Positions 1 through 64,000 of a DNA stretch of 64,000 nucleotides are shown here, one piece after another. The position numbers were made by a program, and so were the translations under genes. Each line of letters starts with the position of its first letter. Position 1 is the stretch's first letter. The notes under the pieces are model-generated. The model was not told the DNA's origin and did no database searches. It worked only from the letters and a program-made list of their open reading frames with translations. Source of the DNA: Chrysemys picta bellii (taxonomy: Eukaryota > Chordata > Testudines > Emydidae); the NCBI RefSeq assembly GCF_011386835.1, contig NC_088791.1, positions 8,866,998 through 8,930,997 of the forward strand, given 5' to 3'.

Positions 1-1782
1 ACCTGCATGAATGACAACAAAATTTCATTTCCATTCTAATGGCTTGAGCCAAATCCCCTTAAGTAATAACGTCCTTGTCCTGCATTAGTGGAGCAGTGGA
101 ATGTGACTGGAAGTGATTTGTGGAACTAGACAGTTCTTAATGTTATGTAAGACTCCATGACAGGTAACACATACTCTGAGAAAGAATGAGGCTGGGAGGA
201 GCAGTGTGGTGCGGTGTGATGTTCCTAAATACTACTAGGAAATAATATCCCTCTCTGCCTGCCATGGAGTATATTCAAAACAGCCTGAAATGTCAAGCAC
301 ATAGAGAAAAGTGAGTTAAAAGGGGCCCACTTGCTGGCATGCAGGGAAAGGCTATATTAATTGCCAAATTAACACTTCATATATTCATAGTTAATTTTGG
401 CAACTGATTTCAGTTGGGGGAGGAGGAGGGAAATTCTCCTGTCCTTCAAGTTACTAGACATGTATTAGGAATGACAGCCTATGATTGCTGCAGACAGCAT
501 CTAATTAACTGTCATTATAAAACACATGTCAAAGCCTGGGGCCTATGCTGGATCTGCTGCCTAATTTAGCTCCAGAATATTAAAGTCCCCTTTCAAACAA
601 GCTGGTGAATGAATTTTGTTGTCTTATGGAACAACCTGGTTCCCCCACAAGCCCCCTCTCCCTTTTGGTGTTCACATTTAAAACAAGTGATGGATTTAAA
701 ACCACTTCCTTGCTGGCTTCTTACTAGTCAGCCTTAGAGAAGGACTGGAACACAAGTATGACATGAAAGTGGAAGCTGTCTGTAAAACTATTAGCTGTCT
801 AATGAAACAATTATATCTCAACAACAATGACCCTTACAGGGCTTATTTTCTTAGTACTACATCACACAGATCTTAGCTCTCTTTTTTATTAATTAGAGCA
901 AGGCATAATTTTAACCGAGACACAGAGAGATTAATTTGTGGGGAAGAAGCAATATAAGCTTTGGACAGGAACTGATCAGCATTCAATGATAGGTACCTTG
1001 TACCTCTTCAATCTGTGAAGTCTCCAAACATGTGACTGCTGGGGTCAGAATTCTGGGGAAGGGGAGATGAAAGGTTTCGATAGAGCCCACTGCCACTATG
1101 ACTTACTCAATCATATCGGATTACCCTTTGCAGATAATCCCAAGGATGCAAAACATAAAAGCCTACAGCCATATCACCTTGGGCCACACGCCTAGTCAGA
1201 TCTTATGCTAGCACAGTCAGATTTAGCCAGAACTTGGATGGGAAGCCTACAAGGAAAGCCCAGGTACTGCAATTGGCCGTGGTGGTTGATTCCGTTGGTA
1301 GCATTCTTTCCTTGGGAGTCTGTTTTGAACCCACGGGTCATCATAGTGCTAGAGATTACTGTATTCTAGAGGTGCAATATTTTTGATAAGACATGGATGT
1401 TTTGTAAGAGTAAGGGATGTTTCCCTCAGGATCCCAGTCAAATTCTAATTTCTGGAATTGCATTCTGCTTACCTAAACTCCCCTGAAGATATTCTTCACT
1501 TTCCTTCCTAAAAGCTGTGTAGTGTAACTGATGTGGAATGATTCTTCCATTCAACCTTTGCCTCCCTTTCCAAGCCACAGGATCCTATTCTATAAGAGGA
1601 AATGGAAGTAACAAGTATTTTAGTGTGATGGTGGTAAAGGACAAACATTAGTAAAAGGACTAGAAAAGAATCTTCATTCAAGAGGAGGGTTGAGGATGTC
1701 CACATTTGGGATGGGAAACTGGGATTCTTTCAATATGAATATAATCTGACTATGGATTTCTCTTAATTGCTCCCTCCTCAGT
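1..1782. other. Unique AT-rich DNA, no gene recognised
   Basis: No reading frame here has the length or composition of a gene, and I recognise no repeat. The stretch around 340-560 is rich in TAATTA-type homeodomain-like words, which is compatible with a conserved noncoding element but not diagnostic. Confidence 0.5.
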
Positions 1783-1851
1783 CCACGAAAGCTTATGTTC
1801 TAATAAATTTGTTAGTCTCTAAGGTGCCACAAGTTCTCCTGTTCTTCTTTC
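1783..1851 (+). repeat. Fragment of the 'cacgaaagcttatg' interspersed repeat
   Basis: This short segment reads CACGAAAGCTTATG, then an AATAAATTTGTTAGTCT-type block and AAGGTGCCACAAG. It corresponds to the right arm of the palindromic repeat at 33158-33333 with scattered substitutions. It is a truncated copy of a family very common in turtle DNA. No inverted partner is present here. Confidence 0.7.
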
Positions 1852-2664
1852 TACCAGAAGAGTAGTATAACTCCAGTATGTTTGGGAATGTGACAAATGC
1901 TGCACAGAAAACAGATCCTGGTAAGATTTTAATACCAGAATGCAAAGGTTCTCTATGATGGGTTGCCTCGAATATCTAGATTTTGCCTAATTCTTCATAA
2001 GTGGCTACATCATATGTCAACATGTACAGAATAGGAAAAAGTGTGATTCTCCTAATCAGGGAATTAACCATCTTAACATATCATGTTTGCCTTGTGGAAA
2101 AATGAAGTCTTTGCCCTTTGGAAATGTACAAAAAGTCTCTCCAAATGAGTTCTTTTTACATAAATGTTGAATACTCTTCTAGAGCCACAGGATGGTGTAA
2201 TGTGTCCTTATCTGAGCTGCGCATTTTAGGTGTCTACAGACTGATTTCAGAAATTGAATGAAAATCAGATACAGCATCAGAACAGAAAGGAAGAGCTGAT
2301 CTCTCAAAAACTACCTGTTCAGGGAATCGTTGAGAGGGTTCATTAATCATTAGGACTTGAAGTTCCCTTGGTCTACTCCTTTGATTGGTATTTGTAAATA
2401 GACTATCTTACTTCACTTAATTTTAATGGTTCAAAAGAGGGGTTAAAGCTTTGAGGCTATCACTGAAGTCCAAGTCCCTGAATTCGCATTTTCTAGTTAG
2501 CCGTATATCACCAGTTTCTTTCCTAGACACTCCAGGCTACTCTGTCACCCTTGTGACACTGATCCCTTTCATAGGTGTCCAGGGTTACACCATCACAACA
2601 GCTCAAATGCCTTGGCTGATCATGAACTTAAGACAAGGAGACATTTTAGTTACTGGGGCTGTGA
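1852..2664. other. Unique DNA, no gene recognised
   Basis: Only short open frames occur, with no recognisable domain, splice context or repeat. Confidence 0.45.
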
Positions 2665-2905
2665 TCTTCGAAGATGGTTCAGTGATTAGGGCACTAGCTT
2701 AGGAGCTGGGGGGACCTTGATTCACTTCCTGTGTGGGAGTCCAGGGGCAAGTCGCTTGGCCTCTTTATGTCTCAGTTTCCCATCTGTAAAATGGGGATAA
2801 TAGCACTATGCTACCTCAGTGAGGTGTTGGAAGGATAAATGCATTCAAATGATTGTAAGGCTCTCCGGCAGTATAGTAGTGGGGACCTTATAAGTACTTA
2901 AGATA
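2665..2905 (+). repeat. MIR-like SINE
   Basis: The tRNA-like head (a box A-like TTAGGGCACTAGC, then a degenerate box B) is followed by the conserved core words GGGGCAAGTCGCTTGGCCTC, CTCAGTTTCCCATCTGTAAA and ATGGGGATAATAGCA, and then GAGGTGTTGGAAGGATAAAT. These match the order of the MIR/CORE-SINE body. The 3' end ATAAGTACTTAAGATA fits the tail. It is old, diverged and non-coding. Confidence 0.8.
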
Positions 2906-4409
2906 ACCAGGTCTGTCTGAAGTGTTCATACTTAAGTAACCTGAGCTGTGCTGAATGAACCCCCTTAAATGTTGCAGTCAGAGTTATATAGAGTTTATTT
3001 CCACTATCTACAACACTAAAAACTAGAAAGCAAGCATGTCTAGTAAGGTGAAATTTACAAAAATCCCATTACTGAAAACAAGCTGGTAGGTTTTGACAAT
3101 ACCTCAGTAAGCTTAACTACAAAAAACAGGTAAAGAACTTAACACTTGTATGTAATTCTGCTTTGGACCTTGGGGTGCTGGAAAATGAGAGAGGAAAAGA
3201 GGAGACAGTATAGATTTTACATAGGCTTTTACCTGCCTCCTTGGCCCCTGATCTCCTCTGGAAAAGTAAAATTTCATCACAACTCTACTTCCATTAAAAC
3301 AAAAGGCTGATATACAATCACCTTGCTAATTCAATGAAGCGAATTACTCCCCATTATCTGCCATGTTCAGAGAGACTTTTGGCACTAAATTGGTGAAACT
3401 CTCCTTGAGTTTTAAGCATTTTCACACCTTTGTTAATTACAAATATTCAGCCAGACTCTTCTTAGTACAAATCTCAATATAGTGGAGTGTTTAAGTTCAA
3501 ATGTAGAGACTGGGTATGAAATCCGTCCTTATTGAAGTCAATGGGAGTTTTGCCATGGACTTTGATGGCATCAGGATTTTACCCTGTGGATCTCATTCTT
3601 CTTTACCCACCAGTGTCACAGCCCTAATTTCATTACTCCTGATTTATCCTGGTGCAAGAAGAGAATTAAGCTCACAGTTTTCTTGAGTGCACCACTGAAT
3701 GTCACGGGAAGCGGGGAGGCATATGCCTTAGTGCTTCAGTCAACCAGCTTAGACAGTGATGACGGTTGTGGAAGAATTTTTGAACTTCCACCGTGTTAAG
3801 TGTTATGACATCTTCAATGAGTTTTAAAAGGTGTGCCAGACACCTGTATGCCAGACGCCTAGGAGAACTGCCCCAGAAAAGTTCTCTTGTCATCTTCATT
3901 TTATTTTTGTTGTAAAATGAAACGCCAAAAAGCACCCCTACCCCCCTTGTTATACTGTTCTTTGCATTCTGGAATGACATCTTTGGTAACTTGGACACAA
4001 TATCCAATGCATTTCTTTTCAGGTGTAGAATCAACAGCAGTAAGTCAGAATGGATTTTCTACGTAGGGATGGTTGCAGACATTACCGGATTATTTTTTAT
4101 GACCTGACCAACCATCTTGCATTAATGTCAGAATTGATTCTTGTAGCTCTTTTATACCCCGCCCCCACCACCAGTTCTTCTCTTGCAACACATAGTAGTG
4201 GACCTGTGAGCTTAACTCTACCTGCACAAGTATATCAATCATTTCCTTACACTGCTAATTTTCTGATACACTGACGGTGACTGTTGCTAACATAAAAAAT
4301 TGTAGCAACTTTGTCAAAGTTTGGCCCTGATTCAAAAAAATCAGCCTATTCAGTAAAGCACTTCAGCACATGCCATTGAAGTGCTTTGTGGAATACAGCT
4401 GGAATTATT
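2906..4409. other. Mostly unique DNA; short foldback repeat near 3520-3590
   Basis: No gene was recognised. Positions 3520-3590 contain GAAGTCAATGGGAGTTTTGC followed by a partly complementary GACTTTGATGGCATCAGGAT, the pattern of a widespread sauropsid palindromic repeat. The 110-codon reverse frame at 3702-4034 has no recognisable domain and atypical composition. Confidence 0.45.
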
Positions 4410-4475
4410 AATTATTATTATTTGTATTAATGCCTGGGAGTCCCAGTCATGGATCAGAACCCCACGGAATGAATA
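4410..4475 (-). repeat. SINE/LINE tail fragment (ATT-rich)
   Basis: An (ATT)n-rich run followed by TTTGTATTAATGCCTGGGAG resembles the low-complexity end of the SINE tail seen more completely at 11100-11225 and 32190-32365. It is only a fragment. Confidence 0.4.
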
Positions 4476-5196
4476 GGGATGCTAAAGTAGATGCTTAAGT
4501 CCATCCATATTAAGTGCTTTCCTGAACTGGACCCTTTAAGCCTTTGCCTTTCAGTTGGTTTTGTGGCACACTCACTAATTGTTCTTTTCCATTTTTAGGT
4601 GATGGAAAACAGATACGGATGCTGAAAGGTCTGGGAAACACACTTAAATTATCAGTGTGGCTACATTTCAATGACTACAATGGCATCAAAATGTCTCACT
4701 TGTGGGGTCACCAAACTCATTAATAATCTGCTCTTCCACTGCAACAGACCAAAGTTTCATTCAACGGCCCATTTGATCTTGAAAAATCCAAGAAAATAAT
4801 TTCTTGCACTCGTTGGATGAGAACGAATCCTTTCTACCTTGCTATTTAATCTCTTGACAATGTTTATGTTTTGCGTTAGAAGAATTATCTGTCATATCTG
4901 TTTCTATTGCATCAGTCCATTCACTTGCTTGCTTCCGCCCACCTTCTTCAATGGGAGGCTCACTGAGTCAAATTCATATGCTTCTCCTCGATAATCACTG
5001 AACACTAAACACTAGGTAGCAGTACTGATCAGCAGCTCACACGCTTACTACAGTTAAAATGAAAAACAATTACCTAGAAAACTCATTGCTGTGAAGACTG
5101 AGCTTTGCCAGATTTATACAGAACCATATCATCAGCACTCGTAACATCATTCAGAAGTTACTGATTCTAGCAAGCCAAGCATCCCTTAATGGTTTA
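4476..5196. other. Unique DNA, no gene recognised
   Basis: I see no gene, RNA or repeat in this stretch. Confidence 0.45.
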
Positions 5197-5204
5197 CCGC
5201 TCCA

Positions 5205-5299
5205 TAGGGTGACCAGACAGCAAACATGAAAAATCGGGATGGCAGTGGCGAGCCTATATAAGAAAAAGACCCCAAAATCGGGACTGTCTGATCACCCTA
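5205..5299. mobile_element. hAT-type MITE with TAGGGTGACCAGA termini
   Basis: A 95-bp element with terminal inverted repeats TAGGGTGACCAGAC and GTCTGATCACCCTA. It is flanked by an exact 8-bp duplication CCGCTCCA (5197-5204 and 5300-5307). The internal part contains AAATCGGGA and TTTTGGGGTC-type blocks (reverse complement) shared with the copy at 57753-57876. The 8-bp duplication fits hAT transposition. It has no coding capacity. Confidence 0.88.
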
Positions 5300-5307
5300 C
5301 CGCTCCA

Positions 5308-6331
5308 TCTCCTCTTCTCTCTTCAACCTCCAAAGTTAGTTTATTCCACCCTATAGCTGTTCTACGCTCTCCAGTTACCAATGACTCCTCCCATTCTCCA
5401 TACCATCTATGCTTAAAACAACCCTACAGCCTTCGTATAGACCCCTTATAGGCATAATAAGAATCTTGATGTTTCTTCTCACTTCCCTTTCACTTTTTAA
5501 AATAGCTATCAATTTTCGTTCACAGATTGAAATCAGAACCTAATGGGTGTGGTAGGAAAAAGTTTTGAAATATTTACAATATTCTATAGTACTTTATGTT
5601 AAAAAAAACCACTGAAAACATGATAAAACCCTCAAATCCTACTGGGTTTTGTGTGTGTTTTTGTGTGGAACCGTTGCTCTGAAGCAACAATTAAAACCAA
5701 AATACTTTCTCTTATGCATCTGGAAATAGATCCAATGGGGCGAGGAATAGGAGTCTGATCTCATTTTTTAATCGACAAAGAGAAAAACATCTTTGTGCTG
5801 AGGTAGCAAATGGAACGTGGAATTCTTCTTCTTGCTTAAAGACGAATTAAAAAAATATTACGTTACATTCCAGTTAGTCCAAATTGAATTTCAGTCATAC
5901 TAAAAAACCCAACACACCATTTGACAAAAATGGCACAACTATTCTTTCAGAAAGCACATGAAATCAGTAATTTAATTTAACGAGGAAGCGTGCCGCTTTT
6001 CTGAAAAGAATTACACTGTTGATTGTGTTAAGCAAATAATAATTAACGCAAGTACATACAGTTCTAATTAGCAAGGAATTTAATTAAACAAATATGGCAA
6101 CATAACAAGATGCATGACAAAGTAATTGTACTAGATCTTGCCAATGTATTCTTTACTACTTCAAAGTTTTACACAGTGATTATAAAGCAATTTCAAGAGT
6201 CTCGGGAACACAAGATCTAAAAAGTAGGCCCCTTGTAACCCAACTGAAATGAACAGAATCCAAACAAAGCCCAACCATGATGAGGTTTATTTGTTTGTTT
6301 TTTTAATGGCTTGACTTCATTTGGAGCTTTT
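5308..6331. other. AT-rich unique DNA; possible conserved noncoding block 5930-6200
   Basis: No gene was recognised. 5930-6200 is dense in TAATTA/ATTAA words (for example TTCTAATTAGCAAGGAATTT) without microsatellite character, as in many vertebrate enhancer-like conserved elements. This is inference from composition only. Confidence 0.35.
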
Positions 6332-6384
6332 GGTTCAGCAACCAATACATTTACCAAGGAAGTAAATGTGTTGGTTGCTGAACT
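6332..6384. other. Strong 23-bp-stem hairpin
   Basis: The left arm 6332-6354 and right arm 6362-6384 are complementary over 23 positions, with only two G-T wobbles and no bulge, around a 7-nt loop (CAAGGAA). The arms contain TTCAGCAACCAATACATTTA and TAAATGTGTTGGTTGCTGAA. The hairpin could be the fold of a small RNA precursor or the relic of a short inverted-repeat element. Either strand could fold this way. I do not recognise it as a named microRNA, and the stem is shorter than a full Drosha substrate unless the flanks also pair. Confidence 0.6.
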
Positions 6385-6985
6385 CCTTCATCTCTCTGCT
6401 CCAACAAACAACGAGAGCAGAACTCAGTACTGATTACCTAGGGGCAGGAGGGGCCACATGAATTTATTATCAGACCTGGCCTTCAGGAACTGCAAAGGAG
6501 AAACCCTGTTTTCATTTTTTTAAAAGTAGTAAGCATCTAGCCCCTTTTCTTTCTGATATAGCCTTTAAAATGAAAAGTGATATCAAGTGATTACTAAGAT
6601 TGAAAGGAATATGCAGGTCGGCTCCTCCACTCCTGCAACAGGAAGCTGGGGCGAACCTACAGGACATCGCAATGCATGCACTATTACTGTAAAACAAGTC
6701 TAAGTTTGAGCTTTCTTCTGAAAAAAAAAAAAAAAATCTCACTGACCATCCCCAATACCTGTGCGTAGCAGCGTGCTCATAATAGATTGAAAGTGGTTTT
6801 GTTTGAAGGGTAGGGGCCATAAAACTGTTTCACAACCCACCTCTGCTTATTAAAATCTTCGGTCCTCTCTGGGGCCCTGATCCAAAGCTCATCGAGATCA
6901 AAGGGATTCATTCCACTGACTTCAGTGTGCTTTGGATCAAGCCCTGAGTGCATCTACTGTAACTACAAGACTGCTCTGCTCCTAA
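6385..6985. other. Unique DNA with a short foldback near 6870-6945
   Basis: No gene was recognised. GGGCCCTGATCCAAAGCTC at about 6871 and CTTTGGATCAAGCCC at about 6931 are inverted partners, a common sauropsid palindromic repeat. A related half occurs at about 23442. A 15-A run lies at 6721-6736. Confidence 0.45.
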
Positions 6986-7205
6986 ACGGTCTGAACAGTT
7001 TCACAAAGACCAGGATTTTTGACATAATAGCGGTTGCTTTTGTGAAGAACAGGATCTCTATGAAACTGCCCAGCTGATTCATGAGTGGAGCTCTTGAACC
7101 CGTAGAACAGTTTCATGAAGACCAGCGTCCTCGACAGAGTAAAGAGTTGAAGATCCTGTTCTTTGCAAAACCGTTACACTTCTGAACAATTTCAAGGGAT
7201 CCTGA
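6986..7205. repeat. Imperfect foldback repeat (MITE-like)
   Basis: GGTTGCTTTTGTGAAGAACA followed by GGATCT (about 7032-7057) is the imperfect inverse of AGATCCTGTTCTTTGC and AAAACCGTTA (about 7152-7178). GAACAGTTTCACAAAGACCA (about 6993) recurs directly as GAACAGTTTCATGAAGACCA (about 7107). The combined direct and inverted symmetry suggests a non-coding palindromic element of about 220 bp. I found no target duplication, so class and ends are uncertain. Confidence 0.5.
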
Positions 7206-7847
7206 TTTTGGCCACACTCGCTACTCCTTTGTTGATGATCAAATTATTGGACACATCGTAAATGCCTCTGGACTAGCAAAATCCATTTCCTGTGCATCAC
7301 GTTTAGCCCCCACTTTCAGATGCAGGAAAAAGAGCTGGGGGCATATGACCAAAAGCAACGTTATATTTCTCTCCTACACTGCTCACAAAGGGTTCCAAAA
7401 ATCATGTCAGGGAAAAGAAGCAGTTGATATAAATCATGTTCCCCATCAGCTAACTGCAGTGAATAAAGGATTCAGCTATAGCGAATAACAGTAAGAATTT
7501 TTACTTTTAAGCTAACAAGATTACTACCTAGCCCCCAAACACTCTACCACGTACACATTTTTTATCTTCCTATAAGTTTGTATTTTTTAAGCTAAGGGGA
7601 CTCAAAAAATCACAAGACTCAGAATGTGAACATTTTTTAAGGCCAATTTTCAACTGGACGCTAATTAACAAACTTGCTTGAAAAATCTCAGAAAATTCAA
7701 GCTTAAACCAGAAATTATGTGCTGAAAATTTGAAGCAGATACATTGTATTTTTCATACAAAACAAAGAGTTTGAACTCTCACTTTAAGTGCAAAATATAA
7801 CTCAGTCTTAACTGATGTCACTATCTCTCCACCATAATATTAAATAT
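7206..7847. other. Unique AT-rich DNA, no gene recognised
   Basis: No gene, RNA or repeat was recognised between the foldback repeat and the hAT element. Confidence 0.45.
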
Positions 7848-8281
7848 ATTTATAGTAGGGCTGTCGATTAATCGAAGTTAACTCACGCAATTAACTCATG
7901 CAATTAACTCCGATTAAAAACATTAATTGGGATTAATCGCACTGTTAAACAATAGAATATCAATTGAAATTTATTAAATATTTTTGGATGTTTTTCTACA
8001 TTTTCAAATATATTGATTTTTATTACAAGACAGAATACAAAGTGTACAGTGCTTACTTCATATTATTTTTTATTACAAATATTTGCCCTCTAAAAGTGAT
8101 AAACAAAAGAAATATTTTCCAGTTCACCTCTTACAAGTACTATAGTGCAATCTCTTTATCATGAAAATGTAACTTACAAATATAAGGGTTCTTTTGTTAC
8201 ATAACTGCACTCAAAAAGAAAACAATACAAAACTTTAGAGCCTACAAGTCCATTCAGTCCTACTTCTTGTTCAGCCAATTG

Positions 8282-8491
8282 CTAAGACAAACAAGGTTGT
8301 TTACATTTACGGGAGACTGCTGACTGTTTCTTATTTACAGTGTCACCTGAAAGTGAGAACAGGCGTTCGCATGGCACTTTTGTAGCCAGCATTGTGAGGT
8401 ATTTACATGCCAGATATGCTAAATATTCATATGTCCCTTCATGCTTTGGCCACCATTCCAGAGGACATGCTTCCATGCTGATGATGCTCAT
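8282..8491 (-). pseudogene. Inverted copy of the hAT transposase dimerisation (hATC) segment
   Basis: On the reverse strand the left arm encodes a 69-residue open stretch. In order it shows PLEWWPKHEGTYEYLA, then KYL, VPCERLFSLSGD and VNKKQ, the conserved core of the hAT C-terminal dimerisation domain (the W-x(n)-P...CER-FS-G pattern). It is in better condition than its partner in the right arm (about 8930-9120), which has stop codons. It has no start of its own and no catalytic residues, so it is a fragment carried by the inverted repeat and not a gene. Confidence 0.75.
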
Positions 8492-8503
8492 TAAAAAAAT
8501 AAT

Positions 8504-8923
8504 GTGTTCATTAAATTTGTGACTGAACAGCTTGGGGGAGAATTGTATGTCTCCTGCTCGGTTTTACCCACATTCGGCTATATATTTCATGTTATAGCAG
8601 TCTCGGATGATGACTCAGAACACGTTCATTTTAAGAACACTTTCACAACAGATTTGATAAAATGCAAAGAAGGTACCAATGTGAGATTTCTAAGGATATA
8701 TACAGCACTCGACCCTAGGTTTAAGAATCTCAAGTGTCTTCCAAAATCTGAGAGGGACGAGGTGTGGAGCATGCTTTCAGATGTCTTAAAAGAGCAACAC
8801 TCCGATGCGGAAACTACAGAACCCAAACCACCAAAAAAGAAAATCAACCTTCTGCTGGTGGCATCTGACTCAGAGGATGAAAATGAACATGTGTCAGTCC
8901 ACTCTGCTTTGGATCTTCATTGA
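8504..8923 (+). pseudogene. hAT transposase C-terminal fragment
   Basis: An open frame of 139 codons between the inverted arms. It contains YTALDPRFKNLK, the 'LDPRFK' signature found before the dimerisation domain of hAT transposases. A charged linker follows, with KPPKKK and DSEDENE. In the family the frame should continue into the dimerisation segment, but the downstream right arm is interrupted by stops (the frame ends at 8923). The first part of the frame, before about residue 40, may include non-transposase sequence. The length is far below the 600-700 residues of an intact hAT transposase, so it is a dead remnant. Confidence 0.7.
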
Positions 8924-9526
8924 GCAGAACCCATCATCAGCACGGACGCACATCCTCTGGAATGGTGGCTGAAGCATGAAGGGACATATGAATATGCATC
9001 TGGCACATAAATATCTTGCGACTCCGGCTACAACAATGCCATGTGAATGCCTGTTCTCACTTCCAGGTAACTTTGTCAACAAGACACGTGCAGCATTATC
9101 TCCTGCAAATTGTAACCAAACTTGTTTGTCTGAGTGACTGGCTGAAGTAGGACGGCTGAAGTAGGATTGAATGGACTTGCAGGTTCTAAAGTTTTACATT
9201 GTTTTATTTTTGAATGCAGTTATTTTTTGTACATAATTCTACTTTTATAAGTTTAACTTTCATGATAAAGAGATTGCACTACAGTATTTATATCAGGCGA
9301 ATTGAAATATACTATTTCTTTTGTTTTTTACAGTGCAAATATTTGTAATAAAAAATAAATATAAAGTGAGCACTGCACACTTTGTCTTCTGTGTTGTAAT
9401 TGAAATCAATATATTTGAAAATGTAGAAAACATCCAATATATTCAAATAAATGTTATTCTATTATTGTTAACAGTGCGATTAATTGCAATTACTTTTTTT
9501 AATCGCTTGACAGCCCTAATTTATAG

Positions 9527-10027
9527 ATATATTAACATGTATAGGGACACCCAACGCACATCCCTCTACAAAGAAAATCAGAAAAATTTAAAGGAAGAGA
9601 GAGTGCATATAAACTATTAAACTACGACTTTGGAAGGGATTTCCATGGCATGAACTGTGTAGAAGACTCATAGGCACCCTTGAAAGAGGCGTACAATACA
9701 GAAAGTGCATCACATAATATCATCTCTTATGAGTGTCTCAGATGCTGTAGCAGAAATGATGTTATACAGGCTAATTAAATCAATTCATCTGTGTAACTTT
9801 GCAATGGTTGGACTTTTTCCAGAAATGCGCCTTGGGGCATCTTTTGTTCACTCTTGGTCTCTTCCTAAATTTCAGAGGTAAACAACAACAAAATGCTAAT
9901 TTATTGCACAACTCTCTGTAATCAGTGAAAGTCTGTACCTGAATGGATTTATTATTAATACTAAATTCTCTGTTCATCAGTTCATTGCTAGCCTAAGGCT
10001 GAAAACCAGTATTCTATAGTATGTTCC
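9527..10027. other. Unique DNA, no gene recognised
   Basis: I see no gene or repeat. Confidence 0.45.
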
Positions 10028-10100
10028 CTATTATTATGTTATTATTTATTATTTGTATTACTGTGGTGCCTAGAGGCCTTTGAGTGCAGAGTTTAATTTT
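10028..10100 (-). repeat. SINE tail fragment
   Basis: An (ATT)n run followed by ATTACTGTGGTGCCTAGAGG corresponds to the 3' tail of the SINE found complete at 11100-11405, in reverse orientation. The rest of the SINE is absent. Confidence 0.55.
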
Positions 10101-10439
10101 TTGCTCTTGCCGCTAAAAGGAAGGCTTGAGCTTGAATGCTTTACATATTGATATAGAACTGCATGAATCAGGGCTCTAGAAAGTCTACTCAGAATTTGGC
10201 ATCAGTGGCACTGTGCTTTGCTGGAGGTGCTATTGGTATTTCCCCTCACAGGATGTTTTCTATAACGGGGTGTCAAAATGTAAGCATTTGCTTGTCAACA
10301 TCTGCAGCACTAAAACTGCTGCTACTCATTTTGTAAACTGTTGTTCAAGTTTTGATTGTCGCATTTTTGTCAGTCAGTTTCTCCTTTTTGTTATTCAAAT
10401 AATTAGTCTGTAAGTAATTTAAACAAACAAATGTAAAGG

Positions 10440-10935
10440 GGGAAGGATGGTCCAGTGGTTAGGCTGCTAGTCTAGGATTTGGCCTTGCTTTGTCACAGAG
10501 TCCATGTGACCTTGGGCAAGTCACTTACAGTACATCTGCACAGCAGTGGGGAGGTGTAGTTCCCAGCTTGGGGAGACATAAACATGCTAGCTCTGCTTGG
10601 GCTGAGGTGCTAAAATCAGCAGTGTGGCTGCGGCCACACGGGCGACAGCACGTTAGCTGCCTGAGGACAATTCTGCCTGACCCTTTGGCTAGCACATGCT
10701 GTCATGGCCACACCCCAATTTTTGGATACTAGATCAAGCAGAGTTAGCACGTGTTTGACTACCCAAGCTGGAAATTACAGCTGCCATGTAGACCCGCCTT
10801 AAGTCTCTCTGTGTCTCAGTTTCCCATTTGTAAAATGGGGATACTGACCTCATGGGAATGTTTGAGGATAAATACATTGTACTATCGGCATGCCTGACAG
10901 CCTTAAGAGATGAGGGCCATATAAGTATCTAAAAG
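10440..10935 (+). repeat. MIR-like SINE split by a MITE
   Basis: The tRNA-like head starts GGATGGTCCAGTGGTTAGGC and runs to GACCTTGGGCAAGTCACTTA. The body resumes at 10799 with TTAAGTCTCTCTGTGTCTCA, GTTTCCCATTTGTAAAATGG and a tail ending GAGGGCCATATAAGTATC. The break is exactly at the duplicated TTA described for the inserted element. Confidence 0.8.
10528..10798. mobile_element. PIF/Harbinger-like MITE inserted in a SINE
   Basis: A 271-bp non-coding element beginning CAGTACATCTGCAC and ending CATGTAGACCCGCC. The ends are imperfect inverted repeats. It is flanked by TTA on both sides (10525-10527 and 10799-10801), inside an otherwise continuous SINE. A 3-bp TTA duplication is typical of PIF/Harbinger elements. 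The interior is itself palindromic: GTTCCCAGCTTGGGGAGAC-type sequence near the left end mirrors GACTACCCAAGCTGGAAATT near the right end. Confidence 0.75.
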
Positions 10936-11099
10936 AGAAACAGAAAACCCTCATGACTTTAAGAGGGACTGTACATGAACAAGTCTTCCCAAAAGGATAC
11001 TGAATTACAATATACTCAAGCAACAAAATTCACAAGAGAAGCATCATCTCATCAGAACACTTTCTTGACTCAACATTTTCAGGAGCACCTGGGAATAGT

Positions 11100-11405
11100 T
11101 ATTGTTTATTTATATGAAGGTAGGGCCTGCAGAATCCAATCAACACTGCGGCCCCATTGTGTTAGGCACTGTAATACATGCACATAGTAATAAACAGCCC
11201 CTGCCCCAAAGAACTTCCAGTGTTTCTGTTTTAGACTATAAGAATGGACGTATTACCATCCCCATTAACAGGTGGGGAATATGATGAAACAGACAGATTA
11301 AGTCATTTGCCCAAAGACACACAGGGAGTCTGTGTCAGAGCTGAGAAATTAAGCTAGATCTCTTGAATCCCAATCCAGCACCTTAACCCCCAGACCATCC
11401 TTCTT
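11100..11405 (-). repeat. SINE, reverse orientation, near full length
   Basis: Read on the reverse strand it starts with GGATGGTCTGGGGGTTAAGG (tRNA-like head). It continues through CACACAGGGAGTCTGTGTCA (given on the + strand) and the box CCCATTTTA-type core. It ends in the tail whose + strand reads GGCCCCATTGTGTTAGGCAC, CCCTGCCCCAAAGAACTT. It is the best complete example here of the tRNA-head/CORE/LINE-like-tail SINE found in fragments elsewhere. Confidence 0.75.
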
Positions 11406-14275
11406 CTGTATAGCTCCTATTGTTACAAATGGACCTTTCATGGGTGTGTCATACACCACATATTCCAGTTGGTATATATTTTTTTAAACATTAGGTTAGA
11501 CAGGGTGACTTTCATCACAGGGCAGGTACTCTCACAATTTGACAAAGATGCACATTTCCAACTGGAAAGGCGAGCTATGGTGGGAAGCAACTGATATGGA
11601 AAGCCTATAGGAGCCCAGTCTAGGGAGCAAGGAGCAGCAATGGGAACCCAGGTATTAAAAGGACACCAGACCCTACAGAATCAAAGCTTTCACTGTTTTG
11701 TTTTGTTTTTTTAAAAGCATGCATTCTTTTCAATGGCGCAAACAGACATGAAAATGTAAATGCAAGCGCTGCTACCCCATTAACCCAGCCTTGCAGAAAC
11801 GTTTCTCCAATTAAACCATAGCACCAGCAAAGATAACAGTATGAGCACGTTCACCCTGTTTACCTCAACGAGCTGTGAACTTAAAAGCCTATATGAGACT
11901 GTGTTAGAGTTAACATTTCTGAGCACCAGCAATCTAAGAAAAACTCTCTGATGGAATTGCTACACCTGGAAAACATTGCCTTTGTGATCTCCCTCCCAAA
12001 CCTTCCAGCCCAGGCAACTTTGAAAAGGTGGCTCATCGGAATTCAAAGCAGTACACAGGACAAGAACGATCTGGGGAATCCCACGGTACCAACATTCAAA
12101 GCTGAGGAGCCAGGCCTGAGCACAGATTCAGCTGGCACCTACAACTCTTCAACTGGGGGAAGAGAGGTGGTGAGTAAAAGAGCAAACGGGACTCAGCAGC
12201 TTGCATCCCAGTGTCCCAGGATCCCGCTGTGAGCACTCTCCAGGGCTTCTTATTATGAATGTGTCCCTGGAAGCCCTTGCAGTTAGTGGCACTGGCCCCA
12301 GCAAGGTACCAGAAGTGAGTGCCGGACTGGCCTATCCCCATCACCATTACCCACTGTACCAGCAGAAGCATGGAGCCCCACAGTGACTCCAGATCCTGGT
12401 AGGATCATTCTTTGTGGTGTGCTATCAAAGTGTCCTGGCTTCAAGAGACCCCTCCCAACCCTCAGGGAGCCAGGGGTGAGTCACATGACCTACTAACAGC
12501 AGTCATGTAAATCTGAGCTTCTTTGGAATTCTAACCTCTGCTTCCATCAGTTTTCTTGACCCTTGCCTGCTGTGCTAGTCACTCCCTCCAACCTGTAGTC
12601 AATCACTCAATGCTTCTCCCCCTTTTTGCCTCCATCCTTCTCCTCTGCTCCCAACCTTTTCTCCTCCCCCATTTCACCCCGACCTCCTACATGCATTAAA
12701 AGAAATATGATTTCCAAGAAATGTGAATAACTAACCAAAGCGATCACCTAATCTCACTGATGTGAATCTCGTCCTCCCATCCCCAGCTCTCCACTCTCCT
12801 CTCCCCTCACGTTGTGTGTATTTTTAGATTACATGCTCCTCAAAGAAGAAACTGTGGCCAAAATGTTCAAAACTGGATGGTTAGGCACCTATCTCCATAT
12901 TTAGGCACTTGCAATCAGGGGGTTTGATTTTTTGAGGTGCTGAGCAGACTTAAGTGTCTGAACACTCTGGAATGTCTCTTTTGTTCTGTAAAGTACTCTG
13001 CATGCTTTGGGTGCTATTTAAACAGTGATGACCCGCTGAGTAAGGGAGGCTCCCCTTCTACCCAATGGCTGGCTTTGCCTTCTCCAGTTTCAAAAGGCAG
13101 GGGAGCTGGAGCCATTTCAAAAAAGCCTTTTTGCATAGAAATCTGAAAAAAGAACACACTGAACTGTGATTAAGAAAGGAAGACGTGACCATCTATCCTT
13201 ATTTGCATCCCTGCCAATTTCACTGAAGAATTTTGTATGGCACCCCTGTGAACTTCTAAATCACAAAGCAAACACAGCCTGGGTCACAGTGAAATGAGAC
13301 GCCTCGTCTTTCTAAAACCGTTTTCTTCTCCCTCTTTCTTTCCCCATTGAAGAAAAATTCTGAGCTGCTTAACCGCAGCCATAAAATGATATTATGTTCA
13401 ATGACTTACATTCAGTGTCAAATCCTTTCTCAGCCATAATCTAATTCTAAAGCCAGGATTCCACTATCTTTCCATGAAAGCAGCACACATTGGAAGAAAG
13501 GCAAGCCTCAGTCATACTAAGCCAGGATGTTAACACTTGCTTATCCTCTCACTCACACAAAAAGAAATCTCTAACAGGCAATTTAACACAGATATGTTTT
13601 AAGAAAATGCAAAGATGGCTGCTTGGGAATGCATTCAGTGCTTTATTTGATCTTTTGTAGGTAAACAGGCACATGCTTTAAGCACATGCTTAAAGAGGCC
13701 TTTTCCAGGCACAGTTCAGAGTCTTCCTAAATAGACAGTGGACATGATCAGGTGACATCTAGCCACAGGGATGGTTTAAGCTTTTAAATAATACATTAGT
13801 AACAATACTTAGCGCATGTGCACACACCAGCTTAGCTCTTCAAAATGCACCATTGACATTAACTAGGTTATGAACAGAGACAATATCAAGTAGCTAAATC
13901 CAGTATAAAGGTCATGGATATTCAACAAGTACCTAGATATTGTTAGACTTTGTACTCTTACTTTATCAGTAATCAAGCTAAGCAAAGTCTGGCTAGGCTA
14001 TTGCTAGGGCCACTGGAAATTTTCAGGAAATTTTGCCAAACATTCATAGCGAGATTCCAAATCTGTGCTAATATGTGGGGTTTCCGCAGCATGTAATTTC
14101 AGTGACGCTGGTCATTACATGGACGAGAGGCCCCGCGAAGGAGACCCAGATCTTATTGGAAATGGTGCCGTGGTGCTTTTCCCTCTGAGAAAGTACAAAT
14201 CCAACGCCCCCGCATGATGTAACAGGGTGCTACAGTGCACTGCAGCAGAGGCATACCCACGTTCAGATTCAGTTT
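11406..14275. other. Mostly unique DNA; degenerate repeat around 12850-12960
   Basis: No gene was recognised. 12850-12960 contains AAATGTTCAAAACTGGATGG, then GGTTAGGCACCTA and TTTAGGCACTTGCA, the pattern of a common sauropsid palindromic repeat (also at 33462-33555). 12600-12700 is pyrimidine-rich. The 93- and 91-codon frames overlapping at 11951-12371 lie on opposite strands and have no domain I recognise. Confidence 0.4.
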
Positions 14276-15155
14276 TAGAATCATGGAAGTCTAGGGTTAG
14301 AAGGGATCGCAATGGTCATCTAGTCCATCCCCCTACCAAGATGCAGGATTTGTTCTGTCTAACCCGGCGATCGGCAACCTCTGGCACGCGGCTCACCAGG
14401 GTAAGCCCCCTGGCGGGCCGTGCCGGTTTCTTTACCTGCCGCGTCCGCCTAAGCGCAGTTCGCCGTTCCAGGCCAATGGGGGCGGCGGGAAGCGGCGGCC
14501 AGCACATCCCTTGGCCTGCGCCGCTTCCCACAGATCCCATTGGCCAGGACCGGCGAACTGCGCCCAGTGGGAGCCGCAATCGGCCGAACCTGCGGACGCG
14601 GCAGGTAAACAAACTGGCCCAGCCCACCAGGGCGCTTACCCTGGCGAGCCGCGTGCCAAAGGTTGCCGATCCCTGGTCTAACCCATCCAAGACAGATGGC
14701 CATCCAGCCTCCTTTTGAAAACCTTCCACAACCTCCCTAGGCAGGAAGGAGCTTCAATAACCTCGCTAGGCACTCTGTTCCACTGTCCTACTTACCAATA
14801 GGAAGTTTTCCTGAGATTTAATCTAAATCTGCTATGCTGTAGTCTGAACCCACTGCCTCTTGTCCTGCCCTCTGTGGCAAGAGAGAAGAACTTTTCTCCA
14901 TCTTTTTTTGGCAGCCTTTCAAGCATTTGAAGACTGCGATCATGTCCCCCCTCAATCTCCTCTTTTCCAAACTAAACATTCCTTCAGCCTTTGCTCATCT
15001 GGCTTGCATTCCACCCCTTTGATCATCTTTGTCGCTCGCCTCTGGATCCTTTCCAGTTTCTCCACACCCTTTCTATACACTGGTGCCCCAAATCGGACAC
15101 AGTTCTCCAGCTGAGGCCTCACCAGCACCGAGTAGAGCGGTACTATCACCGTCTG
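14276..15155 (-). mobile_element. CR1 LINE 3' portion, reverse, split by a hAT MITE
   Basis: On the reverse strand this is the last part of the CR1 second ORF plus the 3' UTR, truncated at its 5' side. The 14952-15149 segment encodes VRPQLENC...[21 protein letters not shown], the conserved CR1 C-terminal block. The 3' side ends with AGGGTT...GATTCTAAAA-like sequence near 14276, where the CR1 tail is expected. The copy is interrupted between about 14357 and 14683 by the element described next. Frameshifts and stops make it inactive. Confidence 0.85.
14365..14675. mobile_element. GC-rich hAT MITE inside CR1
   Basis: A 311-bp element. The left end CGGCGATCGGCAACCTCTGG and the right end (reverse complement CAGGGATCGGCAACCTTTGG) are inverted repeats. 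It is flanked by the 8-bp duplication GTCTAACC (14357-14364 and 14676-14683). The core contains TTTACCTGCCGCGTCCGC and its inverse GCGGACGCGGCAGGTAAA, plus AGGCCAATGGG and its inverse CCCATTGGCC, so the whole element folds back. Open frames on both strands (84-163 codons) simply reflect the stop-poor GC-rich palindrome. Confidence 0.9.
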
Positions 15156-15769
15156 TGACTTACATGCTAAACCTCTAATGTCATTTTAAAAATTACAAGC
15201 CCTGAGGTAGACTCTCCTTTTTATGACCTTTGAGAACAAGCAGGAAGCCACTTTGCAAGTTCCACATGATCCACCTATACTGCAAAACTAAAACGTGTGT
15301 CAACTGTGCTGGGAGGCAGCATGCTGTGACGGGGCACCCTGACAAAGATATATTTGTAGTGCAGATGGCCCCATGCTGAGGGACCACAATGTGGGGAAAA
15401 AAGCAAGCCTATGAGACCACACCCAGGTGATATTATTCCATGACAGCATTGATGTATTAAAATCACCGGCACGCTGTCTACACTATAGCTTAAAGCATTA
15501 CTAATACCATTCCAGCACCACCCAGATATCCATGCAGGGAAGAATAAACCAAGTTATATAATTGTTCTCACGCATGGTTATTTGTGAAGCGTGCAGAGGG
15601 CCCAACAGAGAAGAAGGGGATGTAAACAGCACATACAATTGTTTGGAATTGAAGCTACGTACTTACTCCTCCAATTCTACATACACAGACTTGTCTACAT
15701 CAAACTTTTCTTCTCAAAATTTCCCACCTTTACTATTCATGCAGGAAGATGCATCTATCGAAGGTACTT
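15156..15769. other. Unique DNA, no gene recognised
   Basis: I see no gene or repeat here. The open frames are short and overlapping. Confidence 0.4.
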
Positions 15770-16012
15770 AAATGGTCTCCATTACTGTAGTACCCGAGCA
15801 CCTTGTGATCATTAATGCATTTATCCTCACAACCTCCGTTTGAGGCAGGGTAGTGCTATTATCTCTGTATTACAGACAGAGGAATGAGGCACAGAGGGCT
15901 AAATGACTCACCCAAGGTCAAATAGAAAGTCTGCGGCAGAGTGAGGAGTAGAACCCAGGGTTCCAGAGTCCCCGGTTAACACACAGGTTAACACATTGGA
16001 CCATCCTTCTTC
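15770..16012 (-). repeat. MIR-like SINE, reverse orientation
   Basis: The + strand reads tail-first: TACTGTAGTACCCGAGCACC, then ATTATCTCTGTATTACAGAC, GAGGCACAGAGGGCTAAATG, CTCACCCAAGGTCAAATAGA, GTAGAACCCAGGGTTCCAGA, and ends ACATTGGACCATCCTTCTT. This is the reverse complement of the SINE head, box B and core. Confidence 0.8.
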
Positions 16013-18667
16013 CTATCCCTCTGGTAGAGGTGGTGGGAGCAAACAAGCCACCAGTGTTTATTTTACCCACCAGGTCATGCAGACTTGCTCTTATCAGGGT
16101 TGACTCTGTGGTACTTCCACTGCTGCTCCCTCCAACAGTAGCAATGGTGGAAAATTGTGAGTAAAAGATAAAGAAGACCATAGATTCTGTGTTATGGAAT
16201 CTAATCTAAGGAATCTGGGGCGATCATTCTGGAAGGAAAGCAGGACACCAGGATGCCTCCCTCACCACCCAGCTAGGTGAAGACTTTTGCAGGTAGCATC
16301 CAGGCAAAGCATGGAAGAAAGGAAGCGGCAACCTATTCTGGGCCTCTTGTTTTCTTGGGTTCTTTCACCCCCACTGCACCCCAGATACTTAGCTAATTGG
16401 AACTGCATATTTTCAGCATACATCTTCAGCTGTAATTTGGTGCAGCTGTTTCGCACTGTAAGTAGGATCTGAAATGATTTAATTATAACATGCAGGCATC
16501 AGGAACAGCAATGCAATTACAAATAACAACCATAGAAATGCTAATAAATGTCACTTTATTGGAAAGGAGAAAGACAAGAGACTACTTCATGGGAGCAATT
16601 AAAGGCGCCTTTGTGAGCAGGAAAATGAACTGGCCTTCAAAACATTTTGATGGTTTTATTTGCAGATGAAACGAAGGTCTCTAAAGAGGTCTGCCAAACA
16701 ATTTGAAAAAAAAAAAAAGCCATGTGACCAACTTACAAGAGTCATGTTTGGGAAAGACAACTCCAAAGAGCCTCACTGTATGGCAGCCTTATGTTCAGCA
16801 CAACTTTCACCAATTTCAAAACCACACAGGGCTCTTTGAAATCCGGACAGCTCAAGAAACTCAAGATCTTCTATCTACGTTCAAGTGAAAGCGTTACAAA
16901 TTACTGCCTGCTCTGTTGGGTCCTCAAGGCCCCACTCTGTTCTCATTGCAGTCCAATGTCTTCGATGGACTTACTCCTGGTTTACACCACTGAAAATTAG
17001 ACCAGAAACAGTCCCTGAAAGCTGAATAATGGCTCCTAATTTAGAATTGGGGAAAGGGATAAGGTGCCTATCTTGAAATTTGTACAGACCAGACTATGAA
17101 AAAACTGAGGCCTTGATCACTTGTAAGCATTATTATTATTTATATCACAGTGCCCAGGACGCCTATGAAATCCTATGACACTTTTAGAAGTAGAGTAGAA
17201 TTAATCCGCATCCTGCCCCAATTCTAGGTAAGGTAATTATACTCCACCTAATTAAATTCCCCCTGCAATTTCAACTATATAAAGTGTTCTTCATATATGC
17301 TCCAAACTGACAGTGAACCTACGCATTACTGAACAAGTGCAAGATTCCGCCTTAGAGGAAGGTGCATTCTAGCAAACATATCCCTGTAGGTTCACACTCA
17401 ATCTAGTGTGTATATGCATTTATAGAGCACTTGCAGATCCTTCAGCATGAAAGGCAGTAAATAAATTTAAGATGTTATAGCATTTACTTTGATAAACCAT
17501 GCTCATCTAGATACGCGATGGGTTTGGACTGTATTTGTCATTATATTCTATGTGACTTTAATAAGTGTGACACTGATATCCCCTTTCTTGTGCTTATTTG
17601 GTAACCTCACATACCACTGTAGAAAGATAAGAGTGCATCTCTCTCTCTCTGGACCGCAGACTAGTATGTTCTGTGTCTCTAGCGCATGATGCTTTTGTTA
17701 ATGGCAAAGTAAATGCAGAATTATCTGATCTGGACTGTTTTGTTGGAAACCACCACTGGTGAGTTTGCTATATCAAAAATAATTGCACCCCGCCTATTAT
17801 GAACCCAAGCCTTACAAATGTTCAGACACCATGGCTGCCAGCAGGGACAGGGTGAAGAAACTTCCCCTGCTAATTCAATCATTTATAACCAATTTCCATT
17901 ATCTGATAGCAGTAGGGCTTTTATCTTTCCCTCTGGTTCAGTCACTAGGGGAGGATGTGGTCACACACCCTTGAGCCACTGCACTACACTAAATGTTATG
18001 GTCAATCCCAAAGCTAACAATCTCTGATATAAAGAGAGGAACTGAGATGTATTTTCAGGGTTAGGATAAGGTGAACAATTTGATTTAGGACAAATATTGT
18101 CACCCGCACACATGACTTTTAAAGAAAACCCAGACAACTATTGTGTTGTGGCCAGCTTTCTGCATGCCGTTCAAAAGCTGTCCCCCCAGGACTGAAACAC
18201 TTTTTCCATTTCTGCCACTAGTGCTGTGGTTTCATTGTACTGAATGGACCAGTGGAAACACAGAAAGGCCATTTCAGAGCAGCGATGGACTGTCAGCAGA
18301 AACGTGCTGTCGCACAAGCCTACGGTGAAGCCTCTTAAATAATTTGCTGCCAGTTGGTTGCGGACGATCCAGAATAGTACCCTGTACACTCAGAAAGATG
18401 TCTAGGGAATGAAGGGGTTGAGAATCTAGAAAGCCGGTTTCCTCTCTTTGTGTATGCAATAGACTGCCAGATGACAGCTGGAGTGAATGTACTGAAATCA
18501 TGAAGGAAATTTTTTCAAGTGATTAAGAATATGAAGAGCGAATTGAAGTATCATCAGTTCCAAAAGGGTATATTGTAGTGTCTGCTTAAGTGCCTCCATA
18601 GTCTACTTCCCCAATCTCTCTCCTCTATTGTAGGATATTATTTAGGGAACAAGCCTACATTGGCAGA
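16013..18667. other. Mostly unique DNA; small SINE tail fragment at 17125-17175
   Basis: No gene was recognised. 17125-17175 (ATTATTATTATTTATATCAC, AGTGCCCAGGACGCCTATG) is a reverse-oriented SINE tail fragment. 16925-17000 has a degenerate GTCTTCGATGGACTTACTCC-type common repeat. 17637-17650 is a short (TC)n. Confidence 0.4.
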
Positions 18668-18738
18668 GGAGTGGCCAAGATGACCTAAGATAGGTCATCT
18701 CTCCGCCCTCCATCTCTAGTTGATATGATTCTATGAAA
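18668..18738 (+). repeat. CR1 3'-end fragment
   Basis: GGCCAAGATGACCTAAGATA ... CCATCTCTAGTTGATATGAT TCTATGAA matches the layout of the CR1 3' UTR end (AGATGACCT...ATTCTATGA). Only about 70 bp remain. Confidence 0.6.
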
Positions 18739-21000
18739 TCTACCACAGAAGCAACCACTTTCTGTGCTGTCAGAGAATAGCATCTGTAACAGCTCCCAAC
18801 TGTCAGAAGATCTCCTAAATTCGGCCCTCCGAATATACAGGTAACATAGGCTGCATGTACTTTTTCTCCCCAGTAAGGACCCTCACGCTGCCTTTTTCAG
18901 TTCTATAACAGATGGTGGGAGGTGGCCTCAGGAAAAACAGGTGCTGGGGACAAATATCAGTGTCACTCCATCTAAGACGTGAAGACAGTACTTTGTTGCA
19001 ATGCAACTGCCACAACTTGAACAACAGACAATAAGAAACCCACAAGAAGTAAATATTTATTCTTGAGTAAAAACTCCAGGCTACACCTACCCTGAACCAG
19101 GTTTCCTAGATGCACCAAGCCTTAAGATTTCAGGGCTTGGTGAGGGCAAGGATAAAGACAGGACTCTGGTTGTCCCTGGTGATGCTTAGACTAAACATAC
19201 CTGTTATAGGAAGTACAGCTTTTGTCACTGCTACATTTGTTTAAGACTCAAAGACAATTCTTCTGCCAACACAAAAGAATCATTCAGAAACACCAGGAAG
19301 TACAACAGTCCCACAAATAAGAAGCCATAGAAAATGAAAAGGATGTTTTTATGTGAACTGGATATAGAGACCTGAAAACAGAAATCCTGTGTCAGTGGAG
19401 TTAACAAGGTGAATTTGTCCCATTTAGGATGCGAGGTCCTAAATGTTCAAAACCAACACTAGTGCTTTAGAATATAATGGGTTTAGTGATTATTTCCACA
19501 ATGATTTCTGGGAGATCTGGTTTCTCTCACGTTTGACCACCCAGAATGATGGAATTGATGTTATCATCCCTGAAGCAAGGAGAGAGAACATGTTGCATAG
19601 TTCCCCTGCACCTCTTAGTAGACAGCACATGACAGCATTTCTGTCTTATAGGAGAGACTGATGTTTCAGCGTGTCTTATGCCAAGGTGCAAATAGGGCGT
19701 GGGAAGCCGGGGGAAATGACATCCCAGAAACCAAGGGATATAGGTATGTGAAAGCCACACAAGTCATACTGGAACAACTCCAACATCTTGAATCACCACC
19801 ATTGAAATATTCAGCCTGTTAATGATCTATGCCTTGGCTGGTGCACTAGTAGGGTGAAGGAGGACTAATACTTGAATGCATGATCATTATAATTCAGTGA
19901 TTTAATCCCCATTCCCAACCCAAGCACCCCTAATGAATACACAGAGTAACAAGACTAACTATCATCTGGAAAGTCTAGGTCACCACCATACAGCAACACA
20001 GCAAGAATGGACCACTGGAAAGCACTAAGCCAATTTTAAAAGCTGCCTTGAATCTCGAAAAATGACAAGAAGCTTCTATATATTAAAAAAAAAAAATCTT
20101 GAAAATCCTCCACAAATAGCCAAACTCTGACAGTTCTTTGCGGGCCTTTGCAAGTCCTGGTGCTTTTACAGCTGTGTCTACCAGCATCTTTCACTAACTC
20201 TTAAATTAATTCCAACACTTCCTACACAAAAGCAGAACTTCTGGAGAGAGGGTAAAAGAAAGTGTGATAAATTCAGATATTACAATCTCTTTCTTTTCCT
20301 TTCTCTCTTTTTGTAAAAGCTAGGGTAAAGATCTCTCTACAGAGAAGAGCACATTCTGTTCAGGGCCAAAACAGAACTGTGTGGGATCCATTGCTGTCAC
20401 TCCAGCAGCATGAATAATACAGAGGAGAGACAGGCTGCATTTCCATGGCTTTGAAATGTCTTCGAGAAAAGATGAAAAGGGCTCTGCATTCCTTTTGAAT
20501 TAGTTCAAGTATTGGTGTGTCCATCTATAGCTTTGCATTTCTCTTAGAGTCCAACCTACTCAGAAAATTAGACTCAAGGATACGAGAGCCTTGCGTGAAC
20601 CCCACAGTGACATGCAATTTCTGTGGGGAAGTGAAGACCGTGCAAGATAATGAAACACGTCTTTTCTGTGTTGGAATATACATGGAGATGTATTTAAGGT
20701 AGACTGTCTTTACCGGTCTCACCAGGTAAGGATTGATGGGTGCCTTCCTAGTATCGAGGCCAGGACGTGATAATGTGTGGTCTAGTTATTGGCTGGAACA
20801 AATGACTGACAGACAGGAGAATCCCAGGTTTCATGTTAAGACATTCACTGTATGACCTCTTTTTGTTCAGTAAATCCAGTCTGGATACAAGGCAGGATAC
20901 CTTATAGAGTGAGCTGATGCTCAAAATTCCCCTCTGCAAAAACAGAGGAACCTTATACTGAAGTGCCAAGGAACACTTGTGAGAAAGAATTTACATATGT
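18739..21000. other. Unique DNA, no gene recognised
   Basis: No gene or recognisable repeat, apart from a 12-A run near 20086. Confidence 0.4.
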
Positions 21001-21037
<37 letters not shown>

Positions 21038-21053
21038 GAGAGAGAGCTGGGGT
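21001..21053 (+). repeat. (CA)n microsatellite with GA-rich tail
   Basis: About 15 CA units followed by AGAGTGAGAGAGAG. A simple sequence repeat, likely length-variable. Confidence 0.95.
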
Positions 21054-21607
21054 GAACCTTATAATGTGGGATCTGCTAGTCTTGCACCATTTTTATCACA
21101 AGTGATCATCAGCTTTGAATACAGCAGCAGCAGTTAAAAACAATTAGCCAGGTCAGGGGTACGAACTATGATTGCTTCTTTCAATGCCATTAATGGGTTA
21201 ATATGAGAGTGTTAACAATAATGTTCTAGTCAAATGCCAACCATAGATTCAAATGGGTCTGTTGTACTTCCTCTCTTTAGCTGTGGCGTAGTGTGTTGCT
21301 GTGAACTGTTAACCAGTTGCTGCACTGTACCACAGTGGCAGCCATGTCAAGTGACCTCTGGAGCAGAAGCCCATGTGTGTGGGTGGGGGAGGCTGTCAAC
21401 CTCATCTCCGGCCCAGAGGGCTGGGTGTATGAGCTTCTCTTACCACCCCAGGACAGGGCTGTGCAGGAGTGGCAGGGTGGTTGTGGTAGGGGTCCCAGTA
21501 CTGTCAGCCCTCTGTTGTGGTAGCAGGAAGGCCCACACACTGAGAGCGCTTTGCTGGGCAGTGTGGTTGGATATCAGTGGAGGCCCATGTTGTCAGTTTT
21601 CAGGCTG
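21054..21607. other. Unique DNA, no gene recognised
   Basis: The 171-codon forward frame starting at 21234 has many cysteines and runs into the GC-rich element at 21616, so I do not regard it as a gene. No other feature is visible. Confidence 0.4.
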
Positions 21608-21615
21608 GCCAGGGC

Positions 21616-22226
21616 CAGGGCTGGCTCCAGGCACCAGCCGAGCAAGCTCGTGCTTGGGGCGGCAGATTCTACGGGGCGGCATTCTGCCCAATCCTAGGGC
21701 AGCACAGCCGCTTTTTTTGTTGTTGTTCGCTGATCCGGCCACCCCGTAGGGGGCGGCGGCGCGGAGGAAGGGAGCGCCCTGCTGGGAGCAGGCTGCGCAC
21801 TCCATCTGCCCCAGCTAGTGCCAGGTCTGTGGCAAGCCCGGCAGGGCAGCCCGCGTCCTTCCCTCCCCATCGACTGGAGCGGCGTGGAGCTCTCCCGGCA
21901 GGTGGCGCAGCGGTCGGGGCCGCATGGCGAGCACCCCGCTGAAGCCCCGGCTGCCCCCCTTTTCTCTCTCCCGCCGCTCCCTACCCCCGCTAGCCGGGGC
22001 ACGTCTGCAGCACAGGGAGTCACCCTGGCTCCGGCCGCCCCACAGGTTTTTTCCCATCCCCCGCTTTGCTGCTTCGGCCGCGCCACGGGGTTTTTTTTTT
22101 TTCCTCCCCCCACCCCGTTTTGCCACTTCGGCCGCGCTGCAGGTTTTTTTTGCTTTGCCGTTCTGGCCGCCCCAATTTTTTTTTTTTTTTTTGCTTGGGG
22201 AGGCAAAAAAGCCAGAGCCGGCCCTG
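21616..22226. mobile_element. GC-rich hAT-like element (CAGGGCYGGCTC family)
   Basis: A 611-bp element with ends CAGGGCTGGCTCCAGG and GCCAGAGCCGGCCCTG. It is flanked by the exact 8-bp duplication GCCAGGGC (21608-21615 and 22227-22234). Subterminal GCTTGGGGCGGCAG (left) and GCTTGGGGAGGCAA (right) are shared with the element at 44216-44692. The interior is GC-rich with three long T runs (about 22088-22100, 22144-22151 and 22177-22192). Long open frames on both strands (up to 254 codons) are composition artefacts without domains. It is non-autonomous. Confidence 0.9.
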
Positions 22227-22234
22227 GCCAGGGC

Positions 22235-23918
22235 CTGCCTCCTTTTCACCTCACTGTTCCCTGTCTTTGGGCCCGCCAGGATCTAGCTGGAGAAAAGGAA
22301 GACTTCAGTGCCTCACCCGTAGAGGACTCTATGGCTGCAAGTCTACCCCCTTCCACCACACTGCAATCTCAGCAGAGACCTCTGCTGGGATGGCAGGAAA
22401 CTGAGGCCTCCCTTGCCCTTGATGGAGGCCATCAGCACACAGGAGGGGAAAAGTGGCAGGCTGACTTCCAGGCTAGCAGATGGTCCTTGTGCAGGGGGTT
22501 CTTGTCACCACCTGCCCGAAAGCACAGGTGGGACTCCAGGTGTCCTATGTGGAGTTGTGCCTATGGTCCCACATTGCTTTAATCCAGCCTTGGCCGTTAT
22601 TGGGCATTACTGTAATATAAATATAATAATAACACAAGTCCATGGGTGCAGCATCAGTGATTAGTCTATGGGATTCAGCAAAACTCCCCCGAACTTCCCC
22701 AAATCCTCAAGCCAGTACCTCTCCTCAAAGCACTTATGAGAGTTTTGAGTCCCTGGGTTAATGTCAGGGAAACGAATGCCACAGGGTATGGAAACAGAGG
22801 ACATCAAACAGGTAAAAGACAATGGCACAGCTGTTAGCTGGCACCATCCAAATCAAGCCTATTCTTTCCCTGCCATCCTGCAAAGCCTCCTTTATGTGCA
22901 AAAACAAAGAGCACTAATTTTACTTCCTGCTTGGCTTTGTAGAATTCTGACATGTCCTCAGTCAAACAAGATCCACTCCTTCAATCAGGCACCATTTTTC
23001 TTGAGACGTAAGAAAAGAAGGAAGCTAAAGTAATTATTGAAAACTCGTAAGCAGCAGCTTTAGCCTAATTACCCTGACTCTCCTTTTTAATTTTTGTATT
23101 GATTGCCTCCTGTGAATATACAAGTATTGACTGAACTTGCAGAGTTTTGTGCTGCTGTGATAAGGAGAGCAGCCAGTGAAAAACAAAATGCCGTTAGGTG
23201 ACCAGATAATCAGCTGCACCTTTGCAAAAATCACACTTTTCTGTATTTCACAATCTGCCACGGACTCTTGCTCTGTGCTTCTGAGCAGCAGCATTGTCAA
23301 AGAGAATACCACCTTAGCACAGGTGCTTGCCTCAATTTTGGCATGAAGGCCTCCCCACAAGGGGGCAGATAGAACAGATGTGCAATACATTTATGTCTCA
23401 GTCACAGGTGTGACTGCCGCCCATATTTAACACAACAAGGGCCTGATCCAAAGCTCATAGAAGACAATGGAAAGACTCCCACTCCAGTAACGACAATGTA
23501 GACTGTAGTAACCCTGTTGTCAGATGCACAGCTAAATCATTTGTCCATGCCTTTCTCTTTGCCTTGATTTCTGCAATCTCCTCTCTTCTCTGGTCTTCTC
23601 AGCATTGAGGAGTCCCATAGCTATCCCATCCAATTCATCCAGAATGTGTTACAGCCAAAATTTTCTTCCTTGCTGGAGCTTACCATGTCACTTCCCTCTT
23701 TTAAACTGCTCCATTTGCTTCCCTTGGACCCCATATCACGTTAAAAATTTGTTCTTGTCTTCAAGGGTTGGATCTGAAAATCCAACTGGATTCTGCCTCT
23801 CACACCATTACAAGAAAATTAAAAAAAAAAAAGTCTGAAATCAGATGTAGTGGATCGTAAGACAGAAGAGAATCCAACTCATTTTCCCATAGCTACATCT
23901 GCACGTCGAGCAGGAGTA
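22235..23918. other. Unique DNA with a short foldback half near 23442
   Basis: No gene was recognised. GGGCCTGATCCAAAGCTCAT at 23440 repeats the left half of the foldback at 6871. A 15-A run at 23819-23831 is isolated. Confidence 0.4.
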
Positions 23919-25287
23919 TCATAGAATCTTAGAAGATTAGGGCTGGAAGAGACCTCAGGAGGTCATCTAGTCCAACCCCAACTAAATCATCCCAGCCAGG
24001 GCTTTTTCAAACCAGGCCTTAAAAACCTCTAAGGATGGAGATTCCACCACCTCCCTAAGTAACCCATTCCAGTGCTTCAACACCCTCCTAGTGAAATAGT
24101 TTTTCCTAATATGCAACCTAGACCGCCCCCACTGCAACTTGAGACCATTGCTTCTCGTTCTGTCATCTGCCACCACTGAGAACAGCCATGCTCAATCCTC
24201 TTTGGAACCCCCCTTTAGGTAGTTGAAGGCTGCTATCAAATCCCCCCCTCATTCTTCTCTTCTGCAGACTGAATACGCCCAGTTCCCTCAGCCTCTCCTC
24301 ATAAGTCATGTGCCCCAGCCCCCTAATCATTTGCGTTGCCCTCTGCTGGACTCTCTCCAATTTGGCCACATCCTTTCTATAGCGGGGGCCCCAAAACTGG
24401 ATGCAATACTCCAGATGTGGCCTCACCAGTGCCAAATGGAGGGGAATAATCACTTCCTTCAATCTTCTGGCAATGTTCCTACTAATGCAGCCCATTAGCC
24501 TTCTTGACAACAAGGGCACACTGTTGACTCATATCCACTTCTCGTCCACTGTAATCCCCAGGTCCTTTTCTGCAGAATTGCCGCTTAGCCAGTCAGTCTC
24601 CAGCCTATAGCAGTGCATGGGATTCTTCCGTCCTAAGTGCAGGACTCTGTACTTGTCCTTGTTGAACCTTATCAGATTTCTTTTGGACCAATCCTCCAAT
24701 TTGTCTAGCTCACTCTGGACCCTATCCCTACCTTCCAGCATATCTACCTCTCCCCGCAGCTTCATGTCACCCGTGAACTTGCTGAGCATGCAATCCATCC
24801 CATCATCCAGATCATTAACGAAGATGTTGAACAAAACTGGCCCCAGGACCAGCCCCTGGGGCACTCCGCTTGATACCGGCTGCCAACTAGACATGGAGCC
24901 ATTGATCACTACCCGTTGAGCCCGACAATCTAGCCAGCTTTCTATCCACCTTACAGTCCATTCATCCAATTCATACCACTTTAACTTGCTGGCAAGAATA
25001 CTCCGGGAGACCATATGAAAAGCTTTGCTAAAGTCAAGGTATATCACGTCTACTGCTTTCCCCATATCCACAGAGCCGGTTATGTCATCATAGAAGGCAA
25101 TCGGGTTGGTCAGGCATGACTTGCCCTTGGTGAATCCTTGTTGACTGTTCCTGATCACCTTCCTCTCCTCCAAGTCCTTCAAAAATGGATTCCTTGAGGA
25201 CCTGCTCCATGATGTTTCCAGGGACTGAGATAAGACTGACTGGTCTGTAGTTCCCCAGATTCTCCTTCTTCCCTTTTTTAAAGAACT
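23919..25287 (-). mobile_element. CR1 LINE, reverse, 5'-truncated
   Basis: About 1.37 kb of a CR1 element on the reverse strand. The + strand begins at the CR1 tail (TCATAGAATCTTAGAAGATT) and passes through GGAGATTCCACCACCTCCCT (3' coding end). Reverse transcriptase coding sequence follows up to the truncation near 25287 (CCTTCTTCCCTTTTTTAAAG). The coding frame is broken into at least three segments: 24529-25320, 24163-24519 and 23982-24176. CR1 copies are usually 5'-truncated on insertion, as here. It is inactive. Confidence 0.92.
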
Positions 25288-25320
25288 TGGGTCCTGATCT
25301 TGTAGCCCATATGCAAGCAA
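24529..25320 (-). pseudogene. CR1 reverse transcriptase fragment
   Basis: The 263-codon reverse frame encodes the middle of the CR1 ORF2 reverse transcriptase. Recognisable blocks in order are QQGFTKGKSCLTN, VIYLDFSKAFHMVSR (motif A; the catalytic aspartate is D in YLDFSKAF), SSGVPQGLVLGPVLFNIFVN (motif B) and, near LRGEV, a degenerate motif C reading FTGDMKL. The family has F/YADD there, so the catalytic pair is damaged. EKDLGITVDE near the end is the usual CR1 'DLGV' block. The first residues (before about residue 25) come from flanking DNA. The endonuclease domain is missing and the C-terminal part continues in another frame. Confidence 0.88.
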
Positions 25321-25400
25321 ACAGTCACCCTGATTTCAGTTAGACTCACATGGGTAAGGACTATTTGCATGAGTAAGGTTTGCAGGATCAGACCCTTGCT
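25288..25400. repeat. Short foldback repeat
   Basis: GGTCCTGATCTTGTAGCCCA at the left and the inverse of GGTTTGCAGGATCAGACCC at the right are partner ends. Inner words CAGTCACCCTGATTTCAGTT and ACTCACATGGGTAAGGACTA belong to the same common sauropsid palindromic repeat. It abuts the truncated CR1 end directly. Confidence 0.5.
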
Positions 25401-26514
25401 TTTGTCAGGGAAGTCAAAAGGTATGATTTGAAGACTTATAGGGATATAAGAAGCAGATTTATTGAGTTAAAAAGCATTAATGCACAATCAACTCCTTTCA
25501 CCATAACAGCCCTTCAACAAATAGCTGGTAATTAGTTTAAAACATTTAAATATTCTTTTTAAAAACATGTATTCTTATCATTTAGAAGTAAATATGGTTT
25601 CCAGGCAAAGAAAAATCATCAGTAACAACATGGCTAGCATGCGTCTGGACCCATATGGACTTTGACTGGTAATCACTTAAAGATCACTGTGACAGAAAGC
25701 CAGAGAAAAAAATCAAATTGTTGTTAATGTATTAAAAAAATCCTCAAGTATTAAACTAATGCCGCAAAAAGAATTCTAGGTTGTGAAGTGTTGCACAAAG
25801 AAATGTACTGCCAATCTTAAAGTCCTAACAACAGAAGTAATGATCCTCTACATTTAATTTTTCCTGTGTTCATGTACACTTGCATTAAAAATGAGCCATT
25901 AACATCTCCAAACATATTGATTTCCTATTTGCTGGTACTGTGAAATTTCATTTCTTTCTTGGCAGTCTAGGCACAGCTTGTTCTCAGTGACTTAAGAAAT
26001 GGAGAGGGAACCAGGCAACGTACTCCAGCTCAGAGGAAGTCCAGGGACATTGAAGAGTCAGCAATCCTATTTCCACAGCATGGGATCTATACTTTGCACT
26101 CACTACTCAGTTGGCTGATGAATCCAAAAAGGACTAAGATAAAGGCAGATGCAGGCCAAAGGATAGGTGCTGGTGAAGCTCAATTAGTAAGTGATAGGTA
26201 AGGATTCCATCAGAGAGAGTGGATGGGCTTCAAAGAAGACTTCTATCCTGTCACCCCGGGCCAGAAGGAAGTGAGTGAAATGTCATTATTCAGGGCTGGG
26301 GCATGAAGAAAATAAGATCATACCTCAGTGTTTTGACAGGGACTGAAAGACCCTCTTCAACCGCACCAAGCCCTGCAGTCAAACCAAGACTAAGACAAAT
26401 TTCTGTACCGTGGGGCCCATGCCAAAGGTTAATCCCATAGCTGCGTGTGAAGAGCTTCAATGTTTCAATTTCACAGGTAGACTTAAATTCTACCAGTACT
26501 TGTTTAAATATAAT
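25401..26514. other. Unique DNA, no gene recognised
   Basis: I recognise no gene or repeat in this interval. Confidence 0.4.
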
Positions 26515-26919
26515 GGAGAGAAAAAATGCTTACTTACCTACAGTAACGGTTGGTCTTTGTGATGTGTTGTGCACATATGCATTCCATTGCAGGTGTGCCT
26601 ACACCCAACGTGCTCGATTTGGAGACTTTTGCCAGCCACTAGGTAGCACTTGCACCCCTGCCCTCCTCATGCGTTGAACCGAGGCCATGAAAAGGATGTG
26701 TCCATCATCCACCTCTCCATTTCTTCTCACTGCTTGTGAGATTATTGTCCAAAGTAGCAGGGAATGTGGGAGGGTTGTGGAAGGTATACATGCACAACAC
26801 ATCTCGAAAAACAACCAGCACTATAAGTGAGTGTATTTCTCCTCTGAGCGATTGTGCATCTATACATTCCAAAGCAGACGACTCTGCAGCCGTTCCCTTA
26901 CAGGTGGAGGGACTTCAGA

Positions 26920-27760
26920 TTATCTGAACAGAGATGGTAATATTGACTTGCCAGGGTTGGCATTGCCCTGAGAGGCCTCAGTGATGGCATAATGTCTGGA
27001 AAAGATATGTACAGGTGACCATGTTGCTGCTTTGCAGCTATCTGTTATGGGAACATTGCTCAAAAATGCTGAGGAAAGGGACTGAGACCTAGTGGAGTGA
27101 GCCATTATTTTCAGCCGAGGACAGATTTTCAAAAGATTGTAACTAACTTTGATAAAGTCAGAAATCCAGCATGAAATACATTTAACTGTCCCTGGTTGGT
27201 CATTGAGTCTCTCAGCATGGGCTACAAAGAGCCTCAGAGAGGCTCTGAACGACTTAGTTCAGTCAAGGTAGAACACCAAAGTTCTGTGGACATCCACAGT
27301 GTCAAGTCTTTCTTCAATTTTGGAAGAATGAGGTTTCAGAAAAAGCACCTGAAGCTGCGTAGAGTGCAGAAAGGCAAGGATGGTCAGTTAGTAGAGTAGT
27401 AGTTGTTGTAGCCCCAAAACTCTTCTTGCAGAAGTAATTGCCATAAGAAACACAGCTTTCACAGAGTGACGTTGTTGCTAGAGGTTCAAAAGGCGGGAGG
27501 GGGCATGAACCTTGAAATATAGGTTAGGGCCCTGTGACAGCACTGGGTCAGACACCGGTGGATAGACATTGACTAGACCTTTCGGAAATCTGGATACCAG
27601 AGAATGAAAGAAAATACAAAACCCCTCTATTGGTGGATGAACTGTAGATCTGGAAGCCAGATGAACTCTCGCAGAGCTAACTGAAAGGCCAGAATGACTT
27701 TAAATGCAGTAAGTAATCCAGTATATGGCTAATATCTGATTGATGGGGTGATGAAGGCTG
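26920..27760 (-). pseudogene. DIRS tyrosine recombinase remnant
   Basis: Several reverse frames together follow the DIRS recombinase order. In sequence order they show HPPIEG, LVSRFPKGL, LMAITSARRV (about 27440, where the catalytic arginine of the 'SARR' block sits), then the segment 26920-27132 with KIMAHSTRSQSLSSAF. That last segment carries the H-x-x-R pair, and it ends SCKAATWSPVHIFSRHYAI, with the W and the terminal H...Y where the catalytic tyrosine is expected. The frame changes at least twice and has internal stops. In DIRS elements this enzyme integrates a circular cDNA without target duplication. This copy cannot make it. Confidence 0.7.
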
Positions 27761-27999
27761 AGATCGTGCCTGCATGGAAAATCTCTTCCGCTTTGCTACC
27801 TATGTGGCTCTAGTGGAATCCTTCCTGCTGCTCATGAAGATACCTTGGATGTCTCTGGAGCACGTTTTTTTTTTTTGCAAGCATTTAACTTGTGAGGTGG
27901 AGGTGAGATGGAAAGATTGGAGGATGGAATGCAGAGACCTGCCGTGGTTCTGAGATAGGAGATCCCTGACTAAGTGCTGTAAAACAACAATAGGCATCT

Positions 28000-29300
28000 T
28001 CCAAAAGCTTGGAATGCTGACCTCGAGGAGGCAATCAAAATGATTGCTTACAGGATGTCAATGTCTGGTGAGAAGGAACTAATTGAGACGAAGCCATCTG
28101 GCAATGTCGAAAAGGCCTAAATCGTCTCTTAGCAGAGTCCTGGGATCTCAGCTGGACATGTGATCTATAGTAGGGCTGAGGTCTAAACTGCTTCCTCTTT
28201 GAGCTTGGGGTGTAAACCCCCAGAGATGTCAAAGTCACCTGCCTGGCGTCATCAGTTTTCTGAGGGAACAAGCTAGACCTCCCCACCCCCAAACGGCAAG
28301 GCCTTGATTGTATTTTGCAGCTCATTTTGTAATTCTAGACACCTGAAGCCAAGAAGACTATCTCATGGCAATAGCAGTGGCCCTGGATCATGAAGCTGTA
28401 ACAGCTGCGTCAATAGCTGCCTGGAGGGATGTTTTTTTGCCAGGAGGTGCCTTTCAGAGACTAGAGCCATAAACTGTTCCCTGTAATCCTCCAATAGTTT
28501 GTCTGCAAACTTGGCTAATGCTATAAAATTAGTAAAATTACTTTTGGACAGGAGAGCTAGCCACCCATATTTGCAGAGTGGTGGTGCAGTAGGCTTTCCT
28601 GACATATAGATCCAGTCTTTTGAGATCCTTGTCTTTAGGAATGGTTTGGGGATGAGACTGGCAGGAGTACTCTTTGGCAACCGGGACCACCAATGAGTTG
28701 TGGACCAGATGTGTGAAAAAATAATTCAAATCTTTTTGAGGGGCTTAGCAGCATCTGTCCAGTTTCTTGGCTGTACATGGTATAGACGCTGGATCTGTCA
28801 GAGGGTTTTCACCAACTCCAGCAGGGCTTTGTTAATGGGAAAGGCAACTCTTCTCGGAGTGGGAGTTTGTAAATATCGAAGAAACTGTGGATTTTCTCAA
28901 ACCAGTTCTGCCAGTACTCTTAAAGATGTGGTCACTCTTCTCAGTAGGCTCTGGAAGACCTTAAAGTGGAGGTGAAAAGGGGGACTCGGTAACAGCCTCG
29001 TCTGGAGATGAGGAAAAAATTGCAGAGGGACATCCAAGGGTTCCTCTAATATCCCACCCTCCTCAACAGGGTCGCAATCCATGGGAAGAAGAACAGTTGG
29101 GGGAGCCTGGAGAGAGGCTTCTTGGACTAGAGAATGGGACTTCCTTCTGGTCTGATATTCCGATGGAGATCTCCGTATCCTTGGAATGGGCCACAACCAA
29201 TATAGCCAAGGAGGATACTCCACAGTTTGAGCCCCCACAGTCGAGGGCACCATCTTGGGGCTTCATTGTAGAAAGACCATTCATAGTCCTTCAAATTCGT
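28000..29300 (-). pseudogene. DIRS Gag-like remnant
   Basis: The reverse frames 28363-28680 and 28538-28729 carry the block KDLKRLDLYVRKAYCTTTLQ followed in another frame by YGWLALLSKSNFTNFIALAK, then YREQFMALVSER. The order 'K-RLD...RK-Y-S-T-LQ...A-YN...L' is the conserved Gag pattern I associate with DIRS elements of turtles. Upstream, 28897-29253 carries the proline-rich N-terminal part (LHFKVFQSLLRRV). Multiple frameshifts and stops are present. The assignment is from pattern recognition and has no search behind it. Confidence 0.6.
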
Positions 29301-29415
29301 GTTCCTGTCACAACATCTATAAGGTGATCTGAAAGACTGGGGTGGTGACACATACCTCTCAGGTTTAGAGTCTGAAAAAGAAATGTAGGATTCCTCAGGA
29401 AACAGAGGGGCCATT

Positions 29416-29647
29416 TCTAGACGCGATATATCGATCCCTGAACGCGCTCCTGTCAACTCCAGAACTCCACCAGGGCGAGAGGCGGTAGTGGAGTCGACGG
29501 GGGAGCTGTGGCTGTCAATTCCGCGCCATGAGGATGGGAGATAAGTCGAAATAAGTTATGTTGACTTCAGCTACGCTATTCCCGTAGCTGAAGTTGCATA
29601 TCTTACATCGAACCCCCCCACACACACCCAGTGGAGACCAGGCCTAG
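29416..29647. mobile_element. MITE fragment ending TGGAGACCAGGCCTA
   Basis: The right end reads GTGGAGACCAGGCCTAG. Upstream is the perfect inner palindrome ACTTCAGCTACG/CTATTCC/CGTAGCTGAAGT (about 29562-29592). ATCGATCCCTGAACGCGCTC (about 29430) and CGGTAGTGGAGTCGACGGGG belong to the same foldback family common in turtles and crocodilians. The matching left terminus (TAGGCCTGGTCTAC) is missing at the junction with the DIRS relic, so the copy is truncated. Confidence 0.65.
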
Positions 29648-32189
29648 GTCAGCTTAAGCATTTATATCACCATGCAGGATCACCATCGAATGAGTGCCTA
29701 CTAATAAGGCTCATCTCCTCATTTATAATTAGCATTTATACAATAGTTAATGCTCTCATTCAAAGCTTAAGCGATAACATCAAGTTACTATGTAGCATCA
29801 ACATTTCCAACAGGGTTACCGTGGAGTTATTTAAGAAAACCAGTAGCAGATTAAATGAACCTTGTCTCCACTACTTCTGGATCACGAATGTCAGGGTGTG
29901 GGGGCGGTGTGATTGGGTATATATTACAGGCTGAACAAACCATTTTTGTATTCCCTCTGAACAAATGCTAATAAAACATAGGCAAATGAATATTAAGAGG
30001 TTTTAAATATTAAAACTATTCCAGTAGCTTTTTCAGGGGTAATTAGTAGGTATAATGAGATATTCCAGTAGTTTATGTAGGGGTAAATTAACAGATGCAA
30101 TGGACTGTCCAACAATATTCACAGATAATTAAAAGGAAGACCACAAAGAGTTAGTTATAACTTTTAATTGTATGTAGATTCAGCCAGCACGGTTCCATGC
30201 TATAACCCCTCTTGGTGAAGCTGGAAAAATCTCTCCCCTGGCTGGTTCTTCCTTTTCCAAAATACTGACTTGTTACTGCTGTCTTTTGTTTTGGTTTTAA
30301 ATGGAGCTCAAATTTAACATGGATCTTTGTGTTCACCTCTGGTTTTGTGCAACTGTATCCTGATGAAGTTAAAGATCTAGGAATTGCGTTTTCGTAAGTT
30401 AGAGTTCAAACTTAGTTGATGCAGATGGTCCACAGAAAACATAAATACCCAAAAAATATTATTTTGGTAGGTCCTATGTGAAAAGTGACTAAGTTCAGTG
30501 GCAATTTATTTTTCTTTTCAGTGATATTTTAACTTGAGAACCTTCCTCACTAAGGGCAAGAATTCAGCAAAGCATCCTTATTCAGCACAGCACTTAAGTC
30601 CACTTAAAGTTAAACATGCGGTCAGGCATTCTCCTGAATCAGGCCCTAGATGATGGCAACTTTGAAGTGGGTTAATATCTGAGATCCAAGCTATGTCATG
30701 GCCAAGAGACAAGACACATCACATACTGATCTAAGACTTCTTCACCTAGAGACAACGATTACATATGAGTAACTTCAGGATAATCTTTGCTTTGACTGTG
30801 ACTTACTTTGATTTTGCTAGTGTGTTTCAGAACTTTAATGTTTCTTGAATGTAAAATTTTGTACTCAAGTAGATCAGGGGTTTGCTTGGCTTTTTAATAA
30901 CAGTCTTAAAGAAAGAAAAATTCTCAATGACGAATGTTTAAAGTCTTCAGAATTTTCATTTGTTTAAACCCAGATTGTTCTGAAAATTATGTATAGCGTC
31001 TGGAGAGTGCATATTATTGTGCAGATACATTGGCACAGTTTGAAATAGCTGCATTAAATCACAGTAATTTCACTAGAAATACTGGCAACTTGGCTTGACA
31101 AGCTGCCCTCAGTCAGTGGTGAAGAATTGATAAACAAAAATATTGAGTAATAACTAAATTCTGGCTCTTCTGGGTGAGAAAGAAACCAAATGTGAACTCA
31201 CACAGAGCTGTGTTCCTGACACTGCAAAGAGAGTGCCTGAAACAACAGAGAATTCTGAACTGCCTCCATTCATCTCACTGGGGTGTAACTCTATCAATTC
31301 AATTCATCATCCTCGCCATCTCTTCAGCAGGCCATATCTTCACTTGTTTCTTAGCCACTAATGCAAACCACCAGCACAGCTACAATTTACGTTATTGAAT
31401 CGTGATTTGAACCCAGCACATCTTACCCCAGTTTGAAACCGGCGAAAACTGACCAAGGACAATTAAGGACAAGGCCTGAATTTTACCTCCTACTATAGTG
31501 GCTAGGTTTTGTGATTCCTCGTTCACCCCAAACCTTCTGTGCATTTAACAGTTAGCAGCTGCATCAGTCTGCTGGCTAGTGACCTACTAGATGATTTGTC
31601 AAGAGTTGATTGCAACTGTATAAAAACCCTGAGAAAACATGATAAGTAACTTGTGTTGTCATGTCATATTTTCTGTGCCTCTAAGCAGTATGTCTACCCT
31701 AGGAAAATGGGTGTTTACACAACTAGGTCTATCAGGCCAAACATTTGCTTATAAAAAGGGGGCTGGAGGTTAGATTCAGATTTGCATAATAACCTTCAGC
31801 AAAACCTAGGAAATGATTAGCGTCAAAGGCATAAACAGCAACATATTAACAACTGCATGACACATCAGATCAATTACTGTCTCTCACACAAACTCAATCC
31901 GTTTCAAAAATGGTCCAATACTGTTTTCACTCAAGAAGCTGTCACCAAAGCAGCTGTCAGTCTGTCACATCAATTTCCATAAACCTTCAAAAAAGAGACT
32001 CTCTTTGTCTTTTTGAAAACTACCACTGGAAATAAATACACACACAAATACTTTAAAAATAACGTTGGGGTCAGGATAACCAGCAACACTTAGAAAATTC
32101 AGAGCACGAATTCTACTTGTACCCTCTAGGGAGTGCATCGATTTTCAGTGGCTGTGGCCAGTGTGTGATGCACAAGATCTTTGGGGTGG
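29648..32189. other. Unique DNA; short foldback repeat near 30560-30650
   Basis: No gene was recognised. 30560-30650 (GAATTCAGCAAAGCATCCTT ... CTCCTGAATCAGGCCC) is a common palindromic repeat half. Two related sentences ATTCCAGTAGCTT and ATTCCAGTAGTTT at 30017 and 30062 form a short direct duplication of about 45 bp. Confidence 0.4.
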
Positions 32190-32365
32190 TTTGGGAACTT
32201 TTAATATTATTAGCCTTGTGGTACTGCCGAGGAGCCCCACTTAGGGACCAGGATCCCAGGCTAGGCGCTGTACAAACACAGAACAAAAGGACTGTCCCCT
32301 GTACCCCAAAGAACTTACAGCCTAAATACAGAACGAGACAAGAACAAGTGGATGCAGACAGGCAG
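32190..32365 (-). repeat. SINE tail, reverse orientation
   Basis: TTTTAATATTATTAGCCTTG, GGGACCAGGATCCCAGGCTA, GGCGCTGTACAAACACAGAA and CCCCAAAGAACTTACAGCCT are the reverse complement of the SINE tail seen at 35960-36110. The tRNA-like head is absent or too diverged. Confidence 0.65.
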
Positions 32366-33157
32366 GGGAGCACAAGGAATCAATTATACTATATCGGTTG
32401 GCATGATAGGCAGCAGTCTCACCAGACCAGCTGACCACCAGACTTTCAGCTCCAGATTTTCAAACACAGGCCTCCAATTTTATCCTTGTAGCTATCAGGG
32501 AGTACAATTTAGGCCGCTTATGTAACTATGAACCTGTTTTGCTAGTGCAATTAGGTATGGAGGTGCCTGAATGTACTAACCTGCAATTATTGTGGTGACA
32601 AAAACAGGGGCTCAAAAAGCTGGGGTCAGTATTTCCCCGGGGATGAGGTTCCAATAGTCAGAGAATACACAATACATTTTGCCCTTTATTGGATTTGTTG
32701 TGCTTAGAACTCATCTGGAATAGAAGTGTCTATTAAATACTGAACATTCAATAAACTATGTGGCTTATACCCATCCACCTAATGGAAATCATGCAGTAAG
32801 AACTAAAATGGCATAGGCCTACCCCAGGTGCACCTGTTGAGAAAACTTTCAAAAATATTTTTAGTAAGTTTCCAAAATGAAGACATTTACAGTGAAGGAG
32901 GCACTTTTTTCCTGTTTCATTAGGGTAGTCCCAAATTCCTTTCCAGATGAACTTAGTAGTGTAGGAGAATACACCAGCTAGCTGAAGAATACACCAGTGC
33001 AGGAGAGAACATCAACCCTGGTGAATATTATAGCCTTTTTTCTTCATCATATACTATTCTTTCCAATCTTATTTAAAATACTGAATTCAACAACTCTCTG
33101 TAAATTACTTAAACAGCAGAGTATCAGGGGGTAGCCGTGTTAGTCTGTATCTACAAA
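32366..33157. other. Unique DNA; left, unpaired part of the palindromic repeat at 33121-33157
   Basis: No gene was recognised. 33125-33157 (TATCAGGGGGTAGCCGTGTT, AGTCTGTATCTAC) belongs to the outer end of the repeat family at 33158-33333 but has no partner on the right. Confidence 0.5.
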
Positions 33158-33333
33158 AACAACAAGGAGTCTGGTGGCACCTTAAAGACTAACAGATTTA
33201 TTTGGGCATAAGCTTTCGTGAGTAAAAACCTCACTTCTTCGGATGCATCCGAAGAAGTGAGGTTTTTACTCACGAAAGCTTATGCCCAAATAAATCTGTT
33301 AGTCTTTAAGGTGCCACCAGACTCCTTGTTGTT
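33158..33333. repeat. Perfect 176-bp palindrome (foldback MITE)
   Basis: The left arm 33158-33245 and right arm 33246-33333 are exact reverse complements over 88 bp with no spacer. The centre is GGATGCATCC (33241-33250). Each arm contains the family words GGTGGCACCTTAAAGACTAA and GGGCATAAGCTTTCGTGAG. A single-copy family member normally has one arm only, so this looks like a head-to-head inverted dimer truncated at its right end. The open frame at 33218-33448 is spurious. Confidence 0.95.
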
Positions 33334-33461
33334 AAACCGCAGAATCTCAGGAATATCTGGAATTAAATCCACGAAGTGTGATCTACAGTTCCCTGGGACT
33401 TTTCCACTCCTTTGCACCCTACAACCTTTCAATTGTCACAGAGACTGAATATATTTTTACA

Positions 33462-33556
33462 AATGCTTAAGGAACCTAAGTCCCATTTTCAAAAGGGATT
33501 AAGTCACTTTAGAGCCTATGTCACTTATGTGCTTTTGAAAATGTTACCCACCAACC
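33462..33556. repeat. Degenerate 'cattttcaaaag' palindromic repeat
   Basis: GCTTAAGGAACCTAAGTCCC ATTTTCAAAAGGGATTAAG and CACTTATGTGCTTTTGAAAATG are imperfect inverted partners of a widespread sauropsid repeat. No coding content. Confidence 0.5.
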
Positions 33557-33617
33557 TTGCTTAATGCATTTTACTCATGATCTAAGTAATGAATTCATTA
33601 CCAAGGTCCTGCATGTT

Positions 33618-33664
33618 ACTCTCTCTCTCTCTCTCAGACACACACACACACCTACACACAAACC
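33618..33664 (+). repeat. (TC)n(CA)n microsatellite
   Basis: A CT-dinucleotide run is followed by a CA run. A compound simple repeat. Confidence 0.9.
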
Positions 33665-35749
33665 TCAGAAAAGTTACTGCTTTGGTGGAAATATCACTTG
33701 TACCTGCAGAAAGATCAGGAAGTTGTTAACCAAAGATGTACGGAGCCTCCCCTTCCCTACATTCTCCCCCACCAACTGTGCAGCAATACATTTTTAATGT
33801 AACGTTTTAAGGCCTAATGAAAAAGTTATAAGTATTGACTTTAGCTCTGGCTCCTTCTCACTCTGTGCTGCTCTGTTGATCAACAAGAAAAGTAGCACTT
33901 CAGAGGAGATTCAGAATGGGATACGGTGGAGCTAGACTCAATCTCAAAACCACTGAAAGAAGAGGCACTAAATGCACAGTGCACAGAATCTTAATGCACA
34001 GTGTAAAATGGGAAGGGGGCAAGGATGGGACAGCCTTTATTTGCAGCTGTGCACAAGTTTGCTGTTAGCTACAGTTGTACATGTGTCATTCTGCGACAGG
34101 ATGGCAGTACAATGCAAGGCATTCCATCCACACTGTGTTTTATCCACACAGAACAGAAATCAAAAATAGAAAGGAGTCATTGTGTTAAGTCAAACTTGTC
34201 CCTCCACCAACGCCTAATGGTTGCATCTATCCAACAGGACAATGATGCACTTCTGCAGATTCTGTGAGGTGCCGAGTGTCTCATGAGAAGTGTTCTGCTC
34301 TTTAATACTCCCATTACCTAGCACCTCACATGATCAGACTCAACTGGCAAGAAATTGAAAAAAATACTGCTCTTCTACTCCCATTTATATCAATTTGGAG
34401 GGGAGCAATATACTATCAATGCAGTCACAGCAGTGGCATTTGGGCTGCTGCCTTAAAAACTGAACCACTGGGTGAATTTAATGCTGGGGAAAGATGTCAG
34501 CCTGTTCAATAGCTGGGATTGGTGGCCAAAGCCCATCAAAGCAATGAAAGGTTTGCCTGATCAGGGGCCACAAAACCCAGAAATCAACAAATCACGGGGG
34601 ACAAAAAATGAAAAAAAAAAACAGGGCCAAGTGCACGGCTCCACACTGACAGCCCCGGAAATTAAAGACCTCTGATTACTCACAGGCTAGGTCCAGCATT
34701 CCTACCAGCTACTGACCACGCTCTGGGAATAGGTCTCAACTCTGATCCAGAAAGGCCTTTCCTAGGCAATGTGATTCCTGTTGTCCATTCTGTCCTTGGC
34801 TCCTCTGCTGAGATTGCCAACAAGGGGGAAGATGAGACACAAGGACAGTGACAATTTTTGAGATGCAAATATCCATCTGTTAGAGAATGGAATGAGAAGC
34901 AACAACTCCTTCCACATAGGTCACCAAAGTATGCTGCCTTCAACTTGCAATAAATCTCTCAATGAGGGTTCAACAGCTTTCATACGGTAAACTGGTAACA
35001 CATGAATTCCTAAACATCTTAATAATTCATTAGCATTAATGTAAATGCTAAAGTAACATTTGGCTTATAAATAATACTCATAAAGAAAGGAATCATATGC
35101 TCTAAGGAATAAGAATAAAAGCAATCTGCAAGTAGATGATCATTGACCTAGGGAGAGGTTAAGAGTGCTCTTAAATAATATATGTAAAGCTGCAACTCAG
35201 ACTGACACAAAATTCATTTTTCTTGCTAAGACACTCACATAGTAATAACCCAATCAAGGAAACAGAGTTTATGTGATGGAGCCATTACTTAAACAAAGCT
35301 GGCTTGGTTTAAAATGCAACGATTTGGGGCAATTTGGAGCAGTGATATTATGTGCTATTTTACATTGTGATTGGTGGCAAAATTCTACATTGATTTTTAA
35401 ACAACACACTTGGTAAAATGTTGATAGCTCATGGATTTTTCCCCCTTTTTCCCTTGACCTCTAAAGCCCCACAATGTTGTGTTAAATGGTCCAACAGTTA
35501 TCATCTCTGTTTACTGCGGCAGTTCTATTATCAATAAAGGCAACATTTGCAAGCCCTATCAAAAGGCTGGCTGGTGATAGGAACACTTAATTACCTAAAT
35601 CATGGCTTAACAATACTGCGATTCCCTTTTAAAATAAGCATCTTTTTTCTGAATACATTCAATTGCTGGTTCCTGATATAAAACTAGGCTGGACAAACAT
35701 TAAAGAAATATAAGGTAGGAAACAGTTCACTGAGAGCAAGGATGAGCTT
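33665..35749. other. Unique DNA; AT-rich blocks may be conserved noncoding
   Basis: No gene was recognised. 34980-35300 and 35460-35660 are moderately AT-rich, not repetitive, and carry words such as TTCATTAGCATTAATGTAAA and CACTTAATTACCTAAATCAT. They are candidate noncoding conserved elements by composition only. Confidence 0.35.
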
Positions 35750-36118
35750 CTAGTTAAGGCACAGAACTGGGACTGAGGAGATCCGGGTTCAGGTCCTGAG
35801 TTCAATCCTAAATCCCATGATTAAAGCTGAACAGATGTGGAAGCAGTTTGCTGCAGCAGGGCCAGAGTGCTTAGCACCGTACAGGATCAATCCCTTTCTC
35901 TCTCTCTCTCTGCATTAGTTCCCAATCTGTGAAACGGGGATAATACTACTGTCTTTCTTCCACCCCTTGTCCTTCTTGCCTAGTCAGACTATAAGCTCTT
36001 GGGGGCAGGACTTTCTCTTACTATGTATATGCACAGTACCTAGCAAACAGCGGGGCCTCAGTGGTGGTGGAGACCTCTGCGTATTACCATAATACATATA
36101 ACAAATAACAACAATCCT
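35750..36118 (+). repeat. SINE with LINE-like tail
   Basis: The tRNA-like head is TTCTAGTTAAGGCACAGAAC ... GGGTTCAGGTCCTGAGTTCA (box B-like GGTTCAGGTCC). The core CCCAATCTGTGAAACGGGGA TAATACTA follows. The tail reads CAGACTATAAGCTCTTGGGG, GCAGGACTTTCTCTTACTAT, CAGTACCTAGCAAAC, GGGGCCTC and ends in ATAACAAATAACAACAA. A (TC)n run at 35898-35912 is an insertion or expansion. Confidence 0.75.
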
Positions 36119-36127
36119 GCACTAGCA

Positions 36128-36176
36128 GAGAGATGATCTAATAGGCCTTTTTCCACCTCTAGCTTCCATGATTCCC
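36128..36176 (+). repeat. CR1 3'-end fragment
   Basis: GAGATGATCTAATAGGCCTT TTTCCACCTCTAGCTTCCAT GATTC fits the CR1 3' UTR end (AGATGATCT-x-ATAGG...TCTATGATTC). Very short. Confidence 0.45.
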
Positions 36177-37639
36177 TGTAATGAGAAAAGGGTTTAAACG
36201 ATCTCCATTTAGCAGGTGTTTCCACGCCAACTGGCACTGGGTAAAGGCCCTAAATACCACTGTGATTGGACAAAAAATACGACAGCAGAGATTCTGTATA
36301 ACAGCATGAATCTAAGAACACCGCAAATTCATGTGAAATCCACTCTTGTATGGCAAATAAATTTTCACTGTTTAATGATTTTCGTTTGAGTTTCACAAAT
36401 GCTGTTTCAATTGAAGAAAAATGGCTGGGTTTCTAGATGTCTCTAATGTGTCCTTCAGAAGACTGCAGGATACAGTGCACACACCTGGCACCATGATTCT
36501 CAAGGGCAAGTCGTGCCAATGTGAAGTTGCTTCATTAGAGGATACTTGTTTTTCAGAGATTAAGATCAACTCCTGGTTTGTACTGTTCCATAAAGAAGCT
36601 ACTGGAAATATACTTTGGTGTCAAAGGATGCAAAGCGAAGCCACTTAAGCTGTTTCCTGAACAGAATCTAATCCAGATGCGATCTGGGTATCGTTGTAAG
36701 GCAGTAGAAGAGACAAAGTGAAGTGAAATCCCTGGGGATTTGTCTAGAAACCCATTTGGTTTTGAAGCAGCAGTGACTCTTTGTGTCAAATTCTGCTAGG
36801 TGCAGTGTTATTTATTAATATTCAAATCATGTTTGTGGCGGACGGCCCCACTTACTGTTCTTGCACCAGACTTTACAATGAATCAACAGCCAGAATATCC
36901 TTGGCTATACCGGCATCAATCTCATGATGCTTTAGGCTGCGCGCATAGGAAGATGCACTGAACTGATAAAGACCATTTAGACAAGTCAGGAAATCATTCC
37001 CTTAAAAACACAAACTTTGTGCCTCACTGAAACAAAGACTCTAGTGCTACAGTCCAAGGGGCAAGAATTCCTCTGCTCCCTCAATTTCCTCCTCTGCTCA
37101 ACTATGTCTGAATGAATGGTACTTCCCTTACAGTACAGCCATGGAGACTTTTGGTTACAACCTTGCTATGGAAAGGCAAAATTATGGAATATTAAAAAGC
37201 CATTTTAATCGTATGCTCAATTCTGCAGGCAGGAAGGCAAGTGAATTGGCAGTAATGATCTGTTGTGATATATTTGGGCCAGAATCCCACGTGGTGTAAA
37301 TCAACATAGGTTCATTAAAGCCACTGGACCAGATCCTCAGCTGATGCACACTAGGCCAGAGTGGGAAATGAGACACCAGGTGAAAATGCCTTGTGCAATA
37401 GCAACACAAACATGTTTTAATTCTGGCGGGTGGGAGATGATACCTAAACAATAAGTTTGGTTTGTTTGTTCTAAATAGGGATAATAAATTCTCCCAAACA
37501 GGGAGATATCTCAAAACCAGTCCTTAATGCTAGTGAGAGAAATAGGTTATATAACCGCAATAGGCCATATCTTGACTCCTTGCAGCTGCTACATTGCCTC
37601 GCCATTCCAAGACAGCAATGGAGCAGGGAGCTGAGAAGC
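36177..37639. other. Unique DNA; palindromic repeat half near 37270-37370
   Basis: No gene was recognised. 37270-37370 carries GGGCCAGAATCCCACGTGGT GTAAATCAACATAGGTTCAT ... ACCAGATCCTCAGCTGATGC, a common foldback repeat of sauropsid genomes. Confidence 0.4.
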
Positions 37640-38495
37640 CCTGGCCTCACAGGAGAAGAGTGAAAAGCTGTCGTGCAGTGTCTCAAGAGCATGAGTACCA
37701 ACCTCAGGGCAGACTGTTAAAAGACTGGGCACAAACTCCAAACTGCCTGTGAGTTCAATACTTAGATTCACCCACCAAGTATCAAGTGCAAACCGTTCAG
37801 GCACTGTAACAGCCTTAACATGGAGTCGCCTTGGGTATCTGTCTTGCCACCCAGATAACAGACGGTCCCTTAGACCAAGAGTCACAGCAATATTTAGGTT
37901 ACTCCCTGTCCCAAAGGACCAGTCACCTACCCCAGGTCAATTACACCTTAGATCTCACACCAGAGACAATGCTTGTAGCCAGTCCTACAATAAACTATCT
38001 AAAGATGTATTACTAGGAAAAAGAAATGAGTTCTTTACGAGGTTAAAGCAGGTAAATATATATACACTAGTTCTATGATAAGCAAGCTCTGTGTGTCCTT
38101 TAGGGCTAACCCAGGCTAAGAAGCTGGGGATCTCTTGCTTGTGTTAAGGAAACCTTGTCCCGCAGAATCCAAGCAGTATAGAGATCCAGTTCCTTCATCA
38201 GGGATTTTTATTCCCTTCCTCCCAACCCCCATGTGCTCTGAGCTGCAAACTCAGCCGACGGGAGGAATTCACTTGCATGACTCCTCTTCATCAGGGGTAG
38301 GGTGGGAGAGCAGAACAAGTCTTTTGTTCTCGTTAATGTTCCACAATAGTACATCTGGTGTCCACCAGGATGTAACACCATCTGCTGGAGATCAACACTT
38401 TATGCTATTTAATCTCTCTCTCCTGTCTGGTGAGTCTCACAGTCACAGATGCATACAATACAAATGCTTAAATATTACCTTACCACATGTGATAT
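37640..38495. repeat. Probable solo LTR, ends not resolved
   Basis: The block contains CCACCCAGATAACAGACGGT, CCCAAAGGACCAGTCACCTA, CCCCAGGTCAATTACACCTT and ATTACTAGGAAAAAGAAATG. I associate this set with a recurrent LTR-type repeat of turtles. No coding capacity was seen (open frames up to 122 codons on both strands, without domains). I could not find terminal TG/CA with a target duplication, so both ends and class are uncertain. Confidence 0.4.
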
Positions 38496-38746
38496 GGGAT
38501 TAGGATTGGGATTGGTTTTTTAAAGTTGCTTTAAATGTTTTACAGTTGCGGGTTTGGGGGGGGCTTTTTCCACTTCCCTTAAAAAAAATAAAAATTCACG
38601 CTCACACTGCTGATTCGTTGTCCTGACTCACTCAGTGCATGCGGAGTGAGGAGGAGGATGCATGCTGGGTGCACACACCCCACCCCAGCCCACCTACGGA
38701 CATGCAACAAGAGGAGTGGGTGGCTGGAGAAGACCTTACTATATGG

Positions 38747-39139
38747 CAATGGTGCACAAACTTTTCCAGTCACCCCCCCCCCCCATTACTATTAACTGAA
38801 TCTGTCCGCGCCCCCCTCCATCATTGCACAGCCAAGGCTACCTCAGCAGCAGAGCTTAGGCTGAAGGTGTAGCTGGGGGTGGAACTGAGGATGGGGGTGG
38901 AGAGGGAATTGGAGGTAGAGCTGTGGGCGGAGCAGGATTGGGGTGGTGTGGGCCTGGGTGTAAATCTAGTCTGGAGACAGAGCTGTGCCTGGAAGCGGAG
39001 CAGGACTGCGGGGTGGGTCTGGATCCATGGCACTCCCTCCCTGCTCCCTATGGGGGCTAGCCTGGGCTCCAGCGTGTGCCCAGTGAACGTTCCTCTGCGC
39101 CATCCTAGCGGGGCATGCCCCACAGTTTGGGGACCACTG
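38747..39139. mobile_element. hAT MITE with exact 8-bp TSD
   Basis: A 393-bp element starting CAATGGTGCACAAACTTTTC and ending CCCCACAGTTTGGGGACCACTG (imperfect inverted ends: CAATGGTGCACAAACT against CAGTGGTCCCCAAACT). It is flanked by CTATATGG (38739-38746 and 39140-39147). The GC-rich interior is GGAGC/GGGTGGAG repetitive and generates spurious open frames. It belongs to the same family as the outermost element of the nested stack at 48.26-58.05 kb, whose right end carries the same CAATGGTGCACAAAC terminus in reverse. Confidence 0.92.
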
Positions 39140-39265
39140 CTATATGGGATACAGATGTTATAAGTGCAGGCAGCAACTCACAAGCATTCAATAAAGTCTA
39201 AGCACTTAGAGAATTTTTTCACTTCAAGGTGCCAGAAGCAAAGACAAGGTTTTCATCTCGAGGCC

Positions 39266-39358
39266 AAAAGACCAAAAACATCAAGACGCTTGATCACGGC
39301 CTTGGATAGACCAAGAGACTACTTACACTTGATCTTAGCTCAAAGAGCTGAGAAGCAT
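39266..39358 (-). pseudogene. U2 snRNA pseudogene (5' part)
   Basis: On the reverse strand the sequence starts GCTTCTCAGCTCTTTGAGCT and AAGATCAAGTGTA. This matches the first ~35 nt of vertebrate U2 snRNA (GCTTCTCGGCCTTTTGGCTAAGATCAAGTGTA) with a few changes. Then comes TCTATCCAAGG and TTTTTGG, resembling later U2 segments after an internal deletion and divergence. The branch-site recognition segment is lost, so it is not functional. The low-coordinate end is approximate. Confidence 0.6.
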
Positions 39359-40680
39359 ATAATAATATAATCCCCATACCTGTTTTAGCAATACTAACAT
39401 ACAGTTGAACCAGACTGCTTCCAGCCATGTATTTTATCATTGTTCAGTTGGGACCTGGGGACCTTGGCATGAGCTGGCATCTGGTCTGCCAACATCACAG
39501 AGACCAAAACCATTCAAATGTTATTAATGCATTAAGGGGAAGGGGTCCTGAATGGAATGGTATATTATGAAAGGACACAAGGGTTGGGAAGATAGGGATT
39601 CCTTGTAGGATAAGCTGAATAAATTGATAACATGCTACTGTTGAGACAACAGGTGCAATAACTAGAGACCGAGTCCTTCCCCAAATGCGGGGTCAGGAGA
39701 TTGAAGGCTCTAGTTGTTGCTGGGGCTATTTCCCAGAGGCTCTTGATGGCTGCTGGAACACTGGCACTTCGAACGAATCTCTGGGATTCACTAATTGAAA
39801 ATATGCCCAACCCGGGGAGCAGAAATCTGCAGTGCTGGGGATCTTTAGAGATGCTGGATTTTAACAGCATTGTATCCCTCTCTTTAGAGAGCCAGATAGC
39901 TTTTTCAGGATCGCAAGCAGAGCTAAGAGAAAAACACAAACCGTGAATTGAATTTTGGAGCGGTCATCCTTGATGACGGCCCTTTAAACTGCAATTTGAG
40001 AGTCCCAGTGGGTAAAAATAAAATAAAAAGCCTCGTACTTGGTTATATTGTAAAGTCTGTCTGTATAGAATAGGCTCCTGTGAGCACAGAGAGCGCCGTA
40101 AATTGCAAGGTGATGGAGCAGCAGATAAATGTGCAAAGTGAGGCTGCCTCTCTTAATCATCATGCAGAAAGCAAGCCAGGCTGCGGGTTTCTTGCCTGCA
40201 TCCAAACCTAAGGCTACACCATTAATACTGAGACAGGAAAAATATCCTTATTGCATTATCAGTTCCATGTTTCCATCCCTCCATTTGCCTTTTAATTGGA
40301 TCCCCTTCCAGGACAGACTCACAGAAGTGTAAGAGGAAAGGGCAGGAAGGCATTTCTTGGTTTGATCTAGTTTCTCCTTTTGCTGGTTATTTACCTTTAA
40401 AATAATGGACGTTCTCTATTTTGTTCTCTGTTGAATTCAATTCCAGCACTAAGTGTTTCTGTCCTCAATTACCAGCTTCACGGGAAACCATTACCTTCGA
40501 CAGACTTTTGTGAGAGTTTAAAAAGTTCTGCATGCTAGGCAGGTAAGATGCTTAAAATGACAGCAGAGCAGCAGGGAGTCCTCAAACAGGGACTGCTTTA
40601 AGTTTCCTACATTTTTCTCTAAAACGATAGCCTTTGTGTCTCTGTTCTCTACATTTATAGCACATGTTCTGAATGCCTGA
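39359..40680. other. Unique DNA, no gene recognised
   Basis: The 124-codon reverse frame at 39565-39939 has a plausible composition but no domain I recognise, and no splice or repeat context supports it. The rest is featureless. Confidence 0.4.
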
Positions 40681-40948
40681 GGGTACGTCTACACTGCAAT
40701 AAAAGACCTGTGGCACGGCCATGGCTGGCCCAGGCCCACTGACTTGGGCTCGCAAGGCTCGGGCCGTGGGGCTATAAAATAGCAGTGTAGATCCCCCAGT
40801 GTAGACGCTCAGGCTCTGACACCCCACAATGCGGGAGGCTCCAGCCTGAGCGCCTACACTGCTATTTTTAGCCCTGCAAGCTCAAGTCAAGTGACCCAAG
40901 CTCTGAGGCTTGGTGCCATGGGTTTTTAACCGCAGTGTAGACATACCC
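40681..40948. mobile_element. Foldback MITE with GGGTACGTCTACACTGC termini
   Basis: A 268-bp non-coding element. The left end GGGTACGTCTACACTGC and right end GCAGTGTAGACATACCC are inverted repeats. An inner TATAAAATAGCAGTGTAGAT pairs with TACACTGCTATTTTTAGC. The flanks TGA and TGT do not form a clean duplication. It is similar to the copies at 61186-61431 and, more remotely, 10528-10798. Confidence 0.8.
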
Positions 40949-41029
40949 TGTGCTAACAGAATGCAAGGGGACTCCTGTCATTTAGTAAAAATGGACCCAA
41001 ACAACATGGAATGTTGGTGGGGAGACTGT

Positions 41030-41623
41030 GTGTAGTAGGAGCATTGCCAGCAGACCGAGGAAAGTGATTATTCCCCTCTATTCGGCACAGGTGAGGCCAC
41101 ACCTGAAGTACTGTGTCCAGTTTTGGGCCCCCCACTACAGAAGGGATGTGGACAAATTGGAGAGAGTCCAGCGAAGGGCAACAAAAATGATTAGGGGGCT
41201 GGAGCACATGACTTATGAGGAGAGGCTGAGGGAACTGGGCTTATTTAGTCTGCAGAAGAGAAGAGTGAAGGGGGATTTGATAGCAGCCTTCAACTACCTG
41301 AAGGAGGATTCCAAAGAGGATGGAGCTTGCCTGTTCTCAGTGGTACCAGATGACAGAACAAGGAGCAATGGTCTCAAGTTGCAGTGGGGGAGGTCTAGGT
41401 TGGATATTAGGAAACACTATTTCACTAGGAGGATGGTGAAGCACTGGAATGGGTTACCTAGGGAGGTGGTGGAATCTCCATCCTTAGAGGTTTTTCAGGC
41501 CCGGCTTGACAAAGCCTTGGCTGGGATGATTTAGTTGGGGACTGGTCCTACTTTGAGCAGAGGATTGGACTAGATGATCTCCTGAGGTCTCTTCCAACCC
41601 TAATATTCTACGATTCTATGAAA
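41030..41623 (+). mobile_element. CR1 LINE 3' end, 5'-truncated
   Basis: About 590 bp of CR1 in forward orientation, ending with the typical CCTAATATTCTACGATTCTA TGAAA tail. The frame 41028-41534 (168 codons) is open and encodes the C-terminal part of ORF2. It reads [20 protein letters not shown], then [20 protein letters not shown] and finally [20 protein letters not shown]. Downstream TTAGTTGGGGACTGGTCCTA is the CR1 3' UTR. Compared with the two reverse copies this one is the least decayed, but it lacks all catalytic motifs. Confidence 0.92.
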
Positions 41624-43920
41624 GTATACCAACAAAACTAAAAGCTTAGTCCAAGCTCCTCCACAATATGCCTGGTCCCAGCCATACATCCTGTTCTCCT
41701 CCACTCCCCAATTACTGGGTTTCAGAGCTCGGACTGCAGCCCAAATGGGAATGTCTCTCCCGCTATTTTTAGTCCCGTGTGCAAGCCCATGCATCCATGG
41801 CAGCTGACCAGGGCTCTGAGACTCGTTGCCACAGGTCTTTTTTGGTGTTTTTTTTTTTCCCAGTGTGGCCGTACTCTGTATTTCCAAGCTGAAGCTAAAG
41901 AGACCCCCCTAGTCTGTTTGTCAGAACTTCAGTTTTCATCTGCATCATTTCCAGCCCAGGGTCTCACCTGGACCAGTACTTTCAGTCATGACAACCTGTG
42001 TAGGGGCTTTGTGATGTGAGAATTGGATCATATCTCAATGAGAATCAGAATCTAAGCTGGGAGGGGTCTCTAATTAGTGTACTAATCCAATGGATCATCT
42101 AGATTCAGAGCAAATTTCTTTTTTTCCCCATTGCCTGATTTTCACACTGAAACTATTTGGGGGAAAAACTGACTTCTGTCATCTAAAAATGACAAATATT
42201 CTTCAATGTTCAAAGTAATCATCAGTTAATAATTTGAAATTACCCATAAAACTGTCATTTTGGTTACACTGCACAGACCTAACTGTACTGTACAGCTACA
42301 AGGAAGCGTTGCTAACTTGGAGTACTGGATGGTCAATTCTGATTTTCAAACAATTAATCATTGTCTTGGGCATTAATTTCCCCCCTCAACTGTAAAATCT
42401 GGGATTGCACAACATGCCAAATGGAGCTACTTGCTTAACAAGACAAATGGATTTTACTGACTTAATCAAGAATAATAATAACTCGATATCTCATTTCTTC
42501 ATAGCTGGCGAGTACTAGCCCTGGGGGATATGAGGAAGGGGGAAAGGATGTAAAATACAGTCCATAAATTACGAGAGTTTATTAAAGAAACTCAAAGAGA
42601 AACAGGTTCCAGAATTAAAGGCTTAATTTCTGCATGGTTCCTAGCAAGTAGGAAAATATTGATCTATAACAAATGAGGCAAGCATTCTATAGATAATATT
42701 TCAGAGGGAAGTCCATAATTCTCTTTCGACTGATGACATTCTTCTACTACACTATATTTTAAGGAATAGGAATCAAAAGGTGACCGCTTTTATTTTATTT
42801 ATTTGTCCAAGTGACAGTCTGCTATGTTCTTTTGTCATGATGCCATAATGTACAGCTTCTATAGTCCACTGCTCCCCAGGGCAAGCCGGAAATGCTCTGG
42901 AAGGAGTAACCCAGCTCCTGCGGGGGAGGGGGAGGAGGGGGGAGTCTCCCTAGGTATCATCTTGCTCTCCGCTTAGACAACATGAGTGTGTTCAGGCAGA
43001 GGGTAAACAGGATCAATTCAGAAGGAACCCGGCAATCCAATCTGCCGCAAATAATTTACAATCTCAACTACAATGCAGCTTCACTTCTACAGTGGTTTAC
43101 ACACAAACTATGTCCCAAACTGCTTCACAGAGCTACAAAGGCAGAGGGAGCAACAAAAAGAAAACTGTTTTCTGATGAGATATGAAATGAGATACAGAAT
43201 GATACAGGGAGCCTGCCTATTTCCTGCTACCCTCCTCTGATGCATCTGGTGTTGGGCACAGTTGGAGAGAGGGTACTGGTTTAGACGGACCATCGATCTC
43301 ATCCAGGGTGGCAATTTCTCTGAGACTAACCAATGGAGGGAGTTAACATGGAGAAGGCTCTTGCATCAACACTGTCAGGTTGTGAGAAAGTAAAGAAAGG
43401 AGGCCAGGGCTGACAAGTGGTATGGAAGGCTGAGAGATATGATGTCAGTGAGCTAGGTATGCTGAAGCGAATGGAAGATTTTAAAAACCAAAGCGGGAAA
43501 ATTTTGAACTACAAATTACATTAACTAAAGATCAGCATCGAAGCTATAACTTACAAAGGCTGAAGAAGCTTCTGAGAAACTGAATTCTCTGAATTCAAAG
43601 CCACCTATTCAGATCTGATTTTAATGTATTGATCTTCATACGGTTATTAAACAGCCATGTACTGTAGACATAACAAAATAGAAGTATGTGGCTAAGACAG
43701 ATTAAAGGATTGCCTCTGATGGGTCTATACTAATGCATGTAAGAGAAACATCAATTCAAAGAGAAACAAATTTACCTTCCCTTCTTAGGGCCAGCACTTC
43801 AGTCACTTCATGCACTGATAAATAAAAGCAAACCCAACATTTGAATTGGAAGTGCAAGGCTCACCAAATAGAAATAAAAACAAAGCAGGATGATCCATGT
43901 CAGAGGGAGCTTGGATATTA
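41624..43920. other. Unique DNA; G-rich tract near 42920
   Basis: No gene was recognised. 42919-42943 is GGGGGAGGGGGAGGAGGGGG, a potential quadruplex-forming tract. Elsewhere the composition is AT-rich. Confidence 0.4.
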
Positions 43921-44115
43921 CACCTCTACCTCGATATAACGCTGTCCTCGGGAGCCAAAAAAATCTTACCGCGTTATAGGTGACACTGTGTTATATCAAA
44001 CTTGCTTTGATCCACTGGAGTGCGCAGTCCCCCCACCCCCACCCCAGAGCACTGCTTTACCGCATTATAGCCAAATTCGTGTTATATCGGGTCGCATTAT
44101 AGCGGGGTAGAGGTG
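43921..44115. mobile_element. MITE with CACCTCTACCTCGATATAAC termini
   Basis: A 195-bp element with inverted ends CACCTCTACC and GGTAGAGGTG, flanked on both sides by TATTA (TA or TTA duplication). It contains repeated ATATAACGC, GCGTTATAGG, GTGTTATATC and CGCATTATAG motifs. Three sub-terminal copies of a 'CGTTATA' word give internal symmetry. A TA flank would fit Tc1/mariner. It is non-coding. Confidence 0.75.
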
Positions 44116-44215
44116 TATTACCATGCCAATGGGCCAAATTCTTATGAGCAACTTCTATCAAGAGACGGATTAAGATTTTTAAAAGTCCTGGGAGGGCTGA
44201 TGCCTCATGGATAGA

Positions 44216-44692
44216 CAGGGCCGGCTCTAGGATTTTTGCCGCCCCAAGCAAAATCAATTTTGGCCACGCCCCCCCCATTTTTTTCTTACCCCACCCCCTG
44301 ACCCCATCTCAACTCTGCCCCTTCCCCAAATCCCCAGCCCTGCCTGGGAGGGAGGGTGAGCAGCGGCGCGCGAATCAGCTGTTTCGCATGCCACAGCCGC
44401 TCGGGATCTCCCCCTCCCTCCCAGGTTTGAGAGCCTGGGAGGGAGGGGGAGCAGCAGCGCGCGAATCAGCTGTTTCGCATGCCACAGCCGCTCGGGATCT
44501 CCTCCTCCCTCCCAGGTTTGAGAGCCTGGGAGGGAGGGCGAGCAGTGGCGCGCGAGCGGCGGCAGCAGCGGAGGTGAGCTAGGGCGGCTGGGGCACATTT
44601 TTAGGGGCGGCATTCTGGCGCCAGCCATGCCGCCCCAAAAATGTGCCGCCCCAAGCACCAGCTTGTTTTGCTGGTGCCTAGAGCCGGCCCTT
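44216..44692. mobile_element. hAT-like element (CAGGGCCGGCTC family) with tandem core
   Basis: A 477-bp element starting CAGGGCCGGCTCTAGG and ending CCTAGAGCCGGCCCTT. It is flanked by an exact 8-bp duplication TGGATAGA (44208-44215 and 44693-44700). The interior holds about 2.4 tandem copies of a 91-bp unit (starts at 44343, 44434 and 44525). Subterminal GGGGCGGCATT and CCGCCCCAAGCA blocks match the element at 21616-22226 in the opposite orientation. Confidence 0.92.
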
Positions 44693-44700
44693 TGGATAGA

Positions 44701-45234
44701 TGACAAGATACAGAGATTTTAGCCTCTAGGGCACTGGTTTGTATCCACCCCAGCTTGGTACTGAGTGAAAGCAGTTACCCCCAATGGATGTTTTATGGCT
44801 GGAGCGAACTGATCACCTTATTTAATTTCCTAAGAAACAAAAGTCCACATTACGCAAGGCAGCATCCTATTTACTATTAATTGGCACTCCTTGTGTTGGG
44901 ACTGCCAGCAAGCCCAAAGGCTGTATAGGCCCCGCCCCACCATTGCCCAGGGACAGAAATATTGGTGACATATGTGGGAAACCCATACTGCTACTTCCTG
45001 TGTTGTTGTATGGACACGGAGAGGACTTCAGTTTCCTCTTTACAAGCACCATTATGCACTTAAAAGGGAAAAAGAGGAAAGCTGTTCTGAGGCAAGCCAT
45101 GCTCCTTCAAGTGTGGCCCAGGTGAAGCAGCTATGATCAAATACCTGCTGTCATTATCAGGAAATGGATGACATCAAGCATACCTTCCACTCACCCCGCC
45201 TTGTTCCAGTCTTCTTACTGCTCCCTGCTGCAGC
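44701..45234. other. Unique DNA, no gene recognised
   Basis: I see no gene or repeat between the two hAT-like elements. Confidence 0.4.
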
Positions 45235-45242
45235 CCCATGAG

Positions 45243-46079
45243 TAGGGCCCTGCCAAATTCATGGGCCATTTTGGTCAATTTCATGGTCATAAGATTTGTA
45301 AAATTGTCAATTTCACAATTTCATGGTGTTGTAATCATGGGGGTCCCGACCCAAAGGAGGACGTGGGGGGAAGGGGCCGCAAGGTTACTGTACGGGGCTC
45401 GTGGTATTGCCACCCTTACTTCTGCGCTGCTGCTGGCAGGGGCACTGCCTTCAGAGCTGGGCAGTAGGACAGCAGTGGTTGCTGGCTGGGCACCAAGCTT
45501 AAAGCCAGCACCAGCAGCAGCGCAGAAGTGAGGGTTACTTGGTATAGTGAGGAGAGTTACCATACGTCTGCGTTTACGTCGGGGGCTGACAGCTGGGGCC
45601 GCAGCCTCCTGCCCAGGTCGGGGGCTGACAGCTGGGATCACAGCCTCCCGCCCACGTCGGAGGTTGACAGCAGGGGCCGCCGCCTCCCGCCCGGGTCGGG
45701 GGCTGACAGCAGGGGCCGCCGCCTCCCGCCCGGGTCAGGGGCTGACAGCAGGGGTCGCTGCCTCCCGCCCGGGTCGGGGGCTGACAGCCACCTTCACTTC
45801 TGGGCTGCCTTTAAAGCTGGGCTCCCAGCCAGCAGCCGCAGAACTTCCTGCAGTGGAAGGAGGTTGCCAGAGGTGGGTCTGACCCTGCTCTGGGAGTGGC
45901 CTCTGGAGGGGAAGAGGAAGTCTTTGTCCCTCCCCAGCTGGGCCAGGACTAACAGTTGGAGCCCAATGCACAATAGGAGCCCCCGGGTGGGGCACCACCA
46001 GCCCTGCCCCTCCCTTACAATAGCCAGATTTCACGGTCTGTGACACATTTTTCACAACTGTAAATTTGGAAGGGCCCTA
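45243..46079. mobile_element. hAT-like element (TAGGGCCCTGCCAAATT family) with minisatellite
   Basis: An 837-bp element with inverted ends TAGGGCCCTGCCAAATTCATG and TGTAAATTTGGAAGGGCCCTA. The flanks CCCATGAG and CCCATGCAG are probably the 8-bp duplication with a small indel. TTTCATGGT-type words occur near the left end and TTTCACGGTCTGTGACAC near the right end. The middle contains a 39-bp minisatellite (45578-45789). Frames of 171 and 111 codons run through the repeat because 39 is divisible by 3; they have no start context or domain. Confidence 0.85.
45578..45789 (+). repeat. 39-bp minisatellite, about 5.4 copies
   Basis: Units of GTCGGGGGCTGACAGC(A/T)GGG followed by a CCGC-CCTCCCGCCC block start at 45578, 45617, 45656, 45695 and 45734, with a partial copy from 45773. 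Units 3 and 4 are nearly identical, implying recent expansion. It is very GC-rich, inside the hAT-like element. Confidence 0.93.
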
Positions 46080-46087
46080 CCCATGCA

Positions 46088-47413
46088 GGACAGCCTGTCT
46101 GGCAGCAGAATTACAGCATCAGAGGTAACTCTGCCCCTCTTATTCACTCCATTCTTCACATTCAACCTTCAAGGTTTCTCATGAAAACCACAAGGAAATC
46201 CAATTTCCTTGTTGCTATAAGGCTTCGAGAATCTGGGGAGTGGATTCTTTGACAGGCAGGAGAGGAAAAATAATCCCGTGATTAATAGGTACCATATCCA
46301 GAAATAATCACAAAACTCATCTCTTAGACACAGACTCAAACACACAACACACCCTCCTCTCTTTCATGCCCTCTATAATTAATCAACTTATTTCTCTTAT
46401 AGGCTAGGAGAGATGAAAGAGAGATTGTCATTGCTATAATGCTTGGGAAGCACTCAGGCACTCTGGTGATGGTGGCCACAGAATTGGTGGTGTTGACCAA
46501 TATATGCTGGACTAATATATATACACATCATATTATCAATATGTATTATTCACATCACATATTAATGTGTAAAGCACACAATATCAATATAAAATTATAT
46601 TGCATATATATTCCTAGCAGTTACCTGGTCTGGTATATATAAACATTAGTGGTACCACACTATTTTATGATTGGGTTATAAACATCATCTCATAATACCA
46701 ATTAAATTTATTTTGCAAAGCTCAGAAAGGCCTGTATGTTATAAATAAATATTTCTGTCACAATAAATAATTCAACAGCAAACAGAAAACGTTTTTGTTT
46801 TTATTTATTTATTAAAGGCTTTTTGTTTGAAGAAAAAACTGCAGGTGAAAAACCTCAATATTAGTGTGATGGTAATATTAATAAAATCATAACTGTTTTA
46901 GGTTTTTTTAAACTTGTTTGCACTTTTCTTAAATATGAAAATATAGTAATAGGTATGTTATAACCAAAATGTTTAAAAATATAAAATATATATGATGTCT
47001 AGTAATACTACAAAATGTTAAAGCTAACCAAACAAATTTCAACAGATTTCTACCTTTGTCTCCCATGCACAAGAAAATGTCATAAATTTATTACCCTCAA
47101 AATGTTTGCATAAGTCTGCATTTAAACTTCATTTTACTTCAATTTTATACTATTTTTACTGTACTATGTTTAAAAAAAGTTTTATTAAAGTTTATGATTC
47201 CAAATATTTAACAAAATTTTAATTGCTACCACAAGCAAAACTGTACAAAGCTGGAGTAAAAAATCTGTTGCAATCTATCTTGCTAAATAAGATTGCTCAG
47301 GAGGGGAGCATACATCTTCTGACAAAAGATTCTGAGCATTTCTCTTAGCAGTCAAGTACTATATTTATTATGGAAACTAGTAATGTACAGGTTAAGGTAG
47401 TAAAAATGAATGG
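46088..47413. other. AT-rich DNA, no gene recognised
   Basis: 46500-47250 is strongly AT-rich with many ATATAT/TTAAA words. No coding frame, RNA or recognisable element was seen. Confidence 0.4.
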
Positions 47414-47421
47414 CTTTATGT

Positions 47422-47568
47422 CAGTGGTTCCCATTGGCCTGGAGCAGCGAACCACGGCCACTGGGAGCTGCGATCAGCCGAACCTGCGGATGCGGCAGGT
47501 AAACAAACCGGCCTGGCCCGCCACGGGCTTTCCCTGCACAAGCAGCGGAACAAGTTTGGGAACTACTG
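47422..47568. mobile_element. hAT MITE, left arm deleted
   Basis: A 147-bp element starting CAGTGGTTCCCA and ending TGGGAACTACTG (reverse complement CAGTAGTTCCCA). It is flanked by CTTTATGT (47414-47421) and CTTTATGC (47569-47576), an 8-bp duplication with one change. The core GATCAGCCGAACCTGCGGATG and GCGGCAGGTAAACAAACCGG matches the right half of the element inside CR1 at 14365-14675. The left half of the palindrome is missing. Confidence 0.85.
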
Positions 47569-47576
47569 CTTTATGC

Positions 47577-48255
47577 AAAACCTACAAATGCATCTAAACA
47601 CACTTCGGGTCTTTGGGGGGAGGGTTTCCCTAAAGAATGAAAAAATCAGAGCAAAGAACAAAAATGTATTTTACCAAAGAAAAAAATAATTAAAAGGTAA
47701 AAAAAACAGGCCATTCTTCCAACATACGCTGTACCAAAGCACAGCTTGTGTAATAAATGTCTTGGTCCCTAAAACATGTTAAATAAACGGAGTTCATCTG
47801 TGTATAAATTCGGGTTACTGAAAACAAGAGAAACGTAAAATAAAAACATGTAGCATGTTAAACGATTTGAGAAGTTTAAGAATGCATCCCACAGACTAGA
47901 GACACCAGAATAATCAGTGCACAGTGAAGAAACCTCTGGGTTTTGGAAGAAGAAAAGACAGTGTGTGTTATAAATAACTGACTGGTCAGCCACACTTCAA
48001 CCGACTATATCTGGACAACTGAGTATGCAATTGACCACAGAGACATTATAAAGACCACTAGCCTGGCCAGGTATAACTGTTATTTAAACTGTACATTATT
48101 AAGCAAAGTGAGTTCATGCATATACCTGTAGTTTTAAATCTCTCTCATTGGGATATGTCTATTTTTTTTTTTTTGAGTAACAGTCTATGTATCCTTGTAT
48201 GCTTCTTTGTTAATGACTATAATAGCATCTTATCAGGAAGGATATGATTTAGTCC
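47577..48255. other. Unique DNA, no gene recognised
   Basis: No gene was recognised. An 11-T run sits at 48163-48174. Confidence 0.4.
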
Positions 48256-49847
48256 TGGAGGTCAGCGCCGCTCTGCTCCCAGACCAGCTCCACCCCACAA
48301 CCCCATTCAGCCTCCAGTCCTGCTGTGCCTACAGGCAGAGCGCCGCCAGGGCCGGCTTTAGGCCGATTCCACTGAATTGGGCCCCGCACCTAAGAGGGCC
48401 CCGCGCAGATCGGGCAGCGTCCCTGCCTGAAGCAAAGCTCTGAGGCTCTCCCGGAAGCAGCAGCTATTGCTGCTAGGCAACCAGAGACGCTGGCCCGCAG
48501 AGGTCTAGGGCTGAGGCAGAGGCAGCGGGGGCTGTTGCAGGTCAGGAGGGGGGAGGGAGGGAGAAGGCACACCTGCTTTGCAGCCTTCCCATCCCCTCCC
48601 CCTGGCACTCACCTGGAGGAGATGCCGAGGGGGCTTCCGGTCTGGTGGGAGACAGGAATCTCTGCAGTGGACCTCACTCACCTGAGCAGCTGCTGGGGCT
48701 TCGGTCAGTGAGTGTTTGACTTTGTGATTCCCCCTAGGTGTGTAATATTGGGTTGGTTTTGTGGTTTTCGGTGGTGTTGCTGTTTGAGGGTGAGTTTGTG
48801 CCTGCCTGGGTCTGTTTCAAAACTAAACTCGGGATCATGTAACCCAGGAAGAAAGCCCCGAGCCGGTGCTTAGTGCTGTGAATTCCAGGTGAGAGAGGAG
48901 GGTGGGGGTTTGGACGAGGAAATCAAATACATCAAGAGGGGAGAATGCGAAAGGTCTGCAACACGGCAGGCTGAGACTTTTATCTCTCCCCTCCCCGAGA
49001 GAGGGAAAACTGAGGCACGGAGTGATCTGAATCCCCTCCCCAAATTATTTTGCAAAGGAGAGGGACGGGGGCTCCTATCCAAACCAGTTTCCTTCCCATC
49101 AATTCTGCTTCCCCTGCTGCAAGACCGCTGTAGGGGCTGAATATTTCCATTAAACTCTGGCTCCTTCGTTTGCCCTGCAACAATAAAATAGACCGGCTTT
49201 CGGGGGGGGGGGGGGAATAGCCCCTCCCCCAAGCTGTGTGGACATTAAGGTTTTTTTTTTTGGAGGGGGGGCACAATAATATTCCGGATCAATCAAACGC
49301 CCAGCTCAGCTTTCTAGCCATCCAGCAGCTCTAGGACAGGGAAGGAAGGTGCTCTTGGTGCAGAGCGGTCACAAAACAGGGGTGAATTTAGCGGGGGGGG
49401 GGGGGGGTGTGTGACGTTATTGACATAAACTGGGACCGTATAGATCATTGTTGCAACCAAGGTCCTGTAGTGGCACCCAAATCTTGTATAAAGGGGGTCA
49501 AATGGGGTGTCTAGGACAAGGTTATGGTTTACTGGTTATGATTATGCTGTCTAGATGTGTGTATCAGTTTTGTAGTTGAAGTTATGAATATTGGCTCTAT
49601 ACTGTCTGTATGGCAAACTTATGCTATGCTTCTGGGTGACATCCCAGACAAGCTGAGATTAGCTCTGCCTAGCCTGCTTGATGGCCCATTAAGGACCATC
49701 AGCTATACAATGGACCCATTGAGAGAAGGCAGATACGCCTTGTACCTCAGCAAAGTATGCAGGGACTGGCCCATGTGACTCCAGACTCCATGTTGCTGTA
49801 ATCTTCCACAGTAAGAACAAAGAGGTGATCTTACACCTGGAAAAGAC

Positions 49848-49854
49848 TATATAA
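49848..49854 (+). promoter_or_regulatory. TATA box of the 5' LTR
   Basis: TATATAA in the context AAGACTATATAAGGCTGATG is the likely core promoter for the element's genomic RNA. The same sequence occurs at 55246-55252 in the 3' LTR, where it could drive flanking DNA. Confidence 0.7.
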
Positions 49855-50104
49855 GGCTGATGCCTGATCTCCATCTGGTCTTCAATCCTGCTTCTTACCT
49901 CTGGAGGAACTTTGCTACAAGCTGAAGCTTTGAACAAAGGACTGAGGACCCATCCCAGCGGGGGATGTATTCCAGAGACTTGATTTGAACCTGCAGTTTA
50001 TTCCATCGCTGCTGCAAGCCTGAACCAAGAACTTTGCCATTACTGTATGTAATTGATTCCATTTAACCAATTCTAACTCTCATCTCTATCTTTTTCCTTT
50101 TATG

Positions 50105-50110
50105 AATAAA
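50105..50110 (+). terminator. AATAAA signal in the 5' LTR
   Basis: AATAAA followed by a T-rich/GT-containing stretch. The corresponding signal at 55503-55508 in the 3' LTR would end the RNA. Confidence 0.65.
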
Positions 50111-50490
50111 CCTTTAGATTTTAGATTCTAAAGGATTGGCAACAGCGTGATTTGTGGGTAAGATCTGATTTGTATATTGACCTGGGTCTGGGGCTTGGTC
50201 CTTTGGGATCAGGAGAACCTTTTTCTTTTACTGGGGTATTGGTTTTCATAACCATTTGTCCCCATAACGAGTGGTACTGGTGGTAATACTGGGAAACTGG
50301 AGTATCTAAGGAGATTGCTTGTGAGACTTGCAGTTAGCCAGTGGGGTGAGACTGGAGTCCTCTTAGTCTGGCTGGTGGTTTGCCTTAGAGGTGGAAAAAA
50401 CCCCAGCCTTGGGCTGTAACTGCCCTATTTGAGCAATTTGTCCTGAGTTGGCACTCTCAGTTGGGTTCCGCCAGAACCGCATTGTCACAG

Positions 50491-50501
50491 TGGCGTAGTC
50501 G
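50491..50501 (+). other. Primer-binding site, tRNA-Ser type
   Basis: TGGCGTAGTCG starts one base after the LTR. It is the reverse complement of the CGACTACGCCA 3' end (with CCA) of a vertebrate serine tRNA. It would prime minus-strand synthesis by a reverse transcriptase supplied in trans. Confidence 0.75.
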
Positions 50502-50607
50502 TGCTTGGATCCACAGAACCAGGTCAATTAAGCTTTGGGTCAGAACCCCACGCTATCCAAATTTGAATTTTGGGATTGAGAGTTTTGTTGGTTAAAGAGC
50601 TGCTGCA

Positions 50608-53600
50608 ATGGCTGAGCAAAGAGCATATGAGGGACTTGGGAAAAAAGCCCTGGAAAATTTGTGTTCAGAAAAGAGGATAAGCTTTAGAAAGAAAGCTACA
50701 AAGGAAGAATTGAGAAATCTGCTAATAGCCAGTGATCAGGGGGCAAGAGCACAGCCCTTACCTGAGGCTGCAGAAGATGCAGAAAAAATTAGGATGCAAA
50801 GGGTGACAAGTCAACTGCAATTTGAGCATGAACAGAAGCTGGCAGATCTTCGATTGCTGGAGAAGCACAAAATAGCAGAGTTAGAAAGAGAGAGAGAGAA
50901 AGAGGCTGCTGAGAGAGAGAAAGAGGCTGCTGAGAGAGAGAAAGAGGCTGATCAAAGAAAGAAGGAGGCTGAAGAGAGAGCCCGTAAGGGGCGTCTAGAG
51001 CTGCTCGCTGCTGAGCAGGAGACTCACAGGATGGAACAGGAGACTCACAAGATGGAACAGGAGACGGCCAGACTTCAGCTCCAAGTAATGGAAGAGCGGA
51101 GAAAGTCATCCCCACCTGGTACTCCACTTCCCCCCCGCCATGAGAAAAACTGGGAAAGGATGTGTCCCATTTACAATGATACTGAGGATATAGAGGAGTT
51201 TTTGTCTACCTTTGAACGCCTCTGCAATCTGTACCAGATCCCTGAGGGTCAGCGAATGCCTGTCCTGCTAACCAGACTGACTGGAAAAGCCAGGGAGGTG
51301 TTTAATGACTTGGGGGAACAAGAAGCGTTAAATTATGAGCGGTTTAAGGATTCTGTGTTAAGGCGATTCAAGGTTACTCCTGAATCTTACAGAGTTAAGT
51401 TTAGAGAGTTTAAAATGCCTAAGGATTGTACTTTTGTAGAATGTGCTCATAAGCTGATGGGTTTTGTTAAAAAGTGGGTTATGGGAGCCAAGGTTCATGG
51501 GAGTTTTGAAAAACTGCTGGATTTAATAACTTTGGAACAGTTCTTAGACATTGTGCCTGACAATGTGAGAGCAGCTGTGTGTGACAGGGACCCTGAGTCA
51601 GTCCTACGGGCAGCAGAGATTGCCGATGCCCATACCCAAAACAGGGCTCGAGAAGGGTGTAAAACCCCGGGGAAAACTGATCACCAGTCTCCCCAGTTCA
51701 AGAGGAGGGAAGGATTTAAAAATAAACCTGACTCTTCTAAAGGAGTTCAAGGGGGCCCGGAGGGTAGGAACTCGCATCCCCAGCAGGTTACATGCTATCG
51801 TTGTGGTATGCTGGGCCACATGAGACCAGACTGCCCGACACTGAAGGGCAGCCCAAAACCAGCAACCCCAAATGCCACGGCCAATGCTAACCCTGTTGTT
51901 GTAAACTCACAGGCAAGCCACACAGAGCCCAGCATTGGTGCCCTGTGTGCAAATGCTGTTTCTGTTGTCTCTGAAGGATTTGACCTTAAAACTCACATTA
52001 AAGCTAAATATGGGGGAAATAATGCAGAGTTTATTAGCAGTGCAGAAGTGAATGGAGTGAGGTGTATGGCATGGAGGGACACCGCAGCAGATATTACTCT
52101 GGTTAAAGCAAGTCTTGTCAGGAAGGAAGATTATTTGCCAGGCGAAGATATAACTGTTGTAGCCTTATCTAAGTATTTTGTCAGGGTGCCTTTGGCTAAA
52201 ATCCACCTGAAATGGAAGGGATTGGAGGGCACCATGGTTGTGGGAGTAAAAGACATAATCCCTAAGGATATTATGATTGGAAATGATATTAAAGCTATGG
52301 TCAGTCAAGTTAATACAAACCAGGCACAAGAGAGGATTGATCCTAAGGTTGTGCCTATGGAGGGTTTCTCCAAAAGTTTGTCTTTGGAAAGTAGCTGTTT
52401 GGCTGTGAATGAAGTTTCTGAATGTCTATCTAATGTCTCAGAAGTAAATCTGGAATTAGATCAAGCGAAGGGAGAGGAGAACAAGGAGATTTTGGATGAG
52501 CCTAGGCAGTCTTGTGAGCTGATGGCTTTATCTAGTCAGCAGTTTGGGAAGGCAAGGAGAGTGGAAGATGAGTGCCCCTATACCTTATCTGTTTCCTGTG
52601 CGAAGAACAGTGACAGTGAAGGAAATGTGCCTGTGTCTGTCAGGGGTGTTGACTTGCCTATGGAGGAAGCTACCCCAGTCTCCAAGCAGTTGTCTGTGAA
52701 CAGCCCGGTGTGCTGGGACAAGGGAAATGAAATCCCAAACAGTATGTCTAGTAAAGGAAAATGCGTCTCCAACTCTTTTTTGTCTGTGGAGCAGACAGAA
52801 GGTGCCTTTCGGCCTGTGATGGTTGAGAGTAATTTAGTTGTCTCAGAGTTGGTTCTGGATTCAACCAAAGCCCAGGAAGGGAATGGTCCTAAGTTTGCAT
52901 CTGCTGGGGAGAATGGCCCCGTAACTAGGTTGCATCCAGTTAGTGGCTTAGCAAAATCCCAGAGACCAAACAGTTCTGGTGCTTGTATTTTGCCTGTTGC
53001 TCATGTGTGGTTGGAGAAGGGTGTAACAACTCTGTCTGATCAGGGTGATACCCTAGCCAGGGCACAAGGAGAGCAGAAAGGTAATTTGGTTGTGTTACCT
53101 ACGGACAGTTTAACAACTTGTAGCAAAAAGGAAAAAATTCCTAAGCTTGTGTGTGGCAAAGAGAAGGGAAGTATTTCTAACCTTTTATCTAGGAAGTCTA
53201 TGGGTTCGCCTGAAAGGGGATTGTGTAGAGATCTGCCTGATGGGCCAAAGGTGATCCTGAATGTAAGTAAGACCCAGACAGAGTCTGTTGTTGCTCAGGA
53301 AAGTGTGCCTTTAGAGCAAGCCCTAGGTGAAGAGGGTAAGGGCAGAATTTCTGTGAGGGGTGAATTGCTGCTTAGAAAAGCTCCTGGAGAAAGGAATCCT
53401 CATGGTACTCGGTGCAAGCAGTTCCCTGCAATTGAAGGGTGTGAGAGTGATTTAATCAAGGAAGTTTCAGTTCCTAGCAGCCAAAAATTGTCTGTTGTGA
53501 AGGGATCCACTAACTTTCCTTGTAAAAGATCCAGTGTGGGTAGCTTTGAGAAGGTCTCAGAGGAAGTAAAAGTTGTTAAGGGATTGAGGCATCCCTATAA

Positions 53601-54912
53601 CCAAGTGGCTGTGTGGGGCCAACTTGTTGGGGAGACAATGGTGTTGGAACAGGAATGTCTCCTTTCTGATTCTTTAAATGAGCAGTTTGTGCTTCAGGGT
53701 TTGAGGACAGATTTGGTTACTGATGTGTCAGAGCAGAGCAGTTTTATGGCTAAATGCTTGAGGATGCGGGGGAGAGGAAGCAAACTCTCACCCGCAGACT
53801 TTTTGGATTTGTGTGGTATCTCTTTAAGACAGAGTCCAGCCTTGGAGATGATAGCAGTTACGAATATGAAAACTGGTGGACTGGCTCTGGTCTGGGGTAG
53901 TGCAAATTACTTGCCTGGCTGGGAAAGGAAGGACTTGCTAATAGCTGTTAGCACAGAGGGCCCACCCCATCAGCCAGTGAATTCTGTTAAGCAAGAGAAA
54001 TCAGGGTTTGATCCTGCAGGACAAGGAGGAAAGAGAAAACTGAATTTTGCAAAGGGAAGCCACAGGTTAACCCTAAAATGCCCAAACTCCAATGGTATTG
54101 AGCCAAAGGGGTGGCATGACAAACATGACTGTAGATGGACACTTGCAATGAACTTGTTGTTATTGCTAAATTTTGTAATTAATGTGTTGCTATTGCCACA
54201 AACGGTAAAAATATACAATGTGCCTAATCTTTTGGAGAATTCATTGAACATGTTAAAAGGAATACATGAAAACACACGTTATGTTAAAAGGCCTTGTTAC
54301 ACTGGGGTTTCACAGGCAATGCATATAAACAATATGGGAACTTTTCACAGGGGAGAGGACATTCCAGACCTAATGTGCTGTATGAAAAGGAAGACTGAGG
54401 CACACTACCATATTGCTTTCATGGCTAAATGCCAAGATTCCTGGACTATGAAGAACATTAATATCTGCATTTATTCGATGTTAATTGGGTTCCAAACATT
54501 GGCCCGAGCTTGTATGGATAAAGTAGCAGTTTTCTTTAGCTCTTGGCAAGATCACATGGCACATACAGGAACCATGCTGCCAGAGCAGATCCAATCCACT
54601 ATTGTTCTAACTAAGTGTTACCTTGAGTTTGTAAAGAGGTTCAATCATGTTATTGAACATGACTTTGATGAACCATTTCTGTTATACACTGGTATGGCTT
54701 CTAACCCAATACTAGCTGTAGTGAGACAGAACCCAGGATGGGGAGCTCTTGGGATGCAGTCAGTGATGTTTGTGTCATCCCTTCCTGCATCAATTTTGCG
54801 TTGGGGGTGTGACGTTATTGACATAAACTGGGACCGTATAGATCATTGTTGCAACCAAGGTCCTGTAGTGGCACCCAAATCTTGTATAAAGGGGGTCAAA
54901 TGGGGTGTCTAG
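50608..54912 (+). CDS. Gag-protease polyprotein of a pol-less LTR retrotransposon
   Basis: A 1434-codon frame without a stop, starting at the first ATG after the primer site (context GCTGCAATGG). Residues about 8-42 resemble a SAP-like helical module. Residues 58-166 are a long charged coiled coil with three 7-residue repeats (EREKEAA). Residues 182-350 form a capsid whose C-terminal half (258-341, PESYRVKFREF to LITLEQFLDIVPDNV) is SCAN-like. C396, C399, H404 and C409 make a CCHC zinc knuckle. Residues 470-565 are an aspartyl protease with active site D491-T492-A493-A494 (the family normally has DTGA or DSGA) and the flap-partner block IMIGNDI (555-561). Residues about 570-1170 are a long Ser/Glu/Val-rich region I do not recognise. 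1179-1196 is a hydrophobic, membrane-like stretch. About 200 further residues include several cysteines. The last 34 codons lie in the 3' LTR. No YxDD, RNase H or integrase motif is present. The particle proteins could act in cis or trans with pol from a relative. Confidence 0.88.
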   Translation: MAEQRAYEGLGKKALENLCSEKRISFRKKATKEELRNLLIASDQGARAQPLPEAAEDAEKIRMQRVTSQLQFEHEQKLADLRLLEKHKIAELEREREKEAAEREKEAAEREKEADQRKKEAEERARKGRLELLAAEQETHRMEQETHKMEQETARLQLQVMEERRKSSPPGTPLPPRHEKNWERMCPIYNDTEDIEEFLSTFERLCNLYQIPEGQRMPVLLTRLTGKAREVFNDLGEQEALNYERFKDSVLRRFKVTPESYRVKFREFKMPKDCTFVECAHKLMGFVKKWVMGAKVHGSFEKLLDLITLEQFLDIVPDNVRAAVCDRDPESVLRAAEIADAHTQNRAREGCKTPGKTDHQSPQFKRREGFKNKPDSSKGVQGGPEGRNSHPQQVTCYRCGMLGHMRPDCPTLKGSPKPATPNATANANPVVVNSQASHTEPSIGALCANAVSVVSEGFDLKTHIKAKYGGNNAEFISSAEVNGVRCMAWRDTAADITLVKASLVRKEDYLPGEDITVVALSKYFVRVPLAKIHLKWKGLEGTMVVGVKDIIPKDIMIGNDIKAMVSQVNTNQAQERIDPKVVPMEGFSKSLSLESSCLAVNEVSECLSNVSEVNLELDQAKGEENKEILDEPRQSCELMALSSQQFGKARRVEDECPYTLSVSCAKNSDSEGNVPVSVRGVDLPMEEATPVSKQLSVNSPVCWDKGNEIPNSMSSKGKCVSNSFLSVEQTEGAFRPVMVESNLVVSELVLDSTKAQEGNGPKFASAGENGPVTRLHPVSGLAKSQRPNSSGACILPVAHVWLEKGVTTLSDQGDTLARAQGEQKGNLVVLPTDSLTTCSKKEKIPKLVCGKEKGSISNLLSRKSMGSPERGLCRDLPDGPKVILNVSKTQTESVVAQESVPLEQALGEEGKGRISVRGELLLRKAPGERNPHGTRCKQFPAIEGCESDLIKEVSVPSSQKLSVVKGSTNFPCKRSSVGSFEKVSEEVKVVKGLRHPYNQVAVWGQLVGETMVLEQECLLSDSLNEQFVLQGLRTDLVTDVSEQSSFMAKCLRMRGRGSKLSPADFLDLCGISLRQSPALEMIAVTNMKTGGLALVWGSANYLPGWERKDLLIAVSTEGPPHQPVNSVKQEKSGFDPAGQGGKRKLNFAKGSHRLTLKCPNSNGIEPKGWHDKHDCRWTLAMNLLLLLNFVINVLLLPQTVKIYNVPNLLENSLNMLKGIHENTRYVKRPCYTGVSQAMHINNMGTFHRGEDIPDLMCCMKRKTEAHYHIAFMAKCQDSWTMKNINICIYSMLIGFQTLARACMDKVAVFFSSWQDHMAHTGTMLPEQIQSTIVLTKCYLEFVKRFNHVIEHDFDEPFLLYTGMASNPILAVVRQNPGWGALGMQSVMFVSSLPASILRWGCDVIDINWDRIDHCCNQGPVVAPKSCIKGVKWGV
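50890..50952 (+). repeat. 21-bp in-frame tandem repeat in the coiled coil
   Basis: Three units of GAGAGAGAGAAAGAGGCTGC (21 bp each with the final base) start at 50890, 50911 and 50932. They code for a 7-residue heptad-length repeat, which keeps coiled-coil phase when copy number changes. Confidence 0.9.
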
Positions 54913-55887
54913 GACAAGGTTATGGTTTACTGGTTATGATTATGCTGTCTAGATGTGTGTATCAGTTTTGTAGTTGAAGTTATGAATATTGGCTCTATAC
55001 TGTCTGTATGGCAAACTTATGCTATGCTTCTGGGTGACATCCCAGACAAGCTGAGATTAGCTCTGCCTAGCCTGCTTGATGGCCCATTAAGGACCATCAG
55101 CTATACAATGGACCCATTGAGAGAAGGCAGATACGCCTTGTACCTCAGCAAAGTATGCAGGGACTGGCCCATGTGACTCCAGACTCCATGTTGCTGTAAT
55201 CTTCCACAGTAAGAACAAAGAGGTGATCTTACACCTGGAAAAGACTATATAAGGCTGATGCCTGATCTCCATCTGGTCTTCAATCCTGCTTCTTACCTCT
55301 GGAGGAACTTTGCTACAAGCTGAAGCTTTGAACAAAGGACTGAGGACCCATCCCAGCGGGGGATGTATTCCAGAGACTTGATTTGAACCTGCAGTTTATT
55401 CCATCGCTGCTGCAAGCCTGAACCAAGAACTTTGCCATTACTGTATGTAATTGATTCCATTTAACCAATTCTAACTCTCATCTCTATCTTTTTCCTTTTA
55501 TGAATAAACCTTTAGATTTTAGATTCTAAAGGATTGGCAACAGCGTGATTTGTGGGTAAGATCTGATTTGTATATTGACCTGGGTCTGGGGCTTGGTCCT
55601 TTGGGATCAGGAGAACCTTTTTCTTTTACTGGGGTATTGGTTTTCATAACCATTTGTCCCCATAACGAGTGGTACTGGTGGTAATACTGGGAAACTGGAG
55701 TATCTAAGGAGATTGCTTGTGAGACTTGCAGTTAGCCAGTGGGGTGAGACTGGAGTCCTCTTAGTCTGGCTGGTGGTTTGCCTTAGAGGTGGAAAAAACC
55801 CCAGCCTTGGGCTGTAACTGCCCTATTTGAGCAATTTGTCCTGAGTTGGCACTCTCAGTTGGGTTCCGCCAGAACCGCATTGTCACA
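54808..55887 (+). repeat. 3' LTR (1080 bp)
   Basis: Offset exactly 5398 bp from the 5' LTR and identical to it by eye, including the TATA-like box (55246-55252) and AATAAA (55503-55508). A short G-rich run TTGGGGG (54801-54807) directly upstream is the only polypurine-tract candidate and is weak. Confidence 0.95.
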
Positions 55888-56329
55888 GGGGGGGAGGGGA
55901 GTCCAGTTGAAATCCTGCCCGATGCAGCCACACAGAATCGCTGGCGGCGCTAGGAGAGGCCAGGAGTGGAAGCAGGTGGCCTGGGGGTGGGGGGCCATTT
56001 GCCCTCAGTCCTGCGCTCTGGGATGGACTAGGCTGGGTGGTGGGTTCAGTCTAGTCTTCCAGCCTGTTGCTCTCGCTGGGGTTTGTGGTTTTTATGTGGC
56101 TCTACCAAAAAGATCAAACAAGCCCAGTAGAAAAGGGGGGGTGAGAGAGGCGGGAAGGAGTTTGTAAGGGGTTAAAGTGACCCATCAACGAAAGAGTAAA
56201 ACCAGAGTTTGACTGGGTTTCCCCCCAGCCACCACTCCTGCAAACACCGGGCAAGGGGCAGCCCCATCCCCCACCGAGGCTATGGTGAGGGGCAGCAGGG
56301 GAGGAAGGAAGCCACATGTGATGGCAGTC

Positions 56330-56650
56330 CCCTGCCCCCCCAGCACCCACCACCCCCTCTCCAGCCCCCAAACTCTGTCCCATAGCCTGCACCCACCCCT
56401 CCGCACTCCCTCCCAGAGCCTGCACCCCTCCACCCATCCTGCACCCTACCCCGTGCCCCAGCCCTGAGCCTGCACCCAGCACCCAAACTGCGTCCCAGAG
56501 CCTGGATCCCCAAACCCTTCCCCCACGCCCCCTCCTGCCCCCAAACTCCCTCCCAGAGCCTGCACCCCTTCACCCATCCTGCACCCCCACCCCATGCCCC
56601 AGCCTGCACCCAGCACCCAAACTCCGTCCCACTCAGCCCTGGGCAAAGCT
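56330..56650 (+). repeat. C-rich minisatellite-like array
   Basis: Irregular repeats of CCCAGAGCCTGCACCC, CACCCATCCTGCACCC and CCCAAACTCCGTCCCA fill this part of the hAT-like host element. Stop-poor frames of 122-149 codons on the reverse strand come from the repeat. Confidence 0.8.
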
Positions 56651-57752
56651 CTCCTTGGTCTGGCTCCCCGCCCCTCTCCAAGGGTTGCAGCTGTCTGGAG
56701 GTGCTGCCTTCCACACCTTCCTCATTCATTCAACAGGGCAATTGATTACAAAGTAGGGGGAAGATCTTATTTCTACTTCGAGCAAAAAGACATTTTTCTT
56801 TTACCTTAATTATACTACTTTAGGGGCCCGCTATAACATATTACTAAGGTTCATTACAAAGTCATATAAAAGTTATACAAAAATGCATAATGCAGAGATT
56901 TATCTACAACTGAATTGACTGACTGCTGTGTGCAGTAATATAGTGACCCCTGGGTCTTTGAATGAGGCTTGATACTTGGGGGGTGGGGCAAGGAGGTGAG
57001 CGGCGAGTCGGGGGCAAGCGGGTGGGCAAAGAGGCGAGCAGTGAGCCAGCAGGGGTTCTAGGGGCGGGCATGGGGGTTTCTGGCAGGGGAGGGAGGAGGT
57101 GAACGGAGGCGAGTGGTGGGTAGGAGGGATGCAGCACGCCAGTGGGGGGCTAGGGAGTGAAGAGGGGTGTGATGGTGGTGCTGAGCGGGGAGGGGGCGGA
57201 TCCTATTTTACTGCTGTGATCTGGTCACCCTATGTGTGCCGTTTCTTCCCCCCTCCCCCCAAACCTTTCTTTTCGGCAGGGAGGCACTGGGGGGAAGGAG
57301 GGTTTGTTTCCACGGGGCGGGCGGTGCTTGGGGGGCGGGGGTGTTTCCGCGGGCCGGGCGGCGCTGGGGGGGGGGGGAGGAGGGCGCAATTTTATATTAA
57401 TAAGGAAATATTTTATAAATGTTAATAAAATAAACATTATTGAAGAAAATCAGTTGTACAACTATCAAAACAAATTATTTTCCTAATATGAAAGTGAAAA
57501 TCAGCTAATTAATATATGACGCAATGTATGTAATATATAATTTTGTTATTATTTATATAGTCATGGAAAGTAAATAATACATGGAAGAAATGAAAGGGGT
57601 TTTTTTAAGTGGTTTTTTTTTTTTTTTAAAGTCATCCCTGCCGGGGCCTCGTCGAAACTGTTTGAATTGGGCCCCGCTTTCCTAAAGCCGGCCCTGAGCG
57701 CCGCCCCCAGTCCAACTCCACCTTGCCCCCAGCCCCATCCCTGCGCTCATCC

Positions 57753-57876
57753 TAGGGTGACCAGATGTCCCGATTTTATAGGGACAGTCCTGATTTTGGG
57801 GTCTTTTTCTTATATAGGCTCCTATTACCCCGCCACCCCCGTCCCGATTTTTCACCTTTGCTGTCTGGTCACCCTA
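57753..57876. mobile_element. hAT-type MITE with TAGGGTGACCAGA termini
   Basis: A 124-bp element starting TAGGGTGACCAGATGTCCCG and ending TTTGCTGTCTGGTCACCCTA. The flanks GCTCATCC and CCTCATTC are a diverged 8-bp duplication (6 of 8). It is the longer relative of the copy at 5205-5299. It lies in the outermost hAT copy, just right of the large inserted element. An isolated end (GATCTGGTCACCCTAT, 57218-57233) of the same family sits inside that element. Confidence 0.85.
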
Positions 57877-58159
57877 CCTCATTCCCTCTCCATCCCCTGA
57901 CCAGCTCTGCCTCTAGCCCCAGCTCCTACCCCTTCCACCCCCAGCTCCACCTTCAGCCCAAGCTCCGCTGCTGAGGAAGACTTGGTTATGCAGTAATGGA
58001 GAGGGGGGTGGCAGGGGAGGCACGACTGGAAAAGTTTGTGCACCATTGCTCTAAACCCACGATTCATGCTATCGAGGGCCTGGTTACTGAAGAATGGTAC
58101 ATGGTGTACAATATGCATGACATTGCTAAGCTGTTTAAGCAAACAAGTAAAAATGAATG

Positions 58160-59280
58160 AACTAACTGCAGTAAGCAATTTGATGGCAAAGGAAAACCAG
58201 CTTGATAAAGAAATTATTTGTACCGCTTATGGGAATTATGTTTTAACTGCCATAACCGTTTCATTAGGAAATACTGAAAAAGGGAAATTACCAGACCTTA
58301 TAAATGAAGAGCATTTAGCTAGGTGGAATTGTCCTCAGCAGATAACAAAACTATGGTGAATTGGCAATGCATTAAATTATGCAAACAAATCCCCTTTAGC
58401 ACAATTCATAATTAGGGTCAGTGACACCACATCCTAACTGAAGCTCATGTTATTCAAAACAATCTTGCACAGTGTCTGGTTCTTTAAGGTATCTTGACCC
58501 ATACGAATCTTACCAGCAATATTTAATAAAGTAGCTACTGTCCATTCAGTAGATTACCTGGAAGAGAGCATCTACAAGGAATGTCTGAATCTACCTTAGC
58601 CACTGGTGCATCACTCAGTAATATGAACCTAAAGGATATTACACACCATTAAGGGATATGGATATGTATGCTGATGTGAAGTTTTTGACATCATGATGTG
58701 TGTGTGTGGCCATGATGGCTTGAACCAGTACAATGAGAGAGAGAAGCTAGCCACTTCTGTCTCCTACCCAGTTAATCTTATCAGATGGCGATAACCAACA
58801 ATAAGAGTGACCTATAATATGAATGGACAGTACTGTGTGGTAACCAATTACAATAAATGCATGTATAGAAACCTTGTTTGTAATGTCACTACTCCAAATT
58901 TTTGTTTTACTCACACATGTAGCAATGTAGGACACACTATAACAATGCCTATCCCAGTTTTCCCAGAATAAAGCCATAACACAAAGTGAGCCCCAGTACC
59001 ACGTAGAAATAAAAAGTATCTGTCAGTTTTTAATGTGCATATTGACCCACTTACCTTAAATTTTAAAGTATTAAATCAAAAAGACATGCACATTATTCAA
59101 ATTAGCAACAACATGCACAAGGCAAAAACAAGCCTTGACTGACCTTATCCATGATGGGGATTTTAAAATATTTATTTCCCACACCTGGTCAGAAGATGCA
59201 TTTAAAGCTTTGTATGCATTGCAAGATGTTTTAGTTTTAGTTGTGCTGATTATATATTACTGCTGATGCAGTGTGTCGAG
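58160..59280 (+). pseudogene. Decayed retroviral Env-like relic
   Basis: Several forward frames carry glycoprotein-like coding remnants. 58166-58359 is an open stretch with acidic and Asn-rich content. 58770-58975 is open apart from one stop and has a cysteine-rich block with an N-V-T glycosylation site (NLVCNVTTPNFC). 59090-59270 ends in a hydrophobic segment (VLVLVVLIIYY). The order Cys-rich surface part then hydrophobic segment suggests a retroviral envelope gene, but I cannot place it in a genus. No LTR, gag or pol is attached. Multiple stops and frameshifts make it non-functional. Confidence 0.35.
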
Positions 59281-59297
59281 ACATAAATTGCATACTA

Positions 59298-59343
59298 ATT
59301 GTGTGTATATATATATATATTGTGTGTGTGTGTGTGTGTGTCT
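59298..59343 (+). repeat. (TA)n(TG)n microsatellite
   Basis: TGTGTATATATATATATATTGTG followed by about ten TG units. A simple repeat. Confidence 0.9.
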
Positions 59344-59864
59344 AGCAGCTATGGAACCTCAACAGGTGTATGTCTTTCTATAATTCTGTTCATTTATGCT
59401 AAGTATCCCATAATACTTTGGGAGCCTAAAGTCAACTTTTGAATTAGAAAACAGGAAACTTGTCAAAGACAAAATACCTTCATGGACCAGTACCTGGAAT
59501 GCTAGTATCCAAAACAAACATAAGGAAGGTAAAGGTACAGAACAACGAGTTAATGAACTGGTATGAAGTGATGGGTTAAATTTTAGTGTCACATAACAAA
59601 ATTTGTAACTCGTAAAATCATCCTATAAATACTTCTAGCTGAAATGTGTCACTCTGGAAGCAAGCCTTCTGTGTAAGCTGAATTCAACAACACTGCATGA
59701 GATGACTTCCCGGAAACTGGTTTCGTGGTGAATCTTTTTTTCCTGTACTACCCTATTATTGACTTTTAGCAATAAACCTGACTGATATTAGTTATTTAGT
59801 TTCTTGTATATATTTCATAATGAACCAAAGTGTGATCAAGCAATTGACTACACAATTTACCACC
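59344..59864. other. Unique DNA, no gene recognised
   Basis: I see no gene or repeat. Some of this could be the continuation of the Env-like relic, but no coding signal is left. Confidence 0.4.
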
Positions 59865-60055
59865 AGTAGGTAGATTAGATAAGAGCTGGAGTCGGGAGAT
59901 ACGACTTACATTCCGACTTATGCCACTGACCTACAGCAAGTTATTTAACCCTTTTACTGGGGGGGGTATAGTGAAGCGAAATTCATTAACATTTGTCACG
60001 TGCTTTGGGATCCTCAGATAGAAGGCACAATAGAAGCAGACTAGCTCCTTGAAAG
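59865..60055 (+). repeat. Diverged MIR-like SINE
   Basis: AAGAGCTGGAGTCGGGAGAT, CCACTGACCTACAGCAAGTT ATTTAACCC and TGCTTTGGGATCCTCAGATA GAAGGCAC follow the SINE head, core and tail order, with heavy divergence and an internal deletion. Confidence 0.5.
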
Positions 60056-61185
60056 ATTAGATGCAAAATGTTATTAATTACTATCAACTGATTATTAGCC
60101 TATCTATTGCGTTTCCATCCTTAACACACCCCTGGTGATTTTGCGTAACAGACTTTAGTTAGTGTATGCCAAGTTCTTTCAAGAGCACCAAGTACAACCT
60201 AGGTTTAGACAAGCCTCATGGCCATAAAAACAGTACCATGTAATAGAAAGTGCATGTCAGGTTAATATGGATTCAGAGTTCCACACAACGCAGAGGGTGC
60301 TTATCAATATTCAACTGAGAACATTTTTACTTATAAGCCCCCTCGAATCGCCTAGCACCATGCAGAGCTATGAGACAGTCACAAGTAAACGTGTGTCTTA
60401 TCAGAGGATTTTAATGTGGGCAATGCCTTATACATAAAGCCATGAAGTCCTCAGCCTTCTTTCTCACCCAAAATCATTTCCCTCTCATTTTAGCCTAAGC
60501 ATTTCAATGCAACTCTACAGGTAGCAAATTGAAATGTTTAGTGGTCCATCAAAGACAGATTGAATCTGAAAAGAATACGGCAATAAGAATGAAGCAAGGC
60601 ATCAATATCATAGACTAAAGCTCTCGCCAATGACAGCAATGATGTAGAAAGAATGATTGAGCATTTGTTAAACTTCTACCATTGTGAAAGCAACCTATTA
60701 TTTTCCTGGTTGTTCTCCGAAATGCCTCAGTCACCGACAGAACCAGTGAGTGAGAAATAATAAAGTTCATTTGCTACTGCTTTTGTTCAATAGATATATT
60801 GCGGCATATTGTATCCTCCATTCTGTTTCATCAACAACATGGCTAATATTTTTCTCTCACTTTTTTTGGATAGCCTGGTGGATGCTCCATTTAAAAATTG
60901 TACGTGTCTTTAAAAAGACACGATAATGTCCTGTAACAGGACCAGGTTTTCAATGTAGTCTTGTTTGGTTTTGTTTCTAATGTTACAATCTGGAAAGACC
61001 ATACAATCAGCTGACAAAAGAAAGGAACTTCAGAGCTATTCTTCTGACCTTAGGGGACACTGATGTGTCTAAAGATCTCAGGACAGCAGTTGAAGAGCAT
61101 TTTTGCAACCGTGGATTCAAAGCCTGGCTGATGTCACAAGTTATTATTTTGATGGTCTAACACACACTCCCCCTGAGCAGATGCA
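60056..61185. other. Unique DNA, no gene recognised
   Basis: No gene or recognisable repeat. Confidence 0.4.
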
Positions 61186-61431
61186 GGGTAGGTCTACCCT
61201 GCGGCTTAGAGAGAGCCTCCCAGGCTGGGCAGACAGACTTGAGCTAGTGGGGCTCATGTTAGCACACTAAAAATAGCAGGGTGGACATCGCACCTGAGCT
61301 TAGACCATCCAACACCCTAGATCTGAGCTTGGGTGGCTAGGCCAAGCCTCCGCCAGTGCCAAAAAGTCCACACAGGTAGTTTTAGGGTGCGTCAAGTCCC
61401 GCTCGTTCCCAGCTGCAGCGTAGACATACCC
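61186..61431. mobile_element. Foldback MITE with GGGTAGGTCTACCCTGC termini
   Basis: A 246-bp element. The left end GGGTAGGTCTACCCTGC and right end GCAGCGTAGACATACCC are inverted repeats. The inner CACACTAAAAATAGCAGGGT is shared in kind with 40681-40948. No clear target duplication was seen. Confidence 0.7.
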
Positions 61432-61888
61432 ATATCTGCATCACAAAAGCCCCACACTAACTGACCCAAGTGAATACAGATGGCTGCTATTTCTGTGCAA
61501 TGTGAACTCAGGACTAGAATAGCAGGGTGTGCGACAGGTCAGGATTACATTAAAAGCATGTAAGAAAAGAACCAAACACAGAGGAGCAACAGGTCGAAAG
61601 TCATAAATGAGGTGTGCTGACACAGAGCTATTGTGAGACAAGTCACCGCACACCTGCCAGAACTTTGCCTGTCTCCAGCCAACACTATTCAGCCCCTTAG
61701 TGTATGAAAACTAAAACTAACGCCCAGCCACACGCTCCTCCCCGTCATGAAACAATGATTCAAAGTGACCCAGTAACCCAGTATCTCCTTATAGTTACTG
61801 AACCTTTAATTCTTTTGCATTTTATTGTATCAATGCTTACAGGAAATAAACCATTACCCTCCTAGAGTGTCCCATGCAAAACATGAGA
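61432..61888. other. Unique DNA, no gene recognised
   Basis: I see no gene or repeat. Confidence 0.4.
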
Positions 61889-61896
61889 CTTTAATG

Positions 61897-62008
61897 CAGG
61901 GCTTTGGAGCGGAGCCCGGAGCTGGAGTGTGGAGCAGCTCCGGAGCAGTGGAGCTGCAGGTTTTGAGCTCGAGCTGGAGCGGAGCCGGAGCACAGCTCCA
62001 AAGTCCTG
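61897..62008. mobile_element. 112-bp hAT MITE with exact TSD
   Basis: Ends CAGGGCTTTGGAGC and GCTCCAAAGTCCTG are flanked by the exact 8-bp duplication CTTTAATG (61889-61896 and 62009-62016). The interior is almost wholly GGAGC/GAGCTCC repeats, so nearly every part can pair with another. It is non-coding. Confidence 0.93.
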
Positions 62009-62215
62009 CTTTAATGTACATGGATCCTGGAGTAACCCAGGCCATTTTTACTTTAAAAAGGAATGCTCAAAAGCCCAAGAGATTACACTGAGGAAGGTGC
62101 TCAGATACCAGAGTTATGAGCATGGTATGGATGCTTAGAATATTTATAAAACAATCGCCACCCTCCCAGGTTCTGAGTATCCTCACATCATTTAATGCGC
62201 ACCACAAATACCTTG

Positions 62216-63017
62216 TGTCAAGGTTCCTTCCCCACTCTGAAACTCTAGGGTACAGATGTGGGGACCTGCATGAGAACCTCTAAGCTTAACTACCAGCTTA
62301 GATCTGGTTTTGCTGCCACCACTCAAATTATTTATGAGTTATTTGGGAAACTCTGTCTACCTCCCTCCCAGAATATCTCCCTCCCAAGTACTATAACCCT
62401 TCCCTGGGTAGCCTTGAGAGACTTCTCCACCAATTTCCTGGTGAACACCGATCCAAACCCTTGGATCTTAAAACAAGGAAAAATCAATCAGGTTCTTAAA
62501 AAGAAGGCTTTTAATTAAAAAAAGAAAGGTAAAAATCATGTCTGTAAAATCAGGATGGAAAATAACTTTACAGGGTAATCAGATTCAAAGAGCCCAGAGG
62601 AACCCCCTCTAGCCTTAGGTTCAAAGTTACAGCAAACAGAGGTAAACCCTCTAGCAAAAGGAACATTTACAAGTTGAGAAAACAAAGATAAAACTAATAC
62701 GCCTTGCCTGGCTGTTACTTACAAGTTTGAAATATGAGAGACTTGTTCAGAAAGATTTGGAGAGCATGGATTGATGTCCGGCCCCTCTTAGTCCCAAGAG
62801 CGAACCACCCCCAAAACAAAGCACAAACAAAAGCCTTCCCCCCACCAAGATTTTAAAGTATCTTGTCCCCTTATTGGTCCTTTGGGTCAGGTGTCAGCCA
62901 GGTTACCTGAGCTTCTTAACCCTTTAGAGGTAAAAGGATTTTGGTGTCTCTGGCCAGGAGGGATTTTATAGTATTGTACACAGGAGAGCTGTTACCCTTC
63001 CCTTTATAGTTATGACA
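62216..63017 (-). repeat. Solo LTR with 5-bp TSD
   Basis: An 802-bp block starting TGTCAAGGTTCCTTCCCCAC and ending AGTTATGACA. It is flanked by CCTTG on both sides (62211-62215 and 63018-63022). Both strands start TG and end CA, as LTRs do. On the reverse strand a TATA-like ACTATAAAGGG lies just inside the start and ATTAAA occurs mid-way, so the reverse orientation is preferred. The internal region was lost, probably by recombination between LTRs. I recognise it as a recurrent LTR family of turtles. The 5-bp duplication fits Ty3/gypsy or retroviral integration. Confidence 0.85.
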
Positions 63018-63022
63018 CCTTG

Positions 63023-64000
63023 ATAGGCAGCTCAACCAAACTACCCCATTCCAGGAATATATGTACACATGACCCAGCAGACATAATAATCAAATAAAGA
63101 AAGATCATGCTGGATGGAGAGATTGGACAGACAGACCAGCTGGCAACTAATCCTTATTTAAAAAACCTCAACATATTGTTACAGCATTTGAATCCAGAAA
63201 TCCTATTTCCATTCTCACCCTTCTCATCCCCTTCCCCTACAGACTTCAGCCACAGTTCATTTTAAGAAGCTACAGCGGGGAGAATAATGTGTGGCCCATG
63301 GTCCCCCTCTTATTGTAACTGCAGGAGGACAAAATTGAACAACTCAATTTTTTGAAACTGGTGAGTCAAGTCATCTCTCAAAGACTGTCAAAGTACAAGG
63401 GAAAAATACAGGCGTATTCATTTAAAATCTATACAGAAAGGCATGTCTATATTACTGGATGCCTCACTTCGATTCCTGGCCAATTGCCTTTGCTGCCCCT
63501 CAGTGTCACAAAACATTGAGTGCCCTGGAACCAGGAGCTTGGTGCCCCCTCTCTTCGCACTGTCTCAATGTGTTACTCTACAAAGACACCGTGAACTTTT
63601 TTCTCCTCTCTCTCTTTATATCCAATATCCTTGCCCAGGACTCTCTTGCTTTGCCCTCTCAAGCCAACATTTTATTGTTTTTCTGCTGCTTCATTCACTA
63701 GATCAGCTTTCGTTTACTCCTCCGTCTGAGCACAAGTCTGACAGCAGAAGGTTTACGAAGCCCTTTTGGGGGCCCAGAAGCACAATAACCAGCTAATGTG
63801 CACTCCGATCATTGTTTCTCCTTTGTATGAAGATAAGAGAGCAGAACTGGGTTTTATCTAGTGCCTTTCCCAGTCAAAAGTATCCCAAAGTGTCTGACAA
63901 ATTAGTTGGATACAGTTTAGAAAAACAGGGCAGACACTGGGCTGATCCTCCATGGTGCTAAGCGCCCTCAACCTTCAGGACTGAGAAGATTGGGGCCCTT
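63023..64000. other. Unique DNA, no gene recognised
   Basis: The 117-codon frame at 63443-63796 and its overlapping 80-codon partner have no recognisable domain. The region is otherwise featureless up to the window edge. Confidence 0.4.

What the first reader, a model, noticed from the sequence alone, without database searches (positions are those of the whole stretch)
49410..55887. Very young LTR retrotransposon with a complete frame but no pol
Seen: two 1080-bp LTRs, identical on line-by-line reading, a tRNA-Ser primer site, and one uninterrupted 1434-codon frame filling the whole interior. No reverse transcriptase, RNase H or integrase is present in any frame. Known: non-autonomous LTR elements usually have decayed or no coding sequence. 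Inference: this family keeps a full Gag-protease frame under selection or is very recent, and is mobilised by pol made elsewhere. It may be polymorphic in the population.
Basis: partly seen in the sequence, partly recalled or inferred. Interest (0 to 1): 0.85.

Follow-up and report, generated by a model that had tools for sequence, protein, structure and literature searches.

The report
Turtle jumping gene borrowing helper's enzymes
In a turtle genome (most likely the painted turtle) a young family of virus-like jumping genes keeps its own shell protein but has hollowed-out enzymes, and it appears to spread by sharing its ends and shell gene with a complete sister element that still encodes the enzymes.

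Summary
The element is real, young and one of a family. Its LTRs (49410-50489, 54808-55887) are identical over 1080 bases, and one 1434-codon frame (50608-54912) runs 35 codons into the 3' LTR. It is no one-off or assembly collapse: of 33 further copies fetched from the same genome (most likely Chrysemys picta bellii), 31 keep frames of at least 1390 codons, and 19 of the 20 with both LTRs complete have exact 5-bp target duplications. "No pol" needs correcting: in-frame relics of integrase, RT (YIDD to CMDK) and probably RNase H remain, and the protease motif is altered (DTG to DTA). A pol-bearing family with long open frames is present. It shares LTRs (2-4% substitutions), PBS/leader (98-99%), gag (96% nt, dS about 0.12) and the last 75 nt before the 3' LTR. 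Across the protease dS is saturated, and the core has only short DNA matches. So this is a mosaic: helper-like ends around an old core also seen in other turtles. Gag is under purifying selection in the full set of copies; core codons drift near-neutrally, yet the frame stays open. Plants have analogues (TR-GAG, Quinta, Sabrina).

The parts
49410..50489 (+). 5' LTR, 1080 bp (TG...CA), with TATATAA at 49848 and AATAAA at 50105
   Evidence: identical to the 3' LTR; motif positions
50491..50501 (+). primer-binding site, fits tRNA-Ser 3' end over 11 nt (tRNA recalled)
   Evidence: leader 98-99% identical in 2 of 2 helper elements seen there
50608..54912 (+). single open frame, 1434 codons, stop inside the 3' LTR
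   Evidence: 31 of 33 fetched copies keep at least 1390 codons
50608..51891 (+). Gag (residues 1-428): N-terminal part rich in charged repeats, SCAN-like capsid domain (258-347), CCHC knuckle (395-410); 94-95% identical to helper Gag
   Evidence: Pfam; changepoint; dS 0.11-0.12 against two helper elements
52003..52317 (+). protease relic (residues 466-570), DTGSD of the helper reads DTAAD
   Evidence: WRDTAA in 32 of 32 long frames
52348..54147 (+). accessory core (residues 581-1180), no Pfam domain above cut-off, shared with turtle proteins that show no pol domain (many are partial gene models)
53188..53595 (+). relic of protease-integrase linker and integrase zinc domain (residues 861-996, helper 582-734)
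   Evidence: helper Integrase_H2C2 at 672-729
54139..54195 (+). strongly hydrophobic 19-residue segment (residues 1178-1196), possible membrane anchor
   Evidence: mean hydropathy 2.23, Chelonoidis P0007 2.55, helper maximum 1.67; exact 18-residue string in 26 of 32 frames
54181..54465 (+). relic of the integrase C-terminus (residues 1192-1286, helper 972-1066)
   Evidence: score 77, best of 300 shuffles 44; helper Integrase_p58_C at 991-1024
54469..54624 (+). relic of the RT palm (residues 1288-1339), YIDD to CMDK
   Evidence: score 105, best of 300 shuffles 47; helper RVT_1 at 1153-1312
54661..54744 (+). weak relic of RNase H (residues 1352-1379, helper 1402-1428)
   Evidence: local: 1 of 300 shuffles as good; global: 1 of 500; helper RT_RNaseH at 1402-1506
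54733..54807 (+). helper-like 3' block with the G-run polypurine tract
   Evidence: 92-93% identical over 75 nt in 4 of 4 helper loci that reach there, not further upstream
54808..55887 (+). 3' LTR, 1080 bp; its first 35 codons are the C-terminus of the frame
49405..49409 (+). 5' flank GGGTG, imperfect partner of GGGGG at 55888-55892

Best explanation
This is one copy of a young semi-autonomous LTR retrotransposon family of the Gmr1-like Ty3/Gypsy kind in a turtle genome, most likely Chrysemys picta bellii. It encodes its own SCAN-type Gag, but protease, integrase, RT and RNase H survive only as altered or shrunken in-frame relics. Shown: many copies with the same structure, near-identical LTR pairs and target duplications; a pol-bearing family with long open frames in the same genome that shares LTRs, PBS/leader, gag and the polypurine end; a sharp fall in similarity at about residue 428, where synonymous divergence goes from 0.12 to saturation. 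Inferred: its RNA is packaged with the helper's (shared leader and Gag), is copied and integrated by the helper's enzymes acting on shared PBS, PPT and LTR ends, and the pol-less core has been re-fitted with the helper's ends by template switching during reverse transcription. Shown only in part: the core stays open for long times although its amino acids drift near-neutrally. The likeliest reasons are that ribosomes must cross it (shorter 3' UTR) or that it acts as a spacer or accessory protein.
For: 15 LTR pairs spaced 5356-5419 bases among the best 40 LTR matches, the window's own included; 13 of them fetched. 33 copies fetched in all: 31 frames of at least 1390 codons; 19 of 20 copies with both LTRs complete have exact 5-bp duplications; those 20 LTR pairs differ at 12 of 21,590 sites. 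75 of 75 scored core matches (of 1569 candidates) carry no stop, 65 of 75 lie in frames of at least 1390 residues. RT search: 31 of 150 scored matches (of 12157 candidates) are 93-100% identical to the P0002 helper over nearly all of the query, 18 of these 31 in frames of at least 1500 residues (counted by eye). Helper against window: LTR substitutions 2-4% in six pieces of five elements, leader 98-99% and gag 96% nt in two, last 75 nt 92-93% in four. Protease dS saturated in two of two. Changepoint gain 84.7 log units against at most 10.8 in 300 permutations; P0001 gives 84.4. Gag omega 0.30 (0.18-0.50) in 32 frames. Core in proteins of Chelonia, Caretta, Chelonoidis, Macrochelys and, distantly, Emydura.
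Against: No transposition, particle or RNA was observed. In the LTR-chosen set (the window and 12 copies) omega is 0.50 (0.25-1.18) for gag and 0.80 (0.50-1.31) for the whole frame, so purifying selection is not shown there. The other copies were picked by protein score, which favours intact frames, and two short-framed copies were dropped before the counts. Five helper elements were compared, in pieces. The autonomous families at about 63% and 57% RT identity were not compared for LTRs and could also serve as helpers. The changepoint control window against Emydura Gag slightly exceeded its own permutations (8.4 against 8.0), so small gains mean little. The species name rests on one equal contig length (209,633,115); P0002's contig length (291,303,948) differs slightly from C2 (291,300,265).
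Confidence: 0.88

Rival explanations
1. The interior frame is kept open for the RNA's sake, not for a protein function: ribosomes must run far enough that the 3' UTR does not become very long, otherwise the full-length RNA, which is both gag message and genome, would be destroyed by nonsense-mediated decay.
For: Core omega 0.89-1.20 between the two pol-less subfamilies (165 and 176 substitutions over residues 581-1180) with no stops, while 150 random changes leave zero stops in only 5, 12 or 26 of 2000 trials, depending on the share of transitions. The frame ends just inside the 3' LTR. Retroviral gag messages have long 3' UTRs, and Rous sarcoma virus has a stability element that acts on such RNAs (PMC5580461, title and start of abstract in the listing).
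Against: In two copies of the second subfamily the frame ends about 640 nt before the 3' LTR, so reading into the LTR is not required. The copies compared were picked for good protein matches. The protease relic shows amino-acid constraint (between subfamilies 0.57, 0.36-0.85).
Confidence: 0.3
2. The core encodes a useful accessory protein, perhaps membrane-anchored through residues 1178-1196, that helps assembly, release or trafficking.
For: The core persists in several turtle families with conserved blocks; the hydrophobic segment recurs in Chelonoidis; the second subfamily lost capsid and nucleocapsid DNA yet kept the core frame. With plain Nei-Gojobori counting residues 581-860 have omega 0.39 (0.20-0.87).
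Against: Omega near 1 for the core between subfamilies, and 1.01-1.39 for residues 861-1180 among copies; with kappa 4 residues 581-860 are 0.56 (0.28-1.12); no known domain.
Confidence: 0.25
3. A very recent burst from one or few master copies; the open frame is merely young and is not kept by selection.
For: LTR pairs nearly identical; omega 0.80 (0.50-1.31) in the LTR-chosen set. Drift to P0001's identity leaves zero stops in 38 of 100 trials, so P0001 alone says nothing.
Against: Related frames are open in other turtles at 65-75% identity, where neutral drift leaves on average 4-9 stops (zero-stop trials 0, 0, 1, 3 and 0 of 300 for the five relatives tried); gag omega 0.30 in 32 frames.
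Confidence: 0.15
4. A one-off deletion or assembly collapse of a pol-bearing element.
For: None found.
Against: 33 fetched copies with the same structure at different sites, those with complete LTRs with their own target duplications; P0001 carries the same structure.
Confidence: 0.01

Closest known systems
RLG_Quinta / RLG_Cereba pair of wheat (PMC11302176, passages read)
   Same: Gag plus a domain of unknown function, no RT or integrase; shares LTR parts, PBS and other diagnostic motifs with an autonomous partner; recombination around gag.
   Different: Plant; no in-frame relics of the enzymes in the passages I read; there gag shows barely any DNA homology to the partner's, here gag is nearly the helper's and the core is the divergent part.
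TR-GAG elements of plants (PMC8704663, passages read)
   Same: LTR element with one frame encoding Gag; one such element transposed in Arabidopsis ddm1 and resembles a potentially autonomous element.
   Different: 562-residue Gag frame there against 1434 residues here, with about 600 residues of accessory core and pol relics; vertebrate host.
RLG_Sabrina_SA 'semi-autonomous' elements of wheat (PMC9744471, passages read)
   Same: Gag-protease frame without RT/integrase in a co-evolving complex of elements.
   Different: Here the protease motif is altered and the host is a turtle.
Gmr1-like Ty3/Gypsy elements with SCAN-type Gag (PMC3424704, passages read; Emerson and Thomas 2011, cited there, is not held)
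   Same: SCAN domain in Gag; in helper and relics integrase comes before RT. That this order marks Gmr1 is recalled.
   Different: Pol is not functional in this family.

Membership tests
LTR retrotransposon | paired LTRs, PBS, target-site duplication | tested here: met
   (the window's own duplication is imperfect; 19 of 20 other complete copies exact)
Semi-autonomous / TR-GAG-like element | intact Gag frame without functional RT/IN, as a repeated family | tested here: met
Semi-autonomous / TR-GAG-like element | autonomous partner sharing LTR ends, PBS and PPT | tested here: met
   (five helper elements, in pieces)
Semi-autonomous / TR-GAG-like element | observed transposition with the partner's enzymes | not testable with these tools
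   needs cells or pedigrees
Gmr1-like Ty3/Gypsy | SCAN-type Gag | tested here: met
   PF02023 E 2e-13 in the window's frame, 2.4e-13 in the helper
Gmr1-like Ty3/Gypsy | integrase upstream of RT (criterion recalled) | tested here: met
   helper P0002: integrase zinc domain 672-729, core 751-844, RT 1153-1312, RNase H 1402-1506; the window's relics have the same order
Gmr1-like Ty3/Gypsy | RT phylogeny | not tested
   no RT tree made
Endogenous retrovirus | env gene | tested here: not met
   no envelope family among the Pfam matches of the frame; one hydrophobic segment only
TRIM / LARD | no coding capacity (criterion recalled) | tested here: not met
   1434-codon frame

The most novel reading that the evidence does not exclude
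Long-lived vertebrate pol-less retrotransposons keep a long interior frame open without keeping its amino-acid sequence: selection acts on being translatable (escape from RNA surveillance, or length), while Gag, leader and LTRs are repeatedly re-copied from the current helper by template switching. The hollowed-out enzymes would be a decoy coding sequence carried through turtle evolution.
Probability: 0.25. Interest if true: 0.82.

Novelty: new variant of a known kind. Interest (0 to 1): 0.62.

Why it matters
It gives a vertebrate case, in one genome, of a helper and two pol-less subfamilies sharing LTRs and PBS/leader, around a divergent core that is also found in other turtles. Models of parasitic or mutualistic element pairs that have been worked out in wheat could be tested in animals. 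The contrast of an open frame with near-neutral codons makes the question of why the interior of a pol-less element stays open directly testable.

Tried and rejected
Relic of the integrase core: not supported; window 936-1150 against helper integrase scored no better than many shuffles (75 of 500 local; 70 of 500 global for 951-1191). Structure prediction of the protease relic: mean pLDDT 39, not used. Profile comparison of the core with the helper found only the linker stretch. Viral contigs held no match to P0001. tRNA and Rfam (gathering) scans of the window were empty. A tree of residues 637-800 of the core had 9 of 12 inner branches open and was used only for distances. In one search L050 was read on the wrong strand; its frame and omega there are void and were redone. 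Dating is loose: no substitution in 1080 bases bounds divergence near 0.003, which at a recalled turtle rate of about 1e-9 per site and year means under about 1.4 million years.

Literature: no title on a turtle or other reptile semi-autonomous Gag element appeared in the listings (20 of 31 papers listed; 9 of 9; 10 of 2316; none found; 12 of 233); this covers open-licence PubMed Central papers only. In PMC11011659 I read passages on turtle capsid genes and SCAN. Repbase and Dfam could not be searched.
Full report
What is there. The LTRs at 49410-50489 and 54808-55887 are identical over 1080 bases. A PBS-like TGGCGTAGTCG lies one base inside (50491), TATATAA at 49848 and AATAAA at 50105. One frame of 1434 codons runs from 50608 to a stop at 54910-54912, 35 codons into the 3' LTR. 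Pfam finds a SCAN domain (residues 258-347, E 2e-13) and a CCHC knuckle (395-410), nothing else above its cut-off.

Relatives. A protein search gave five matches among the 7989 candidates scored. P0001 (Chrysemys picta bellii) matches end to end with 18 substitutions and two in-frame length differences, including the tail that lies in the LTR. P0002 (same species) is a 1530-residue polyprotein with SCAN, integrase, RT and RNase H domains in that order; it matches well over Gag and more weakly over the protease. Two capped searches with the core (3 proteins: 14 proteins) found it in Chelonia, Caretta, Chelonoidis, Macrochelys and Chrysemys; P0004 of the side-necked turtle Emydura, found, is a distant relative (32%). 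None of these core matches carries a precomputed pol domain, but many are partial models, and some are fused to other genes (an olfactory receptor, zinc fingers, a DDE transposase domain), so their borders are not trusted. P0002 itself matches a linker stretch of the core.

Hollowed-out pol. Against P0002, residues 861-996 match the linker and integrase zinc domain (score 116, best of 300 shuffles 59), 1192-1286 the integrase C-terminus (77 against 44) and 1288-1339 the RT palm (105 against 47), where YIDD reads CMDK (helper domain borders). The RNase H piece is weaker (1 of 300 shuffles as good locally, 1 of 500 globally). The integrase core itself is not recognisable. The protease keeps its Asp but DTG reads DTA. 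Of 32 long frames (31 copies and the window) all 32 share WRDTAA, and the RT motif is CMDK in 31 and CMDR in 1; my CCHC pattern failed in 2 and the exact hydrophobic string in 6.

The family. The genome search worked from then on. The genome has 2.37 Gb; contig C3 has 209,633,115 bases, exactly the length of the contig behind P0001, so it is most likely Chrysemys picta bellii, although P0002's contig length differs slightly from C2's. The best 40 LTR matches (of 2022 candidates) include 15 pairs spaced 5356-5419 bases, the window's among them. I fetched 13 of these pairs as copies and 20 more by core match. All 33 show two LTR matches (several 3' LTRs were cut by my fetch borders), and 31 have frames of at least 1390 codons; the other two have 1242 and 1350. 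Of the 20 with both LTRs complete in view, 19 have exact 5-bp target duplications and the exception differs in one base; their LTR pairs differ at 12 of 21,590 sites. The 75 best core matches, of 1569 candidates, have no stops inside, and 65 lie in frames of at least 1390 residues. These are the best-scoring copies and so biased towards young and intact ones.

The helper. An RT search gave 150 scored matches of 12157 candidates: 31 at 93-100% identity to P0002 over nearly all of the query, 18 of these in frames of at least 1500 residues (by eye), then families at about 63% and 57%. I compared pieces of five P0002-family elements (L042-L047; L043 and L046 are one element). The LTRs have 2-4% substitutions plus 4 to 72 gapped positions; in the two 5' pieces the leader with PBS is 98-99% identical and gag is alignable; in the four 3' pieces the last 75 nt before the 3' LTR are 92-93% identical. 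Between, only matches of 88 nt (protease, 70-74%) and, in two loci, 60 nt (73%) appear; the pieces together leave a few dozen codons of the helper unseen (positions reckoned). Gag dS is 0.11-0.12 and omega 0.17-0.18; across 92 protease codons dS is saturated. Along the protein the identity falls from 94.5% (381 of 403) to 42% (60 of 143) at residue 428, with a likelihood gain of 84.7 against at most 10.8 in 300 permutations; controls within Gag against Emydura gained 8.4 and 9.0 against permutation maxima of 8.0 and 10.1. Constraint on gag alone cannot explain the fall, because synonymous sites behave the same way. Recombination, most simply template switching between co-packaged RNAs, is the natural reading.

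A second pol-less subfamily. Searching with P0018 found a related group (88 of 3621 candidates scored, 91 rows); 31 rows list a 976-residue frame, 4 of these with a stop inside (by eye). In the three loci returned, gag DNA matches only in its first 254 nt, so capsid and nucleocapsid are missing. L048 and L050 have LTRs 97-98% identical to this element and a core 90-92% identical; L049 shows only the last 38 bases of the LTR and a broken frame; L048 stays open to the end of the piece held. In two others (the L050 element and C5:143267280) the frame ends at codon 973 and 972, about 640 nt before the 3' LTR.

Selection. Among 32 frames (kappa 4) omega is 0.30 (0.18-0.50) for gag, 0.16 (0.05-0.57) for the protease relic, 0.56 (0.28-1.12) for 581-860, 1.39 (0.67-3.23) for 861-1180, 0.67 (0.36-1.44) for 1181-1399 and 0.49 (0.36-0.67) overall; in the LTR-chosen set (the window and 12 copies) it is 0.50 (0.25-1.18) for gag, 0.18 (0.00-0.93) for the protease relic and 0.80 (0.50-1.31) overall. 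Plain Nei-Gojobori counting gives lower values, 0.35 (0.27-0.47) overall. Between the two subfamilies the core gives 0.89-1.20 depending on kappa, with intervals spanning 1, yet no stops; 150 random changes leave none in 5, 12 or 26 of 2000 trials. Between turtles, neutral drift to the observed identities would leave on average 4-9 stops in the five relatives tried. So openness is better kept than sequence. The caveats are that open copies were preferentially found and that gene models in other turtles may skip stops.

How it most likely works. Gag and the leader let its RNA enter particles together with helper RNA; helper RT primes at the shared PBS and PPT, and helper integrase recognises the shared LTR ends. 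The steps after sequence sharing are inferred. In kind this is what has been described in wheat for Quinta/Cereba and Sabrina and in plants as TR-GAG (passages of PMC11302176, PMC9744471, PMC8704663). I found no report of the like in reptiles in the listings named under Tried and rejected.

Noticed in passing
window 37650-38470, minus strand: Old solo-LTR-like relic, 72% over 135 bp to this element's LTR; probably an old related family.
   Followed up: partly
L037 and L039: LTRs match this family only from position 433 on, as if the U3 part had been replaced: possible LTR exchange between subfamilies.
   Followed up: no
G000:C1:345775910 and 345781308: Two core matches spaced exactly 5398 bases apart, probably a tandem LTR-interior-LTR-interior-LTR array.
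   Followed up: no
window 23976-24484 and 41033-41540: Inverted pair 90% identical over 509 bp, beside LINE-like frames (LINE label by eye).
   Followed up: no
window 7911-8486 and 8932-9505: Inverted pair, 79% over 592 aligned positions, perhaps a large palindromic repeat.
   Followed up: no
window 45576-45788: Tandem repeat with a 39-bp step and an open frame of repeated GADSRGRRLPPGS-like units.
   Followed up: no
P0003, P0005, P0011: Public turtle gene models in which the retrotransposon core is fused to an olfactory receptor, zinc fingers or a DDE transposase domain; likely annotation chimeras.
   Followed up: partly
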